Of a DNA stretch of 64,000 nucleotides, positions 1 to 64,000 are shown one piece after another. The position numbers and the translations under genes were made by a program. The stretch's first letter is position 1, and every line of letters starts with the position of its first letter. The notes below the pieces were generated by a model. That model did no database searches, was not told the origin of the DNA, and worked only from the letters and a program-made list of their open reading frames with translations. The stretch comes from Butyrivibrio sp. YAB3001 (lineage in GTDB: Bacteria > Bacillota > Clostridia > Lachnospirales > Lachnospiraceae). The stretch covers positions 62,001-126,000 of the forward strand of contig NZ_FOKR01000008.1 of the NCBI RefSeq assembly GCF_900112195.1, in the 5' to 3' direction.

Positions 1-2
1 TA

Positions 3-1151
3 CTCGACGAATACCCGGATTTTAATGATATTTTTGACGCTATCGATAAAAAATCCGATACCAATTCTTTTGTGCTGATGATAAGGAATTTTGAAAATAT
101 TGTTAGAGGTTCTGATCAGTTCATGAAGAAAATGGTTTCCTTCGTGAAGAACAATAAGAAGCAGATTCTTGTTTTACTTATCAGCAATGATATAAACTGG
201 GTTGAAAACAATATGGTTTCCGAGCTTGGGGATCTGGCAGGTTCAATCGCTGGTTTTAAGAAAATAAAACCTCTTAGTTTCAAGGAGATGAGAGCATATT
301 TTCCAAATATGTCTTATCTGGATGCTGTTATGACCTACTCTGTTTTGGGCGGTCAGACAGGACTTTGGGATTTCTTTGATGAAGCTCTTTCTTTTAAAGA
401 AAATATTTGTAAGAATTTTTTGTGTGAGGGAGCATTCTTAAGAAATGAGGCTGTAAGGCTTACTGAGCAGAATTTAAGGGAAACCTCTGTTTATCATACT
501 CTTTTGGCAGAGATGGCAAGGGGAGTTAATAAACTGAATGATATTTATCATGCGACAGGTTTTTCCCGTGCGAAGATCTCAGTTTATATTAAGACACTTA
601 TTCATCATGACTTTGCGTACAAAGCATTTTCATTTGGAAATGCCGGCAGGGAAAATGTTATGAAAGGTGTGTACAAAATTGCTGATCCATTGATAGATTT
701 TTACTTTAAATTTATCTATCCGAATGAAAGTAATCTTATGTTAATGCCACCGGAGCAATTTTATGATATATTTATATCTGCGGGAATGCAAACTTATGTT
801 AGTGAATACTTCAAGAATGTCTGCAGAGAATATATCCTGAACATTGAAGAGCAGGGACAGTTTCCTTTTAATATTGAGGATGAGGGTCCATGGCTTGGCA
901 AGGAAGGCAACATAGATTTTGTTGCACAGAGCGATGTGGGTGACACTGCTTTCGGAATGAGTTTCTGGGAGAGAATGGCTACCCATGCGGATTATGTTAA
1001 ATTGCATTCTGACGCAAGAAAAGCAAGACTTGAGGGAGATGTGATCTATCTTTTTTCAACGACAGGCTTTGATTCATGGCTGAAGAATGCTGCCGTGAAA
1101 TCACCTGAAAGTCTTAAGTTGATCGGCATAGATGAATTAACAAATGGCTAA
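3..1151 (+). CDS. DUF234-type ATP-binding protein (5' truncated by window)
   Basis: The 3' part of a P-loop ATPase of the archaeal-ATPase/DUF234 type. The reading frame is open from base 3, and the first visible residues LDEYPDF match the Walker B segment (hhhDEhPyl) of this family, so the Walker A half lies outside the window. A winged-helix-like stretch follows in the middle. The C-terminal part (GNIDFVAQ, then a FWE motif) resembles the DUF234 nuclease-like fold with the usual Lys position altered. Family members are often orphan ATPases of unknown role. The last 8 bp overlap topB, so the two are probably co-transcribed. The family assignment is fairly sure; the function is not known. Confidence 0.75.
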   Translation, partial: LDEYPDFNDIFDAIDKKSDTNSFVLMIRNFENIVRGSDQFMKKMVSFVKNNKKQILVLLISNDINWVENNMVSELGDLAGSIAGFKKIKPLSFKEMRAYFPNMSYLDAVMTYSVLGGQTGLWDFFDEALSFKENICKNFLCEGAFLRNEAVRLTEQNLRETSVYHTLLAEMARGVNKLNDIYHATGFSRAKISVYIKTLIHHDFAYKAFSFGNAGRENVMKGVYKIADPLIDFYFKFIYPNESNLMLMPPEQFYDIFISAGMQTYVSEYFKNVCREYILNIEEQGQFPFNIEDEGPWLGKEGNIDFVAQSDVGDTAFGMSFWERMATHADYVKLHSDARKARLEGDVIYLFSTTGFDSWLKNAAVKSPESLKLIGIDELTNG

Positions 1152-3309
1152 TAAATCAGTTTATATTGCGGAAAAACCAAGTGTCGCACAGGCATTTGCA
1201 GCCGCTTTGAAAATCAATTTTTCCAGGAGAGATGGTTACCTGGAGTCTGACGAGGCAATAGTTACATGGTGCGTTGGACATCTGGTAACCATGAGCTACC
1301 CGGAAGTCTACGATGAAAAGTATAAGAGGTGGGCACTTGACACCCTTCCATTTATTCCGACTGACTTTAAATATGAAGTCATTGGAAATGTCTCTAAGCA
1401 ATTCAGAATAGTAAAGGAATTACTTAATAGGGCTGATGTTGAGACGATATATATATGCACTGACTCAGGACGAGAAGGTGAATATATATATCGTCTTGTT
1501 GACATGCAGGCAGGAGTTACAGGCAAGGTAAGAAAGAGAGTCTGGATTGATTCTCAGACTGAAGAAGAAATCCTAAGAGGCATCAGAGAAGCTAAGGATG
1601 ACAGTGAATATGATAACCTTGGTGCAGCAGCTTTTTTACGGGCAAAAGAAGATTATCTGATGGGAATCAATTTCTCAAGGGCTCTTACATTAAAATATGC
1701 ATATTCGATAAAAAACTATTTGAATATAGAAAAGTGTGTTATTTCTGTCGGCAGGGTAATGACCTGTGTGCTTGGAATAGTTGTAGACAGGGAAAGAGAA
1801 ATCAGAGAATTTGTTAAAACACCATTTTACCGCGTTATAGGCGGCGTGGATATTAATGGTAAAAAATGTGATGCGGAGTGGAGAGTTACTCCGGATTCCT
1901 ATTTTGACAATTCACCGGAACTATATAGTGAAAAGGGATTTAAGACAGAGGAAAGTGCAAAGAAACTGATTGCATCTTTAGTTGGCATGAACGGAGCTGA
2001 ATTTAAGGAAGACAGTGATGGAAAAGAAGTGGCACTTCAGACTCCTATTGATGTTTCTGTAGAAAAATGTGAGAAAAAGAAAGAAGTTAAGAATGCGCCT
2101 CTTTTATACAATCTTGCGGAACTTCAAAATGACTGTTCGAGATTCTTTAAGATAAATCCGGATGAAACGCTGGCTGTGGCTCAGGAATTATACGAGAAAA
2201 AATTGACTACCTATCCAAGAACTGATGCAAGAGTGCTTTCAAGTGCAATTGCAAAGGTGATAGATAAGAATATTTCGGGACTTACTTCGTATGAGACCTG
2301 CAGTATTTTTGCAAAGTCCATTCTTCAGCATGAGGCACATAAGGGAATAGAAAAAAGCCGATATGTAAATGATAAGGCTATTACCGACCACTATGCGATA
2401 ATTCCTACAGGACAGGGACTCTCTGCGCTTTCTACACTTAGCCCGACATCTGCGAAGGTGTACGAGATAATTGTTCGAAGATTTCTTGCTATTTTTTATC
2501 CACCGGCGACCTATCAGAAGGTGGCACTTGAAGTATCTGCCGAGAATATTGCAAATCCGGGAAAAAGAGAGCACTTTTTTGCTAACTTTAAGATACTTAC
2601 TGCCAAGGGATATCTTCATGTTATGGATTATTCTTTTTTTAAGAATAAGAAGAGAAACGAAGACGATGGAGAAAATACGCAGGCTCAGGACAATGAGGAA
2701 CAGACAGTGACTGATGAGGAATTATTTGAATATCTTCAGAAATTGAAAAAGAAAGATTTACTAAAACTTTCTGAGTTCTGTATAAAAGAAGGTGAGACTT
2801 CTCCTCCCAAAAGGTATAATTCCGGAACAATTATTCTTACAATGGAAAATGCCGGTCAGTTCATAGAAGACGAGGAACTGCGCGCTCAGATAAAAGGTTC
2901 TGGTATTGGAACAAGTGCTACCAGAGCAGGAATATTAACTAAACTGGTAAATATAAAATACTTAAATCTTAATAAGAAAACTCAGATAATCACACCTACT
3001 CAGATGGGAGAAATGGTTTATGAGACTGTTGCCTGTTCAATGAAACCAATGCTTAATCCGGCACTTACAGCAAGCTGGGAAAAAGGTCTCACAGGCGTTG
3101 CAGAGGGTAATATTTCGGAAGAAGAATATATGAGTAAACTTGATGATTTTGTAAGCAAACGCACAAATCTTGTAAAAAACAATGATTACAGAAATCTGCT
3201 TATGTCAAGATTTGCTTATGTATCATCGAATTATAAGGAAGATGCAACCAAGAAAAGTACAAAAACAAGAACAAAGAGTAAGAAAAAAGATGAACAGGAG
3301 AAAGGATAA
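1144..3309 (+). CDS. topB: DNA topoisomerase III (type IA)
   Basis: Type IA topoisomerase of 721 aa that cuts and passes single DNA strands, acting in decatenation and recombination-intermediate resolution. The N-terminal Toprim domain starts with IAEKPSVAQ (Glu10 the expected catalytic acid) and carries CTDSGREGEY. The usual DxD of this motif is DSG here, so the second Asp is missing. The active-site tyrosine is Tyr357 in TTYPRTDARVL. The central and C-terminal topoisomerase domains end in a Lys/Thr-rich tail without Zn-finger cysteines. The ATG at 1144 overlaps the upstream ATPase gene by 8 bp. Identity is firm; the Toprim variant may be typical of a Firmicutes subgroup. Confidence 0.95.
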   Translation: MANKSVYIAEKPSVAQAFAAALKINFSRRDGYLESDEAIVTWCVGHLVTMSYPEVYDEKYKRWALDTLPFIPTDFKYEVIGNVSKQFRIVKELLNRADVETIYICTDSGREGEYIYRLVDMQAGVTGKVRKRVWIDSQTEEEILRGIREAKDDSEYDNLGAAAFLRAKEDYLMGINFSRALTLKYAYSIKNYLNIEKCVISVGRVMTCVLGIVVDREREIREFVKTPFYRVIGGVDINGKKCDAEWRVTPDSYFDNSPELYSEKGFKTEESAKKLIASLVGMNGAEFKEDSDGKEVALQTPIDVSVEKCEKKKEVKNAPLLYNLAELQNDCSRFFKINPDETLAVAQELYEKKLTTYPRTDARVLSSAIAKVIDKNISGLTSYETCSIFAKSILQHEAHKGIEKSRYVNDKAITDHYAIIPTGQGLSALSTLSPTSAKVYEIIVRRFLAIFYPPATYQKVALEVSAENIANPGKREHFFANFKILTAKGYLHVMDYSFFKNKKRNEDDGENTQAQDNEEQTVTDEELFEYLQKLKKKDLLKLSEFCIKEGETSPPKRYNSGTIILTMENAGQFIEDEELRAQIKGSGIGTSATRAGILTKLVNIKYLNLNKKTQIITPTQMGEMVYETVACSMKPMLNPALTASWEKGLTGVAEGNISEEEYMSKLDDFVSKRTNLVKNNDYRNLLMSRFAYVSSNYKEDATKKSTKTRTKSKKKDEQEKG

Positions 3310-3315
3310 TAAGTT

Positions 3316-3987
3316 ATGGAAGAATTCAAGATTTCAAACATGTATGATTTAAACGAAACTATTGCAGCGGATTATATGAAAACCAAGGAGTATCCATGGG
3401 AGCTTCTTGCAGGAATCAAGGATTATATCATTGAACTTGGAAATAAACTTCCTTCTGATAAATATGAAAAGAGAGGCGAGAATATTTGGGTTGCCAAGAG
3501 TGCAAAGGTGTTTGATTCAGCTTTTATCGGAGGACCTTGCATCATTGATGAAGATGCCGAGGTTAGACAGTGTGCTTTCATCAGAGGAAGCGCAATCGTA
3601 GGAAAAGGAGCAGTTGTAGGTAACTCAACAGAGCTTAAGAATGTCATTCTTTTTAATAAGGTTCAGGTTCCACACTATAACTATGTTGGTGATTCTATTC
3701 TTGGTTTCAAGGCCCACATGGGAGCTGGCTCCATCACATCTAATGTCAAGAGTGATAAGAAACTTATAGTAGTTAAGAATGGAGCTGATGATCAGGTTGA
3801 GACCGGACTTAAGAAAATGGGTGCCATGCTTGGAGATAATGTTGAAGTTGGTTGTAACAGTGTTCTTAATCCAGGAACTGTAATTGGAAGATGGTGCAAT
3901 ATTTATCCGCTTTCTTCTGTTCGTGGATGCATTCCTGCTTATCACATTTTTAAGGATAAGGATCACATTGTAAAAAAGGTTGACTAA
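3316..3987 (+). CDS. Left-handed beta-helix protein, UDP-GlcNAc pyrophosphorylase-like
   Basis: Protein of 223 aa built largely of hexapeptide repeats (for example VGKGAVVGNSTELKNVILF and IGRWCNIYPLSSVRG), the signature of a left-handed parallel beta-helix found in acyltransferases and in the C-terminal half of GlmU-like enzymes. No N-terminal nucleotidyltransferase domain (GxGxR motif) is present, so although homologues are often labelled UDP-N-acetylglucosamine pyrophosphorylase, an acyltransferase or binding role is just as likely. It begins 6 bp after topB and probably shares its transcript. The substrate cannot be read from the sequence. Confidence 0.75.
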   Translation: MEEFKISNMYDLNETIAADYMKTKEYPWELLAGIKDYIIELGNKLPSDKYEKRGENIWVAKSAKVFDSAFIGGPCIIDEDAEVRQCAFIRGSAIVGKGAVVGNSTELKNVILFNKVQVPHYNYVGDSILGFKAHMGAGSITSNVKSDKKLIVVKNGADDQVETGLKKMGAMLGDNVEVGCNSVLNPGTVIGRWCNIYPLSSVRGCIPAYHIFKDKDHIVKKVD

Positions 3988-4009
3988 TCAATGAAAATCT
4001 GAGATTATT

Positions 4010-4046
4010 GTTACTGTTATGCGCATTTTGCGAGAAAATGATTCAG
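4010..4046. repeat. Dispersed intergenic repeat A, copy 1
   Basis: Short copy of a repeat also found at 5111-5168 and 29957-30015. It opens with GTTACTGTT and ends with CATTTTGCGAGAAAATGATTC, which differs at two positions from the identical 3' core shared by the other two copies. An internal stretch present in the others is missing. It lies between the beta-helix gene and the NifX-FKBP gene. Confidence 0.7.
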
Positions 4047-4092
4047 ATATTTTGTAGTTGATTGTAGTGCATTATTTGGAGGTTTTTATTTA

Positions 4093-5046
4093 ATGAAAAT
4101 AGCAGTAACATATGATAATGGCCAGATTTTCCAGCACTTTGGACATACTGAGCAGTTCAAGGTTTACAATGTAGAGGATGGAAAAGTGCTTTCATCAGAG
4201 ATAATAGGTTCTGATGGCAACGGACACGGAGCTCTTGCAGGACTATTAGCAGGAGAAGAAATAGACACACTTATCTGTGGCGGTCTTGGCGGCGGTGCTT
4301 ATGCAGCTCTTACAGAAAATGGCATAGATGTATGCGCCGGCGCATCTGGAGATGCTGATGAGGCAGTGGAAGCTTATCTTCGCGGCGAGCTTGAAAGCTC
4401 AGGAGTGAACTGTGACCATCATGGAGAAGGTCATACTTGTGGAAATCATGATGATGGACATGGCTGCGGAAATCATGATGACGAGGGTTCATGCGGCAGC
4501 TGTGGCGACAGCGAGGAAGATGGATGCTCAGGCTGTGGTAGCTGTGGCGATGATGAAGAAGGCTGCGGCGGTGGTTGTGGTGGCTGCGGTGGCTGTCATA
4601 TGGAACCAATAATGGAAGGCAAGAATGTTGGAAAGACTTGTCGTACACATTATAAGGGAACATTTAATGACGGAACTGTTTTTGATTCATCTTATGACAG
4701 AGGAACTCCACTTGAATTTGTATGCGGTGTGGGAATGATGATTCATGGATTTGATGCTGCTGTTGCAAATATGAATGTTGGTGAAAAAATGAGCATTCAT
4801 TTAGAACCGGCAGAAGCTTATGGCGAGTTTGATCCTGATGCTATAGTTACCATGAATATTTCAGAGCTTCCCGGTTCAGAAGATCTTACAGTTGGACAGA
4901 AAGTTTATCTTCAGGACATCTATGGACGTCCTGTTCCTGTTACTGTCAAAGAGAAAGACGAAACAAAGATTACTTTTGATGCTAATCATGAAATGGCTGG
5001 AAAAGAGCTTAATTTCGATATCGAACTTGTAGAAGTTGTAGAATAA
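4093..5046 (+). CDS. NifX/NafY-like domain fused to FKBP-type peptidyl-prolyl isomerase through a Cys/His/Gly-rich linker
   Basis: Fusion protein of 317 aa. Residues 1-100 form a NifB/NifX/NafY (dinitrogenase Fe-Mo cofactor biosynthesis) domain, with MKIAVTYDNGQIFQHFGH at the start and LICGGLGGGAY in the cofactor-binding region. Residues 101-170 are a low-complexity linker with 12 Cys (107, 116, 125, 134, 137, 145, 148, 151, 158, 162, 165, 168) and 7 His, plus many Gly and Asp. Residues 175-317 are a SlyD-like FKBP isomerase with an insert-in-flap arrangement (FDSSYDRGTPLEFVCG, later AYGEFDP). No nif genes are nearby. The layout suggests a metal-storing or metal-delivering chaperone, with the linker standing in for the metal-binding tail of SlyD; that role is inference. 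Confidence 0.85.
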   Translation: MKIAVTYDNGQIFQHFGHTEQFKVYNVEDGKVLSSEIIGSDGNGHGALAGLLAGEEIDTLICGGLGGGAYAALTENGIDVCAGASGDADEAVEAYLRGELESSGVNCDHHGEGHTCGNHDDGHGCGNHDDEGSCGSCGDSEEDGCSGCGSCGDDEEGCGGGCGGCGGCHMEPIMEGKNVGKTCRTHYKGTFNDGTVFDSSYDRGTPLEFVCGVGMMIHGFDAAVANMNVGEKMSIHLEPAEAYGEFDPDAIVTMNISELPGSEDLTVGQKVYLQDIYGRPVPVTVKEKDETKITFDANHEMAGKELNFDIELVEVVE

Positions 5047-5061
5047 AATAATTGTTTTAGG

Positions 5062-5099
5062 ATGCCTGCGATAGAGTTTTTCTGTTGCAGGCATTTTTT
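5062..5099 (+). terminator. Rho-independent terminator after the NifX-FKBP gene
   Basis: Stem ATGCCTGC pairs with GCAGGCAT across a 17-base loop and runs into six Ts. Confidence 0.85.
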
Positions 5100-5110
5100 G
5101 AATTATTATC

Positions 5111-5168
5111 GTTAATGTTCAGACATAAATGTGCACTATGCTTCACATTTCGTGAGAAAATGATTCAG
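5111..5168. repeat. Dispersed intergenic repeat A, copy 2
   Basis: Runs from GTTAATGTTCAGAC to CGTGAGAAAATGATTCAG. It aligns over about 58 bases with the copy at 29957-30015; the last 23 bases, from CATTTCG onward, are identical. It is outside any gene, between a terminator and the SNF2 promoter. Confidence 0.8.
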
Positions 5169-5234
5169 GAGTGAGAACGTTCATTATCTCATTCCCTTTT
5201 TCGGAAGCTTTTTCTTTAATATTCATTGTCGAAA

Positions 5235-5243
5235 TGATATAAT
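5235..5243 (+). promoter_or_regulatory. Extended -10 promoter of the SNF2 gene
   Basis: TGATATAAT fits an extended -10 element (TG-N-TATAAT); there is no good -35 hexamer 17 bases upstream. It lies 57 bases before the start codon. Confidence 0.55.
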
Positions 5244-5299
5244 TGCCCTTGTGTGTAAGAATTGCACGTTATATTGAATGTTTGCGAAGGAAAGAATAA

Positions 5300-8200
5300 A
5301 TGAAAGATTGGAACAGGTATTTTACGTCCCAGATTTTAGACAGGGGAAACAATTATCATAATAATGGAAGAGTAAAAGGCTTTGCACAGACTGGTAATAG
5401 CTGTGTTGCAAGAGTAGTCGGAACACATGTCTATAATGTGAGAATTGATGGATTAAATACAGGCAAATATAGATTTTCATGTGACTGCGCTTATGCAAGG
5501 GATGGCTTTCGTTGCAAGCATGAAGCGGCAGTTATGTTTCATTGGGACCATGAAAATCCTGATAGTGCGCTTGATGACCTGAATCTTAAATCTGATAATG
5601 GAAATACCTATTTCAATATAAGAAATATCCTTGAATCTGCCGAGATTTCTGCCGAAAAGTTAGAAGATGCAAGGGAACTTATTAAGAAAAATAAGATAAA
5701 GATCAAACATACAGATCTTTTTTACATGCAATCATATTATGAAGCAAAGGGAGACCTTGTAATCAGATTTGAGGGCGAAGTTACAGACAACAGAGCTTAT
5801 CCTATATCTGTAAGGATTACTTTTTCAAAAGAAAAAATAATGAGTTCAGATTGTTTTGGTGCCCATAAGAACAATCACGATTATTATGGGTATTATAGCA
5901 GCTTTTACAAGAATATTTGTGAGCATCAGTTGGCACTTCTCTTACTTGCGGATGAATATATTGCCAAATATAATCCCGGAGATGACACGGATCTTTTTGG
6001 TGAAAAAATACTAGCTGGTTATAAGCAGATATCAAGCATTCAAAATATTGATGAAAATGTAGAAAAAGGCAAGGTGATAAGGCTTGAACCTAAGATTTCA
6101 GTCGGCTCTTTTGAAAATCATCTTAATTTGTTTTTGGGCTTTAAAGTTGGAATAGAAAAACTTTATGTTTTAAAGAGTATTCCGGAGCTTATGGATGCCA
6201 GGAATAAATATGGGAGCTTAAAACTTGGTAAGAGTAGCTCAATTTCTTTTATGGATTTTGATCTTGATGCAGATGCTGAAAAAATCTATGACCTGATAGA
6301 AGATGCCAAGGTTGAGGCAGACTATCTTATGGAACGATTCAAAACCATGGTTTCGTATGGTTTTGAGAAAGCCGGACTTAAGGATAAGATACAGCTTTCA
6401 CCTGAACTTCTCGACAAGTTTTATGATATTGCTTATGGAAAAACGTATGAGATAACAGGTTACTCGAGGGCAGGGGAAAAGGTGCTGTCAAAGCTGTCTA
6501 TCGGTGATGGAAAAGCTAAATGTCAGGTAAATATTGAGAACATCACTGACGCTAATGAGAGATTTACAGGAATAAGCGTTAATGCGACTCTTCCTCAGAT
6601 GTTTAAGGGGAAGGATTACAATTATATCATTGATGAAGAAAAAGGAGTTCTTTTTAGAATTAATGAGCTGTCTCCAATAATGAAGCTGCTTATGAAAAAT
6701 GCACATAATTCAAAGGCTTCTTTTAACATTGGAAAGAAAAATATCTCAGAATTCTATTACCGCATATTGCCTCAGATGATGGAAGCGCCTGAGATAGAAG
6801 TTATAGAGGAAAATCCCCAAAAGCTGCATGAAGCCCTTCCACCGGAGTGCAATATAACCTATTATCTTGACGTGGATGAAGATAATATCTTAGGCAGTGT
6901 TTCTGCAAGCTACGATGATAAAGAGATAAAACTGCATCGCCTTTGTGATTCTGATTATCCGCTTCCGGACGACAGGGACATTATCTTTGAACAAAAGGCT
7001 ATAAAAGTGCTTATGGAGCATCTTCCTTCAACCGATGATGGCGAGTCTTTTTTCTGTGAGAAGACAGGCGAAAACACCTTCGATTTTCTCAGCGATGGGA
7101 TTAGGAATCTGATGGCTATCGGAGAAATCAAGGCAAGCAAAGACTTTGAAAAGCTTAAGATCAGGAAAACTCCTACAGTTAGACTGGGCGTTTCTGTTGA
7201 AAGTGGGATATTGAATCTTAATGTTTCAACAGATGATATGTCAGAGGATGAATTATTGGAGCTTCTTGAGAGCTATCGCAAAAAGAAAAAATTCTTCAGA
7301 CTTGGTAATGGTGAATTCATAAAGCTTGATCAGGATGATACCTTAGAGGAACTTGTGGCAACTATGCAGGCTATGGGTATTTCTGCTAAGGAATTTACAA
7401 ATGGAAAGCTGCATCTGCCTCTTTATCGTGCAATCTATATCAATAAGCTTTTGGAAGAGCATGATGAGATAGCATCTGACAGAGACAAAAACTTTAAGAA
7501 TCTGGTGAGAAACTTCAATGCTGTAAAAGATGCTGACATAGATGTGCCGGAAAGCCTTACAAAGGTGCTTAGAGGCTATCAGGAATACGGATTTAAGTGG
7601 CTTTCCACTTTGTCAGAACTTGGATTTGGCGGTATTTTAGCTGATGACATGGGACTTGGTAAGACTTTGCAGGTAATAACTCTTTTACTTAGCAAAAAGG
7701 AAATTGCCAAAAAAGATAAGAAAAAGATATCGTCACTTATAGTTTGCCCTGCATCTCTTGTCTATAACTGGGAAGAGGAATTCAAGCGCTTTGCACCGGA
7801 CTTAAAAGTTGCGACTGTCACAGGAACTCAGGCAGAGAGAAAGAAGCTTTTATCAGGCAAGACTATGCCTGAAGTCCTTGTAACTTCCTATGATCTGTTA
7901 AAAAGAGATATAGGACTATATGAGAACCTTGAGTTTGATTATGAGATCATTGATGAGGCACAGTACATAAAGAATGCATCTGCAGCTGCAAGTAAGTCAG
8001 TCAAGGTGATAAAAAGTGTCCATAGATTTGCACTTACCGGAACTCCTATCGAGAACAGATTAAGCGAACTGTGGAGCATATTTGACTACCTGATGCCGGG
8101 ATTTCTTTATACTTATGACAGATTTAAGAGTGATTTTGAAACGTCGATCACCAAATACAAGGATGAAGAGATCACGAAGCAGCTAAAGAATATGGTTGGA

Positions 8201-8962
8201 CCATTTATTCTTCGAAGACTTAAGGAGAATGTGTTAAAAGACCTTCCGGATAAGATGGAAGAAGTGAGATTTTCTAAGTTTGATTCTGCTCAGAGAAAGC
8301 TTTACGATGCACAGGTAACTCACATGAAACGCATTCTTGAAAGCGAAGAGTACAAGTCAGGAAAAGACAGGCTAAAAGTTCTTGCTGAACTTACCAAGAT
8401 AAGGCAGATATGTTGTGATCCTGAACTTATTACTGCAGGATATAAGGGAGAATCGGCTAAGAGACAGTCTTGCATCGAACTTGTGCAGAGCGCGATTGAT
8501 GGCGGACATAAGATACTTCTTTTCTCACAGTTCACATCAATGCTTGAGCTTTTGGAAAAAGACCTAAAGATGGCAGGAATAGAGTATTACAAAATAACCG
8601 GTCAGACCTCCAAGGAAGAGAGAATAAAGCTTGTGCATGCATTTAATGAAAATGACATTCCATTGTTCCTTATTTCACTGAAAGCAGGAGGAACAGGGCT
8701 TAATCTCGTTGGAGCAGATGTGGTGATCCATTATGATCCATGGTGGAATCTTGCGGCTCAGAATCAGGCTACAGACAGAGCACACAGAATCGGACAGACT
8801 AAAAAAGTTTCTGTATTCAAGCTTATTGCAAAGGATACAATTGAAGAGAAGATAATAGAAATGCAGAATGCAAAGAAAGACCTTGCGGATGCAATATTAA
8901 ATGGTGAGAGCGAGTCTCTCATGAATATGTCAAAGGATCAGCTCATGGAACTTTTAGGGTGA
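5300..8962 (+). CDS. SWIM zinc-finger SNF2-family helicase
   Basis: ATP-dependent DNA translocase of 1220 aa. An N-terminal SWIM zinc finger is complete: Cys61-x-Cys63, then Cys72-x-His74. The long middle region matches the helicase-associated (SNF2-assoc) part of bacterial RapA-like SNF2 proteins. The SNF2 motor occupies about residues 755-1215: Walker A DDMGLGKT with Lys788, motif II DEAQ near 885 (DEAQ rather than DEAH), motif III LTGTPIENR, and the C-terminal motifs SLKAGGTGLNLVGAD and QATDRAHRIGQ. It is monocistronic, between terminators. It probably remodels protein-DNA or RNA polymerase complexes; the target is not known. Confidence 0.93.
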   Translation: MKDWNRYFTSQILDRGNNYHNNGRVKGFAQTGNSCVARVVGTHVYNVRIDGLNTGKYRFSCDCAYARDGFRCKHEAAVMFHWDHENPDSALDDLNLKSDNGNTYFNIRNILESAEISAEKLEDARELIKKNKIKIKHTDLFYMQSYYEAKGDLVIRFEGEVTDNRAYPISVRITFSKEKIMSSDCFGAHKNNHDYYGYYSSFYKNICEHQLALLLLADEYIAKYNPGDDTDLFGEKILAGYKQISSIQNIDENVEKGKVIRLEPKISVGSFENHLNLFLGFKVGIEKLYVLKSIPELMDARNKYGSLKLGKSSSISFMDFDLDADAEKIYDLIEDAKVEADYLMERFKTMVSYGFEKAGLKDKIQLSPELLDKFYDIAYGKTYEITGYSRAGEKVLSKLSIGDGKAKCQVNIENITDANERFTGISVNATLPQMFKGKDYNYIIDEEKGVLFRINELSPIMKLLMKNAHNSKASFNIGKKNISEFYYRILPQMMEAPEIEVIEENPQKLHEALPPECNITYYLDVDEDNILGSVSASYDDKEIKLHRLCDSDYPLPDDRDIIFEQKAIKVLMEHLPSTDDGESFFCEKTGENTFDFLSDGIRNLMAIGEIKASKDFEKLKIRKTPTVRLGVSVESGILNLNVSTDDMSEDELLELLESYRKKKKFFRLGNGEFIKLDQDDTLEELVATMQAMGISAKEFTNGKLHLPLYRAIYINKLLEEHDEIASDRDKNFKNLVRNFNAVKDADIDVPESLTKVLRGYQEYGFKWLSTLSELGFGGILADDMGLGKTLQVITLLLSKKEIAKKDKKKISSLIVCPASLVYNWEEEFKRFAPDLKVATVTGTQAERKKLLSGKTMPEVLVTSYDLLKRDIGLYENLEFDYEIIDEAQYIKNASAAASKSVKVIKSVHRFALTGTPIENRLSELWSIFDYLMPGFLYTYDRFKSDFETSITKYKDEEITKQLKNMVGPFILRRLKENVLKDLPDKMEEVRFSKFDSAQRKLYDAQVTHMKRILESEEYKSGKDRLKVLAELTKIRQICCDPELITAGYKGESAKRQSCIELVQSAIDGGHKILLFSQFTSMLELLEKDLKMAGIEYYKITGQTSKEERIKLVHAFNENDIPLFLISLKAGGTGLNLVGADVVIHYDPWWNLAAQNQATDRAHRIGQTKKVSVFKLIAKDTIEEKIIEMQNAKKDLADAILNGESESLMNMSKDQLMELLG

Positions 8963-9014
8963 TGGCATTTATTTGCAAGCATATAGTTTGGTTAATTAAA
9001 ATTTGAAAAAAGAG

Positions 9015-9090
9015 AAAAAGGAGTGTTTCAGGACTGCATTGTTTTTGAACTAAGCAATGTAAGACTTGAAATGCTTCTTTTTATTATTCA
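9015..9090 (+). terminator. Long two-part hairpin terminator after the SNF2 gene
   Basis: AAAAAGGAGTGTTTCA (9015-9030) pairs along all 16 bases, three of them G-U, with 9067-9082, which ends in a T run. A second, inner stem pairs TGCATTG (9035-9041) with CAATGTA (9055-9061). The A run on one side and T run on the other would let it work in both directions. Confidence 0.7.
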
Positions 9091-9146
9091 GACCACACTT
9101 TAACACTGTAAAGTATTTACGATTTAAAGTTTAAAAGATTAAATGG

Positions 9147-9174
9147 TTGACATGTTCGAATAGAGTGGTATAAT
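9147..9174 (+). promoter_or_regulatory. Sigma-A promoter of ilvN
   Basis: Perfect -35 TTGACA and -10 TATAAT separated by 16 bases. Transcription would start near 9181, leaving a leader of about 140 bases before ilvN. Confidence 0.85.
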
Positions 9175-9251
9175 CAATCTTAAATTAGTTCAGATTCAGC
9201 AACTGCAATTCAAAAAATCACAAAAATCACACAAAAAACAATAGTCACAAA

Positions 9252-9271
9252 TTTGCACTTTAAAGTGCAAA
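9252..9271. promoter_or_regulatory. Perfect 20-bp palindrome in the ilvN leader
   Basis: Two 10-base arms, TTTGCACTTT and its exact complement, with no spacer. It sits about 70 bases downstream of the predicted transcription start and 49 before the ilvN start. It could be a repressor roadblock operator or a protein-binding site; no known consensus (for example the CodY box) fits. Confidence 0.6.
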
Positions 9272-9319
9272 AGCACAAGCGGAATTACTGAACAAATCAA
9301 GGCTCAAAGGAGAGCAAAA

Positions 9320-9823
9320 ATGCGAAAAAAAGTATTTCAGCTTTTGGTTGATAATAATCCCGGTACGTTATCAAGAATATCGGGTTTATTCTCAAGAAGA
9401 GGCTACAACATTGAGAGTATTACAGCAGGCATAACTGCAGATCCGAGATTTACGAGAATTACGATAGTTGCATCCGGAGATGATGTTATTCTGGATCAGA
9501 TTGAGAAGCAGGTTGCCAAGCTTGTAGATGTCAGAGATATTCATGAACTCATCCCGGAAGACAGTGTTTACAGGGAACTTGCAATGGTCAAGGTCAGAGC
9601 GGAAGCGGAAGACAGACAGAGCATACTTGCAACAGCCAATATTTTCAGAGGAAACATTGTTGATGTAAGCCCGGATTCATTGATAATTGAAATTACAGGT
9701 AACCAGTCCAAGATTGATGCATTCTTAAAGCTTCTTGAGGGAAGAGAGATTCTTGAACTTGCAAGGACAGGTATTGCAGGACTTGGAAGAGGAACAGACC
9801 ATATCATATATTTGGATGAATGA
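9320..9823 (+). CDS. ilvN: Acetolactate synthase small (regulatory) subunit
   Basis: Regulatory subunit of acetohydroxyacid synthase, 167 aa, the standard length. It has an N-terminal ACT domain (FQLLVDNNPGTLSRISGLFSRRGYNIESI) that binds valine for feedback inhibition and a C-terminal ACT-like domain that contacts the catalytic subunit. The SD AGGAGAG lies 8 bases before ATG. The catalytic large subunit ilvB is not adjacent; the next gene is ilvC. Identity is firm. Confidence 0.96.
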   Translation: MRKKVFQLLVDNNPGTLSRISGLFSRRGYNIESITAGITADPRFTRITIVASGDDVILDQIEKQVAKLVDVRDIHELIPEDSVYRELAMVKVRAEAEDRQSILATANIFRGNIVDVSPDSLIIEITGNQSKIDAFLKLLEGREILELARTGIAGLGRGTDHIIYLDE

Positions 9824-9885
9824 TTTTAGTTTTGCTTTTGCAAGATTAAGATATATTGTCACAGTTATTTATGCTACTTAAATAG

Positions 9886-10941
<1,056 letters not shown>

Positions 10942-11031
10942 TAACAAGTTGCTTATTTTGCCGACTAAAAAGTGACTTATATTTTCATAATCTCCCTTAC
11001 GTTGAAAATGTTAGAAATTTAGACTAATATA

Positions 11032-11063
11032 AAAAGAGTGTCATCATGCAATGGCACTCTTTT
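11032..11063 (+). terminator. Rho-independent terminator after ilvC
   Basis: AAAAGAGTGTCAT pairs with ATGGCACTCTTTT (13 pairs, one G-U) around a 6-base loop. An in-frame GTG at 11038 lies inside this stem, so it cannot sensibly be the start of the next gene. Confidence 0.88.
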
Positions 11064-11109
11064 ATTCAATAGTAAACAAGGTATTGGTTTTGTTTTCCGG
11101 GAGTATAGA

Positions 11110-13587
11110 ATGACAGTTTCTTTTGTGGACTACAACAAAAAAGAGAGAAGATGGCAGACACCGCTTATTATGTTTGCAAGTTCATTTCTCATGTATGTTT
11201 TGGCAGTCCTTCCTATATTTATAAAAAGAGGTTTACCATTTTTTTATTACGGCGATTATAACGTACAGCAGATACCGTTTTATATAGCAGCTCACAGAGC
11301 GGTTCAGAACGGAGACTTTTTTTGGAATTGGAATATTGACCTTGGCGGTACCATGGCGGGCGATTTCTCGTTTTACCTTTGGGGCAGTCCGTTCTTTTGG
11401 ATTACGATGCTTTTTGACGAGAGCGCAATTCCGTATCTGATGCCTTTTTTAATGGCTTTAAAATATGCAACTGCCGCGTGCTGTGCATTTCTTTACATCA
11501 GAAGATATATTGGAAAAATAAGTTATGCAATGATTGGCGGTTATCTGTACGCTTTTTCGGGATTTAATGCATGTAACATTGTTTTTAATCACTTTACGGA
11601 TTCAGTTGCATTTTTTCCGCTGTACCTATTATGCTTTGAAAATCTGATGCACTCGGATGATGGGAAGGATGAAGACAGAGAGCCTTTTGGATTAAGACTT
11701 ATTGCATTTGCGCTAATGACAGCTTTTATGTCCATAGTCAACTATTACTTTTTCTTTGGACAGGTTGTCTTTTTACTGATCTATTATGTTGTAAGATATG
11801 CGATTCATAATACACTTGCCAACAATCTCAGAATGTTTAACAAGGCTTTAATTGGCGGTGTTATGGGAATCATGCTTGCGGGATTCTTTCTTTTGCAGGC
11901 ATATGCAGGTATTAAAGGAAATACCAGACTTGATAATTATATAGAAGGCTATGATATGCTTATTTATCCCAGCATGAAAATGTTATGGGACATGCTAAAA
12001 GCAGTGTCAATGCTTCCTGATATCATTGGAAAAGGAACACTTTTTTACACAACTACCGTAAAAAATGCATCCCTGGCAGCCTATGTTCCTATGTTTGGAA
12101 TGTCCGGCGTCATAGCATACTTTATGCTTAACCGGAAAAAGAAAAACTGGGAAAAGACAATGCTGATAATCTGTTTTATTACAGCATTTATTCCTGTACT
12201 AAATTCAGCATTTTCAATGTTTAATTCAGCATATTATGCAAGGTGGTATTATATGCCCATCCTTGTTATGTGCCTTATGACTGCGCAGGCAGCTGAGAGA
12301 GGCAAATCTCCTCAGATTAAAAAAGGCGCGATCATTGCTGTACTTATGTTTTTGCTATTTATCGTAGTATATTTTCTGCCTTCAAAGGATGATGCCGGTA
12401 ACACAGTATTGTTTAATATGACAGAAAATAATGCCATTTTTCTCAGGGATGCGGTAGGAACTGCGATTCTATGCCTTTTACTTCTTTTGGTTGTTTTTGT
12501 GGTTCCCAAGAATTTCGGATATAGACTGGCAGAAAAAAAGGGCATTAAACATGCAAAGAGTGTTATAAGAGATATTATTGTACTTTTTGCAGTGATTATT
12601 AGCTGCGTTATTTCAACTTATATACCTATAAAGAACGGAAGCAGTATCATAAGCGATAAAGGAAAAGAAAAATGGCAGAATCAAATGCTCTTTAACAAAG
12701 TGGAGATAGATCATAAATATTTTGCCAGAGGAGAAGTTGATAGTACTTCAACTAATTATGATATTGTTTGGGGAATACCGTCCCTACACTGCTTTTTAAG
12801 TACAGTTCCTTCAGAGATTTTTGACTTTTTGTACGGAAGTCTTGGGATAACCCGCACTGTAGAAACTAATATTCCGATCAGCAGGACGGGAGCAAGAGCA
12901 CTACTTTCGGGAAGATATTATTTTGAAAATGCACTTGTCAGCAAGAACCGCATTTTTAATGAGGGAGAGGGAACAGACGGATACTATTTCCTCAAAAATG
13001 AAAATGGATTTGACGTATTTGAAAATCTCAATTTTATTCCTATGGGATTTACATTTGATTATTATATAACCGAATCAGAATGGGAAGATTTAAAAGCAGA
13101 AGAGCACGATTATGACCTTGTGAGAACACTGATCATTTCTGATGAGGATGCGCTTGAATTTGGCGACAAATTGGCTATGACAGAATTAAAGGCCGAGGAT
13201 TTATCGGATGAGCCTTTGTCATATCTTGAGTTTACTAATGAATGTGCGAAAAGAGCTGAGAGCGCCTGCACGGAGTTTAAGACTGATACATATGGCTTTA
13301 CTGCAAAGACCACTATGCTGAGGGATAATACTCTTGTATTTTTCTCAGTGCCATGCACTGAAGGTTTTAGCTGCACTGTAGATGGCGTTGATACCAGGAT
13401 TATTAAAGCAGATTATGGTCTTATGGCTATTCCTGTTTCCGGTGGAAGCCATGAGATAAGAGTTGATTATACTCCGGAAGGATTCAAGGAAGGTCTTATC
13501 CTGAGTTCCTTTGGGCTTGTTCTGATTATAATATGTTTGCTGATTGTGTTAAAAAATATCAAGAAAAATGATTCAAAAAGTGATTAA
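11110..13587 (+). CDS. YfhO-family polytopic membrane protein (GT-C-type glycosyltransferase)
   Basis: Integral membrane protein of 825 aa with about a dozen hydrophobic helices in the first 540 residues (MFASSFLMYVLAVLPIFI at the start), a large extracytoplasmic region, and a final helix near the C-terminus (GLILSSFGLVLIIICLLIVL). The early NWNIDLGGTMAGDFSFYLWG segment is typical of YfhO. YfhO proteins act with CsbB-like enzymes to transfer sugars from polyprenyl phosphate to surface polymers such as lipoteichoic acid. A CsbB-like gene lies 4 kb downstream. The start is taken at ATG 11110; the longer frame from GTG 11038 begins inside the ilvC terminator. The acceptor here is unknown. Confidence 0.85.
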   Translation: MTVSFVDYNKKERRWQTPLIMFASSFLMYVLAVLPIFIKRGLPFFYYGDYNVQQIPFYIAAHRAVQNGDFFWNWNIDLGGTMAGDFSFYLWGSPFFWITMLFDESAIPYLMPFLMALKYATAACCAFLYIRRYIGKISYAMIGGYLYAFSGFNACNIVFNHFTDSVAFFPLYLLCFENLMHSDDGKDEDREPFGLRLIAFALMTAFMSIVNYYFFFGQVVFLLIYYVVRYAIHNTLANNLRMFNKALIGGVMGIMLAGFFLLQAYAGIKGNTRLDNYIEGYDMLIYPSMKMLWDMLKAVSMLPDIIGKGTLFYTTTVKNASLAAYVPMFGMSGVIAYFMLNRKKKNWEKTMLIICFITAFIPVLNSAFSMFNSAYYARWYYMPILVMCLMTAQAAERGKSPQIKKGAIIAVLMFLLFIVVYFLPSKDDAGNTVLFNMTENNAIFLRDAVGTAILCLLLLLVVFVVPKNFGYRLAEKKGIKHAKSVIRDIIVLFAVIISCVISTYIPIKNGSSIISDKGKEKWQNQMLFNKVEIDHKYFARGEVDSTSTNYDIVWGIPSLHCFLSTVPSEIFDFLYGSLGITRTVETNIPISRTGARALLSGRYYFENALVSKNRIFNEGEGTDGYYFLKNENGFDVFENLNFIPMGFTFDYYITESEWEDLKAEEHDYDLVRTLIISDEDALEFGDKLAMTELKAEDLSDEPLSYLEFTNECAKRAESACTEFKTDTYGFTAKTTMLRDNTLVFFSVPCTEGFSCTVDGVDTRIIKADYGLMAIPVSGGSHEIRVDYTPEGFKEGLILSSFGLVLIIICLLIVLKNIKKNDSKSD

Positions 13588-13667
13588 ATTCGTTATGTTT
13601 TCTAAATTATAGTGCTATGTTATATTTGCTATAACAAATTTGATATTAATTAAGGAGACGAGATTTT

Positions 13668-14939
13668 ATGAGCAAAATGACCATGAGCCAAAAGATTTTG
13701 GCAGCACATGCGGGACTTGATGAAGTACATGCAGGACAACTGATTGAGGCAAATCTTGATCTTGTTCTTGGAAATGATATTACCAGTCCTGTTGCAATCA
13801 ATGAATTAAAGAAATTCACTAAAGAAGGTGTTTTTGACAAAGATAAGATAGCACTGGTTCCTGATCATTTTGTTCCTAATAAGGATATTAAATCGGCAGA
13901 GAACTGCAAATGCGTAAGAGAATTTGCAAAAAGAAATAATATAACAAATTATTTTGAAGTAGGCCAGATGGGCATAGAGCATGCTCTTTTGCCTGAATCG
14001 GGACTTACTGTTGCAGGAGATCTGATCATAGGCGCGGATTCTCACACCTGTACCTATGGTGCGCTTGGAGCATTTTCAACAGGAATCGGTTCTACAGATA
14101 TGGCAGCCGGAATGGCTACAGGTAAAGCATGGTTTAAAGTGCCGTCAGCAATCAAATTCAATATCGTTGGCAAACCTTCAAAGTGGGTAAGTGGAAAAGA
14201 TGTGATACTCCATATTATCGGAATGATAGGTGTAGACGGCGCATTGTATAAATCCATGGAGTTTGTCGGCGAAGGAATAAAGAACCTTTCCATGGATGAC
14301 AGATTTACAATTGCAAATATGGCAATTGAAGCAGGTGGTAAAAATGGTATTTTCCCTGTTGATGATATTGCGATTGAATATATGAATGAACATGCAAAAG
14401 GAAAGAAATATGTCGTATATGAGGCAGATGAAGATGCTGAATATGATGCGGAATATACTATTGACCTTAGCACATTAAAATCGACGGTTGCTTTCCCTCA
14501 TCTTCCTGAGAATACTCATACTTTCGATGAAATTGATGATATTGCCATCGACCAGGTTGTCATCGGCTCATGCACAAATGGAAGAATTGATGACCTTAGA
14601 ACTGCTGCTGAAGTCCTTAAAGGGCGTCATGTGGCTGAGGGTATGAGATGCATCGTGATTCCGGCTACACAGAAGATTTATTTACAGGCTATGGAAGAAG
14701 GGCTTATAAAGACATTTATTGAAGCTGGAGCCATTGTTTCAACACCTACTTGTGGTCCTTGCCTTGGCGGATACATGGGAGTTCTGGCATCCAAGGAAAG
14801 ATGTGTTTCTACCACTAACAGAAATTTTGTAGGCAGAATGGGCGCTATTGATTCCGAGATTTACCTTGCATCTCCTGCAGTTGCAGCTGCAAGTGCTGTT
14901 ACGGGTAAGGTTTCTGAGCCTTGTGAGTTGGGATTATAA
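13668..14939 (+). CDS. leuC: 3-isopropylmalate dehydratase large subunit
   Basis: Aconitase-family subunit (423 aa, the short HacA/LeuC2 type) that with LeuD isomerises 2-isopropylmalate to 3-isopropylmalate in leucine synthesis. The three Fe-S cluster cysteines sit in GSCTNGR and CGPCLGG, and [13 protein letters not shown] is the substrate and cluster motif. SD AAGGAGACGAG lies before ATG 13668. leuD follows after 14 bases, so they form one operon. An inverted repeat GTTATA/TATAAC (13619-13635) lies upstream and might be regulatory. Confidence 0.97.
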
Positions 14940-14953
14940 GGAGGAAAAAAGAG

Positions 14954-15454
14954 ATGAAAGCAGCAAAAGGCACAGTTTTTAAGTATGGTGATAATGTAGA
15001 TACTGATGTTATTATTCCTGCAAGATACTTAAACAGCACTGATGCAGGCGAGCTCGCCAAACATTGCATGGAAGATATTGATAAAGATTTTGCGACAAAA
15101 GTCCAGGATGGTGATATTATAGTAGCTGATAAAAATTTTGGCTGCGGCTCATCAAGAGAGCATGCGCCTATTGCAATCAAGGCTTCAGGTGTAAGCTGCG
15201 TAATAGCCAAGAGTTTTGCCAGAATTTTTTATAGGAACAGTATAAATATTGGACTTCCGATAATTGAATGTGAAGAGGCCGCAGATGCAATAAAGGCGGG
15301 AGATGTTGTTACAATTGATTTTGATACAGGTGTAATTACCGATGAAACAACAGGTGAGAGCTTTAAGGGACAGGCATTTCCTCCGTTTATGCAGAAGATA
15401 ATTGATTCTGAGGGCCTTATAAATTATATTAATTCAGGTGCTGCAACAAATTAA
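14954..15454 (+). CDS. leuD: 3-isopropylmalate dehydratase small subunit
   Basis: Swivelling-domain partner of LeuC, 166 aa. Diagnostic motifs are [15 protein letters not shown] near the N-terminus and [14 protein letters not shown]. It follows leuC by 14 bases with SD GGAGG. No leuA or leuB is in the window, so the leucine branch is split across the genome. Confidence 0.97.
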
Positions 15455-15502
15455 GAAATTGCCCTGTCAGACTATTATTTATTGTTAGGAGATGTTTTTT
15501 TA

Positions 15503-16486
15503 ATGAGCAGATTGTTTTGTGTGATCCCATGTTATAACGAACAGGAGGTATTGCCCGAGACATCCAAAAGATTAAGAGAAAAGCTTGAGAGCCTGATAAA
15601 GAACGGAAAAATCTCAGACGATAGCAGAATAGTGTTTGTTAATGATGGTTCCAAGGACGATACCTGGAATATCATTGAGAAGCTCCATCAGGAAAATCCT
15701 ATTTTTCAGGGAATCAATCTGTCTAAGAATATGGGGCATCAGAATGCGCTTCTGGCAGGACTTATGACAGCCAAGGACTTGTGTGATGCAGCTATATCAA
15801 TGGATGCAGATCTTCAGGATGATATAAATGCAATCGATGAAATGGTGGACAAGTTTAATGATGGCGCTGATGTTGTATATGGCGTAAGATCAAGCAGAGC
15901 ATCAGATACATTTTTTAAGCGCTTTACCGCTGAAAGCTACTATAAACTTGTCAATGCTCTTGGGGCAAAAACTGTTTACAATCATGCCGACTTCAGACTT
16001 ATGAGCAGAAGGGCACTTTTAGGACTTTCTGAGTTTGGTGAAGTTAATCTTTTCCTTCGCGGCATAGTACCGATGGTGGGATACAGATCAGAAACAGTGT
16101 ATTATGAGCGGGCAGAACGGTTTGCCGGTGAAAGCAAGTATCCTCTGAAGAAAATGCTTTCTTTTGCTGTTGAAGGAATTACAAGCCTGAGCACAAAGCC
16201 CATAAAGCTCATTACCGGATTGGGTTTTTTTATCTTTTTTGTCAGCATTCTTGTATTTATATATAGTCTTATACGACATTTTACCGGTCATACGATTCCC
16301 GGATGGACTACCACGGTTCTCTCAGTATGGGCAATCGGAGGTCTTATGATGATCTCACAGGGAATTATTGGTGAATATATTGGCAAGATTTATCTTGAGA
16401 CCAAGAACAGGCCGAGATTTATAATTGAAAAATACCTTGCAGATGAAAAGGATGAAAAAGTGTTTGAAAGCTGTGATCACAGATAA
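15503..16486 (+). CDS. Family 2 glycosyltransferase, CsbB/GtrB-like (polyprenyl-phosphate sugar synthase)
   Basis: Membrane-anchored GT2 enzyme of 327 aa. The GT-A domain runs from VIPCYNEQEVLPET through VNDGSKDDT and the metal-binding MDADLQDD (DxD-like). Two C-terminal membrane helices (FFIFFVSILVFIYSLI and WAIGGLMMISQGIIGEYIG) end in the EYIGKIYLETKNRP signature of the CsbB/GtrB group, which loads a sugar onto undecaprenyl phosphate. The likely partner is the YfhO protein at 11110-13587. ATG 15503 is preferred because SD TAGGAG sits 11 bases upstream; the in-frame TTG at 15482 has none. Confidence 0.9.
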   Translation: MSRLFCVIPCYNEQEVLPETSKRLREKLESLIKNGKISDDSRIVFVNDGSKDDTWNIIEKLHQENPIFQGINLSKNMGHQNALLAGLMTAKDLCDAAISMDADLQDDINAIDEMVDKFNDGADVVYGVRSSRASDTFFKRFTAESYYKLVNALGAKTVYNHADFRLMSRRALLGLSEFGEVNLFLRGIVPMVGYRSETVYYERAERFAGESKYPLKKMLSFAVEGITSLSTKPIKLITGLGFFIFFVSILVFIYSLIRHFTGHTIPGWTTTVLSVWAIGGLMMISQGIIGEYIGKIYLETKNRPRFIIEKYLADEKDEKVFESCDHR

Positions 16487-16530
16487 AAAGCACTCAAAAA
16501 ATAAATAACTTAGTTAGGAGATTTTTTATA

Positions 16531-17355
16531 ATGGCAAACGGACATGGCAAAAAGCCGGAAGACTTCAAAAAGCAGATGGAGGACAATTTCAAAGTAGCTC
16601 CGGGCGAACATACACATGTTAAAAAGGTTATCGGTGTTGTTAGCGGCAAAGGCGGTGTAGGTAAGAGCCTTGTTACAGGACTTGCTGCATGCGCTATGAA
16701 CAAAAAGGGCTTTAAGACAGCAATTATGGATGCTGACATTACAGGACCTTCTATTCCTAAGATGTTTGGAATTGGTAAAGCTAATTATGCAGATGAGACA
16801 GGTCTTTTACCTGCATCTTCAGATGGCGGAATCAAGATAATGTCGCTTAATATGCTTGTTGAAAATGAGACTGACCCTGTAATCTGGAGAGGACCTGTTA
16901 TAGCAGGAATCGTTAAGCAGTTCTGGTCAGATGTTAACTGGGGGGATGTTGACTATATGTTTGTTGATATGCCTCCGGGAACAGGCGATGTTCCGCTTAC
17001 GGTTTTCCAGTCACTTCCAGTTGATGGAATAATTGTTGTTTCAACACCTCAGGAGCTTGTTGGAATGATTGTTGAAAAAGCAATCAATATGGCTGAGATG
17101 ATGAAGGTTCCGGTAATTGGAATTGTTGAAAATATGAGTTATTTAAACTGCCCTCATTGCGGAAAGCCAATAAGTGTTTTTGGGGAGAGCGGAATAGAAA
17201 AATATGCGGCTTCAAAAGGCATAGATGTTTTGGGAAGAATTCCAATCGATCCTGAAATTGCAGGCTTATGCGATAATGGAAAGGCTGAGGATATTGAGGG
17301 TGAGTATCTTGACAGCCTGGTATATGTACTTGAAGGAATGCTTCAGGCAGAATAA
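16531..17355 (+). CDS. Mrp/ApbC-family Fe-S cluster carrier ATPase
   Basis: Deviant Walker-A P-loop ATPase (274 aa) that binds and delivers iron-sulfur clusters in the cytosol. It has GKGGVGKS near residue 44, MPPGTGDV as the switch/Walker B region, and a C-terminal CPHC pair (LNCPHCGKPISVFGE) that holds the bridging cluster at the dimer interface. An N-terminal cysteine cluster, as in some Nbp35 proteins, is absent. Its place between leuCD (a 4Fe-4S enzyme) and ilvE is suggestive, but a dedicated role is only inference. Confidence 0.92.
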   Translation: MANGHGKKPEDFKKQMEDNFKVAPGEHTHVKKVIGVVSGKGGVGKSLVTGLAACAMNKKGFKTAIMDADITGPSIPKMFGIGKANYADETGLLPASSDGGIKIMSLNMLVENETDPVIWRGPVIAGIVKQFWSDVNWGDVDYMFVDMPPGTGDVPLTVFQSLPVDGIIVVSTPQELVGMIVEKAINMAEMMKVPVIGIVENMSYLNCPHCGKPISVFGESGIEKYAASKGIDVLGRIPIDPEIAGLCDNGKAEDIEGEYLDSLVYVLEGMLQAE

Positions 17356-17395
17356 ATATTTTAAGAATTCTACTTTTAGTTGGGAGTAGTGCGGT

Positions 17396-18772
17396 ATGAA
17401 GATGAAGCCGGAAAAAAATCAGGTAACATGGGGAATAACAATTTTTGTTGTATGTGTTTGCCTGATGCTTGCATATTATGTAATTTTTGATGGCAAGACC
17501 ATTGTTAAGAATATTTCCCAGATAGGAGATACTTTATCAGGGATAATCATAGGTATTGTATTTGCGTTTATTCTGATTCCTTTGATGGAAGGAATAGAGA
17601 ATAGAATACTAAAGCCCATATACAGTAAAAGAGGAATAGATGTATCAATAAGCGCCAACGCAAATGCGAAAAAAAGAGCGCAGATGCGAAAAATCTCGAT
17701 ACTTATAACGATGATCATCTTCATGGCACTTGCTTACAGTCTTTTCAGAGTCATCATTCCTCAGATTGTGAGCAGTATTCGTGAGATTGCAAGTAATCTT
17801 CCTATTTATATCAGAAATGTAGATGAGTATTCAAACTTATTTTTGACTAATAATCCTGAGCTTCAGCACATTATTGATTCACAGCTTGATAATTATTATG
17901 AGACTTTAAGTTCTTATGTGACCAAAAAGCTTTTGCCACTTCTTCCGAGCAACGCAAATACAATTTTCCGTTTTGCATCGCAGAGTTTTATTTCAGTGAT
18001 AAAAGTGCTCTTTGACCTGATCGTAGGATTTATCGTTGCAATATATGTTCTAAATGCAAAAGAACGTTTTAGCACAAGAGGCAAGAAAATTGCTTATGCA
18101 GTGTTTAAGGAAGACTTTGCAAATGAACTTATAAGTGGCTTTAGATTTGTAAAATACACTTTTCAGGGCTTTATCGGAGGAAAGCTGATTGATTCCACAA
18201 TAATTGGAATTATCTGTTATATCGGATGCAAGATCATGGCGATTCCTTATCCTGTCCTGATTTCTGTTATTGTTGGTGTTACTAATATAATCCCATTCTT
18301 TGGTCCATACATTGGAGGTGGCTTAGGAGCATTTATACTGGTTCTTATAAGTCCGGTCAAGGCACTTGTTTTCATTATTTACGTAATTATATTGCAGCAG
18401 ATAGACGGCAATATCTTAGGACCTACTATTTTGGGTAATTCCACAGGTCTTTCAAGCTTTTGGGTTATTTTTTCAATCACATTGTTTGGCGGAATGTGGG
18501 GAGTGATCGGACTTTTGGTAGGCGTTCCGATATTTGCAGTATTTTATGCGCTTATTTCAAGACTTACCAATATTCTTCTCATCAAGAAAGGACTTGATAC
18601 AGATACAAACAAGTACAACGATCTTGCTTACATAGAAAATGGCGAGTATAAACTTCTTAGTGATAAAGCCAATATGAAGCATAATGCAAGGAAGAATATG
18701 TCAACATTTAAGATGATTTTCCGTTTTGATGGTCTTAAGAATAAAAGAACAGATAAAGACAAAAAACAATAA
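17396..18772 (+). CDS. AI-2E family transporter
   Basis: Polytopic membrane protein (458 aa) of the AI-2E/PerM family, with about eight helices. Diagnostic stretches are the early AYYVIFDGKTIVKNISQ, the central helix around FDLIVGFIVAIYVL, and the motif NIIPFFGPYIGGGLGAF. Members export small molecules or exchange Na+/H+; substrate cannot be assigned. It starts 40 bases after the mrp gene and ends in a basic cytoplasmic tail. Confidence 0.9.
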   Translation: MKMKPEKNQVTWGITIFVVCVCLMLAYYVIFDGKTIVKNISQIGDTLSGIIIGIVFAFILIPLMEGIENRILKPIYSKRGIDVSISANANAKKRAQMRKISILITMIIFMALAYSLFRVIIPQIVSSIREIASNLPIYIRNVDEYSNLFLTNNPELQHIIDSQLDNYYETLSSYVTKKLLPLLPSNANTIFRFASQSFISVIKVLFDLIVGFIVAIYVLNAKERFSTRGKKIAYAVFKEDFANELISGFRFVKYTFQGFIGGKLIDSTIIGIICYIGCKIMAIPYPVLISVIVGVTNIIPFFGPYIGGGLGAFILVLISPVKALVFIIYVIILQQIDGNILGPTILGNSTGLSSFWVIFSITLFGGMWGVIGLLVGVPIFAVFYALISRLTNILLIKKGLDTDTNKYNDLAYIENGEYKLLSDKANMKHNARKNMSTFKMIFRFDGLKNKRTDKDKKQ

Positions 18773-18811
18773 TCCAGTATTGTTTTTTAATAGAAAGGGA
18801 GGAGCTTAAAA

Positions 18812-19843
18812 ATGAGCAAGAAAAATTTGGATTGGGCAAATATTGGTTTCAGCTATATGGTTGCTGATAAGAGATACGTCTCCAATTATAAGGATGGAAA
18901 GTGGGACGAAGGAACTCTTACTACAGACAACACTATTGTGATGAGTGAAGATGCGGGAGTTCTTCACTATGCGCAGGAATGTTTTGAAGGCCTTAAGGCT
19001 TATGAGACAGAGGATGGCAAAATTGTTACTTTCAGACCTGATCTGAATGCTAAGAGAATGGTTGATTCAGCTACAAGACTTGAAATGCCTCCTTTTCCTG
19101 AAGACAGATTCATCAAGGCTGTTGAAGAAGTAGTAGCTGCAAACAAGGACTGGGTTCCTCCATATGGAAGTGGCGCAACCCTTTATATCAGACCTGTTAT
19201 GTTTGCAACCGGCAATGTTATCGGTGTTAAGCCTGCTGATGAATATCAGTTCAGAATCTTTGTTACGCCTGTTGGACCATATTTCAAGGGAGGTGCAAAG
19301 CCTATCGTTGTAAAGATTTCTGATTTTGACAGAGCAGCACCTCATGGAACAGGAAATATCAAGGCTGGTCTTAACTATGCAATGAGCCTTCATGCAATAG
19401 TTACAGCTCATGAAGAAGGCTTTGCTGAGAACGTTTATCTTGATGCTGAGAGCAGAACATACATTGAAGAGACTGGCGGAGCTAACATTATTTTTGTAAC
19501 AAAGGATGGTGGACTTGTTGTTCCTAAGTCACATACCGATTCTATTCTTCCTTCAATCACAAGAAGATCAATTGTTTATGTAGCAAGAGAGATTCTTGGA
19601 CTTAATGTGGAAGAAAGACCTGTTAAGCTTTCAGAAGTATCAGATTTTGTTGAAATGGGTCTTTGCGGCACAGCAGCTGTTATCAGTCCTGTAGGAAAGA
19701 TTAACGATCACGGAAAAGAAATCTGCTTCTCAAACGGAATGGAAGAGATGGGGCCGGTTATTAAGAAGCTTTATGATACTCTTACTGGAATTCAGATGGG
19801 CAAGGTAGAAGCACCTGAAGGCTGGATTCACGTTATTGAGTAA
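18812..19843 (+). CDS. ilvE: Branched-chain amino acid aminotransferase
   Basis: PLP-dependent class IV aminotransferase (343 aa, BCAT type II length) that makes Val, Leu and Ile from their keto acids. The PLP lysine is in the GTGNIKAGLNYA segment; the ETGGANIIFV motif and the FCGTAAV-like segment (GLCGTAAVISPVG) contact the cofactor phosphate and substrate. SD GGGAGGAG before ATG 18812. It completes the ilv/leu group in this region. Confidence 0.96.
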   Translation: MSKKNLDWANIGFSYMVADKRYVSNYKDGKWDEGTLTTDNTIVMSEDAGVLHYAQECFEGLKAYETEDGKIVTFRPDLNAKRMVDSATRLEMPPFPEDRFIKAVEEVVAANKDWVPPYGSGATLYIRPVMFATGNVIGVKPADEYQFRIFVTPVGPYFKGGAKPIVVKISDFDRAAPHGTGNIKAGLNYAMSLHAIVTAHEEGFAENVYLDAESRTYIEETGGANIIFVTKDGGLVVPKSHTDSILPSITRRSIVYVAREILGLNVEERPVKLSEVSDFVEMGLCGTAAVISPVGKINDHGKEICFSNGMEEMGPVIKKLYDTLTGIQMGKVEAPEGWIHVIE

Positions 19844-19873
19844 TAAAAGTTTTAAGCAGGATGGAATAACGAT

Positions 19874-20494
19874 TTGATAGCTTATGTAAATGGAATTCTT
19901 GAGTATTTGGAAGAAGGACTTGCTGTTGTAGATGTTAATGGCATAGGAGTAAATGTTTTTGTTTCCGGCTCAACAATGGACAAGATGCCGGGAATCGGCG
20001 AAACTGTTAAGCTCTATACTTACACAAATGTAAAAGAAGATGCTTTTACATTATTTGGATTTCTTTCAAGAGATGAACTAAATTTATTTAAGATGCTTAT
20101 CACTGTGAATGGAATAGGCCCCAAGGGAGGCCTTTCCATTCTTTCAGTAATGAGTCCTGATGACCTTAGATTTGCAATAATGTCAGGTGATAGTGCATCT
20201 ATTTCAAAAGCACCCGGAATAGGTAAAAAGACCGCCGAGAGAATTACTTTAGAGCTTAGAGATAAGATTAAAATGTCTGAGGATGATATGCTTTCAGAGT
20301 CTAATATAAGCAGTTCTGATGTGAGCTCTGATGGCGCAAGCCTTGCAAGAGACGAGGCAGTAGCTGCACTTGTGGCGCTTGGTTATAATTCCTCGGATTC
20401 CTTAAAAGCGGTTAGGAAGGTGTTGTCTGCAAATCCGCAGGCCGCAGAAGATACCGAGAAACTCTTGAAATTAGCTCTTAAAGAAATGTTCTGA
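19874..20494 (+). CDS. ruvA: Holliday junction branch migration protein RuvA
   Basis: Tetrameric Holliday-junction binding protein (206 aa) that loads RuvB. N-terminal OB fold ([15 protein letters not shown]), two helix-hairpin-helix motifs ([16 protein letters not shown] and [18 protein letters not shown]), an acidic flexible linker and the C-terminal RuvB-binding domain ([20 protein letters not shown]). The start is TTG at 19874, which gives the canonical N-terminus; SD AGGA lies 12 bases upstream. ruvB follows after 31 bases. Confidence 0.96.
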
Positions 20495-20525
20495 GCGGCA
20501 AGGAGATTTTTACAGATTTACGGGT

Positions 20526-21557
20526 ATGGAAAAAAGAACGATTAAAACGACAGCTCGCGGGGTAGATACAAAGGCAAATATTGAAGATGCAAAAATAGAA
20601 GGATCACTTCGCCCCAAGAGCCTTGATAATTATATAGGTCAGAAAAAGATAAAAGAGAGTTTGAGGATATACATCGAGGCTGCCAAGAAAAGAGGAGACA
20701 GTCTTGATCATCTTTTATTTTACGGTCCGCCCGGACTTGGAAAGACTACATTGGCGGGAATCATTGCCGTTGAGATGGGTGTGAACATTAAGATAACAAG
20801 TGGACCTGCAATAGAAAAGCCCGGAGATATGGCTGCTATTTTGAATAATCTTCAGGAAGGAGATGTTCTTTTTGTGGATGAGATTCACAGACTGAACAGG
20901 CAGGTGGAAGAGGTTCTTTATCCGGCGATGGAGGACTATGCAATCGATATCATGATTGGAAAAGGACCGACAGCCAGATCTATCAGGCTGGATCTTCCGC
21001 ATTTTACTCTTATAGGCGCAACCACAAGAGCGGGAATGTTATCAGCTCCCCTTCGTGACAGATTTGGCATGATACATAGGATGGAGTATTATGATTTGGA
21101 TGAGCTCTGCTCTATCATAATGCAATCTTCTCATGTTCTTTCTGTTGATGTTGATGAAAAAGGAGCAATGGAGATGGCAAGACGAAGCCGTGGAACGCCG
21201 AGACTTGCTAACCGTATTTTAAAAAGAGTCAGAGATTTTGCCCAGGTAAAATATGATGGCAGGATAACAGAGGAAATAGCCATTACAGCTCTTGATCTTA
21301 TGGATGTTGATAAAATGGGACTTGATCATACTGACAGGAATCTACTCTTTACTATGATAGAAAAATTTGGTGGAGGACCTGTGGGACTTGATACACTTGC
21401 AGCAGCTATCGGAGAAGATTCGGGTACGATTGAAGATGTATATGAGCCTTATCTTATCATGAACGGATTTATCAATAGAACGCCCAGAGGCCGCGTGGTT
21501 ACTGGGGCTGCTTATCAGCATTTGGGGCTTGAAATACCCGGCGGTGCTGATATATAA
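20526..21557 (+). CDS. ruvB: Holliday junction branch migration helicase RuvB
   Basis: AAA+ motor (343 aa) that drives branch migration with RuvA. Walker A is GPPGLGKTT, Walker B VDEIHR, sensor 1 [11 protein letters not shown], and the arginine finger region APLRDRFG; a C-terminal winged helix ends in [14 protein letters not shown]. It is part of the ruvA-ruvB-zapA group. ruvC is not in the window. Confidence 0.97.
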
Positions 21558-21638
21558 TTTTATATTAATAGGGGCGGATGTGCTTTTGAGTTTGGTTTTT
21601 GGCACATTTTAATCAAAACAGGCAGTGAGGGGAGATTT

Positions 21639-22052
21639 ATGGCATCTAAGACAGATACTGAGGTAATTATTGGGGGAAAAGTTTTTACCTTAAGCGGATA
21701 TGAGAGTGAGGAGTACCTTCAGAAGGTGGCTTCTTACATAAATAATAAGATATCAGAATACAATAAGATTGATGGTTTTAAGAGGCAGCCTGTTGATACC
21801 CAGAATGTGCTTTTACAGCTTAATATTGCTGATGATTATTTTAAATCAAAGAAGCAGATTGAGCTTATGGAAGAGCAGCTTGCCGAGAAGGAAAAAGAAT
21901 TATATGAGCTTAAGCATGAACTTATTGCTACTCAGATAAAGCTTGAGAATACTGAGAAAAATGGCAAGAGCCTGCAGAACAAGTTAGATGATTCTTCGAA
22001 GAAGATAATCCAGCTTGAGACGCAGATTAAAGGCACAGGAAGTAAAAAATAA
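21639..22052 (+). CDS. zapA: Cell division protein ZapA
   Basis: FtsZ-ring bundling protein, 137 aa. The N-terminal ZapA domain starts TEVIIGGKVFTLSGYESEEYLQKVASYIN, and the rest is a long coiled coil (about residues 65-135, rich in Glu, Lys and Leu). SD GAGGGGAG lies just upstream. A terminator follows, closing the ruvAB-zapA unit. Confidence 0.92.
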   Translation: MASKTDTEVIIGGKVFTLSGYESEEYLQKVASYINNKISEYNKIDGFKRQPVDTQNVLLQLNIADDYFKSKKQIELMEEQLAEKEKELYELKHELIATQIKLENTEKNGKSLQNKLDDSSKKIIQLETQIKGTGSKK

Positions 22053-22060
22053 AGATTTTG

Positions 22061-22088
22061 TGGGCTGTCCGTGTGACAGCTCATTTTT
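22061..22088 (+). terminator. Rho-independent terminator after zapA
   Basis: TGGGCTGTC pairs with GACAGCTCA (9 pairs, one G-U) around a 5-base loop, followed by five Ts. Confidence 0.85.
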
Positions 22089-22103
22089 ATTCGGAGGATA
22101 ATT

Positions 22104-22200
22104 CTATGAATTTCCTCTAAAAAAAACGCTCCGTTATGGATGCGCACTCGCGTGAAATGAAGATGATGTAAAACATCTGCGTTCGGCGCGAAAAGAGTTG
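22104..22200. repeat. Dispersed intergenic repeat B, copy 1, with trailing hairpins
   Basis: Contains GCTCCGTTATGGATGCGCAC followed by TCGCGTGAAATGA, the core shared with 44414-44460 and 47624-47693. After it come two small hairpins, AGATG/CATCT and GTTGC/GCAAC, the second inside an AAAGAGTTGCAA stretch that is also present in copy 3. It lies between the zapA terminator and the U32 gene. Confidence 0.7.
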
Positions 22201-22234
22201 CAAGGCAACCCTTTGATTTATAAGAGGAATTTTT

Positions 22235-24520
22235 ATGGTTGAGAAAGTTGAATTATTAGCACCGGCAGGTGGTTATGAAACAATGGTTGGCGCATTTAAT
22301 GCGGGAGCTGATGCGGTATATCTTGGCGGCAGTAAGTTTGGAGCTAGAGCTTATGCTGACAATTTTGACAAGGATCAGGTTGTTGAGGCAATCAGGTATG
22401 CTCATCTGCATGATAAGAAAGTATATATGACCGTTAATACTCTTGTTAAGGAACGAGAGTTTAATGAGTTGTATGATTTTATGCTTCCATTTGCGGAAAA
22501 CAGGCTTGATGGTGTTATTGTTCAGGATCTGGGAGTTATGCGCTTTATCAGAGATGAATTCCCACAGATTGAGCTTCATGCCAGCACTCAGCAGACTGTG
22601 ACGGGCGTCAATGGCGCAAGACTTTTGAAAAAGCTTGGATGCTGCAGAGTGGTCCCGGCAAGAGAACTTAGCCTTTTGGAGATGAAGGCAATAAGGGAAC
22701 AGGCTGATATTGAAGTTGAAGCTTTTATCCACGGCGCTATGTGTTACTGCTATTCCGGCGTGTGCCTTTTTAGCAGTATGCTAGGCAACAGGAGTGGTAA
22801 TCGCGGAAGATGTGCTCAGCCATGCAGACTTCCATATAGATTGTCATCTGATAAAAAAGAAGTATATCCATTAAGTCTAAAGGATATGTGCACGATAAAT
22901 ATGGTTCCCGAACTTATCAGAGCAGGCATAGATTCTTTCAAGATTGAGGGGAGAATGAAGAGACCTGAATATGCCGCGGGAGTTACTTCTTTATACAGAA
23001 AATACATTGACCTTTATTATGCTGATCCGGAAAAAGAAATACAGGTTTCGGATGAAGATTTAAGGATTCTTAAATCGTTATATTTAAGGACAGGAATAAG
23101 CGAAGGTTATTATCATCAGCACAATGGCAAAAACATGGTGACAATATCTTCTCCTGCATATAATGGGACTTCTGATGAGGTTTTAAAAGATATTAAGGAC
23201 AAGTATCTGAATAGCCAGCTTAAGATCAAGTGTAGACTGTTTTGTGATGCTACTATGGGTGAACCGTTATCTCTTTCAATGAGCATTGTCAGGAATGGTG
23301 AAGAATTAGAAGAGCATATCCAAGGAAATATTATCATGCCTGCTTCAAAGAGGCCGATGGATGTGGACGCAATTAAGGAAAAACTGTCAAGACTTGGCGG
23401 GACAGCTTTTGAGGCTGAAGAGATTAGTGTCACAATAGATGATAAGGGAAATCCTGCAGGTATTTTTGTTCCTGTGAGTGAACTTAACGAGCTTAGAAGA
23501 ACGCTTACAGATAAGATGCTGGAAAGACTTCTGGATAATAGCAGTGAGGCTTCACTTGAAATAGGAAACAGACCGGAAAATAGTTCTGACACTAAATCAA
23601 CTGAAATAAAATGCAGGAATGATTATCATGTTCTTGTAAATACACGTGACCAGTTAAAAGCTGCAGTAGATAAGGCTTTGGTATATGAAGATATCACAAG
23701 AATATACGTGGACAGCGATCTTTTTTTCTCAATGGAAAAGGAAACTGCTGAGATGCTTTCTTTAGATATGGGCAAAAAGAATATCGAATTTATAGTTGCA
23801 CTTCCCTTTGTTACCAGAAAAGAAAACTTTGACGGAACTAAGGATATTATTTCTATTGCAGAAAATGCTGAGAAAAAAGGGTTTTGCGGTGTTCTTGTAA
23901 GGAATATCGAACAGCTTGGTATATTAAGTGAGATTGATTTTAGCGGCAAAGTTATTCCGGATTATGGAGTATATGTCTGGAATGAGCAGGCTGCTGAGCT
24001 TTTGATGGAATGCAATAAATTACCTGAAAATCATGATTTTGAGATTTCAGAATTTACGATGCCCTACGAACTAACTATCCATGAGAGTAAGGAACTCGTA
24101 AGAAGGCTTAGGGAAAACATGAACATTCCTCTTTCTTATCAGATTTACGGGCGTGTTCCGATGATGATATCAGCCGGTTGTGTTAAAAAGACTATGGATA
24201 AGTGCAGCGGGAAACTGAATCAGTTTAATAAAGAAAATTTGTCAATGACTGACAGGATGGGTAATGATATCAGGATTACTACAAATTGCCGCAACTGCTA
24301 TAACATTATTTGGAATGCAGCTCCCACATCACTTCATAAAAAGCTTGATAATATCAGGAATATGCAGCTATTTGACCATTTTAGAATTGATTTTTCTATT
24401 GAGGATTATAAGGAAAGTCAAAGGATTCTGGATGCATTCCTTTCTGATAACAAAGAAAATAGAAAGATACTTGATGATATGGAATATACCACAGGTCACT
24501 TTAAGCGCGGAGTAGAATGA
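22235..24520 (+). CDS. U32 family peptidase with DUF3656 region (RlhA-like)
   Basis: Protein of 761 aa. The N-terminal U32 domain opens VELLAPAGGYETMVGAFNAGADAVYLGG and carries the U32 signature EAFIHGAMCYCYSGVCLFS with the cysteines seen in RlhA/TrhP-type enzymes, followed by RGRCAQPCRLPY. A DUF3656-like region (about 400-500) and a second cysteine pair near the C-terminus (TTNCRNCYNI) follow. Long U32 proteins of this layout include RlhA, which hydroxylates C2501 of 23S rRNA; peptidase activity is doubtful. The next gene, ftsW, starts 3 bases after the stop. Confidence 0.88.
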   Translation: MVEKVELLAPAGGYETMVGAFNAGADAVYLGGSKFGARAYADNFDKDQVVEAIRYAHLHDKKVYMTVNTLVKEREFNELYDFMLPFAENRLDGVIVQDLGVMRFIRDEFPQIELHASTQQTVTGVNGARLLKKLGCCRVVPARELSLLEMKAIREQADIEVEAFIHGAMCYCYSGVCLFSSMLGNRSGNRGRCAQPCRLPYRLSSDKKEVYPLSLKDMCTINMVPELIRAGIDSFKIEGRMKRPEYAAGVTSLYRKYIDLYYADPEKEIQVSDEDLRILKSLYLRTGISEGYYHQHNGKNMVTISSPAYNGTSDEVLKDIKDKYLNSQLKIKCRLFCDATMGEPLSLSMSIVRNGEELEEHIQGNIIMPASKRPMDVDAIKEKLSRLGGTAFEAEEISVTIDDKGNPAGIFVPVSELNELRRTLTDKMLERLLDNSSEASLEIGNRPENSSDTKSTEIKCRNDYHVLVNTRDQLKAAVDKALVYEDITRIYVDSDLFFSMEKETAEMLSLDMGKKNIEFIVALPFVTRKENFDGTKDIISIAENAEKKGFCGVLVRNIEQLGILSEIDFSGKVIPDYGVYVWNEQAAELLMECNKLPENHDFEISEFTMPYELTIHESKELVRRLRENMNIPLSYQIYGRVPMMISAGCVKKTMDKCSGKLNQFNKENLSMTDRMGNDIRITTNCRNCYNIIWNAAPTSLHKKLDNIRNMQLFDHFRIDFSIEDYKESQRILDAFLSDNKENRKILDDMEYTTGHFKRGVE

Positions 24521-24523
24521 CTA

Positions 24524-25891
24524 ATGGAAATATATGTGACTGAAATATCCAAATACGTAATTACTTTTCTTATTTTTTCATATACAGTCCTTGCTTTTCT
24601 GACGTTTAAATATAGGACGGAAAAAAGAAGAAAATGGTTGTATGTAGGGCAGCTTGTAAGTATGTTTGCAATGCAGATGGCGTGCTTTATTCAGATACTT
24701 GCAAGGACGGGACAGATTAAATATGCATTCTTTTTTGCTTTTCAGATAATAATCTTTTCATCTGCAATTGCACTATTTTATATCTTATATCCTGATGGAA
24801 ATCGCCTTATCATGAACAACTGCTGTATGCTTTTGATGATAGGGCTGATAATCGTTACAAGATTATCTTATGATAAGGCTATAAAGCAGTTTTTTATCAT
24901 TACATTTTCATTTATTATCGGATTTTTTGTGCCGGAGCTTGTTTTTAGATTTAATTTTCTAAAAAGATTTACCTGGCTTTATGCAGCAGCCGGAATTGCC
25001 GCAATTGGTATTGTGCTTATCCTTGGTGCTGCGACAAACGGTTCAAAGATTTCATATACTGTTGGGGGAATTACGTTTCAGCCCTCTGAGATAGTTAAGA
25101 TAATATTCTTGTTTTTTATGTCAGCTGCAATGTATAAAGCAGAAGGTTTTTTTGACCTGCTTTTAATATCTGCTGCTGCTGCAGTGCATGTTATAATTCT
25201 TGTTCTCTCAAGAGATCTGGGAAGCGCACTGATATTTTTTGTGGTGTACCTTGCGCTCATATACATCTCAACTGAAAATTTAGGGTATTTATCACTTGGA
25301 CTTGCTTTTGGAATATTGGCAAGTATCGTTTCTTATAAGCTTTTTTCTCATATTCAGGTCAGGGTAAAAGCCTTTATCAACCCCTTTGGGGATATAGAAA
25401 GGTCCGGATATCAGCTTTCACAGTCTTTGTTTGGAATAAGTAGTGGATGCTGGTTCGGACTTGGGCTTTATGGCGGTTCGCCCCAGTCGATACCTTATGT
25501 TGAACAGGATTTTATCTTTTCAGCTATCGCAGAGGAACTTGGGGTTTTATTTGCTGTGCTTATGGCTTTGATATGTATCAGCACTTTTCTCATGCTTATG
25601 AGAGAAGGCTATTATATTGTTGATAAATTCTACAGATTTATTGTAAGTGGTATAGCTGTTGCGTATATTTTTCAGACATTTTTGACTATTGGCGGAGGCG
25701 CAAAGTTTATCCCGCTTACAGGTGTTACTTTGCCGCTTGTCAGTTACGGTGGAACGTCTGTTTTTACCACGATAATAATGATGATGATTGCGGAAGGCGT
25801 ATGCATGATAAGAAGTGAAGAGCATTACGAAGCTATGGAAAAGAAACGCAGAAGATTGGAGGCAAGACAGCGTGCAGAGGAAGAAGCATAG
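24524..25891 (+). CDS. FtsW/RodA/SpoVE-family peptidoglycan polymerase
   Basis: SEDS-family glycosyltransferase, 455 aa with about ten membrane helices. Motifs include GGITFQPSEIVKI, SRDLGSALIFFVVYLALIY, QDFIFSAIAEELG and TGVTLPLVSYGGTS, all typical of FtsW/RodA. It polymerises lipid II together with a class B PBP, and such a gene overlaps its 3' end. Whether it serves division or elongation cannot be told from sequence alone. Confidence 0.93.
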   Translation: MEIYVTEISKYVITFLIFSYTVLAFLTFKYRTEKRRKWLYVGQLVSMFAMQMACFIQILARTGQIKYAFFFAFQIIIFSSAIALFYILYPDGNRLIMNNCCMLLMIGLIIVTRLSYDKAIKQFFIITFSFIIGFFVPELVFRFNFLKRFTWLYAAAGIAAIGIVLILGAATNGSKISYTVGGITFQPSEIVKIIFLFFMSAAMYKAEGFFDLLLISAAAAVHVIILVLSRDLGSALIFFVVYLALIYISTENLGYLSLGLAFGILASIVSYKLFSHIQVRVKAFINPFGDIERSGYQLSQSLFGISSGCWFGLGLYGGSPQSIPYVEQDFIFSAIAEELGVLFAVLMALICISTFLMLMREGYYIVDKFYRFIVSGIAVAYIFQTFLTIGGGAKFIPLTGVTLPLVSYGGTSVFTTIIMMMIAEGVCMIRSEEHYEAMEKKRRRLEARQRAEEEA

Positions 25892-27308
25892 ACCTGAGAA
25901 AAGGTCTTATCCTATAATAGTGCTTAGCGCTTTCTATTCTGTGTTATTTGGGCTGTTGCTTATTTATATTTGCCATTACGCATATAATAACAAGCAGGAA
26001 CTCTTAAATAACAGCTATAACACCAGACAACAGATTCTTTTGGCACAAAATACCAGAGGAAAAATATTATCCCGTGATGGGGATGTTCTGGCATATACTA
26101 CAGCAGATGAAAACGGAAAAGAAAAACGTGTTTATCCCTTTGGAAAAGAATTTGCCCATGTTGTTGGATATTCCACAAACGGCAAGGCAGGCCTTGAGAG
26201 TAACTATAATTATTATCTGATAAATACAAACATAGAACTTCAGGAAAAGGCTAAGCTTGAGGAAAAGAAACTTAAATTTCCGGGAGATAATGTTTATACC
26301 ACGCTTGATGTGAAACTTCAGGAAGTTGCTTATAATGCGCTTTCTGCTCGTAAAGGAGCTATTGTTGCCACAAATCCCAAGACAGGTGAGATACTTGCGC
26401 TTGTTTCTAAACCGGATTTTGATCCAAATACAATAAGTGAAGACTGGAACAGTTTACTGGCAGATACTTCTACGGACGCAAAGCTTTTAAACAGGGCAAC
26501 TCAGGGACTATATCCCCCGGGGTCTACTTTTAAGATCGTGACTTCTTTGGCTTATATCAAAGAGCATCCGGAGGATTATAAGAACTACAGGTATTCATGC
26601 AATGGCCGTTTTTCGTATGAAGATGAGACTATAAAATGCTTCCATGGTGAAAATCATGGCAATGTTGATTTTATTAGTTCTTTTGCCAAATCATGTAATT
26701 CTTCCTATGCAAATATGGGAATTAGTATTGAGAAAAAAATATTTAAGACTACCATAAGCGATCTTATGTTTAATTCAGAGCTTCCACTTAGCATGAACTA
26801 TTCAAAGAGCAGCGTTGATATAAAACTTGATACTAAGACTTCCGATGTCATGCAGATTTCTATCGGTCAGGGGAGTACTCAGGTGACCCCTATTCATATG
26901 AACATGATCACAGATGCTATTGCAAATGATGGTGTACTTATGAAACCATATCTGGTATCTTCGATTAAAAGTGACAGCGGGAAAGTTGTAAAAGCTTTTT
27001 CTGATGAGAGGTATAAGAGACTATTGTCAGAAAAAGAGGCAGAGATTCTGCAGGGGATGATGGAGCAGGTTGTCTTGTCTGGTACGGCATCAAAGCTAAA
27101 AGACCTTTCATATACAGCTGCCGGTAAGACCGGTTCTGCTGAGTTTACCGATTCAACATCGGATTCCCATGCCTGGTTTACGGGATATGCACCGGCTGAA
27201 GATCCTGAGATATGCGTTACTATCATCGTGGAAAATGCCGGAAGTGGCGGAAGTTATGCTGTTCCAATAGCAAAAAGAATTTTTGATGCTTATTTTGGAG
27301 TTGAGTAA
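25872..27308 (+). CDS. Class B penicillin-binding protein (PbpA/PBP2-like transpeptidase)
   Basis: D,D-transpeptidase of 478 aa with one N-terminal membrane helix (YPIIVLSAFYSVLFGLLLIY), a short pedestal domain and the penicillin-binding domain. Active-site motifs are STFK (Ser218), SCN (KSCNSSYAN) and KTG (Lys419, AGKTGSAEF). The GTG at 25872 is chosen because GGAGG ends 9 bases before it; an upstream in-frame GTG at 25815 has no SD and would create a 77-base overlap with ftsW. With 25872 the overlap is 20 bases, suggesting translational coupling of the SEDS-PBP pair. Confidence 0.93.
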   Translation: MQRKKHRPEKRSYPIIVLSAFYSVLFGLLLIYICHYAYNNKQELLNNSYNTRQQILLAQNTRGKILSRDGDVLAYTTADENGKEKRVYPFGKEFAHVVGYSTNGKAGLESNYNYYLINTNIELQEKAKLEEKKLKFPGDNVYTTLDVKLQEVAYNALSARKGAIVATNPKTGEILALVSKPDFDPNTISEDWNSLLADTSTDAKLLNRATQGLYPPGSTFKIVTSLAYIKEHPEDYKNYRYSCNGRFSYEDETIKCFHGENHGNVDFISSFAKSCNSSYANMGISIEKKIFKTTISDLMFNSELPLSMNYSKSSVDIKLDTKTSDVMQISIGQGSTQVTPIHMNMITDAIANDGVLMKPYLVSSIKSDSGKVVKAFSDERYKRLLSEKEAEILQGMMEQVVLSGTASKLKDLSYTAAGKTGSAEFTDSTSDSHAWFTGYAPAEDPEICVTIIVENAGSGGSYAVPIAKRIFDAYFGVE

Positions 27309-27365
27309 GTAAATGTGTTAATATATGAATAGTTGGTTCTTATTATCTTTGTTGGGAGCGATTTT

Positions 27366-27692
27366 GTGAAAATAGAAGGTGGCTTTTGCCGTTTTTATAA
27401 GCATCTATACTGGGGAGAGAGTGTGAAATGGCACTCTTTGGTCAAGTGGAAATTACTGACAGGAAGAGGGCAGTTTAAGATTTTTTGCATTACAGAGGCT
27501 TTGGGAAAAAGTGATCAGCTTGAAATTATCCATTGCGCCTTTTTAAGGCAATTATATTATAAGGCGCATCCGGTAATGATATATGGTATTGCCTCTGGTT
27601 ATGATGAAGCAGTTGATATCATTCTCAAGATATCTCAGGAAGCTTCAAATGCCGGTATGGATGGAAGATTGATTGATTATTTGGGGAGTTGA
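27366..27692 (+). CDS. Small conserved-looking protein of unknown function
   Basis: Protein of 108 aa that I do not recognise. It opens MKIEGGFCRFYKHLYWGESV and contains the stretch QLEIIHCAFLRQLYYK. Composition is soluble, with no signal peptide or clear membrane helix. GTG 27366 is preferred, with GGGAG 7 bases before it; the in-frame TTG at 27333 has no SD. The stop codon nearly abuts the next start at 27694, so it is cotranslated with the DUF2953 gene, and a role alongside the ytfI-ytfJ pair is possible but unproven. Confidence 0.7.
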   Translation: MKIEGGFCRFYKHLYWGESVKWHSLVKWKLLTGRGQFKIFCITEALGKSDQLEIIHCAFLRQLYYKAHPVMIYGIASGYDEAVDIILKISQEASNAGMDGRLIDYLGS

Positions 27693-27693
27693 T

Positions 27694-28815
27694 ATGCTTT
27701 TTGTTTTGCTAAAAGTGCTTAAGGTGATAGGAATTACGCTGCTTGTATTATTGGGCGTGATTTTGATTTCTCTTTTACTTATTTTGTTCGTTCCTGTCAG
27801 ATATCGGTTGGACGGACTGGTGCCTGAAACTGATCCGGACAATGGTTTTGATATGAATAAATTTATGTTTTCTGCCAGGTTTTCATGGCTGTTACATATT
27901 GTAAGCGGTGGGATAGAACTGCCTAAGAATAAAGAGTTTTATGTAAAAGTTTTTGGATTCAAGCTTTTTTCAACTAATAAAGTCAAGAATGACAAGAAAA
28001 AAGATAATGCAGATTCCGTCGCAAAAACAAGCGATAATGAAAATCGGGATCAAAAAGAAGAAAAAGGTAATGAAAAAGAGATAGATTCCGATAATAATAG
28101 TGAGGTTGTAAGTGAAGAAGAAAATGCAATTATTGACGATACTAGTCTGAAAGATGCTATTACGAATAATTTTGATGAAAAGGATATGATTATAGAAGAT
28201 TCTGCTAAAGAAGGCAATGATGCAGAGGAAGCTATTACGTATGATAATGATACAGAAGATGTAAAAGAGAATAATAGGTCTGAGAATAGGGACTCTTGTA
28301 ATAATGAAACTGATGAACAATCTCAAGAGGCTAATGATAAGGCTGCCATTGAGATCTTTTATGATATTGTGAATAAGATAAAACGTATAATCGAGACTCC
28401 ACAAAATGTGTTATCAAAAATCCGATATACAATATCTAGAGTTTGTGATAAGATTGGAATGATTAAAACAACGCTTGATAACGAGATTTTTAAGAGAGCG
28501 TATGATGTTGTAAAAGACAAATTTATTCGGATGATGAAAATGATTCTTCCGGATAAGGTAGATATAGATTTAAAGCTTGGAATGGGTGATCCGGCGGATA
28601 CTGCAAATATCATATCTGTGTATGGAATGATGTATCCGGTTCTATATGATAAAGTCAGACTTAGTCCTGATTTTGACAGAAAAGTTGTCTATGCCGATGC
28701 TCATCTTAAAGGGCATATTACAATGTTTACAGTTTTGTACTGTGCGGGCGTGTGCTATTTTAATAAGGATGTGAAAAAAGTAATTAAGAGATTTAAGAAA
28801 ATAATGAAGTCCTGA
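27694..28815 (+). CDS. DUF2953 domain protein (YtfI-like)
   Basis: Protein of 373 aa: an N-terminal membrane helix (VLLKVLKVIGITLLVLLGVI), a first DUF2953 segment with VPVRYRLDG, then a long acidic Asn/Asp/Glu-rich insertion (about residues 98-218), and a C-terminal DUF2953 part (LGMGDPADTANIISVYGMMYP). In sporulating Bacillus, ytfI sits next to ytfJ(gerW), the arrangement found here. ATG 27694 is taken because GGGGAG ends 5 bases before it; the in-frame TTG at 27673 lies inside the previous gene. Confidence 0.85.
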   Translation: MLFVLLKVLKVIGITLLVLLGVILISLLLILFVPVRYRLDGLVPETDPDNGFDMNKFMFSARFSWLLHIVSGGIELPKNKEFYVKVFGFKLFSTNKVKNDKKKDNADSVAKTSDNENRDQKEEKGNEKEIDSDNNSEVVSEEENAIIDDTSLKDAITNNFDEKDMIIEDSAKEGNDAEEAITYDNDTEDVKENNRSENRDSCNNETDEQSQEANDKAAIEIFYDIVNKIKRIIETPQNVLSKIRYTISRVCDKIGMIKTTLDNEIFKRAYDVVKDKFIRMMKMILPDKVDIDLKLGMGDPADTANIISVYGMMYPVLYDKVRLSPDFDRKVVYADAHLKGHITMFTVLYCAGVCYFNKDVKKVIKRFKKIMKS

Positions 28816-28840
28816 TTGCAGGTGATTTGGAGGTATGGGA

Positions 28841-29233
28841 GTGAGTAGTTTTAATGAAGTTGTTGATTCTTTGCTTGGTGGAATGAATAAGATCATGGCT
28901 GCTAAGACAGTTGTCGGAGAGGCAACAAAAGTTGGAGATACAATAATTGTTCCACTTGTTGATGTTTCTTTTGGAGTAGGGGCAGGAGCAAGCAGTGCAG
29001 ATAAAAAGAATGGTGGTTGCGGAGGTTTTGCTGCAAAAATGTCACCTAGCGCAGTGCTTGTTATAAAGGACGGAACCACCAAACTTGTTAATATCAAAAA
29101 TCAGGATGCTGTTACCAAGGTTCTAGATATGGTGCCTGATATTGTGAACCATTTTTCTGCAAAAAAAGAAGATATGGTAGAGGATTCGGAAGCAGTGGAT
29201 ATAGCTTTTCCGAACGATGAAAAAGAGCAGTAA
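28841..29233 (+). CDS. GerW/YtfJ-family protein
   Basis: Protein of 130 aa with the GerW signature: GEATKVGDTIIVPLVDVSFG, then a Gly-rich stretch and GGFAAKMSPSAVLVI. In Bacillus the homologue is a spore protein needed for germination, but many non-sporulating anaerobes carry it, so its role here is open. GTG 28841 has GGAGG 7 bases upstream; the in-frame ATG 28835 would leave only one base of spacing. It forms a conserved pair with the preceding DUF2953 gene. Confidence 0.88.
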   Translation: MSSFNEVVDSLLGGMNKIMAAKTVVGEATKVGDTIIVPLVDVSFGVGAGASSADKKNGGCGGFAAKMSPSAVLVIKDGTTKLVNIKNQDAVTKVLDMVPDIVNHFSAKKEDMVEDSEAVDIAFPNDEKEQ

Positions 29234-29320
29234 TAATGTCATGACAGGAACGTAATAGATAGTTTCCGCATGATAAGAAGTAAATGAGGGTACTTTTTTC
29301 TTTGCATTAGGGGGATTTTT

Positions 29321-29857
29321 ATGGAAGAAAGAAAAAATATTGAAGAGATCATAATTAACGGAAATGAGGATGATCTTTCACAGCTTCGTGTATGGCTGTT
29401 TAAAGAGAGTGTTCGATTGGAAAACCATGAGAGTGCTCTGGAAGATAAATACAAGCAGCTTGAGCGCGACGAAATAGCATTCAGAAAGAGAATGGAAGCT
29501 GAAGAGATTAAACTGGATGCAGCAAAGAAAAAATTAAATAATGACAAAGCTCTCTTTGAACAGAGGCTTCGTATTTTGAATAACGGATTCGATCAGCTCA
29601 ATGCAGATAAAAAGAAACTTGAGAATGAATATATAAAGCTTGAAAGAGAAAAGTCATATCAAAGAGAAAACGAATTTGATGCTTTAGATCTTCTTTTTAG
29701 AGGCGTCAATAATCCAATTGCGCTCAAAAAGCGATATAAGGATCTTATGAAGATGTTCCATCCGGATAATATTAGCGGTGACCAGGAAATGGTTCAGCTC
29801 ATTAACCAGGAATACAGAACTCTTTGCAGACAGTTTGATATTTCAATGATAAATTAA
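29321..29857 (+). CDS. Coiled-coil protein with C-terminal J domain
   Basis: Protein of 178 aa. Residues 20-115 are a charged coiled coil (Lys/Glu/Leu heptads). The C-terminal 65 residues form a J domain: ALDLLFRGVNNPIALKKRYKDLMKMFHPDN with the HPD motif at 147-149, which is the part that stimulates DnaK ATPase. The J domain at the C-terminus of a coiled coil and the lack of Zn or substrate domains make it a specialised co-chaperone; its client is unknown. GGGGG lies 6 bases before the ATG. Confidence 0.82.
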   Translation: MEERKNIEEIIINGNEDDLSQLRVWLFKESVRLENHESALEDKYKQLERDEIAFRKRMEAEEIKLDAAKKKLNNDKALFEQRLRILNNGFDQLNADKKKLENEYIKLEREKSYQRENEFDALDLLFRGVNNPIALKKRYKDLMKMFHPDNISGDQEMVQLINQEYRTLCRQFDISMIN

Positions 29858-29891
29858 TTTTGTTGCGTGGAATATTATATTATGGTATTGT

Positions 29892-29927
29892 ATACAAGTC
29901 GTTGCCAATTAAGGCAATGACTTGTAT
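29892..29927 (+). terminator. Hairpin after the J-domain gene, probable terminator
   Basis: ATACAAGTCGTTGCC pairs with GGCAATGACTTGTAT (15 pairs, one G-U) around a 6-base loop. It is followed by a T/G-rich stretch rather than a clean T run, so termination efficiency is uncertain. Confidence 0.55.
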
Positions 29928-29956
29928 GTGTTTGTGTATGGAATTGAGCAGGAGTT

Positions 29957-30015
29957 GTTACTATTCAGACGAAAAATGAGAACTATGCTGTGCATTTCGT
30001 GAGAAAATGATTCAG
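29957..30015. repeat. Dispersed intergenic repeat A, copy 3
   Basis: Runs from GTTACTATTCAGAC to CGTGAGAAAATGATTCAG and aligns with 5111-5168 with one single-base gap; the final 23 bases are identical. Confidence 0.8.
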
Positions 30016-30208
30016 TAGTAGTCAGCCTGTTCGATTGAAAAAATAATGCTAGTGCAGAATATGCCTGGCATGCTTTATAAGCGGGGAATCTATCTGATTT
30101 TGGATTTTTTGTGAAGTTTTTATCTTTGAGAGTTTACATAATTAATTCAGAGTCATTATCTGGCATTTCTGCCGGTGAAATCATTATTTTAAAATATAAA
30201 AAATTGAG

Positions 30209-30237
30209 TTGACACATCCGAACATTTGTTTTATTAT
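30209..30237 (+). promoter_or_regulatory. Sigma-A promoter of recA
   Basis: TTGACA, 17-base spacer, TATTAT. Start of transcription is expected near 30244. Confidence 0.8.
30219..30232. promoter_or_regulatory. LexA (SOS) box 1 in the recA promoter
   Basis: CGAACATTTGTTTT fits the Gram-positive SOS box (CGAAC-N4-GTTYG type) and lies between the -35 and -10 elements. Confidence 0.75.
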
Positions 30238-30249
30238 ATAAACAGTTCA

Positions 30250-30261
30250 GAACGGATGTTC
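30250..30261. promoter_or_regulatory. LexA (SOS) box 2 at the recA transcription start
   Basis: GAACGGATGTTC: perfect GAAC-N4-GTTC dyad just downstream of the -10 element. Together with box 1, RNA polymerase would be blocked at two places. Confidence 0.75.
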
Positions 30262-30276
30262 TTAAAGGAGACGGGT

Positions 30277-31353
30277 ATGGAAAGAGAAGAAAAACAAAAA
30301 GCATTAGAAGCAGCACTTGGACAGATTGAGAAGCAGTTCGGTAAAGGTGCTGTGATGAAGCTTGGTGATTCATCAGATACTATGAATATAGAGACAATTC
30401 CTACAGGTTCACTTAGTCTTGATATAGCACTTGGGCTTGGTGGAATCCCTAAGGGAAGAATAATTGAGATATATGGACCGGAATCAAGTGGTAAGACAAC
30501 CGTTACTCTTCATATGATCGCAGAAGTTCAGAAGAGAGGTGGAATTGCAGGATTTATAGATGCTGAGCATGCACTTGATCCTGTGTATGCCAAGAATATT
30601 GGTGTGGATGTTGATAATCTTTATATTTCTCAGCCTGATAGCGGAGAACAGGCTTTGGAGATTACTGAGACTATGGTTCGTTCCGGAGCTATCGATATAG
30701 TAGTTGTAGACTCAGTTGCAGCTCTTGTTCCTAAGGCAGAGATTGATGGAGATATGGGAGATTCTCATGTGGGACTTCAGGCAAGACTTATGTCTCAGGC
30801 TCTCAGAAAGCTTACTGCTGTTATAAGTAAGTCTAATTGTACAGTTATCTTTATCAACCAGCTCAGAGAAAAAGTTGGTGTTATGTTTGGTAACCCTGAA
30901 ACTACAACCGGTGGTAGAGCACTTAAATTCTATTCATCAGTGCGTATGGATGTTCGTCGTATTGAGGCTATCAAGCAGAATGGAGAGAATATCGGTAACA
31001 GAACAAAAGTTAAAGTTGTGAAGAATAAGATTGCTCCTCCTTTCAAAGAGGCAGAATTTGATATCATGTTTGGAAAGGGAATATCTGCAACCGGCGATAT
31101 TTTGGATCTTGCTGCCGGCGTAGATATTGTTAACAAGAGCGGTGCATGGTATCAGTATGAAGGCGAGAAGATTGGCCAGGGACGTGAGAATGCTAAGCTT
31201 TATCTTGAGAATAATCCTGCAATTCTTGCTGATATCGATGCCAAGGTAAGAGCACATTATGGTCTTCCAACAAATGGAGCAGTTGTACCTGCTAAGGAAA
31301 CCGGTGATGGCGCCGAGAAGGAAACACCAAAGAAAGCAAAAGCATCAAAGTAA
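30277..31353 (+). CDS. recA: Recombinase RecA
   Basis: ATP-dependent strand-exchange protein and SOS coprotease, 358 aa. Walker A is GPESSGKTT, Walker [12 protein letters not shown], and the L2 and core motifs ([21 protein letters not shown]) are complete; the C-terminal tail is Lys/Ala-rich. ATG 30277 has AAAGGAG 6 bases upstream; the in-frame TTG 30226 would start inside the promoter. Two LexA boxes overlap the promoter, so the gene is SOS-regulated. recX follows. Confidence 0.98.
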
Positions 31354-31380
31354 TAGGATAATTAGTATTAAGATTATTGT

Positions 31381-31406
31381 ATGCCCCGCAATTTATTGCG
31401 GGGCAT
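31381..31406 (+). terminator. Hairpin between recA and recX (attenuating terminator)
   Basis: ATGCCCCGCAA pairs perfectly with TTGCGGGGCAT around TTTA, giving an 11-pair GC-rich stem. Only three Ts follow, and the recX SD begins 7 bases later, so it probably reduces rather than abolishes recX expression. Confidence 0.65.
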
Positions 31407-31424
31407 TTATGCAGGAGGATGAAT

Positions 31425-32036
31425 TTGGTTGTATCAGACATAGTTAAGCTTGATAAGAAACGCAGTAAGGTCTATATAGACGGCGAATTTGCTTTTGTTT
31501 TATATGATAGTGAATTGAGAAAATTCGGTATAGAAATAGAGCACGAGATAGGCAATGTTTCTTACCAGGAAATAGTTGGAACTTTACTTGTGAAAAGAGT
31601 AAGGCTAAGGGCTATGAATCTATTGCAGAAGAAAGATTATACCGAAAAGCAGCTAAGAGACAAACTATCAGAAGGCTTATATCCGCCTGAACTTGTGGAT
31701 GATGCGATAGATTATGTAAAATCCTACAGATATCTTGATGATGAGCGATTTGCAAGGGATTATATAACTTATCACATATCCTCACGAAGCAAGAACAGGA
31801 TTATTCAGGATCTTTCGGCCAAGGGCATAGATAAAAGCTTGTGCCTGGATATTTTAGATGAAGTGTCCGGTGAAGAAGATGAGGATATAGAAATAGCGCA
31901 GATACAGAAGCTTTTAATAAAAAAGCACTATGATCCTAATGAAATCGACATTAAAGCACAACAGAAAATCATTGCTTTTCTTTTAAGGAGAGGATATAAG
32001 CTTTCAGATATAAAAAGAGCTATGCGAACTTCTTGA
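31425..32036 (+). CDS. recX: Regulatory protein RecX
   Basis: RecA modulator of 203 aa that binds inside the RecA filament groove. The two RecX repeats are visible: RAMNLLQKKDYTEKQLRDKL with YVKSYRYLDDERFARDYI, then a second, weaker three-helix set at the C-terminus. The start is uncertain: AGGAGG at 31413-31418 abuts ATG 31419, while TTG 31425 (two codons in) has 6-base spacing and is preferred. The longer frame from TTG 31377 starts inside the hairpin. Linkage with recA is the usual arrangement. Confidence 0.9.
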   Translation: MVVSDIVKLDKKRSKVYIDGEFAFVLYDSELRKFGIEIEHEIGNVSYQEIVGTLLVKRVRLRAMNLLQKKDYTEKQLRDKLSEGLYPPELVDDAIDYVKSYRYLDDERFARDYITYHISSRSKNRIIQDLSAKGIDKSLCLDILDEVSGEEDEDIEIAQIQKLLIKKHYDPNEIDIKAQQKIIAFLLRRGYKLSDIKRAMRTS

Positions 32037-32164
32037 CACTGTATGTTATAAAAGGTAAAATTTAAGTGTTGTAAAATTGTTTTTAGGTGTGCTTATCTAG
32101 TATTTTTTTAGTACACTATACAAAATATTGTACAATGAAAATTGAATAAGGAGGTGCTCCTGTA

Positions 32165-33712
32165 ATGCCAGGTATTATTATTGCAGTAGTAGCAACTCTT
32201 GTCATTTCTGTACTTGTGACTTGGTTTTTGGCAAACTCATACCACAAGAAGGTAACTGAGGGGAAAATCGGAAGTGCTGAGGAAAGGGCAAGAAAGATTA
32301 TCGACGAAGCACTCAAGACTGCTGAGGAGACAAAGCGTGAAAAGCTTTTGGAAGCTAAGGAAGAAGCTCTGAAGACACGTAATGACCTTGAGAAGGAAGT
32401 GAAGGACCGCAGAAATGAGGTTCAGCGTTCTGAAAGAAGGGTTCAGCAGAAAGAGGAGAACGTCGAAAAGAGATCGGAAGCGATTGAGAAGAAAGAGCAA
32501 AGTCTTAATGCTCGTGAAGAGGCGCTTAACAAGAAGAGTGAAGAGGTTGCTAAGCTGAATGAACAGAGGCTACAGGAACTTGAGAAAATCTCTGGCTTAA
32601 CCTCCGAGCAGGCAAAAGAGTATCTTTTAAAAATCGTAGAAGATGATGTAAAACATGAATCAGCTGTCATGATTAAAAACATGGAGGCTGAGGCTAAAGA
32701 AGAGGCAGATAAGAGGGCAAAGGAAATTGTTGTCAATGCGATTCAGCGTTGCTCAGCAGATCATGTTTCTGAAACTACAATATCTGTCGTTCAGTTACCA
32801 AATGATGAAATGAAGGGGCGAATCATTGGTAGAGAAGGTAGAAACATTAGAACCCTTGAAACTATGACTGGTGTTGATCTTATCATTGATGATACACCTG
32901 AAGCTGTAGTTATTTCCGGCTTTGATCCAATTCGTAGAGAAGTTGCTCGTATTGCACTTGAGAAGCTTATTGTAGATGGACGTATCCATCCTGCAAGAAT
33001 CGAAGAAATGGTTGAAAAGGCACAGAAGGAAGTAGCTGCGAAGATTAAGGAAGAAGGTGAAAATGCTGCTATTGAGGCAGGTGTTCATGGACTTCATCCC
33101 GAAGTTATTAAAATTCTTGGCCGTATGAAATTTAGAACAAGTTATGGTCAGAATTGCTTGAAACACTCTGTTGAAGTTGCTCAGCTATGCGGACTCTTGG
33201 CATCAGAATTAGGTCTTGATGTTAGAGTTGCTAAGAGAGCAGGACTCTTGCATGATATTGGTAAGGCTGTTGATCACGAACTTGAGGGATCACATATACA
33301 GCTTGGTGTAGATATCTGTAAGAAGTATAAGGAATCACAGATTGTCATCAATGCAGTTGAAGCTCATCATGGTGATGTTGAACCACAATCTCTAATAGCA
33401 GTTCTTGTTCAGGCAGCTGATACAATATCATCTGCAAGACCTGGTGCTAGAAGAGAAACACTTGAAACTTACACATCCAGATTAAAAGAACTCGAGGAAA
33501 TTACCAATAGCTTTAAGGGAGTTGATCATTCCTTTGCTATTCAGGCCGGAAGAGAAGTCAGAGTAATGGTAGTTCCGGAGCAGGTTTCTGATGCAGATAT
33601 GGTGCTTATGGCTCGTGATATTGCGAAGAAGATTGAGGATGAAATGGAATATCCTGGTCAGATTAAGGTTAATATCATTAGAGAGAGCAGAGCTACAGAT
33701 TATGCAAAATAA
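32165..33712 (+). CDS. rny: Ribonuclease Y
   Basis: Membrane-anchored endoribonuclease that initiates mRNA decay in Firmicutes, 515 aa. Order of parts: N-terminal membrane helix ([20 protein letters not shown]), long coiled coil (about 30-190), KH domain ([16 protein letters not shown]), HD domain ([13 protein letters not shown]) and the conserved C-terminus. The SD AAGGAGG at 32148-32154 lies in a small GGAG-gtg-CTCC hairpin directly before the start. A bidirectional terminator follows. Confidence 0.97.
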
Positions 33713-33743
33713 TTGATAATTGTCTGCTAGATATGAATGTATT

Positions 33744-33778
33744 AAAAAGGCTATCTCATTTTTGAGATAGCCTTTTTT
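33744..33778. terminator. Bidirectional terminator between rny (+) and the acyltransferase gene (-)
   Basis: AAAAAGGCTATCTCA pairs with TGAGATAGCCTTTTT around a T-rich loop. A run on one side and T run on the other serve the two convergent genes. Confidence 0.9.
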
Positions 33779-34824
33779 CAATGCTTTTTTGTTATTAATT
33801 CACATACTTTCTTTAATACAAGTGCAAGAAGGATTGTAACAATTATTTCTTCCAAAAACAGAACTGCTATGTTCATGTTGCTGTAGGAAGTGTTTTGGCC
33901 TTGCCTGGATAATTCGAGTATTACGCAATGATGAATAAGAAAGTATTCATAGCTGATACTACTGATTTTTTCAATAATCTTCATTGGTTTAGGAGCTTTG
34001 GCAAAATATTTATCCAAAGCAGCAAATATTATAAATACAGCCACACATTGCGCCGGAATTTGGAAACTGTTTATCCCTGGTAGAGTGACAGGAATAAATA
34101 AGAAAGCTGCACAAGTAACTAAGCTTATAAAGACCGATAATTTCGGAATTCTATCTATGTAGTGAACAAGAAACATTCCTAATATAAAGTCATATATCTT
34201 TACAAGAAGATTTGTGTACATGGGAACTTTATTTACATATGGAATGTAGCTGTAACAAATAAGTATAAGCACATAGTAAATAGTTGCTATTCCCATTGTG
34301 AGAATTCTGTTTTTTATCATGGCAGTTCTAAGAAAGGGATAGAGCAGGTAAATAATAATCAAACATCCGAGGAACCATTCGCCAATTCCAAGAGAACAGG
34401 TTGGGATTCCAAAACTGTCCACATAAGCATCCATTCCAAGTATCGTGAATATAAAACTGAGCGGATTTACATTTCTGTCACCGAATGGATTGCTGATGGA
34501 TATTTGCCTTGATGCCAACAAAAAAAACAAATAACAGATATATACGATGTAAAATGGGATAAGAATTTTAATAAATCGCTTTTTATAAAAGGTTTTTGAA
34601 TCAAAACTGTTGCTGCTGCTAAGCATTAGACCGGCACCGGATAACATGAAGAATAGTCCGACACCAATTTTGGCAATATGCATATTTGCATTTGAGAAGA
34701 AAAAGCTTATACTTGAAAGCTGTCTGATTCCGTATATATAAAGAGTAAATATCATATGATAGAAGACTATCGCTACCATTGACAGTACTCGTAAAACATT
34801 CATGAAGTTATATCTTTTTTTCAT
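33778..34824 (-). CDS. Acyltransferase 3 family (OafA/WecH-like) membrane protein
   Basis: Integral membrane acyltransferase of 348 aa with about ten helices. It opens MKKRYNFMNVLRVLSMVAIVFYHMIF, the standard N-terminus with the catalytic-site His of the family, and continues with a conserved FFMLSGAGLML-type segment (GVGLFFMLSGAG). Such proteins O-acetylate or succinylate surface sugars. The start at 34824 has a CGGAGT SD 8 bases away; the in-frame start at 34908 has none. It is the only - strand gene in the window and stands alone between a shared terminator and its own promoter. Confidence 0.85.
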   Translation of the reverse strand: MKKRYNFMNVLRVLSMVAIVFYHMIFTLYIYGIRQLSSISFFFSNANMHIAKIGVGLFFMLSGAGLMLSSSNSFDSKTFYKKRFIKILIPFYIVYICYLFFLLASRQISISNPFGDRNVNPLSFIFTILGMDAYVDSFGIPTCSLGIGEWFLGCLIIIYLLYPFLRTAMIKNRILTMGIATIYYVLILICYSYIPYVNKVPMYTNLLVKIYDFILGMFLVHYIDRIPKLSVFISLVTCAAFLFIPVTLPGINSFQIPAQCVAVFIIFAALDKYFAKAPKPMKIIEKISSISYEYFLIHHCVILELSRQGQNTSYSNMNIAVLFLEEIIVTILLALVLKKVCELITKKH

Positions 34825-34856
34825 AGTCATTGACTCCGTTCTGGTTTGCTCATAAA

Positions 34857-34886
34857 ATAATACAACATATGTGAACAAAGTTTCAA
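34857..34886 (-). promoter_or_regulatory. Possible promoter of the acyltransferase gene
   Basis: On the - strand, TTGAAA (34886-34881) and TATTAT (34862-34857) with an 18-base spacer, ending 33 bases before the chosen start. Confidence 0.45.
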
Positions 34887-34970
34887 TATTTGCCTTATAT
34901 GCTTGCAAAAAGCCAGGGCATTCAATAGAATTAATACATTAAAGATAAAACAAAGAGAAGGAGATAAGTG

Positions 34971-35342
34971 ATGCACGAGTCAGGCGAAGATTATATCGAA
35001 ACTATATATCTGCTTAAAAAGAAAAAAGGTTTAGTGCGGTCCATAGATGTAGCGAATGAACTTAATTTTTCCAGACCCAGTGTTTCAAGGGCGGTTGGTA
35101 TATTAAAGGAAGATGGACTTATTACTGTTGAGAGCGATGGGGAACTGGTTTTAACAGAAGCCGGTCTGAAAAAAGCGAAAAGTGTCTATGAAAAACACAC
35201 CAATCTGACTAAATTTCTCATGATGACAACAGGGGTAAATGAGACAATTGCGGAGAATGATGCATGCAGGATCGAGCATATCATTAGTCCGGAAACATTT
35301 AGGGGAATTAAGCGTTACATTAAGGAACATAAAGAATCATAA
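34971..35342 (+). CDS. DtxR/MntR-family metal-dependent transcriptional regulator
   Basis: Small DtxR-family repressor of 123 aa: an N-terminal winged helix (ESGEDYIETIYLLKKKKG, RSIDVANELNFSRPSVSRAV) and a metal-binding dimerisation domain, without the SH3-like third domain. The ligand set mixes two types: Asp7 and Glu10 match the Mn-binding Asp8/Glu11 of Bacillus MntR, while DACRIEH carries a Cys as in DtxR where MntR has Glu. ATG 34971 (AAGGAG 7 bases upstream) is preferred over the adjacent GTG 34968. No metal transporter is adjacent, so its targets lie elsewhere. Confidence 0.85.
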   Translation: MHESGEDYIETIYLLKKKKGLVRSIDVANELNFSRPSVSRAVGILKEDGLITVESDGELVLTEAGLKKAKSVYEKHTNLTKFLMMTTGVNETIAENDACRIEHIISPETFRGIKRYIKEHKES

Positions 35343-35355
35343 CTGCTGTTTAAGT

Positions 35356-35394
35356 AGCCACTACTTTAAGATTGATGTTAGAGTAGTGGCTTTT
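35356..35394 (+). terminator. Terminator after the DtxR-like gene
   Basis: AGCCACTACT pairs with AGTAGTGGCT around a 16-base loop and is followed by a short T run. Confidence 0.7.
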
Positions 35395-35407
35395 GTAAGG
35401 AAATAGA

Positions 35408-36880
35408 ATGCTGCCAGAATTATTTTGTGATAGAATGAAAAATCTGCTCTCAGACAAAGAATATGAGAGTTTTATAGAAAGCTTTGGAAATGATCAGGAA
35501 CGATATCATGCCTTAAGAATCAATACTCTTAAGGCTGATGAAGGATTTGAAGAGAAGGTAGAAGGCCTTTTAGAAAAAGTCAGATGGGAAGAAAATGGCT
35601 ATTATTATGACAATGCCTTTGCTCCAGGAAAAAGTCCTTTCCATGAGGCTGGAATGTATTACATTCAGGAGCCTAGCGCTATGGCGCCTGTTCATTATCT
35701 TGATCCTCAGCCTGGTGAAAAAATACTTGATCTTTGTGCAGCTCCGGGTGGTAAGACAACTCAGATTGCAGACAGAATGAAGGGTAGAGGCATACTTGTT
35801 ACAAATGAGATAAACAGGGAACGGGCCAAAATCCTTTCTTTGAATGTGGAAAGACTGGGAATAAGAAACGCACTGGTCTTAAATGAAACACCGCAGCATC
35901 TGTCACAAATTTTTGAAGGTTATTTTGACAGGATTTTAGTTGATGCTCCATGTTCCGGTGAGGGAATGTTTAGGAAAAATGAAGAGGCCTATGGTGAATG
36001 GAGCCTTGAAAATGTTAAACAGTGTGGGCTAAGACAGGCTGAGATATTGGAAGGTGCTGCAAGAATGCTTATGCCGGGTGGAACACTTGTCTTTTCTACC
36101 TGCACCTTTGCTCCTATTGAAAACGAGGAGAGCATATTTAGATTTATTTTAAAACATCCGGATTTTTCAGTACAGAAAGTTGAACTGTTTGAAGGCATGG
36201 CAAATGGCAATCCCGATTGGGTGTCTGATGAGTGCAGGTCAGAATTTGATGTTTCTTTAGAAAAAAAAGAAGAAGCACTCTCTCAGGTTGGATCATCTAT
36301 TAGATTATGGCCACATAAGCTTAAGGGTGAAGGCCATTTCTTGTGTGTTCTAAAGCGTGAAGGAGAGAGGTTAAATAGTGTTAATGATAAGTTTGTCCCT
36401 GGAGGCAAGAATCCTACTGCCAAGAAAGACGTTATAAGAATCTTTTGGGAATTTGCAAAAGAGACATTTTCTTTTTCAGATGAAGATAAAAAAGTATTAA
36501 AAAGCGGTAGAAGCCTTGATGGAAATATAATATCTTTTGGTGATCAGCTGTATTTGGCAGATCCTTTACTTCCATCAATAAGCGGACTTAAGGTCATGAG
36601 ACCCGGATTACATCTTGGAACTATTAAGAAAGACAGATTTGAGCCGTCACACGCTCTTGCGCTTGCATTAGAAAAACAGGATGTAAAGAATACAGAATCT
36701 TTTGCTGCTGATTCTGATGAAATCCGTATGTATTTAAATGGTCAGACCATCAGGGTAGATGGTGAAGCTTCCAAGGGCTGGACACTCATCACTGCTGACG
36801 GATATAGCATTGGCTGGGCTAAGGCTGCAGGTGGTATGCTCAAAAATCATTATCCTAAGGGTCTTAGGATAAATTATTAG
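35408..36880 (+). CDS. RsmF-like 16S rRNA (cytosine-C5) methyltransferase
   Basis: NOL1/NOP2/Sun-family RNA methyltransferase of 490 aa. The SAM site is LDLCAAPGGKTTQIA, and the two catalytic cysteines are in VDAPCSGEGMFRKN and FSTCTFAPIENEE. The C-terminal RsmF extension (SAM-independent PUA-like domain, GWTLITADGYSIGWAKAAGGMLKNHYPKGLR) supports RsmF over RsmB. It starts soon after a terminator, so it opens a unit that probably reads on into the ABC genes. Confidence 0.92.
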   Translation: MLPELFCDRMKNLLSDKEYESFIESFGNDQERYHALRINTLKADEGFEEKVEGLLEKVRWEENGYYYDNAFAPGKSPFHEAGMYYIQEPSAMAPVHYLDPQPGEKILDLCAAPGGKTTQIADRMKGRGILVTNEINRERAKILSLNVERLGIRNALVLNETPQHLSQIFEGYFDRILVDAPCSGEGMFRKNEEAYGEWSLENVKQCGLRQAEILEGAARMLMPGGTLVFSTCTFAPIENEESIFRFILKHPDFSVQKVELFEGMANGNPDWVSDECRSEFDVSLEKKEEALSQVGSSIRLWPHKLKGEGHFLCVLKREGERLNSVNDKFVPGGKNPTAKKDVIRIFWEFAKETFSFSDEDKKVLKSGRSLDGNIISFGDQLYLADPLLPSISGLKVMRPGLHLGTIKKDRFEPSHALALALEKQDVKNTESFAADSDEIRMYLNGQTIRVDGEASKGWTLITADGYSIGWAKAAGGMLKNHYPKGLRINY

Positions 36881-36933
36881 AAGAACAATGAGTGAATTGA
36901 TATTTTGAAGTAATTCACAAAAGAGGAGAATAA

Positions 36934-38658
36934 TTGAAAAAGCTTTTAGTATATTTGAAGGATTATAAAAAAGAAACAATATTGGGGCCTCTTTTTAAAC
37001 TACTTGAGGCTTCCTTTGAACTTATGGTTCCGCTTGTAATCGCCGCAATGATAGATAACGGTATTTCCGGTGGAGACAAAGGTTACGTTATAAAAATGTG
37101 CCTTCTGCTTCTTTTACTCTGCGCAGTTGGCTTTATCAGTGCCATAACAGCGCAGTTTTTTGCTGCAAAAGCGGCAGCCGGATTTGCCAAGAAGGTTAAG
37201 AGAGCTCTTTTTGACAATATTCAAAAGCTGTCTTTCGCTGATATGGATAGTGTCGGTACTTCAGCGATGATAACGCGAATGACAAGTGATATGAACCAGG
37301 TTCAACAGGGCGTCAATATGACTATAAGGCTCTTGCTTCGTTCACCATTTGTTGTTTTTGGCGCAATGGTCATGGCATTTACGATTGATGCGCGCCAGGC
37401 TCTTATTTTTCTTGTAACAATTGTATTGCTCTTTATCGTTGTAGGAATCATTATGTTATGGAGCATTCCAAGATATGGCCAGATTCAGGGCGGCCTTGAT
37501 ACATTGCTGAGACTTACCAGAGAGAATCACACCGGTGTGCGTGTTATCAGGGCATTTGGTCTTGAAAACAAAGAAAAAGAGCGCTTTCACGCAAAGAGTA
37601 ATGAACTTATGAAGCTGCAGAAGTTTGTAGGAAGTGTAAGCGCACTTATGAATCCTGTGACTTATGCAATTCTTAATCTTTCTGTTGCATATCTTATCTA
37701 TAAAGGAGCTATCTATGTTAATTCCGGTGAGCTTTCTCAGGGACAGATTGTAGCTTTGTATAACTATATGTCACAGATCCTTGTTGAACTTATTAAGTTT
37801 GCAAATCTTATTCTTACTGTGACGAAGGCTATTGCATCAGGAAATCGTGTACAGGAGCTTCTTGAACTTAAATCATCCATGAAGGATGGAAACGTAACAG
37901 CCTTTGAGAGAAAAGAAGACCATGTAGTGTTTAATGATGTTTCTATGAGATACGCCGGAGATAGTGAAGACTGCCTTGAAAATGTAAGCTTTACAACAAA
38001 GAGAGGGCAAAAGATTGGCGTTATCGGTGGAACAGGTAGCGGAAAATCATCTTTGATAAATCTTATTCCGAGATTTTACGATGTCAGAAAAGGCAGCGTA
38101 GTGATTGATGGAACGGATGTAAGAGAATATAAGTTAGAGCTTTTGAGAGAAAAAATCGGTATTGTTCCTCAGAAGGCGGTTCTTTTCCATGGAACTATAA
38201 GAGACAATATGAAGTGGGGAAATAAAAATGCCACAGATGAGCAGATTTTAAAGGCTCTTGAGATCGCCCAGGCTAAAGAAATAGTAGAGGGAAAAGAAAA
38301 TGGACTTGACTATATGGTTGCTCAGGGCGGAAAGAATTTCTCCGGTGGTCAGAAACAGAGACTTACAATAGCAAGAGCATTGGTAAAGTCTCCTGATATT
38401 CTTATTCTGGATGACAGCGCTTCAGCTCTTGATTATCTTACTGATAAAAAATTAAGAGAAGCGATTGAAACAATGGATAATGCTCCTACAACTTTCATTG
38501 TTTCACAGAGAACATCTGCAGTTTTGACCTGTGACAAGATCATCGTTCTTGATAATGGTAATGTTGCTGGAATAGGCACTCATGAACAGCTTCTTAACAG
38601 CTGTGAGCTTTATAAGGAAATTTATGATTCACAGTTTAAGAAGGAGGGTGCAGTATGA
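36934..38658 (+). CDS. ABC exporter half-transporter, degenerate-site subunit
   Basis: Type IV (ABCB-like) permease-ATPase fusion of 574 aa: six membrane helices in the first 300 residues and a nucleotide-binding domain. Walker A is GGTGSGKSS and the signature is the canonical FSGGQKQR. The Walker B reads ILDDSAS, with Asp where the catalytic Glu belongs, and the H-loop reads VSQRTS, with Gln for His. TTG start at 36934 with AGAGGAG 5 bases upstream. It overlaps the next subunit by 4 bases. Together they form a heterodimer in which one ATP site is inactive. Confidence 0.93.
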   Translation: MKKLLVYLKDYKKETILGPLFKLLEASFELMVPLVIAAMIDNGISGGDKGYVIKMCLLLLLLCAVGFISAITAQFFAAKAAAGFAKKVKRALFDNIQKLSFADMDSVGTSAMITRMTSDMNQVQQGVNMTIRLLLRSPFVVFGAMVMAFTIDARQALIFLVTIVLLFIVVGIIMLWSIPRYGQIQGGLDTLLRLTRENHTGVRVIRAFGLENKEKERFHAKSNELMKLQKFVGSVSALMNPVTYAILNLSVAYLIYKGAIYVNSGELSQGQIVALYNYMSQILVELIKFANLILTVTKAIASGNRVQELLELKSSMKDGNVTAFERKEDHVVFNDVSMRYAGDSEDCLENVSFTTKRGQKIGVIGGTGSGKSSLINLIPRFYDVRKGSVVIDGTDVREYKLELLREKIGIVPQKAVLFHGTIRDNMKWGNKNATDEQILKALEIAQAKEIVEGKENGLDYMVAQGGKNFSGGQKQRLTIARALVKSPDILILDDSASALDYLTDKKLREAIETMDNAPTTFIVSQRTSAVLTCDKIIVLDNGNVAGIGTHEQLLNSCELYKEIYDSQFKKEGAV

Positions 38659-40385
38659 AAAAAGGTACGTTAAAAAAAGTATTAAAATATGCTGGTAAAT
38701 ACAGGCTGATTATATTGTTGTCGATGCTACTTGCTGTTGCAGTAGCCCTTTTGACATTATATGTACCGATTCTTGCCGGAAATGCAGTTGATTGTCTTAT
38801 AGGCAAGGGGCAGGTTGATTTTACCAAGGTTGTTTCAATTCTTGCCAAAATGGTTGTTACTGTTATTCTTATCTCGGTTTTTCAATGGATAATGAATAAG
38901 GCAAATAATAGAATCACATTTCAGGTTGTAAGGGATGTGCGTACAGAGGCATTTGACAGACTTCAGAATCTTCCTTTTGAGTATCTTGATAATAAGCAGA
39001 CAGGTGAGATTGTAAGCAGGATCATTTCTGATGTAGATCTTTTTTCAGATGGACTTCTTATGGGCTTTACCCAGTTGTTCACAGGAGTGGTTACTATCAT
39101 AGGCACGATAGTTTTCATGCTTTATCTTAATTTTAAAATTGCAATAGTTGTAGTGCTTTTGACTCCACTGTCGCTATTTGTGGCTAAGTTTATTGCATCG
39201 AGATCATTTTCTCTTTTCAAACAGCAGAGTGAAGCTAGATCTGACCAGACTGCATTTATTGATGAGATGATAGGTAACCTGTCAGTAGTTAAAGCATTTG
39301 CCCATGAAGATGAAAACATGGAATATTTTGATGAGGTAAATGAGAGACTTGAAAAGACCAGTGTTAAGGCAACTTTCTTTTCCTCACTGACAAATCCCAG
39401 CACTCGTTTTATTAACAACATTGTGTATGCTGCTGTTGCGCTTTTCGGAGCGTTTGCATGTATTTCAGGTGGAATGACTGTCGGTGGACTTACTATTTTT
39501 CTAAGCTATGCAAATCAGTACACAAAACCTTTTAATGAGATATCAGGTGTTGTAACTGAACTTCAGAATGCTCTTGCCTGCGCAGAACGTGTATTTAAGC
39601 TTATAGAAGAAAGTACGGAAATTCCTGACTCTGGAAATGCGCCTGCATATTTTGAAGCAAATGGTGATGTTGAACTTGATAATGTTTCTTTTTCCTATGA
39701 TAAGAGTAAGAAACTTATTGAAAATCTTAACCTTGACATCAAAAAGGGACAAAGAGTTGCCATTGTAGGACCTACAGGAAGTGGTAAGACAACACTTATA
39801 AATCTCCTTATGAGATTCTACGATGTTGATGAAGGCGCTATTACTATTGATGGACGTAGCATTCGCGACATCAAGAGAATTGACTTAAGAAACAGTTTCG
39901 GAATGGTGCTTCAGGAAACATGGTTAAGAAATGGGACTATAAGAGACAACATTACTCTTGGTAGAGAAGGCTTTAGCGATGAGGATATTGTGAATGCTGC
40001 AAAGGCATCCCATGCTCATAGCTTTATAAAAAGACTTCCTAATGGTTATGATACAGTTATCTCTGAAAACGGCGGAAACCTCTCACAAGGACAGAAACAG
40101 CTTCTTTGCATTACGAGAGTTATGCTCAGCATTCCGCCCATGCTTATCCTTGATGAGGCAACGTCTTCGATTGATACAAGCACAGAGATAAGGATTCAGA
40201 AAGCCTTTAATAAGATGATGGCAGGGCGAACAAGCTTTATTGTTGCTCATAGGTTGTCGACAATCAGAGAAGCAGATGTGATTCTTGTTATGAAAGATGG
40301 TCATATTATTGAACAGGGAAATCACAACCAGCTTCTTGAAAAACAAGGCTTTTATTATAAGCTTTATAATTCGCAATTTGCGTGA
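38655..40385 (+). CDS. ABC exporter half-transporter, catalytic-site subunit
   Basis: Partner half-transporter of 576 aa with the same layout. Walker A GPTGSGKTT, Walker B ILDEATSS and H-loop VAHRLST are all canonical, but the signature is LSQGQKQ instead of LSGGQ. Combined with the upstream subunit this gives one fully consensus ATP site (this Walker motifs with that signature) and one degenerate site, as in TM287/288 and BmrCD. Substrate is unknown; multidrug or peptide export is likely. It starts inside the previous stop (ATGA overlap). Confidence 0.94.
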   Translation: MKKGTLKKVLKYAGKYRLIILLSMLLAVAVALLTLYVPILAGNAVDCLIGKGQVDFTKVVSILAKMVVTVILISVFQWIMNKANNRITFQVVRDVRTEAFDRLQNLPFEYLDNKQTGEIVSRIISDVDLFSDGLLMGFTQLFTGVVTIIGTIVFMLYLNFKIAIVVVLLTPLSLFVAKFIASRSFSLFKQQSEARSDQTAFIDEMIGNLSVVKAFAHEDENMEYFDEVNERLEKTSVKATFFSSLTNPSTRFINNIVYAAVALFGAFACISGGMTVGGLTIFLSYANQYTKPFNEISGVVTELQNALACAERVFKLIEESTEIPDSGNAPAYFEANGDVELDNVSFSYDKSKKLIENLNLDIKKGQRVAIVGPTGSGKTTLINLLMRFYDVDEGAITIDGRSIRDIKRIDLRNSFGMVLQETWLRNGTIRDNITLGREGFSDEDIVNAAKASHAHSFIKRLPNGYDTVISENGGNLSQGQKQLLCITRVMLSIPPMLILDEATSSIDTSTEIRIQKAFNKMMAGRTSFIVAHRLSTIREADVILVMKDGHIIEQGNHNQLLEKQGFYYKLYNSQFA

Positions 40386-40397
40386 TAGGAATAATAT

Positions 40398-41549
40398 ATG
40401 TATACAAAAACTATTGAACAGATGATTTCGGATTCATCTGAAAAACAGATAATAGATATCAGAGAGACAAAAGATTTTAATGTGGATTCTTATGAGGGAG
40501 CAGTAAACATTCCCTGGAATCTGTTTATGGATAATCTTGATAAAGTTGAAAAAGAAAAGGCAATCTATCTTTTATGTTACAATGGAAAACATTCAATGGA
40601 GATATGTGAGGAACTTGGACCGCTTGGGTACAAGATATATAGTATAGAAGGCGGATTTTACAGCTATATCAGGTATAAAATCGAGCATTTTGAAGCAGCT
40701 GAAAACGAAGAAAGATGCAAAGATATAGAAAGAAGCATAATTAAAAAGTTTCGACCACAGCTGTGGAGCCAGTTTACAAAAGCAATCAACACCTATGAGC
40801 TTATAAAAGAGGGGGATAAGATAGCTGTCTGTATCTCTGGCGGTAAAGATTCGATGCTCATGGCGAAGCTTTTTCAGGAATTAAAAAGGCATGGAAAAAA
40901 TAATTTTGATGTGGTTTATCTTGTTATGAATCCCGGATATAATGACATCAATTATGAAACCATATTATCCAATGCCAGACTTATGAATATTCCTATTACG
41001 GTTTTTGAATCGGATATATTTGATATTGTAGCTAATGAAGATGGTTCACCTTGTTATTTATGTGCCAGAATGAGAAGAGGCGCGCTTTATAGTAAGGCAA
41101 AAGAATTAGGATGTAATAAGATTGCACTTGGTCATCATTATGATGATGTTATTGAAACAATACTGATGGGAATGCTTTATGGTGGCCAGATTCAGACCAT
41201 GATGCCAAAGCTTCATAGTACTAATTTTGAAGGTTTAGAGCTTATAAGGCCGTTATATTTAGTTAGGGAAGAAGACATCATTAAGTGGATGAATTATAAT
41301 AAGCTTAAATTTATCCAATGTGCCTGCAGATTGACAGAAAGCTGTGCAAGTTGTGGCGGTACTGAAAAAGGCAGCAAAAGAGCTGAAATAAAGAGTTATA
41401 TAAGAGAACTTCGTGAAAAGAGTCCTTTTATTGAAGCAAATATTTTTAAAAGTGTAGAAAATGTTCATCTTAATGCGTTAATATGTTATAAGGACAAGGA
41501 TGGAAACAGACATCATTTTCTTGATGAATATGATAATGACCAACATTAA
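40398..41549 (+). CDS. Rhodanese-TtcA-like fusion (tRNA thiolation ATPase)
   Basis: Fusion of 383 aa. Residues 1-95 are a rhodanese domain (IIDIRETKDFNVDSYEGAVNI) with the sulfur-carrying Cys60 in the loop LLCYNGKHS. Residues 125-340 are a PP-loop ATPase of the TtcA/TilS group: SGGKDS at about 147-152, CYLC (Cys219 and Cys222), GHHYDDVIET, and a later SCASCGG pair. TtcA makes 2-thiocytidine at tRNA position 32 with a Fe-S cluster held by such cysteines. Carrying its own rhodanese would supply sulfur in cis; that step is inference. It starts 12 bases after the ABC operon. Confidence 0.88.
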   Translation: MYTKTIEQMISDSSEKQIIDIRETKDFNVDSYEGAVNIPWNLFMDNLDKVEKEKAIYLLCYNGKHSMEICEELGPLGYKIYSIEGGFYSYIRYKIEHFEAAENEERCKDIERSIIKKFRPQLWSQFTKAINTYELIKEGDKIAVCISGGKDSMLMAKLFQELKRHGKNNFDVVYLVMNPGYNDINYETILSNARLMNIPITVFESDIFDIVANEDGSPCYLCARMRRGALYSKAKELGCNKIALGHHYDDVIETILMGMLYGGQIQTMMPKLHSTNFEGLELIRPLYLVREEDIIKWMNYNKLKFIQCACRLTESCASCGGTEKGSKRAEIKSYIRELREKSPFIEANIFKSVENVHLNALICYKDKDGNRHHFLDEYDNDQH

Positions 41550-41607
41550 AGTCCTGATATTTTATTTGTGTAAATTTTGTTTTTTAAATATGGAGAATAA
41601 TTGTTTT

Positions 41608-43257
41608 ATGAATAATCAGAGTAGACCCGTTATTGTCATGGGACACAAGAATCCGGATACAGATTCTATTTGTGCGGCTATTACTTATGCAAATCTTAAG
41701 CGAAAGGTTACAGGTGGTGAATACATTGCCTGCAGAGCCGGACACTTAAATGAAGAGACCCAGTATGTTCTTAACCATTTTGGAGTGGAGACACCTGCTT
41801 ATGTCAAGGATGTAAGAACACAGGTCAGGGACATGGAGATAAGAATGCTTGAAGGTTCAAGCAGAAATCTTTCTTTAAAAAATGCATGGTCCAAGATGAG
41901 AGATGCCGGAGTAGTAACACTTTGTGTAACTGAAGGTGATGAGCTTACAGGAATAGTTACTACAAATGATATTGTAGAAACTTATATGGATGTGATCGAT
42001 CCAAAGATTCTTTCACAGGCTCACACCTGTTACAGAAATATTGTTGAGACTATAGATGGAGAACTTATTGTAGGAGAAATCGACGATGTTTTGACAAAAG
42101 GAAAAGTAGTTATAGCTGCTGCAAATCCTGATATGATGGAGAATGTCATTGAGGAAGGAGACGTTGTTATCCTCGGTAACAGATATGACATGCAGCTTTG
42201 TGCCATTGAGATGAATGCAGGCTGCATCATAGTATGTGAAGGCGCTGAAGTGGCAAGAACAATACAGATTCAGGCAAAAGAGCATGGAACTAAGATTATC
42301 AAGACTCCATATGATACATTTATTGTTGCCAGACTTATCAACCAGAGTATGCCAATTGAATATGTCATGAAGCATGATAATCTTGTAAGCTTTCATATGG
42401 ATGATTTCATAGAAGATATTCAGGAAGCTATGGCTCAGATGAGACACAGATACTTCCCGGTTCTTGATAAGAATAATCATTATATCGGAATGATCAGCCG
42501 AAGAAACTTTTTGGGAGCAAAGAAAAAACAGCTTATTCTGGTAGACCACAATGAGAAAAATCAAGCTGTCAATGGCGCGGATAGTGCTGAAATCCTTGAG
42601 ATCATTGACCATCACAGACTTCGTACCATCGAAACAGCAGGCCCTGTATTTTTCAGAAATCAGCCTCTTGGTTCGACCTGTACGATAATCTATCTGATGT
42701 ATAAAGAATATCAGGTAGAGATAGACAAGACTATCGCAGGACTGCTTTTAGCGGCAATTCTGTCAGATACTTTGATGTTCAGATCGCCTACATGCACAGC
42801 AATTGACAAGAAGGCTGGTGAAGAACTTGCTGCAATAGCAGAAATAGATTATGAATCCTTTGCAAAAGAGATGTTCCATGCCGGTTCTAATCTTAGTGGT
42901 AAGTCAGCAAAAGAAATTTTGCATCAGGATTTCAAGAAATTTACTGTTGATGATATGACCATCGGAATTGGGCAGATAAACTCTATGAGCGCTGAGGAAT
43001 TATCAGAGATCAAAGAGAAGATTATGCCGGACCTTGACAGTGTTGCAGACGATGACGGCCTTGATATGCTGTTCTTTATGCTTACAAACATTATTGATGA
43101 ATCATCTGAAGTTGTTTATTCCGGAGCAAAGGCTCAGCATACTTTAAATGCGGCATTTGGAATAAATGAAACCGGCAAAAACAGTGCGTATCTGCGCGGA
43201 GTTGTATCTCGTAAGAAACAGCTTCTTCCATCAATAGTTGAGACAATTCAGCAGTAA
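41608..43257 (+). CDS. Manganese-dependent inorganic pyrophosphatase with CBS and DRTGG domains
   Basis: Family II pyrophosphatase of 549 aa (the CBS-PPase length). DHH domain: VMGHKNPDTDSIC and DHHRLRTIETAGPVFFRNQPLGSTCT, with DHHA2 at the C-terminus. Between the first motif and the DHH signature lies a regulatory insert of CBS, DRTGG and CBS segments, which bind AMP, ADP or diadenosine polyphosphates in the clostridial enzyme. ATG 41608 is chosen (GGAG 12 bases upstream); ATGs further upstream lie inside the TtcA-like gene or lack an SD. Confidence 0.93.
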   Translation: MNNQSRPVIVMGHKNPDTDSICAAITYANLKRKVTGGEYIACRAGHLNEETQYVLNHFGVETPAYVKDVRTQVRDMEIRMLEGSSRNLSLKNAWSKMRDAGVVTLCVTEGDELTGIVTTNDIVETYMDVIDPKILSQAHTCYRNIVETIDGELIVGEIDDVLTKGKVVIAAANPDMMENVIEEGDVVILGNRYDMQLCAIEMNAGCIIVCEGAEVARTIQIQAKEHGTKIIKTPYDTFIVARLINQSMPIEYVMKHDNLVSFHMDDFIEDIQEAMAQMRHRYFPVLDKNNHYIGMISRRNFLGAKKKQLILVDHNEKNQAVNGADSAEILEIIDHHRLRTIETAGPVFFRNQPLGSTCTIIYLMYKEYQVEIDKTIAGLLLAAILSDTLMFRSPTCTAIDKKAGEELAAIAEIDYESFAKEMFHAGSNLSGKSAKEILHQDFKKFTVDDMTIGIGQINSMSAEELSEIKEKIMPDLDSVADDDGLDMLFFMLTNIIDESSEVVYSGAKAQHTLNAAFGINETGKNSAYLRGVVSRKKQLLPSIVETIQQ

Positions 43258-43317
43258 TCTGGTAAACAAATAACTAAATATTTGCGTGAGTTTTTCTTGT
43301 TTAAAAAAATTGTTAAG

Positions 43318-43335
43318 CACAAAGAAAGCTTTGTG
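43318..43335. repeat. Small perfect hairpin before the unknown gene
   Basis: CACAAAG-aaag-CTTTGTG. No T run follows, so it is not a clear terminator. Confidence 0.4.
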
Positions 43336-43377
43336 ATAGAGAAGGAACAATTAATTTGACAATGTATGGGGGTACAT

Positions 43378-43680
43378 ATGGACGAATTAAGAATGAGAAT
43401 GCTACATGAAATTATGGGAATTTATGGCCCAAATCAGGGACAGAGTATTGGCGCTGTAATTATCCCGGCATTTATCTCGGATTTTAAGAGTGTTCTTGAA
43501 AAAAGAGATAATGCTGATGAGGTGTCAGAGGAATACATGACTGAGGATAAACGTATTCATCTGATACTTACCGGAAGAAAGACTTTGGGCAAAAAGGGAT
43601 TTAGAGCCTGTGTGACGGACGTGAATTTTAACGGAAAAGAACTTTTTGCTGAAGGAGAGCTAAACATATCTTTAAATTGA
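43378..43680 (+). CDS. Small protein of unknown function
   Basis: Protein of 100 aa, not recognised. It starts MDELRMRMLHEIMGIYGPNQGQSIGAVIIPAF and has a C-terminal half with alternating hydrophobic and charged residues consistent with a mixed alpha/beta fold; no signal peptide or membrane helix. ATG 43378 has GGGGGT about 5 bases upstream; the in-frame ATG 43366 overlaps that SD. The Nudix gene follows after 18 bases, so they are probably one unit. Confidence 0.7.
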   Translation: MDELRMRMLHEIMGIYGPNQGQSIGAVIIPAFISDFKSVLEKRDNADEVSEEYMTEDKRIHLILTGRKTLGKKGFRACVTDVNFNGKELFAEGELNISLN

Positions 43681-43698
43681 TTGAAAGGGTTTTAGTAG

Positions 43699-44304
43699 AT
43701 GTCAGAAACTAATAATGGTGAAAATCTTGAGTGGAAGAAATCTAAGGTCGAGCATCTTGCTCAGGATGAGTGGATTGACTTTAGAAGATGCGAATATATT
43801 CTTCCCAATGGAGAAATAATAGGTTCTATTTACAATTATTCAAAGCATAGTTTTGTTATTATAGTAGCGCTTGATGAAAATGGTAATTTTATCTGTGTAA
43901 GACAGTACAGGCATGGAATCGATGAAATAACTACGGAATTTCCTGCAGGCGGGATAGAGTTTCAGGAAAAGAGCGATGTTCCGTATATTACCTACGACAA
44001 TATTATTGCTACAGAGGAAGATGCTTTTGATACTGCAAAGAGAGAACTTGCAGAGGAAACAGGGTATATATCTGATGAGTGGCAGCATCTTTTCACAGTG
44101 CCTGCTCATGCTACATTGTCAAATAGTAGAGTGCATATATATTTGGCTAAGAATTGCAGGAAGATAAAAGATCAGGATCTTGATGATACTGAGTTTTTAA
44201 ATGTCAAGCTACTAACTGAACAGGATATTGTAAGTAGAATAAATGGCGGAGACTTTAAACAGGCTCTTCACGTTTTGGCATACTACATCTATAAAAGCAA
44301 ATAA
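43699..44304 (+). CDS. Nudix hydrolase, ADP-ribose pyrophosphatase-like
   Basis: Hydrolase of 201 aa. The catalytic helix of the Nudix box, EDAFDTAKRELAEETGY, is intact (REL-x-EE-x-G), but about 20 residues separate the upstream AGGIE from it, and the first Gly of the consensus is Asn. The N-terminal strand KSKVEHLAQDEWIDFRRCEYILPNG is typical of ADPRase-type members. The exact substrate (ADP-ribose or another nucleotide sugar) is not determined. A terminator follows. Confidence 0.88.
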   Translation: MSETNNGENLEWKKSKVEHLAQDEWIDFRRCEYILPNGEIIGSIYNYSKHSFVIIVALDENGNFICVRQYRHGIDEITTEFPAGGIEFQEKSDVPYITYDNIIATEEDAFDTAKRELAEETGYISDEWQHLFTVPAHATLSNSRVHIYLAKNCRKIKDQDLDDTEFLNVKLLTEQDIVSRINGGDFKQALHVLAYYIYKSK

Positions 44305-44340
44305 AAGAAAAAGATAATAAAAGAATAAGAATGCAAAAGA

Positions 44341-44392
44341 GCAGTTTTGATGTGTTCATCATTTTGATGGATGAGTCAAAACTGCTTTTTGT
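44341..44392 (+). terminator. Rho-independent terminator after the Nudix gene
   Basis: GCAGTTTTGA pairs with TCAAAACTGC; a CATC/GATG inner pairing shortens the loop. Five Ts follow. Confidence 0.82.
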
Positions 44393-44413
44393 TTTATGCG
44401 AAATTACGCTGGG

Positions 44414-44460
44414 TTTCTTATGAAATAAAATGTTCCAATATGGATGCTCACTCCCGTGAT
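44414..44460. repeat. Dispersed intergenic repeat B, copy 2
   Basis: TTATGAAATAAAATGTTCC then ATATGGATGCTCACTCCCGTGA, matching copies at 22104 and 47624 with a few changes. Confidence 0.65.
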
Positions 44461-44780
44461 AGGATTATGTTGCAGAAGTACAAGTGTATTAAAAATACAA
44501 TATATACAAACAATTGTATAAATATACATCAATACACAGTATATTAGGTCAATTAATGAATAGAGAGAGAATAATCATACATAATTGTTAAAATGAGATT
44601 TAATCAGTATTTAGTGGCGTTTTCTTTCGATATAATCAATAAAAAAATCACAGAAATTTTATTATGAATTATGTCTGATATATTGTATATTGAATATAAA
44701 TACACAATATTGTAATAAAGGGGAATTTGTGATTCTGGTGTAATTATGTTTCTGTGCGCATATATGAGAGGTGAATAATT

Positions 44781-47261
44781 ATGAGTGGAAATCAGACGAA
44801 GAGTAAGAAAGCGAGTTCTTTAAGTTCTGTTAAGGGCAAAATATTTGTAATGGGTGCTTTGGGAATTGCAACAGCACTTATTATTGGTTTGGTAGGAGTT
44901 ACCTCAATTACTAAGAATGCAAAGAACAGCGAACTTGCGTCAATAATCGATGATATAAATCTTCTTCAGGCCAAGAATCAGGCAGATGACGTATTATATC
45001 AATATTATGTTGATGAACAGTATATAAATGATGCACTCTCTAATCTGGAACAAATGCAGTCAGAGTCATTAGAGTTTGAGAAAAAAGCAGATGCAAGTTA
45101 TCGTTCCTCCATTGATACCATAATTGAAAATGTTAATAAGCTAAAGGAAAATTATAATGAGATTCTGAGTATTCATTCTTCAAGAGGTTATGATGATTCA
45201 ATTGGAAAATACAAGGAATTATCAGATAAATATCAGGAACTGGGCGCAAGTTTTACCAGCCTTGTAAATAATAACGACTGGGTAGAGATTCAGTGGGAAA
45301 ATGCTTCCGCTGGTCTTAGTGGACCTGTTGTAAAGGCTGATGGCAAAGAGTATTCCAAGGTCAGTTATAAGCATAAGCTTCCTGAAGTCGGAAAAAGAAA
45401 TAACCTCATCTTTCGTGTGGGCGGAACATTTACCTACAAAGCAAACTATTACATCACGAATATAGAACTCTCGAATGGAAAAGAAACAATTCCTGTTGAC
45501 CTTACAAATGTTGAACTGATGGAAAAAGCAGGAGATGGCCTTGAAAATGCTGAAATGGCAGATTTTGACGGCAAAAGAGCTATAAAAGTCACAGGCAAAT
45601 TTGATGCTGAAAATAGTAGATGGGAAGAAGTATCTACAACTCTTTCCATGATAGAGTATGACCCGGTTGCGTATCCTATACTTCAGTATGATATTTATTT
45701 TGACCAGGGAGTATTTCCTGTGGATGTAGAAGTAAAATATGGTGGCGCGGTTTCAGGTGTGTATGGCTTTGCAGGAAGATTATCAGACTTACAAAACATG
45801 ATAAAGACATATACCAAACTTGTTGTAGAAGGAAAAGATATTTCGTCAAATCTAAATGAGATAGAGAGCACAATCAATGAACTTGAAGAAAATATCCCTA
45901 AGTATACAACAGACCCGGCTTTGGCTGATATATCCATGGAGTCTTTAAGCTCTTTAAAAACACTGTTTTATGAGATAAAAGATATTGATGCCAAGACTCT
46001 TTCCATAAAATCAGAAAACAGTACGATCAATTCTGACTTGAATCAGCTTTGCAGCCTTATGCAGAGCAAAGTTGTAGAAAATATGAATGCAGTCAGGTCA
46101 AGTGTGTATGTCATCATCATCGTTGTCCTTATTATCGGTATTGTTATACTTGTCTACATACTTGCAAGAGTCAGTATCGGAATCAACAAGAGCGTTAAAT
46201 CATTCGACATGGCAATTAATGAGATTGCGTCAGGAAATATATCAACAAGAGCTGATTCTTCAGGAAGAGACGAATTTGCGGTATTTGCATCAAGTCTTAA
46301 TGATTTTATGGATACACTGGAAGATACTATTTCCAATGTAAAGAAAGTAACAGATGTTTTGACGGATGCGGGTATTTCCCTTGAAGAAAGCGCAATGCGA
46401 ACCAAGGACGTTGCAAGTGAGATAAACGGGACCATCAGTGATATTTCAAAAGGTGCTGATGAGCAGGCTAAGGATATCGAGTCATCTTCTCAGAGGGTTG
46501 TTGACATCAGGAATAACATTCAGCAAATCCTTGAAAGTGTAGCAACTCTTTCTGATAAGGCTGCTGATATGGAAGCGAAGGGAAAAGAAGCTACCGGCAA
46601 TATGGAAGGACTGACAAAATCAAGTGATTCCACAAATGAGGCCTTTTCAAGAATTGTTGAGCAGGTTAAAAAGACAGATGATTCTGTAGGCAAAATTCAG
46701 GAAGCAGTCAGCCTTATTTCTTCAGTGGCAAATCAGATAAATCTGCTTTCACTTAATGCCAGCATAGAGGCTGCAAGAGCAGGAGAAGCGGGCAAGGGCT
46801 TTGCTGTAGTTGCCAGTGAAATCTCAAAACTTGCAGATCAGACTAATCAGTCTACAGGAATTATCGAAGGCATTATTTCAGATCTGTCTGAAGAATCAAA
46901 TCGTACAGTTGCAACAATCAATGAAGTCACAGAACGAATTGAAGAGCAGAAAAACAATATTGACTCAACAAATGAGATATTTGGTATAGTCAGCACAGGA
47001 ATAGACTTTACCGGAGAATCTGTTGTGGATGTTCTTGGTCAGGCAAGGTCTTGTGATAAAGCAGGAGAAGTAGTGGTTGACCTTATGACAAATCTTTCTG
47101 CAATTTCACAGGAAAATGCTGCTTCAGCTGAGACGGCTTCAACTTCAATGAATCAGCTTAACAATGAAACAGCCATGCTTGCAGATACATCTGCAGAACT
47201 AAAGAGACTTGCTGAAGAACTTAAAGAAAATCTTGAATTCTTTAAGATAAAAAATCAGTGA
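44781..47261 (+). CDS. Methyl-accepting chemotaxis protein with a beta-rich domain in its sensor region
   Basis: Chemoreceptor of 826 aa. Membrane helix 1 is at about 20-43 and helix 2 at about 443-468 ([20 protein letters not shown]). The extracellular part starts and ends as coiled helices, but residues 167-326 are clearly different: beta-rich, aromatic, with [36 protein letters not shown] and [17 protein letters not shown] follows (about 465-520), then the signalling domain with hairpin tip [22 protein letters not shown]. The inserted segment looks by eye like a carbohydrate-binding-type jelly roll; this is inference. No che genes are adjacent. Confidence 0.9.
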
Positions 47262-47327
47262 TCAGTAAAAGTACAAAGCTAAGCTTTAAACTTTTTTGAT
47301 ACGCATATTTGTACCCCCCCTCCCAAG

Positions 47328-47366
47328 AGGCCTGCTAAGATTCTGCGTTACTTAGCAGGCCTTTTA
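47328..47366 (+). terminator. Rho-independent terminator after the chemoreceptor gene
   Basis: AGGCCTGCTAAG pairs perfectly with CTTAGCAGGCCT around an 11-base loop, followed by TTTT. A C7-T-C3 tract lies directly upstream (47314-47324). Confidence 0.88.
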
Positions 47367-47406
47367 CCTGTTCATTTGACCCATTTTACTTTTTGAAATT
47401 ATATAC

Positions 47407-47435
47407 TTGAATAAATACAATACTTGTGATATATT
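47407..47435 (+). promoter_or_regulatory. Promoter of tRNA-Leu
   Basis: TTGAAT, 17-base spacer, TATATT; the tRNA begins 46 bases after the -10 box. Confidence 0.6.
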
Positions 47436-47481
47436 AAAGAAGTTGTACGCCACAAGATGTTAGGCGATAATAATTAAATAT

Positions 47482-47564
47482 GCCGGTGTGTCGGAATGGC
47501 AGACGATGCAGACTCAAAATCTGTTGTCCGCAAGGGCGTGTGGGTTCAAGTCCCACCACCGGCA
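47482..47564 (+). tRNA. tRNA-Leu (anticodon CAA)
   Basis: 83-base class II tRNA. Acceptor stem GCCGGTG pairs with CACCGGC; the anticodon loop CTCAAAA gives CAA, which reads UUG; a long variable arm and the T loop GGTTCAAGTCC are present. The 3' CCA is not encoded. Confidence 0.95.
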
Positions 47565-47571
47565 CTATTAG

Positions 47572-47600
47572 AACTCAGCAATGTTTTGCTGAGTTTTTTT
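47572..47600 (+). terminator. Terminator of tRNA-Leu
   Basis: AACTCAGCAA pairs perfectly with TTGCTGAGTT around TGTT and runs into seven Ts. Confidence 0.92.
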
Positions 47601-47623
47601 GTTTTATAAGAAATTGGTTCACA

Positions 47624-47693
47624 CTCCTATGAAATGAAAATGCTCCGTTATGGACGCGATTGATGTACAAAGAGTTGCAAAGAAACTCTTTGT
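47624..47693. repeat. Dispersed intergenic repeat B, copy 3, with hairpin
   Basis: CTCCTATGAAATGAAAATGC then TCCGTTATGGACGCGAT, matching copies 1 and 2. It is followed by a perfect 10-pair hairpin, ACAAAGAGTT with AACTCTTTGT (47667-47693). The same AAAGAGTTGCAA stretch occurs after copy 1. Confidence 0.7.
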
Positions 47694-47834
47694 CCTTGAA
47701 TAAGTCCTATTACATAAAAAAGCTCAATTCTGGATCTTACGCCGTAATATGGCGTCCGGTAAAAAAATCACACCTTTTTCGAAATCCTTTTCCCACCTTC
47801 ATGCAAATACTCTAATGCGATTTTGACGCAAAAG

Positions 47835-47843
47835 TGTTATAAT
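47835..47843 (+). promoter_or_regulatory. Extended -10 promoter of the HD-GYP gene
   Basis: TGTTATAAT matches TG-N-TATAAT; no -35 at the right distance. It lies 52 bases before the start codon. An ACGCC/GGCGT hairpin lies upstream at 47739-47755. Confidence 0.6.
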
Positions 47844-47895
47844 AGTAACGCACAGCTGTATAAATTGATTCGGTATTACATATGGGAAAAATTGC

Positions 47896-48978
47896 ATGAA
47901 GCTTGTTTCTGTCGATAAATTAGAGCCTGGACTGGTTGTGTCCGAGAATATATATACCATTGATGACCGCTTGGTGCTTCCTAAGGGGACTGTCCTTGAC
48001 GATAAGGACATTGCCCGTATTAAAGCACATTCTCTTTACAATATATTCGTCGAGGACTATAAAAGAAATCCGCCTCCAAAGGATGAAAAGCCTAAGGAGG
48101 AATTGTCCTATCTTGAGAAACTCAAAAGATCTGAGCAATTTATCAAATTCAAAGAGCATATCGAGGAAAACGCAGAAAAGCTTGAAGAATCCTTCAGGAT
48201 GATTGCCAATGGCACTATGCAGCTGGATATCGAAAAACTTACTGATCCTGTTTATCATCTTTTTGTAGAGGGGGGAGGAACAGCAGGCATTTTTGATATG
48301 CTTCATAATCTTAGAGACAACAGTGACGCTGTCTACATGCACTCATTAAATGTTTCACTTATAAGCAATACCATAGCTACGTGGATGAGACTGCCTGAAG
48401 AACAGGTGCAGCTTGCCACTGCAGGAGGCCTTATTCATGATATAGGCAAGCTTATGGTGCCACAGAATCTTTTGAATAAAAAAACTCCTCTTAATCCGCA
48501 GGAGCAGATGATTCTAAGAGAGCATGTAAAAAAAGGCTATGAGCTTGTACTTCACAAAGATATCGACAGTCATATTAAAAATTGTGTGCTGATGCATCAT
48601 GAGTTAAGAGATGGCTCAGGTTATCCCCTGGGACTTAAGACTCAGCAGATAGATGACATTGCATCAATAGTTGTTGTTGCAAATATTTATGATGAAATGA
48701 CTTCAAAGAGATCATCGAGAGAGGCAATCTGTCCTTTCACTGTAATTGAGATGTTTGAGGAAGTCGGAATAGAAAAATTTGATCCTAACGTTATCATGAC
48801 GTTTCTTTCTAATATAGTTAATACATTTATTGCTAATCGTGTAATGCTGAGCACCGGACAGGTGGGAGACATTATCTTTATTAATCCTACTCATCTTTCT
48901 AAACCTGTGGTCAAATGCGGTACTGAATACATTGATCTACAGGCTAAAAAAGGTATATCCATTATCTCGTTGGTATAA
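47896..48978 (+). CDS. HD-GYP domain protein, probable cyclic-di-GMP phosphodiesterase
   Basis: Protein of 360 aa. An N-terminal domain of about 65 residues (VSVDKLEPGLVVSENIYT, LPKGTVLDDKDIARI) is common in front of HD-GYP domains. The HD-GYP domain has the metal ligands and signature: HSLNVSLIS, GLIHDIGKL and HHELRDGSGYPLGLK, all consistent with an active enzyme that degrades c-di-GMP. No membrane helix, so it is cytosolic. It stands alone with its own promoter. Confidence 0.92.
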   Translation: MKLVSVDKLEPGLVVSENIYTIDDRLVLPKGTVLDDKDIARIKAHSLYNIFVEDYKRNPPPKDEKPKEELSYLEKLKRSEQFIKFKEHIEENAEKLEESFRMIANGTMQLDIEKLTDPVYHLFVEGGGTAGIFDMLHNLRDNSDAVYMHSLNVSLISNTIATWMRLPEEQVQLATAGGLIHDIGKLMVPQNLLNKKTPLNPQEQMILREHVKKGYELVLHKDIDSHIKNCVLMHHELRDGSGYPLGLKTQQIDDIASIVVVANIYDEMTSKRSSREAICPFTVIEMFEEVGIEKFDPNVIMTFLSNIVNTFIANRVMLSTGQVGDIIFINPTHLSKPVVKCGTEYIDLQAKKGISIISLV

Positions 48979-49117
48979 TTGCACAAAAGCGGGAAACGAA
49001 ATTTGTAAAAAGCGTTTCTTGCAGTATTTAAGCCAGTGATGTTATTATTTCATTGTGGAAACTAAGTAATATGTTTTGGTTTCCTTAACCAAATAATCAC
49101 TTGCCAAAGTTGGCAGA

Positions 49118-50605
49118 ATGGAAGAAAACATGACTGACAGATCGAGAATTATTTTTGGTAATAAGATTAGCGACAAAGACTATAATAGCGCAGTTAAATC
49201 TAAAAAAGGCTACATAAAAAAATATGGTGATGATTCTGCCACAGATTATAAGGCTAATGTTACGGATAACAGCGTAATAGGACCCCTTCTTGGCGTTAAG
49301 AATATAGTAGTTTCTTCTAAAAAAACATCCGGCGAGGCAATTGATCCTGATAAGGGAATCATTGTTGGAAATATCCGTATGGGCTTTGGGCATTACAGAA
49401 TATCAATGGCTATGGCATCATATGCAAAACATCTTGGATATACACCTTACTGGATGGATCTTAATTCATATCCTGAGACAACATGTACCAAGGTCATAGG
49501 ACATCAGAATGAGCTTTATTCACTTGGTTCAAGACTTTCCAAGAATCCGATTTTTAATAAACTGGTGTGGGAACCTACCAATTACGAAGGCTTCAGAGCA
49601 CTGACCTATAATGCAAAGGATCAGAAGAATGCAGAGCTTATGGCACCTGTTTATAAAGATGTGCCTAAGGATATTCCGGTTATTGCAACTCATGTATGGC
49701 CTGCACAGGCTGCAATTCATGCAGGAATGAAGAATGTAGTTAATGCAATTCCTGATAACTGGCCGATGGCGCTTCATTTGTCTGAAGGAAGCGTTCATAC
49801 AATTCAGTGTAAAAATGCGTATATGGGTTACCGCATTTTAAATGGAATGAATAAAAAGAATGTATGTCAGCCTATGCCACAGGAGTCTCTTGTTTACACA
49901 GGTCATTATATTGATTATGAACTTGTCAGCAATATAGAAAAAGACTGTGAAGAGAGATTAAACAGAAAGAAAAATGGAAAACCGATGCGTTTCCTTCTTA
50001 CAATTGGAGGAGCAGGAGCTCAGAAGGAAATATTTGCTGAGATAATAAGGCATCTCATTCCTTATATCAAACAGAATAAAGCAATGCTTTATATCAACGT
50101 TGGTGATTACAGAAATGTATGGGATCAGCTTATAAATGAGATTCCTGATATGGCTGCTTTAAAGACAGAGCATATGGATGATTGGAATGATACTCTTGCT
50201 TTCACAGAAAAAGCATTGAATCCGGAAGAGAACATTACGGGTATACATGGTTTTTATCACAAAGACATCTTTGAAGCTGTTTATACAACAAACCTTTTGA
50301 TGAGAAGCTGTGACGTCCTTGTTACAAAGCCTAGTGAACTTGCTTTTTATCCGGTTCCGAAGCTCTTTATAAAGAGAGTTGGTAAGCATGAGATGTGGGG
50401 GGCTATCCACTCTGCTGAGATTGGGGATGGAACACTGGAGTGCAGAGATATTCCGCATACAGTACAGATGCTTGACCAGTTCCTTGAAACAGAGCTTCTG
50501 GATGAGATGTGTGAATCCATAGTTCTTAACAAAAAAATGGGTATTTATGATGGGGCGAAAAAAGTAGTAGAGCTTGCGATGAAGCTTAAGGAGGGAAATA
50601 ACTAA
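49118..50605 (+). CDS. GT-B-fold-like protein of unknown family, coupled to a sugar symporter
   Basis: Protein of 495 aa that I cannot place in a named family. Features of the GT-B glycosyltransferase fold (MurG/MGDG synthase type) are visible: GNIRMGFGHYRISMAMASYA (about 87-106), LLTIGGAGAQKE (about 293-304) as a nucleotide-sugar loop, and DVLVTKPSELAFYPVPKLFI near 399. There is no signal peptide or membrane helix. The start could also be ATG 49130. Its stop overlaps the ATG of the GPH transporter by one base, so the two are translationally coupled; a joint role in handling a glycoside is likely but unproven. Confidence 0.7.
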   Translation: MEENMTDRSRIIFGNKISDKDYNSAVKSKKGYIKKYGDDSATDYKANVTDNSVIGPLLGVKNIVVSSKKTSGEAIDPDKGIIVGNIRMGFGHYRISMAMASYAKHLGYTPYWMDLNSYPETTCTKVIGHQNELYSLGSRLSKNPIFNKLVWEPTNYEGFRALTYNAKDQKNAELMAPVYKDVPKDIPVIATHVWPAQAAIHAGMKNVVNAIPDNWPMALHLSEGSVHTIQCKNAYMGYRILNGMNKKNVCQPMPQESLVYTGHYIDYELVSNIEKDCEERLNRKKNGKPMRFLLTIGGAGAQKEIFAEIIRHLIPYIKQNKAMLYINVGDYRNVWDQLINEIPDMAALKTEHMDDWNDTLAFTEKALNPEENITGIHGFYHKDIFEAVYTTNLLMRSCDVLVTKPSELAFYPVPKLFIKRVGKHEMWGAIHSAEIGDGTLECRDIPHTVQMLDQFLETELLDEMCESIVLNKKMGIYDGAKKVVELAMKLKEGNN

Positions 50606-52044
50606 TGGAACAAAAAATGAAACTGTCAGGTGCAGCCAAGGCATCCTATGGTCTTGGAGCGGTTGGTAAAGATATGGTGTACATGCTGTCTGCATCATAT
50701 GTACTTTATTACTTTCAGGATATTTTAGGCGTCAGTGCTGCAGCAATGGGTGTTATTCTTATGGTTGCCCGTGTGTTTGACGCATTTAATGACCCGATCA
50801 TGGGTGCAGTTGTAGCCAAGACAAAGACAAGATGGGGAAAATTCAGACCCTGGCTTTTGATTGGAACTGTTACAAATGCAATAATTCTTTATCTTATGTT
50901 TTCTGCTCCGCCTGCACTTGATGCCAGTGGCATGGTAGCTTATGCGGCTGTTACATATATCTTATGGGGTGTTACATATACAATGATGGATATTCCATAT
51001 TGGTCAATGATTCCTGCGTTTACTGAAGGGGGTAAGGAAAGAGAAGGCCTTACAACTTTGGCTCGTTCCTGCGCAGGCGTTGGATCCGCGGTTATAACCA
51101 TCATCACGGTCAAATCAGTATCTGCACTTGGCCATATGTTTGGCGGAACAGGAATAAGTGATCGTGAAGTAGAGAGAATTGGTTTCTCTTACTTCGCAAT
51201 CGCTATAGCGATTTTGTTTGTTTTATTTACAATAATCTGCTGCATTAATGTAAAAGAGAAATCAACAGTTGATATGAAGACTGCAACTGTTGGAGAAATG
51301 TTCAAGGCACTTATCTCAAATGACCAGGCTATGGCTGTAGTTGTAGCAATTGTTATTGTAAACTGTTCAATCTACATTACATCAAACCTTGTAATCTATT
51401 TCTTTAAATATGATTTTGGCGGCGCAGGCTGGAGAGATGATTATACACTGTTCTCAACCTTTGGCGGTGGAATACAGATACTTGCAATGATGCTCTTGTA
51501 TCCATTCCTGAGAAAGTTCTTTACATCAATAAAGATTTATTTCATCAGTATGGGAATGGCAATTTGCGGATATATTTCACTTCTTGTATTGGCATCAACA
51601 TCTATGACTAATGTATTATTACTCTTTATTCCAGGATTCTTTATCTTTGGAGCTAACGGAATGCTTGCGGTAATCACAACTGTATTCCTTGCAAACACTG
51701 TTGACTACGGTGACCTTAAGAATAATCGCCGCGATGAGTCAGTTATATTCTCAATGCAGACCTTCGTTGTAAAACTTGCTTCCGGTGTATCAGCATTTAT
51801 CGCTGCACTTGCGCTTCAGGTACTTGCACTTTCTAATGACACAGAAGCTTCTGCAACAGCAATCGACTATTCACTTGGTGTTGATACAGCTCAGAAGATG
51901 GGACTTAGAATGACAATGACTCTTATACCTATTGCAGGTCTTGTATTTGCAATCTTCTGGTTTAAGAAAAAATACATTCTGACTGATGAAAAGCTTCAGG
52001 AAATATCAGTTGAACTTGTTCAGAGAAAAACTAAGGATATGTAA
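50605..52044 (+). CDS. GPH-family (MelB-like) glycoside:cation symporter
   Basis: MFS permease of 479 aa with about 12 helices, of the glycoside-pentoside-hexuronide family. Markers are YGLGAVGKDMVYMLSASYVLYYFQ, VFDAFNDPIMGAVVAKTKTRWGKFRPWLLIG and DIPYWSMIPAF, all typical of MelB-type transporters, including the cation-site Asp residues in the first helices. Substrate is unknown. It follows the GT-B-like gene with a 1-base overlap and ends in a terminator. Confidence 0.92.
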   Translation: MEQKMKLSGAAKASYGLGAVGKDMVYMLSASYVLYYFQDILGVSAAAMGVILMVARVFDAFNDPIMGAVVAKTKTRWGKFRPWLLIGTVTNAIILYLMFSAPPALDASGMVAYAAVTYILWGVTYTMMDIPYWSMIPAFTEGGKEREGLTTLARSCAGVGSAVITIITVKSVSALGHMFGGTGISDREVERIGFSYFAIAIAILFVLFTIICCINVKEKSTVDMKTATVGEMFKALISNDQAMAVVVAIVIVNCSIYITSNLVIYFFKYDFGGAGWRDDYTLFSTFGGGIQILAMMLLYPFLRKFFTSIKIYFISMGMAICGYISLLVLASTSMTNVLLLFIPGFFIFGANGMLAVITTVFLANTVDYGDLKNNRRDESVIFSMQTFVVKLASGVSAFIAALALQVLALSNDTEASATAIDYSLGVDTAQKMGLRMTMTLIPIAGLVFAIFWFKKKYILTDEKLQEISVELVQRKTKDM

Positions 52045-52053
52045 TCCTTCAAA

Positions 52054-52110
52054 AAAAGGGTGGTTTCTGCCAATGCTTTCAGGGCGGTGCGCAGATTGCC
52101 ACCCTTTTAA
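52054..52110 (+). terminator. Rho-independent terminator after the GPH symporter
   Basis: AAAAGGGTGG pairs with CCACCCTTTT, continued by an inner CTGC/GCAG pairing; a T run and AT-rich tail follow. Confidence 0.8.
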
Positions 52111-52245
52111 TTTTATGCGTTTTATTGTATTCTATATGTTGTAGTGTTTTATAGTAAACGTCAGATATATCTGGTGTTCACTATATGTTTACAGCCATTT
52201 TTTAATACAACATATTGGAAGAATCACAACAAAAAGAGTGATACT

Positions 52246-52572
52246 ATGACATGCAAAAATGCTGATAAGATCATTACACAATTTTTGGATGATGATCTTA
52301 ATAATCAAGAACTTGGAGATTTTTTGAATCATATTGATAACTGCCCGGAGTGCAAGGAGGAACTGACAATTCAGTTCCTCGTTAAAGTTGGCATGAAGAG
52401 ACTTGAGGATGGAAATAATTTCAACCTTAAGTATGAGCTTGATAATATGCTAGGTGATGCGAGAAAAAGGCTGAATATGAGAAGATATCTTTTCTTTGCC
52501 AGCCTTATCCTTGAATTCTTAGTTGCAGCGCTTGCGGTATCCACAGTTGTATTAGCTATAGCAATCGGGTGA
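52246..52572 (+). CDS. Zinc-finger anti-sigma-like membrane protein
   Basis: Protein of 108 aa. The N-terminal half is a zf-HC2/ZAS-type domain: HIDNCPEC supplies the H-x3-C-x2-C ligands and an earlier Cys (TCKNADKI) a fourth. A single C-terminal membrane helix (LILEFLVAALAVSTVVLAIAI) anchors it. The layout is that of a small anti-sigma factor, but no ECF sigma gene is adjacent; polA begins 6 bases after the stop. ATG 52246 is chosen; the longer frame from 52144 has no SD. Confidence 0.75.
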   Translation: MTCKNADKIITQFLDDDLNNQELGDFLNHIDNCPECKEELTIQFLVKVGMKRLEDGNNFNLKYELDNMLGDARKRLNMRRYLFFASLILEFLVAALAVSTVVLAIAIG

Positions 52573-52578
52573 GAGATT

Positions 52579-54789
52579 ATGTCAGAAAAAATATTAGAGA
52601 TTTCATTGAATGAATATGTGAGTAATGCCTATAATAGCATTCCTGTGTTTACAGATGCTGACGGTAATCAGATAAGCGGAATTTATGGAACTTTGTTTAA
52701 GCTGATAAATGTTTTAAAAAGCGGTGACTTTGAGCAGATGAGAGTAGCTGAAAAAGGCTCAGAGGATGCTTTAAACAAGGACAGTGCAGCAGTTGGATTG
52801 CAGGTTGAAAAGCTTAAGGAGATACTTAAGCTTTTTTCAGTAAGTGAAGAGGAAATCCTTGTTCCTGTAAATGAGGAATTCATAAGCAGTCTTGAAGAGA
52901 AACTTAACCTGTTTTCTCCTGACGGAAAAGCAAAGGCAGTTCCTCAGTTTACTCTTAAGATGAAGGCTACTTCTGATTTAAGCGAAGTAGATGCGTTGTT
53001 CCAAAATGCCATGGAAACAGGAAGTAAAAAAGACAACTTCGTATCATATTATTTTTTGACAGATGTTGTTCAGAATTCTGACAATAAGCGAAAAGACATT
53101 ATTGGAATGTCGTTGTGTTTTGGAGAAGAAGAGGCCTTTTTTATTCGGGTTGAGAATTTTATCACTGCTGATTATCTGGGGAAAAAGCTTGAAGCCTTAA
53201 GTGAGAAGGTATCTCTTGTTACCTTTGATATCAAAGAGAGTTACAGAGTATTTACTCCAAATGAAATAAAGATCAGAACGGAAGGCTTTGATATGGCGGC
53301 TTTTGAAAATAAAGCAGCTTTTGATGCAACGCCTAAATGTACTGATGTCTTGATTGGAGCGTATCTTTTAAATCCAAATAAAAATGATTATGAACCATCG
53401 GATGTTTCCAAGGAATATTTAAGCCTTAATCTCCCCAAAAAGAATGATCTGTTTGGAAAGGCAAGTCTAAGAAAAGCAGATGAGAAGATAGTTACAGATT
53501 ATGCCTGCAAGATAGCTTATGTCTGTTATAAAGCATCTCCTTTGATACAAAAAAAGCTTTCGAAAGAAGGAATGGAGAATCTTTTTTATCAGATAGAAAT
53601 GCCGCTTTCCTATATTCTTTTTGCAATGGAAAAAGAAGGTATTATTGCTAAAAGAGATGAACTTAAGGTATATGGAGATAAGCTTCAGGTAAGAATCAGT
53701 GAACTTGAAAAAGCAATTTATGAAGCGGCCGGACTTACCTTTAATATTAATTCTCCAAAACAATTAGGAGAGGTACTTTTTGAAAAGTTAGGACTCCCTG
53801 CTGAGAAGAAGACAAAGAGCGGTTATTCAACTGCGGCAGATGTTCTGGAAAAACTGGCTCCGGAGCACAAGATTGTTGCAGACATATTGGAATACAGGGG
53901 GCTTTCTAAATTGAAATCCACCTATGCTGATGGCCTTACAGCTTTTATTGAGAGTGATGACAGGATACATACAAGCTTTAATCAGACAATAACTGCAACG
54001 GGAAGAATCAGTTCTACAGATCCGAATCTTCAGAATATTCCTATGAGAACTGAGCTTGGCAGACTTATCAGAAAAGTTTTTGTTCCTAAGGACGGATATG
54101 TTTTTGCGGATGCTGACTATTCACAGATTGAGCTTAGGATTCTTGCACATATGTCTGAGGATAAAGAGCTTATTTCTGCGTATCATGAAGGAAAGGACAT
54201 TCATGGAATAACTGCTTCTAAAGTATTTCATGTACCTTTTGAAGAGGTAACTCCACTCCAGAGAAGGAGCGCAAAAGCTGTCAATTTCGGAATTGTTTAT
54301 GGAATCAGCGCCTTTGGACTTTCACAGGACCTTTCAATCAGTGTTGGTGAAGCCAAAGATTATATGGAGAAATATTTTGAAACTTACCCGGGGGTTAGAG
54401 ATTACCAGGATAAAGTAATACAGGATGCCAAGGCAAAGGGCTACAGTCTTACCATGTTTGGAAGAAAGAGGCCTATTCCTGAACTCAAGGCAAGTAATTT
54501 CAATTTAAGGCAGTTTGGTGAGAGAGTTGCGATGAATGCGCCTATTCAGGGAACTGCTGCTGATATCATGAAGATTGCGATGATAAATGTCTTTTTCAGG
54601 ATAAAAAAAGAAAATCTTAAGTCAAGACTGATACTTCAGATTCACGACGAACTTGTAATAGAGACCGCTGATGATGAGAAAGATAAGGTTACAGAGCTTC
54701 TGACCCAGGAGATGGAGAAAGCAGCAGCTTTGCTTGTTCCACTTGAAGCTGAATGCCATATCGGAAGCGACTGGTATGAGGCTAAATGA
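52579..54789 (+). CDS. polA: DNA polymerase I with eroded 5'-nuclease domain
   Basis: Family A polymerase of 736 aa, about 140-180 shorter than full Pol I. The polymerase domain is complete: motif A DADYSQIELRILAH, motif B RRSAKAVNFGIVYG, motif C LQIHDELVIE. The central exonuclease-like domain (about 150-300) lacks the DxE motif, so proofreading is likely absent, as in other Firmicutes. Residues 7-90 still align with the start of the 5'-nuclease domain (NAYNSIPVFTDADGN, SGIYGTLFKLI), but the catalytic Asp positions are gone and the rest is missing. Thus it should lack primer-removing nuclease activity. coaE follows 21 bases later. Confidence 0.93.
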   Translation: MSEKILEISLNEYVSNAYNSIPVFTDADGNQISGIYGTLFKLINVLKSGDFEQMRVAEKGSEDALNKDSAAVGLQVEKLKEILKLFSVSEEEILVPVNEEFISSLEEKLNLFSPDGKAKAVPQFTLKMKATSDLSEVDALFQNAMETGSKKDNFVSYYFLTDVVQNSDNKRKDIIGMSLCFGEEEAFFIRVENFITADYLGKKLEALSEKVSLVTFDIKESYRVFTPNEIKIRTEGFDMAAFENKAAFDATPKCTDVLIGAYLLNPNKNDYEPSDVSKEYLSLNLPKKNDLFGKASLRKADEKIVTDYACKIAYVCYKASPLIQKKLSKEGMENLFYQIEMPLSYILFAMEKEGIIAKRDELKVYGDKLQVRISELEKAIYEAAGLTFNINSPKQLGEVLFEKLGLPAEKKTKSGYSTAADVLEKLAPEHKIVADILEYRGLSKLKSTYADGLTAFIESDDRIHTSFNQTITATGRISSTDPNLQNIPMRTELGRLIRKVFVPKDGYVFADADYSQIELRILAHMSEDKELISAYHEGKDIHGITASKVFHVPFEEVTPLQRRSAKAVNFGIVYGISAFGLSQDLSISVGEAKDYMEKYFETYPGVRDYQDKVIQDAKAKGYSLTMFGRKRPIPELKASNFNLRQFGERVAMNAPIQGTAADIMKIAMINVFFRIKKENLKSRLILQIHDELVIETADDEKDKVTELLTQEMEKAAALLVPLEAECHIGSDWYEAK

Positions 54790-54810
54790 TTTTTATTATA
54801 GGAGATTGCA

Positions 54811-55446
54811 ATGGGAGAGCTTAAAGTCGGTAAGACGAACATTATTGGGATAACAGGAGGTGTTGGCGCCGGCAAGAGCACTGTCCTTGAATATATTAAA
54901 CAAAATTACAATTGCAGGGTTATCCTGTCTGATGATGTTGCAAATGATATAAAAAAGAAGGGATATCCGGCCTATGACGAGCTTGTAGAGCTTCTTGGCA
55001 GAGAAATCCTGGGGGAAGATGGTGAGATAGACAGAAAGAAAATGGCGGATGCTATTTTTAATAATAAAAATAAACTAAAAAAAGTCAATAATATTTTGCA
55101 TCCTGCGGTAAATACCTTTATTATTAATATTATAGAGAGTGAAAAACAAAGTGGGAAATTAGATTTTGTTTTTGTTGAAGCAGCTCTTTTGATAGAGAAT
55201 GGATATGACAAGATCGCTGATGAATTATGGTATGTGTATGCGTCAGAAGAGATAAGAAGAAAGCGGCTTAAAAAGTCGAGGGGCTATACTGATGAGAAGA
55301 TAACTGATATTTTCAGTAAGCAGCTTGATGACGCGACATTCAGAGAGCATTGCCAATTTACCATAGATAACAGCGACAGTATTACATCGGCTGCAAAACA
55401 GATAGATTCCAGATTATCTGATTGGAATAAGGAACCTGCCACATAA
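54811..55446 (+). CDS. coaE: Dephospho-CoA kinase
   Basis: Last step of CoA synthesis: phosphorylates the 3'-hydroxyl of dephospho-CoA. Length 211 aa. P-loop GITGGVGAGKST, then LSDDVANDIKKKGYPAYDELVELLG and VFVEAALLIENGYD, are standard CoaE motifs. SD AGGAG lies upstream of ATG 54811. The polA-coaE order is common in Firmicutes. Confidence 0.95.
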   Translation: MGELKVGKTNIIGITGGVGAGKSTVLEYIKQNYNCRVILSDDVANDIKKKGYPAYDELVELLGREILGEDGEIDRKKMADAIFNNKNKLKKVNNILHPAVNTFIINIIESEKQSGKLDFVFVEAALLIENGYDKIADELWYVYASEEIRRKRLKKSRGYTDEKITDIFSKQLDDATFREHCQFTIDNSDSITSAAKQIDSRLSDWNKEPAT

Positions 55447-55485
55447 TATTGCAGTAATCTAATAATAGGGGGATTGGAAAAGAGT

Positions 55486-57645
55486 ATGCCTAGTTTGGAA
55501 CAAGCAGATCAGAAGGTTGTTTTTGGACTTGATATCGGAACCAGAAGTGTTGTCGGAACTGTCGGTTATATGAAAGATAACCAGTTCAATGTAATAGCAC
55601 AGGCTGTTGAAATGCATCAGACCAGGGCTATGCTTGACGGACAGATCCATGATATTGGCAAGGTCGGTATGACAATCCGCCTTGTAAAAGAAGAACTTGA
55701 ACAGCAGACCGATATGCATCTGACAGATGTCTGCATAGCAGCTGCCGGTCGTGTTCTGAAAACGGTACGTATTATTTATGATTATGAGTATCCTGAAGGA
55801 CATACAATTACCGATGAAGATATTTATAATCTGGATTCTTCTGCAGTAGAGAAGGCTTATGCCCAATTTATTGAGAATAATGATTCCGGACTTAAATTTT
55901 ATCTTGTGGGATACTCTGTTATGCATTATTATCTTGATGGGTATCAGATAGCAAATCTTGAGGGACATAATGCAGGCAAGGTGAGTGTGGAACTTATTGC
56001 CACATTCCTTCCTGATGACTGCGTTGATGGTCTTTACAAGGCATGTGAGAGGGCTGGTTTAATGGTTGCTAATCTTACACTCGAGCCTATCGCAGCCATG
56101 ATGATCGCAATTCCCGACAGATTCAGAATGCTGAATCTGGCCCTTGTTGATGTGGGCGCAGGAACATCCGATATTTGTATTACAGATGACGGTTCCATCA
56201 CTGCATACGGCATGCTTCCTATAGCCGGTGATGATATGACTGAGATGATCGCAAGGAACTGCCTTGTTGACTTTAATTCCGCAGATGAGATTAAAATTGC
56301 CGCAAGCCATAATAGTGAAGTTAAATATGTTGACATCATGGGGCTTGAGAAGACCATTACTGCTAAAGAGATTTCCAAGATCTTAAAGCCTAAGGTAGAA
56401 GAAATGGCTAAGAAGGCAGTTAATGAGATAAAACGTCTTAATGGCGACAAGCCTGTAAGTGCTGTGTTTGTTGTGGGCGGTGGTGGAAGAGTTCAGGGAT
56501 ACACTGAAGCGATCGCCAAAGAAATGGGAATTCCTGAGGAGCGTGTTGCTCTTAGAGGTGAGGAAGTAATGAAAAATATTACTTTCCTTAATAGTGATGG
56601 ACTTGAGAGAGATTCATTGCTGGTCACACCTCTTGGAATATGCTTTAGCTATTATGAAGAGGCCAATAACTTTATCTTTGTTTCTTTTAATGGAACTCAG
56701 ACTAAGTTGTATGATAATGGCAAGCTTCAGATTATTGATGCAGCCATGCAGGTTGCATTTCCTAATGAAGATCTTTTCCCAAAGAGAGGTCAGGAACTGA
56801 AGTATACCGTAAATGGCAAAGAAAGAACACAGCGAGGTGGCCCGGGAGATGCTGCGGTAATCTCCCTAAACGGCAAAGCTGCGGATATTCATTCCAAGAT
56901 TCATGCCAATGATATTATAAAGGTAACTCCTTCAACTGCAGGAGATCCAGGGAAAGCTACGATTGAAAGCATTCCTGAGTTTAAGACAAAGTTTAATGTC
57001 AATGTAAATGGCAAGAATGTTGAGGCTTCAAGATACGCCACAGTAAATGGCGAAGCTCAGACAGGATTTTATAGCATACAGCCGGGGGATGAAGTTAAGA
57101 TTCTTGATTACAATACAGCGGCTCAGATAGCCGAGCTTTTAGATATCACTATTACAGAGGATACCATCATCATCGTCAATAATGAGCGCGGTGATCTTGA
57201 CACTCCTGTATATGAGAATTTTAAGGTTGAGTTTAAGGACCAGGAAGATGCTATAATGGAATACTATTCTGATTTTCCAAGTGCAGACGAAGTGGCTGTC
57301 AGCCAGGAAAATGAGAATTCTTTTGAAAGCGACGACAACGATGTAAGACAAGTTGAAAGCAGTGAGATGCTTACGGATGAAAATGAGCAGGATGAAGATG
57401 AGGATTCTGAGAATAAAGAACCTGTAAGAAATATCCTTGCCCATGATCTTCATGTTGTTGTCAATAATGATTCAGTCACACTGCATGGAAAAGCAGATTA
57501 TGTTTTTGTTGATATCTTCGATGCAATAGATTTTGATCTGTCCAAGCCAAACGGCAGAGCAATAATCACTACCTTAAATGGCAGAGAACCTGAATATATG
57601 CAATCTATCCACGAAGGGGATAAAATCGAAGTATATTGGAAGTAA
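55486..57645 (+). CDS. FtsA/PilM-type actin-like protein with C-terminal beta-grasp-like repeats
   Basis: Protein of 719 aa, far longer than FtsA (about 420). Residues 10-385 are an actin-like ATPase with SHS2 insert: VVFGLDIGTRSVVGTVGY, ALVDVGAGTSDICI and VFVVGGGGRVQGY. From about 390 come repeating modules, each with a VNG-type turn and an I-x-P/E-GDxI-x-V ending (for example YSIQPGDEVKIL and SIHEGDKIEVYW), suggesting three or four small beta-grasp-like domains separated by an acidic linker (about 605-655). No amphipathic FtsA tail is seen. ATG 55486 is taken; the TTG 55474 is too close to GGGGG. Role in envelope or division is inferred from the fold. Confidence 0.82.
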   Translation: MPSLEQADQKVVFGLDIGTRSVVGTVGYMKDNQFNVIAQAVEMHQTRAMLDGQIHDIGKVGMTIRLVKEELEQQTDMHLTDVCIAAAGRVLKTVRIIYDYEYPEGHTITDEDIYNLDSSAVEKAYAQFIENNDSGLKFYLVGYSVMHYYLDGYQIANLEGHNAGKVSVELIATFLPDDCVDGLYKACERAGLMVANLTLEPIAAMMIAIPDRFRMLNLALVDVGAGTSDICITDDGSITAYGMLPIAGDDMTEMIARNCLVDFNSADEIKIAASHNSEVKYVDIMGLEKTITAKEISKILKPKVEEMAKKAVNEIKRLNGDKPVSAVFVVGGGGRVQGYTEAIAKEMGIPEERVALRGEEVMKNITFLNSDGLERDSLLVTPLGICFSYYEEANNFIFVSFNGTQTKLYDNGKLQIIDAAMQVAFPNEDLFPKRGQELKYTVNGKERTQRGGPGDAAVISLNGKAADIHSKIHANDIIKVTPSTAGDPGKATIESIPEFKTKFNVNVNGKNVEASRYATVNGEAQTGFYSIQPGDEVKILDYNTAAQIAELLDITITEDTIIIVNNERGDLDTPVYENFKVEFKDQEDAIMEYYSDFPSADEVAVSQENENSFESDDNDVRQVESSEMLTDENEQDEDEDSENKEPVRNILAHDLHVVVNNDSVTLHGKADYVFVDIFDAIDFDLSKPNGRAIITTLNGREPEYMQSIHEGDKIEVYWK

Positions 57646-57672
57646 TATTTTATAAGTTTTTTGGGAGAGTAT

Positions 57673-58470
57673 ATGAGATTTACAAGCATTGCCAGTGGAA
57701 GCAGCGGAAACTGCACGTACATTGGCTCACAGAGTACGCATATTTTGATTGATGCGGGAACTAGCAAGAAAAAGATTGAGGAGGGACTAAGAGCTTTAGA
57801 TTTAAGTCTTGCAGATATAAAAGCCATTTTTGTTACACATGAGCATACTGATCATATTTCAGCGCTTCATACTATTTTGAAAAAATATGAAATACCGATA
57901 TATGCTACAAATGGAACAATTACAGGCATTAGAAATAGTGATAAAAAGAATGAAATGACAAATTCAGAGTTTATCCCTATCCTGGTGGATAAGGAGATAA
58001 CTCTTGGAGATATGGTTATCAATCCTATGACTATATCTCATGATGCACTTGAACCATGTGGCTACAGAGTATATTGTGAAGGAAAAAAAATCGGTGTGGC
58101 AACTGACCTTGGTTGCTATACGGATTATACTGTTGAATGCCTTTCAAACTGCGATGCGCTTTTGCTTGAAGCTAATCATGATGTGAGAATGCTACAGACA
58201 GGGCCATATCCATATGTTTTAAAGCGCCGTATTCTTGGCGATACAGGGCATTTATCAAATGATAAGAGTGGAGAACTTCTTTGCAAGCTGTTAAATGATA
58301 AGCTTCAGGGTATTTTTCTTGGTCATTTATCCAAGGAAAACAATCTTCCTGAACTGGCTTATGAGACAGTCAGAGTTGAGATTGAGATGGGGGATAATCC
58401 ATTTCATGCCAGTGATTTTCCGCTGATAGTTGCGAACAGAACAGAGATTTCTCCGGTTCTTTCATTCTGA
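57673..58470 (+). CDS. MBL-fold metallohydrolase, YycJ/WalJ-like
   Basis: Metallo-beta-lactamase-fold protein of 265 aa. It begins MRFTSIASGSSGNCTYI, the YycJ/VicX signature, and has the metal ligands in THEHTDHIS, the later ISHDALEPCGY and DTGHLSND. YycJ proteins are 5'-3' exonucleases linked to cell-wall and replication control in Firmicutes. ATG 57673 has GGGAG 5 bases upstream; the in-frame TTG 57661 abuts that SD. It follows the FtsA-like gene by 27 bases. Confidence 0.9.
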   Translation: MRFTSIASGSSGNCTYIGSQSTHILIDAGTSKKKIEEGLRALDLSLADIKAIFVTHEHTDHISALHTILKKYEIPIYATNGTITGIRNSDKKNEMTNSEFIPILVDKEITLGDMVINPMTISHDALEPCGYRVYCEGKKIGVATDLGCYTDYTVECLSNCDALLLEANHDVRMLQTGPYPYVLKRRILGDTGHLSNDKSGELLCKLLNDKLQGIFLGHLSKENNLPELAYETVRVEIEMGDNPFHASDFPLIVANRTEISPVLSF

Positions 58471-58543
58471 TCAGAGTACAACATATTTTTTCTATTCATT
58501 ATATTTTCTGATATATGAGACGGCCATGTTGAGATGTACTATG

Positions 58544-58590
58544 GTTACTGTTTGGGCTAAAATGCGAGCTTTAAGAGGGTGAACAGTAAC
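58544..58590. repeat. Dispersed inverted repeat C, copy 1
   Basis: Ends GTTACTGTT and AACAGTAAC form a perfect 9-base inverted repeat around 29 bases. A longer copy is at 62883-62948; the opening GTTACTGTT is shared with repeat A at 4010. It lies in the 5' leader of the FIST kinase gene. Confidence 0.7.
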
Positions 58591-58608
58591 GTATTATGAG
58601 GATAAAAT

Positions 58609-61600
58609 ATGGTTCACAAAAAATATCGCCTGACCGGTGCAGAGGAGCTTAGAGAAAAGCTTTCCTCAATCAGTCAGGAAATAGATAGTATTGATTATTC
58701 AGATGGCGTGATAAACATTTTTGTCGGTAATGTTTCGGAAGATGAAGTGAGAGACATTACTTTTATGCTGAATGAACATTTTCCTAAACTGAAAGTAGTT
58801 GGTATGTCATCTGCTACATATACTATTTTATACGATATGCCAAGCACTCTTGAGCTTGGTTTTACTCTTATGACTGTTTCCAAAGTACATTCTTTTCACA
58901 GGGAATTTTATAGAGAGTCTGAGAATCTGGTTGAGAATTCTTTGGCATATGCTAAGGAATTGAATGAGAAGATAAGACAGATTCCTGAGGTTAAGTGTAT
59001 CGAGATTTATTTTGCATGGCTTAAAGCTTCGGCTTCTGAATTTATTGATATTCTTTCTGAGGGACTAAATGAAGTTCCGATTTATGGTGCAATCGCCAGT
59101 GTCAATTCCATTGAGTATATGAGAAACTATATTTCTATAAGCAATAGAGATTCTATTGTGTTATCTGATAAATGGTTTGGCCCCGGAGTGGCTGCAGTTG
59201 CTTATACTGGGGAAGACCTGTATATCTATGAAGATTATATCTTGGGTTGGCAGCCGATTGGCAAATCAATGGCTGTTGATTCTCTTTGTGTTTCCAAACA
59301 TGGTACGACGACAATTTGGTCTATTGATAATGAGAAAACTACAGATATTTATAAAAAATATCTTGGTGTTAATCCAAATGGATATTTTGTTACAAATGTA
59401 AGCGAATTTCCACTCGTTGTTGAAAGAAATGGTCTTTTGATTGCAAGGACACCGTCTTCGTGCGGAGATAAAGGCGAGATTTATCTTGAAGGAGATATTC
59501 GTCCGGGGGAGAAGGTAAGGTTCTCTTACGCTGAGAGAAAAGAAATACTGAGACTTACAAGAGAAGGCGCTGACAGAATGAAAGGTTTTGAACCTGAGAA
59601 GCTCTCACTCTGTCTTTGCGGAAACAGATTTTTGCTCCTGCAAAATGATGCACATTTTGAGCGGGATTATTATGCTGAAGCAAGCCCGGAAGGATACGAC
59701 CTTGTGCTTGGAATGGGCGAATTATATAGATATAAAGGACAGGGCGGAGTTCTGAACAGCGCCCTTGTGGCACTTGGGATGAGAGAGGGGCTTTCAGGAG
59801 AAAAAGAGAGTCATATCATTCAAACTGCTGCAAGTCATGAGCATTATGGAACAGTTCCTTTGGCTGAAAGACTATCACACTTTCTTAAAACTATGACGGA
59901 AGAGCTGACTGCGGCAGTTGGTGAAGCAAAGGCTGCAAGTGAAGCCAAGAGTTCTTTTCTTTCTAATATGTCACATGAAATAAGAACGCCTATAAATGCG
60001 ATAATAGGCATGGATGAAATGATTCTTAGAGAGTGTGATGATAAAAACGTATTGGAGTATGCTCAGAATATAAAGGCGGCAGGAAATACCCTGCTTAGCC
60101 TTGTAAATGATATTCTTGATTTCTCCAAGATTGAAGCCGGTAAAATGGATATCATACCCGTTGATTACGATTTTTCATCAGTGATAAATGATCTGATGCA
60201 TATGATAAAGCCAAGAGCAGATGCCAAAAATCTGGAACTTATCTTTGACGTAGACCAGAATATTCCATGCATCCTAAATGGCGATGAGATAAGAATCAAA
60301 CAGGTAATAACCAATATTCTGACTAACGCAGTTAAGTACACAGAAAAAGGAAGCGTAAAACTAAGTGTGGGATTTCAGAAAATCTCGGAAGAGAGTATTC
60401 GCTTTGATATCAGCGTAAAAGATACAGGAACCGGAATAAAACAAAAAGACCTTGAAAAGATGTTCCTGGCATTCCAGAGAGTTGACGAAAAAAGAAATAG
60501 AAATATCGAAGGAACTGGTCTTGGATTAAATATTTCACAAAGGCTTCTTGAACTTATGGGGAGCAGACTTGAAGTAAACAGCGTATATGGAGAAGGCAGC
60601 GAGTTTAAATTTGTGCTTGAGCAGAGCGTTGTGAAATGGGAGCCTATTGGTGATTTCATGGAGGCTTATAGTAGGGCTCTTGAAAAGCAGGATAATTACA
60701 AGGAAAAGTTTACTGCGCCACTTGCAAGAGTTTTGGTTGTTGATGATACTCCAATGAATATTACTGTGTTTACAGGTCTTCTTAAAAAGACACTTGTGCA
60801 GATTGATACTGCTTTAAGTGGAATGGAATGCCTTGAAAAAACACGTAAAAAGAAATATGACATTATTTTCCTTGATCACAGAATGCCTGAAATGGATGGA
60901 ATTGAGACCTTGGAGGCACTTAAGGGCGAAGAGGGAAATCCAAATGTTGATACAGTAACAATAAGTCTTACTGCAAATGCTGTTTCAGGAGCAAGAGAGC
61001 AGTATATCGCTGCCGGTTTTGACGATTACCTCACAAAGCCTATTATGTCGGATAAACTTGAGGCAATGATGCTCAGATATCTGCCGGAAGATAAGATTGA
61101 GACAAGCCTTGAAAAAGATGAGCAGGAAGAAGATGAAGTGGATGAAGCGACAGATTCAGGAATTATTTCAGGGCTCTTTAATATAGCTGACCTTAATCCG
61201 CTTGAGGGCATTAAGAACTGTGGCGGAACAGATGTCTATATTCAGACAATAAGGGCTTTTATCGACAATTTTGTTGAGAACTATGACGCTATAATGAACA
61301 GCTTTAAGGATAAGGCAATAGAGAATTATACGATAAAAGTACATGCTTTAAAGAGTTCGGCAAGGATAATCGGAGCAAAGAAACTGTCACTTCTTGCAGA
61401 GAAACTTGAAAAAGCAGGAAATGAAGCAGATATAAATGCAATCATTTCAGAGACGCCGATACTTCTTTCTCTGTACAAAAAAATCGGCGATGAACTTCTT
61501 AAGAAAATGCCTGAGGATACAGGCGATGAAAATCTTGAGGAAATGGATCCGGAAGCCTTTGAGGATGCTGTCAATTCAATCAAAGAACTTGTTTATAATT

Positions 61601-61737
61601 ATGATTATGACAGTATTACGTATATAATTGATTCAATGAATGGTTACAGAGTTCCTCCTGATAAGAAATTATTCATGGAGAAGCTAAGGCGGGCTGTAGC
61701 ACATGCTGACTGGGACGAAATTGGCAGGATATTATAG
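58609..61737 (+). CDS. FIST-domain hybrid sensor histidine kinase with receiver and Hpt domains
   Basis: Soluble hybrid kinase of 1042 aa without membrane helices. The first 400 residues are FIST_N and FIST_C domains (INIFVGNVSEDEVRDITF through GMGELYRYKGQGG), proposed to bind small ligands such as amino acids. Then a short coiled linker, HisKA with phosphorylatable His456 (SNMSHEIRTPINAI), HATPase with GTGLGLNIS, a receiver with Asp756 (IIFLDHRMPEMDG), and a C-terminal Hpt with His912 (KVHALKSSARIIGA). The phosphorelay could pass to the response regulator encoded 18 bases downstream. Confidence 0.94.
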   Translation: MVHKKYRLTGAEELREKLSSISQEIDSIDYSDGVINIFVGNVSEDEVRDITFMLNEHFPKLKVVGMSSATYTILYDMPSTLELGFTLMTVSKVHSFHREFYRESENLVENSLAYAKELNEKIRQIPEVKCIEIYFAWLKASASEFIDILSEGLNEVPIYGAIASVNSIEYMRNYISISNRDSIVLSDKWFGPGVAAVAYTGEDLYIYEDYILGWQPIGKSMAVDSLCVSKHGTTTIWSIDNEKTTDIYKKYLGVNPNGYFVTNVSEFPLVVERNGLLIARTPSSCGDKGEIYLEGDIRPGEKVRFSYAERKEILRLTREGADRMKGFEPEKLSLCLCGNRFLLLQNDAHFERDYYAEASPEGYDLVLGMGELYRYKGQGGVLNSALVALGMREGLSGEKESHIIQTAASHEHYGTVPLAERLSHFLKTMTEELTAAVGEAKAASEAKSSFLSNMSHEIRTPINAIIGMDEMILRECDDKNVLEYAQNIKAAGNTLLSLVNDILDFSKIEAGKMDIIPVDYDFSSVINDLMHMIKPRADAKNLELIFDVDQNIPCILNGDEIRIKQVITNILTNAVKYTEKGSVKLSVGFQKISEESIRFDISVKDTGTGIKQKDLEKMFLAFQRVDEKRNRNIEGTGLGLNISQRLLELMGSRLEVNSVYGEGSEFKFVLEQSVVKWEPIGDFMEAYSRALEKQDNYKEKFTAPLARVLVVDDTPMNITVFTGLLKKTLVQIDTALSGMECLEKTRKKKYDIIFLDHRMPEMDGIETLEALKGEEGNPNVDTVTISLTANAVSGAREQYIAAGFDDYLTKPIMSDKLEAMMLRYLPEDKIETSLEKDEQEEDEVDEATDSGIISGLFNIADLNPLEGIKNCGGTDVYIQTIRAFIDNFVENYDAIMNSFKDKAIENYTIKVHALKSSARIIGAKKLSLLAEKLEKAGNEADINAIISETPILLSLYKKIGDELLKKMPEDTGDENLEEMDPEAFEDAVNSIKELVYNYDYDSITYIIDSMNGYRVPPDKKLFMEKLRRAVAHADWDEIGRIL

Positions 61738-61755
61738 CTTAATAAGGAGAGAGCA

Positions 61756-62514
61756 ATGAAAAATATAATACTTCTCATAAGTAGCGGGTCGACATTTATG
61801 GTTGATGCATTAAGTAATGGCCTCAAAGATGCTGGCATCATGGTAATAAAGTGCGCGCCAAAGATAAGTGAGCTTGAAAAATACAAAGATAATCCGCCTG
61901 TTATTTTGTTTTATCTTGGAAGTTTTATTGATGATATAAGTGATGTTTTAGTGTATCTAAAAGATATGTGCGTTGAAAAAGATAAGATTCTTTGCACTAT
62001 CGGAGATCCGCTTGAATTTGAAGCTCTTACTAAGGTCATTCCTGCTGAGATTGTAAAAGAGCATTATAACAGGCCACTCAATGTTAAAAATGTGGCGGAG
62101 AAGATGCAGATCATCATGTCAATGAACAACGAACTTGCAAAGAGAAAGAGAATTCTTTTGGTTGATGATGATCCGACTTTTTTGACGCTTATAAAATCAT
62201 GGCTTGAAGATAAATACAGGGTAGTCATCGTAAATTCCGGTGTCCAGGCCATTACTTACCTTGCAACAAATACGCCTGATCTTATTTTATTAGACTATGA
62301 AATGCCAGTTACACCCGGACCCAAGGTCTTGGAGATGATAAGAAGTGAGAGTTCGACATCAACTATTCCGGTTATTTTTTTGACGGGAAAGGGTGATAAG
62401 GAAAGCGTAAAAAAAGTATTAAGCTTAAAGCCTGAAGGGTATATTTTAAAGGGGATTGATAAAGAAAAGCTTAAAAAACAGATTGATGAGTTTTTTGAAA
62501 AAAGAAAAGGATAA
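61756..62514 (+). CDS. Response regulator with a pseudoreceiver and a true receiver domain
   Basis: Protein of 252 aa with two receiver-like halves and no DNA-binding domain. The N-terminal half (MKNIILLISSGSTFMVDAL) keeps the receiver fold, but the acidic pair is SS and the phospho-Asp position in VILFYLG is not acidic, so it cannot be phosphorylated. The C-terminal half (RILLVDDDPTFLTLI) is complete, with phospho-Asp180 in LILLDYEMP and a later FLTGKGD. It is probably cotranscribed with the FIST kinase and may be its output or a phosphate sink. Confidence 0.88.
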   Translation: MKNIILLISSGSTFMVDALSNGLKDAGIMVIKCAPKISELEKYKDNPPVILFYLGSFIDDISDVLVYLKDMCVEKDKILCTIGDPLEFEALTKVIPAEIVKEHYNRPLNVKNVAEKMQIIMSMNNELAKRKRILLVDDDPTFLTLIKSWLEDKYRVVIVNSGVQAITYLATNTPDLILLDYEMPVTPGPKVLEMIRSESSTSTIPVIFLTGKGDKESVKKVLSLKPEGYILKGIDKEKLKKQIDEFFEKRKG

Positions 62515-62539
62515 TGGAGCAAAGCAGGAAAAAATAGAA

Positions 62540-62568
62540 TTGACATTTATTACAGATATTGGTAATTT
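62540..62568 (+). promoter_or_regulatory. Promoter of the ACT-domain gene
   Basis: Perfect -35 TTGACA, 17-base spacer, weak -10 TAATTT; 32 bases before the chosen start codon. Confidence 0.6.
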
Positions 62569-62600
62569 TGTAAGAAATGGCGTTTGCTCGGGAGGAAAAT

Positions 62601-62873
62601 ATGAATAAGACTATCATAACTGTTGTTGGTAAGGATACAGTAGGTATCATAGCCAGAGTTTGTACTTATCTGGCAGATTCAGGGATCAATATTTTAGATA
62701 TTTCCCAGACTATTGTAAGCGGATATTTTAACATGATGATGATTGTTGACATGGCAGCAACCAAAAAGGATTTCAACACTGTAGCTGATGACCTTGATAA
62801 ATTGGGTAATGATATTGGCGTAGTAATAAAATGTCAGAGAGAAGAAATCTTTGACTCTATGCACAGAATCTGA
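62601..62873 (+). CDS. ACT-domain protein (UPF0237 family)
   Basis: Single ACT domain of 90 aa (TIITVVGKDTVGIIARVCTYLADSGINILDISQTI), expected to bind an amino acid. ATG 62601 has GGGAGG 5 bases upstream; the in-frame ATG 62577 lies upstream of that SD. It is followed by a PFL/UPF0210 gene, and the two families are commonly encoded together. Ligand and target are not known. Confidence 0.92.
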   Translation: MNKTIITVVGKDTVGIIARVCTYLADSGINILDISQTIVSGYFNMMMIVDMAATKKDFNTVADDLDKLGNDIGVVIKCQREEIFDSMHRI

Positions 62874-62882
62874 TTATATTAC

Positions 62883-62948
62883 GTTACTGTTTGAACAATA
62901 TTGCACGAATTAGTTACTAGAGTGAGCTGCAAGCGAGTGAACAGTAAC
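62883..62948. repeat. Dispersed inverted repeat C, copy 2
   Basis: Ends GTTACTGTT and AACAGTAAC as in copy 1, with a longer interior that includes a third GTTACT. A further half-element, ATTACCGTTTGGGG, follows at 62953 and overlaps the SD of the next gene. Confidence 0.7.
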
Positions 62949-62974
62949 TACATTACCGTTTGGGGAGAATTAAG

Positions 62975-64000
62975 ATGATAAATGTTACAGAAGTAGTTGA
63001 AACCAATGATATGATCGAGAAGGAAAATCTCGATGTTAGAACGATTACTCTTGGAATAAGCCTCCTTGATTGTATCAGTGATGATCTTGATGAATTAAAC
63101 AGAAATATTTACAACAAGATTTATGATGCAGCTAAAGATCTTGTATCAACAGGCAATCAGATTTCAAGGGAATTTGGTATTCCTATTGTTAATAAGAGAA
63201 TTTCAGTTACGCCCATTGCGCTTGTTGGAGGCGCTGCCTGCAAGACTAAAGAGGATTTTGCAAGTATTGCCAAAACTCTTGATAAGGTTGCAAAGGAAGT
63301 AGGAGTTAACTTTATTGGCGGTTATTCAGCACTTGTAAGCAAGGGAATGACTCAGGCAGACAGACTTTTGATTGAATCTATTCCGCTTGCTCTTTCTACA
63401 ACCGATGTTGTATGCTCTTCAATCAACGTAGGCTCTACAAAGACAGGTATCAATATGGATGCTGTCCGTCTTATGGGAACGATTGTAAAAGAGACAGCCG
63501 AGGCTACAAAGGAAAATGATTCACTTGGTTGTGCTAAGCTCGTTATTTTCTGCAATGCGCCTGATGATAACCCATTTATGGCAGGAGCCTTCCATGGTGT
63601 GACAGAAGCAGATAAGATTATTAACGTTGGTGTTTCAGGTCCCGGCGTAGTTAAGACAGCTCTTGAAAAGGTAAGAGGAGAGAGCTTCGAAGTTCTTTGT
63701 GAGACAATCAAAAAGACAGCATTTAAGGTAACAAGAGTTGGTCAGCTTGTTGCAAAAGAGGCTTCAGAAAGACTTGGCGTACCTTTTGGAATTATTGACC
63801 TTTCCCTTGCTCCCACACCTGCAATTGGTGACAGCGTTGCTGATATTTTGCATGAGATAGGTGTTGAACATGCTGGCGCTCCAGGTACAACTGCAGCTTT
63901 GGCTCTTTTAAATGATCAGGTTAAAAAGGGCGGTGTAATGGCTTCTTCTTATGTTGGCGGTCTTTCCGGAGCATTCATTCCTGTAAGTGAAGATCAGGGA
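62975..64000 (+). CDS. PFL family protein (UPF0210, DUF711), 3' end outside the window
   Basis: The first 342 residues of a DUF711/UPF0210 protein, open to the end of the window. It opens [33 protein letters not shown] and contains [35 protein letters not shown] and [21 protein letters not shown], all typical of the family, which resembles pyruvate formate-lyase in fold without its glycyl-radical loop in the visible part. Full-length members are about 450 aa. ATG 62975 has GGGGAG upstream. It pairs with the preceding ACT gene; function is unknown. Confidence 0.93.

Follow-up and report, generated by a model that had tools for sequence, protein, structure and literature searches.

A constrained remnant of the 5'-nuclease domain in the DNA polymerase I of Butyrivibrio sp. 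YAB3001 and a stand-alone flap endonuclease encoded in the same genome

According to the main text of a 2026 survey (Timinskas; PMC12926913), some flap endonuclease (FEN) is encoded in 99.8% of genomes, and E. coli and B. subtilis are described as requiring one FEN for viability, be it the domain of DNA polymerase I (Pol I) or a discrete enzyme (PMC3783174). In B. subtilis the discrete FenA (YpcP) does the primer work, as is proposed here for a comparable enzyme, and the authors of that work suggested that the Pol I nuclease is unneeded given an active discrete FEN; the B. subtilis domain is described as feeble but present, whereas that of the Pol I (PolA) reported here is catalytically gone and mostly deleted (PMC10191290). 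ExoIX (Xni) of E. coli is likewise a stand-alone FEN beside Pol I, but is reported to be without the three aspartates of the second metal site (PMC3783174), whereas the stand-alone (solo) FEN described below keeps all nine active-site carboxylates. Also alike are PolA1-like polymerases accompanied by a solo Exo5-3, in which a polymerase without a 5'-3' exonuclease is compensated for by a solo nuclease (Timinskas, 2026; PMC12926913). That survey covers presence and absence over ~3000 genomes; the string 'Lachnospir' does not occur in its main text, which is not known to mention a remnant domain or a decay series. According to the same text, most Firmicutes Pol I carry a vestigial 3'-5' exonuclease domain (PMC12926913), an inactive nuclease that is retained whole, whereas the remnant reported here amounts to less than half of a 5'-nuclease domain; the corresponding domain of the present PolA is under constraint similar to that on the remnant.

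Both solo FENs and Pol I-like enzymes lacking the domain are already known; its repeated replacement together with a constrained remnant appears to be new. Among the matches listed from open-access main texts, none dealt with a lost Pol I nuclease in Butyrivibrio or the Lachnospiraceae. The PolA described here is encoded in a window of 64,000 nucleotides from Butyrivibrio sp. YAB3001 (contig NZ_FOKR01000008.1), and its host lineage, Butyrivibrio within the Lachnospiraceae, is indicated by named relatives.

The polA gene and its N-terminal remnant

The strings quoted in a preliminary description of this DNA were found in the open reading frame 52579-54789, which contains the following features:

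52579..54789, + strand: polA, encoding a 736-aa DNA polymerase I that lacks an active 5'-nuclease domain (PF00476, E=2.7e-166; PF22619, E=8.4e-7)
52579..52914, + strand: remnant of the 5'-nuclease domain, residues 1-112, predicted b1-a1-a2-b2-a3-b3-a4 mini-fold (alignment, profiles, models)
52579..52914, + strand: the same remnant, from which the arch segment and everything past a4 are absent (alignment)
52591..52728, + strand: most constrained part of the remnant, residues 5-50 (dN/dS 0.15, residue conservation)
52603..52605, + strand: Ser9, at the site of the first catalytic Asp (IDG; alignment)
52753..52755, + strand: Lys59, at the site of the second catalytic Asp (VAFD; alignment)
52801..52803, + strand: Gln75, counterpart of the conserved Gln of LREQVPLMKEVL, Gln in 45/46 (alignment)
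52915..52953, + strand: conserved SPxG linker to the RNase H-like domain, residues 113-125 (dN/dS 0.11)
52954..53568, + strand: RNase H-like (3'-5' exonuclease-type) domain (PF22619; dN/dS 0.11, residues 126-320)
53569..54786, + strand: family A polymerase domain with motifs DYSQIELR, RRSAKAVNFGIVYG and HDE (PF00476, sequence)

The motifs DYSQIELR, KAVNFGIVYG and HDE, which we take to be polymerase motifs A, B and C, could be read in the sequence. With respect to the three-domain PolA1 type, the protein has the family A polymerase domain and lacks an N-terminal nuclease with conserved carboxylates. It is orthologous to the Pol I of its own genus, the truncated clade being nested in mostly intact Butyrivibrio PolAs in a tree of 88 PolAs. 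Present as well is an RNase H-like domain, the part of a three-domain enzyme in which a DEDDy site would be expected; like its counterpart in most Firmicutes, it is presumed vestigial. Only six bases separate the end of the upstream gene (52572) from the polA start codon, so that no N-terminal piece of PolA has been overlooked. This neighbour (52144-52572) encodes a putative zinc-finger protein (zf-HC2; PF13490, E=9.7e-5) with a C-terminal hydrophobic stretch, and a similar zinc-finger protein adjoins the polA start of another genome (G058, locus L135).

Neither PF02739 nor PF01367 matched the window PolA at E<=1 (Pfam), the protein by itself being too degraded to match PF02739. The homology to the Pol I 5'-nuclease put forward in the preliminary description was nonetheless borne out by comparing profiles: a profile of 41 stubs aligned over residues 4-88 with one of 22 intact nuclease N-termini (98.6% probability, E=7.3e-16), and a repeat beside a shuffle control gave 98.7% (E=2.6e-16) vs. 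2.2% (E=0.022) for the best of 30 column-shuffled profiles. Against all PDB chains, the top match of the stub profile was the M. smegmatis Pol I (E=0.0018, residues 23-119), followed by Taq (residues 15-108, with an E-value of 0.15 that is weak alone), and both matches fell at the correct N-terminal position. Fifteen truncated Butyrivibrio PolAs matched PF02739 from profile positions 2-5 to 45-98 with E-values of 1.4e-6 to 7.5e-4, all under the curated cut-off of the family. Many truncated PolAs also keep IDG, and read RDAFYAIPDFTDxEGNHIxGxYGAxxKL vs. NRAFYGLPDLTNxEGxHTGAVYGFLNIL in intact relatives.

The lack of a PF02739 match to the window protein alone speaks for a resemblance by chance, or for an artefact of assembly or annotation such as a wrong start or a frameshift, but we give this reading practically no credence and count it as already refuted by the PF02739 matches of relatives, the profile comparison and the PDB search. 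Chance similarity was ruled out by the shuffle control together with the PDB-wide profile search. A missing N-terminus or wrong start was ruled out by the position of the upstream gene and by the short form throughout the clade, which recurs in 46 PolAs, isolates included. A split gene with the remaining nuclease elsewhere was likewise rejected, the single locus above cut-off for PF02739 and the single one for PF01367 in the genome both being the solo FEN; the other matches to these families (one with E=0.23, three with E from 0.06 to 0.53) were all below the cut-offs.

Loss of the catalytic residues was as previously described: the alignment places I-S-L at residues 8-10 for I-D-G, removing the first Asp, and VAEK at residues 56-59 for VAFD, removing the second. 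The remainder of the domain is deleted, with the arch and everything after a4 absent and the later carboxylate sites lacking in the alignment. These later carboxylates and the helical DNA-binding half of the nuclease lie in the part missing from the stub. The first catalytic Asp is retained in 26/46 PolAs of the truncated clade, and its loss is therefore particular to some species. A17, P22, F24, G29, G34, Y36 and G37 are each retained in at least 42 of the 46; across 68 aligned PolAs, intact ones among them, G37 is invariant (68/68), and A17, P22, G29, Y36 and Q75 occur in at least 90%. In one stub (L115, genome G032), a short PAPSGTAND-type unit is expanded in tandem about where the arch was deleted.

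Predicted fold and selective constraint

In a model of the full window PolA built from the 68-PolA alignment (mean pLDDT 90), residues 1-112 were predicted to form b1-a1-a2-b2-a3-b3-a4. The same elements were obtained (mean pLDDT 77) when residues 1-125 were modelled from the 41 stubs without intact nucleases. A Foldseek search of this stub-only model against 350,542 PDB chains returned 174 matches, none of them at E<=0.001. The top four were a full-length Pol I (6vde), an M. smegmatis FEN (twice) and human FEN1, with probabilities of 0.94-0.99, TM-scores by query length of 0.47-0.55 and E-values of only 0.08-0.11; as the E-values for the stub were weak, ranking, probabilities and TM-scores were relied on. 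By probability and TM-score, not by E-value, residues 1-112 thus have a predicted 5'-nuclease (PIN-like) fold even without intact homologues in the alignment. The structure prediction proposed in the preliminary description yielded a nuclease-like mini-fold, not an unrelated one. The interval given there (residues 1-97) is slightly short, since the predicted mini-fold extends to residue ~112.

Constraint was estimated as dN/dS (Nei-Gojobori counts, Jukes-Cantor correction). Among truncated PolAs, 18 non-overlapping pairs gave a dN/dS of 0.152 in residues 5-50 (bootstrap 0.115-0.197), 0.35 in residues 51-112, 0.108 in the linker (113-125), 0.113 in the RNase H-like domain (126-320) and 0.039 in the polymerase. 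Because some pairs were saturated, 8 close pairs were also run, which gave 0.14, 0.30, 0.065, 0.099 and 0.028 for these regions, respectively. In intact PolAs, dN/dS over the corresponding 46 N-terminal residues was 0.055 (bootstrap 0.009-0.123; 8 pairs), and the weaker constraint on the stub therefore indicates that relaxation is also real. The stub is relaxed yet far from neutral, with a level of constraint close to that of the RNase H-like domain.

These values bear on two other readings of the remnant. In favour of a passive fossil under no selection, merely awaiting deletion, residues 51-112 evolve faster (dN/dS 0.35), vary in length and contain the repeat expansion of G032. The core, however, has a dN/dS of 0.14-0.15, bounded above by 0.20 in the bootstrap, and includes the invariant G37, which makes an unconstrained fossil very unlikely; dN/dS disfavours it. 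The word 'fossil' used in the preliminary description is hence misleading for a piece that is constrained and predicted to fold. The stub could alternatively have a new job, serving as a docking site for the solo FEN (or for a different replisome protein), with Pol I and FEN acting in trans as a two-protein holoenzyme. Its core is constrained although catalysis can hardly remain, and the conserved positions include small or hydrophobic helix residues and Gln75, both of which favour docking; but the RNase H-like domain is similarly constrained (0.113), so structural upkeep suffices, and we consider docking unlikely. A structural role, such as support of the polymerase, is what we would assign to the stub.

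The solo flap endonuclease and its distribution within Butyrivibrio

The 4.59-Mb genome containing the window (99.98% complete) has a single PF02739 locus over the cut-off, and this is a solo FEN of 345 aa outside the window (G000:C9:30040-31074; PF02739, 4.8e-45; PF01367, 7.9e-23), carrying both 5'-3' exonuclease Pfam domains and no fused polymerase. At the nine sites that we take, from Taq, to be the active-site carboxylates it reads DDEDDDDDD. All nine were complete in 35/35 solo rows, comprising 24 from Butyrivibrio, where 48 solos were found, and 11 from elsewhere (one of which, from G129, is a different FEN type with 27% identity), and in 24/24 tabulated intact fused domains. In truncated PolAs the letters at these sites are alignment noise, the sites being deleted, and were not used. 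In contrast to FenA (YpcP), the solo FEN scored below the cut-offs of the NCBIfam YpcP and Xni equivalogs (NF011547, 189.9 of 305; NF007017, 122.4 of 261) and highest on a Pol I model (NF004397, 235 of 720), likewise below the cut-off. PDB 3zd8 (ExoIX) is a sequence relative of it (E=1.5e-20).

One RNase HI and one RNase HII are also encoded, so that the enzymes suggested in the preliminary description as worth searching for all occur in the same genome. Its statement that primer removal relies on a separate enzyme is right in that such an enzyme, the solo FEN, is present; the reliance itself would be deduced from genome content. Since both RNase HI (E=2.6e-43) and RNase HII (E=6.5e-46) are encoded, primer removal might instead proceed mainly by these enzymes and strand displacement, with the solo FEN serving repair only. 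RNase HI is, however, unable to remove the last ribonucleotide, which counts against this route. The near-universal occurrence of FENs (PMC12926913) and the described need for one FEN in E. coli and B. subtilis (PMC3783174) also speak against it, and we regard it as quite improbable.

Among 79 Butyrivibrio genomes sampled, 25 carry the nuclease in fused form and lack a solo FEN, with the nine carboxylates complete in 25/25, and 48 have a solo FEN. The latter comprise 42 genomes of the truncated clade, four with otherwise degraded PolA (G020, G021 and G054, outside that clade, and G058, unplaced on the tree) and two in which no PolA was found (G072, G074). The remaining six, with assemblies 64-89% complete, had neither a fused nuclease nor a solo FEN over the cut-off. 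An intact fused nuclease together with a solo FEN was found in 0/79. In one genome with an intact fused PolA (G077, 80% complete), an additional 33-residue PF02739 match lies at a contig edge (G077:C190:2-100).

The truncated PolAs form one clade of 46 (support 99/94) in the tree of 88 polymerase domains, for which a long-branch warning applies to G020/G021. G030 and G055 branch first in the clade, and in one member (G064) the N-terminus runs into a contig end. Of the 46 genomes, 42 carry a solo FEN, and the assemblies of the other four (G027, G052, G053, G064) are 64-88% complete. In G058, where PolA is interrupted by the end of a contig, the first ~80 residues still resemble those of an intact domain, with Gly for the second Asp, and the solo FEN of this genome clusters with those of G030 and G055 (100/99). 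For these reasons, G058 may represent an early stage of decay near the clade of the window PolA.

As a whole, these data are best explained by a newcomer FEN that made the fused nuclease redundant, followed by repeated decay with a folded stub kept, and we hold this explanation to be likely. The lineage of the window PolA would have started from an ordinary three-domain Pol I and come to hold a free-standing, catalytically complete FEN, rendering the fused 5'-nuclease redundant. The fused domain would have lost its catalytic carboxylates, arch and DNA-binding half, the catalytic residues going first or together with large deletions. What would be left is a scaffold of ~112 residues with a predicted fold, under purifying selection much like that on the RNase H-like domain, which may stay as support for the polymerase or, less likely, as a partner-binding piece. 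Labour would be split such that RNase HI, RNase HII and the solo FEN cut, the last removing primers in vivo, and PolA only fills. We infer that the solo FEN arrived before the decay, an order that rests on other genera since none of the Butyrivibrio genomes sampled combines both states.

Such a history would be a natural counterpart of the B. subtilis FenA model and a natural test, several times over, of a discrete FEN freeing Pol I from primer removal. With fused-nuclease and solo-FEN species in one genus, the division of lagging-strand labour between FEN and polymerase, which is eukaryote-like, is directly testable. The series from intact through dead but long to constrained mini-fold is also useful for understanding why dead domains persist.

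Repeated decay and capture in the Lachnospiraceae

Decay of the fused nuclease occurred repeatedly and in parallel. Besides the truncated clade of 46, surveying polA N-termini in the family, as the preliminary description had proposed, revealed separate lineages with degraded domains of assorted lengths (G020, G021, G054, G210, G249, G499 and G365/G457/G520). Whole-domain scoring was feasible for seven rows (G054, G020, G210, G249, G457, G520, G499), which had lost 3-6 of the nine carboxylates; the first Asp was retained in 7/7, with the alignments of such rows being uncertain. Every genome with a degraded PolA outside the clade has a solo FEN (those above and G058). A PolA cut by a contig end (L244) was excluded from the degraded count, as was an apparently broken nuclease in a genome without a solo FEN (G175), where undetermined bases interrupt the reading frame.

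In a reduced tree of 67/93 PolAs, from which 5 long-branched rows and 21 near-duplicates were left out, the starred branches force at least 5 state changes and the best tree has 8. A single loss is thereby ruled out, although the changes are not all proven losses. Long-branch warnings apply to G499/G414, G249/G186 and G205/G251 in this tree, and several degraded rows are long-branched and of unsure placement in the PolA trees. The step-wise loss claimed in the preliminary description is supported by the longer but dead domains of these other lineages; within the clade of the window PolA, the order of events is not directly visible.

An intact PolA together with a solo FEN, the intermediate state expected, was found in G111, G124, G188, G414 and two named genomes. 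Sixteen named genomes were searched. The seven picked because their PolA is degraded or truncated (Lacrimispora defluvii, Clostridium sp. HBUAS56010, [Clostridium] aerotolerans, Clostridium sp. 12(A), and Butyrivibrio NC3005, MC2013 and P6B7) all have a solo FEN (7/7), four of them (12(A), NC3005, MC2013, P6B7) apparently repeating sample genomes G365, G020, G021 and G007. The nine with a nine-carboxylate PolA comprise seven without a solo FEN and the two with both.

A family sample of 200 genomes, one per genus, gave a PF02739 match in 194, and the 16 genomes with a second or weak match were searched again together with 2 of the 6 without; the other fused domains were judged by E-value, not per residue. 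A solo FEN of this type was found in five genomes beyond that containing the window, with an intact PolA in G111, G124 and G188 and a degraded one in G210 and G249. Among genomes >90% complete, none was found to have a degraded PolA without a solo FEN. Two genomes (G276, 100% complete; G115, 96%) had no match to PF00476 or PF02739, and PF01367 gave none in G115 and only matches below the cut-off in G276; such an absence would be unusual if genuine, with masking or missing contigs as possible causes. No PolA was found in G129.

The solo FEN has an insert of ~19 residues after YYGNLP and two further inserts downstream, all common to the divergent fused PolA nuclease of seven other Lachnospiraceae genera (G117, G122, G146, G205, G212, G251, G267; loci L194-L200). 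In a FEN tree rooted on ordinary fused domains, these seven group together (100/96) inside the solos (88/77), and the solos formed a group of their own in 5% of bootstraps. Since the seven fused domains nest inside the solos, the sequences suggest capture of a solo-type FEN by PolA as well, possibly a replacement of the domain by fusion. The G054 solo FEN clusters with one from a different genus (G249; 100/100) rather than with the other Butyrivibrio solos, and was therefore probably acquired separately. As the solo FEN and PolA trees are not simply congruent (G054, G020, G021), transfer and loss complicate the history. Degraded rows had very long branches in a FEN tree that included them, and their positions were not used.

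A wider proposal would be that a PolA-type FEN repeatedly replaces the Pol I nuclease of Lachnospiraceae, remaining free where the fused domain decays and becoming fused elsewhere, and that the Butyrivibrio stub is a non-catalytic adapter coupling PolA to FEN; taken together, we rate this as rather doubtful. In one further genome, the frame of an insert-bearing PolA (G153:C54, L203) is interrupted, giving a 505-aa nuclease/RNase H-like frame and a 427-aa polymerase frame, which reflects either a real split or a sequencing error.
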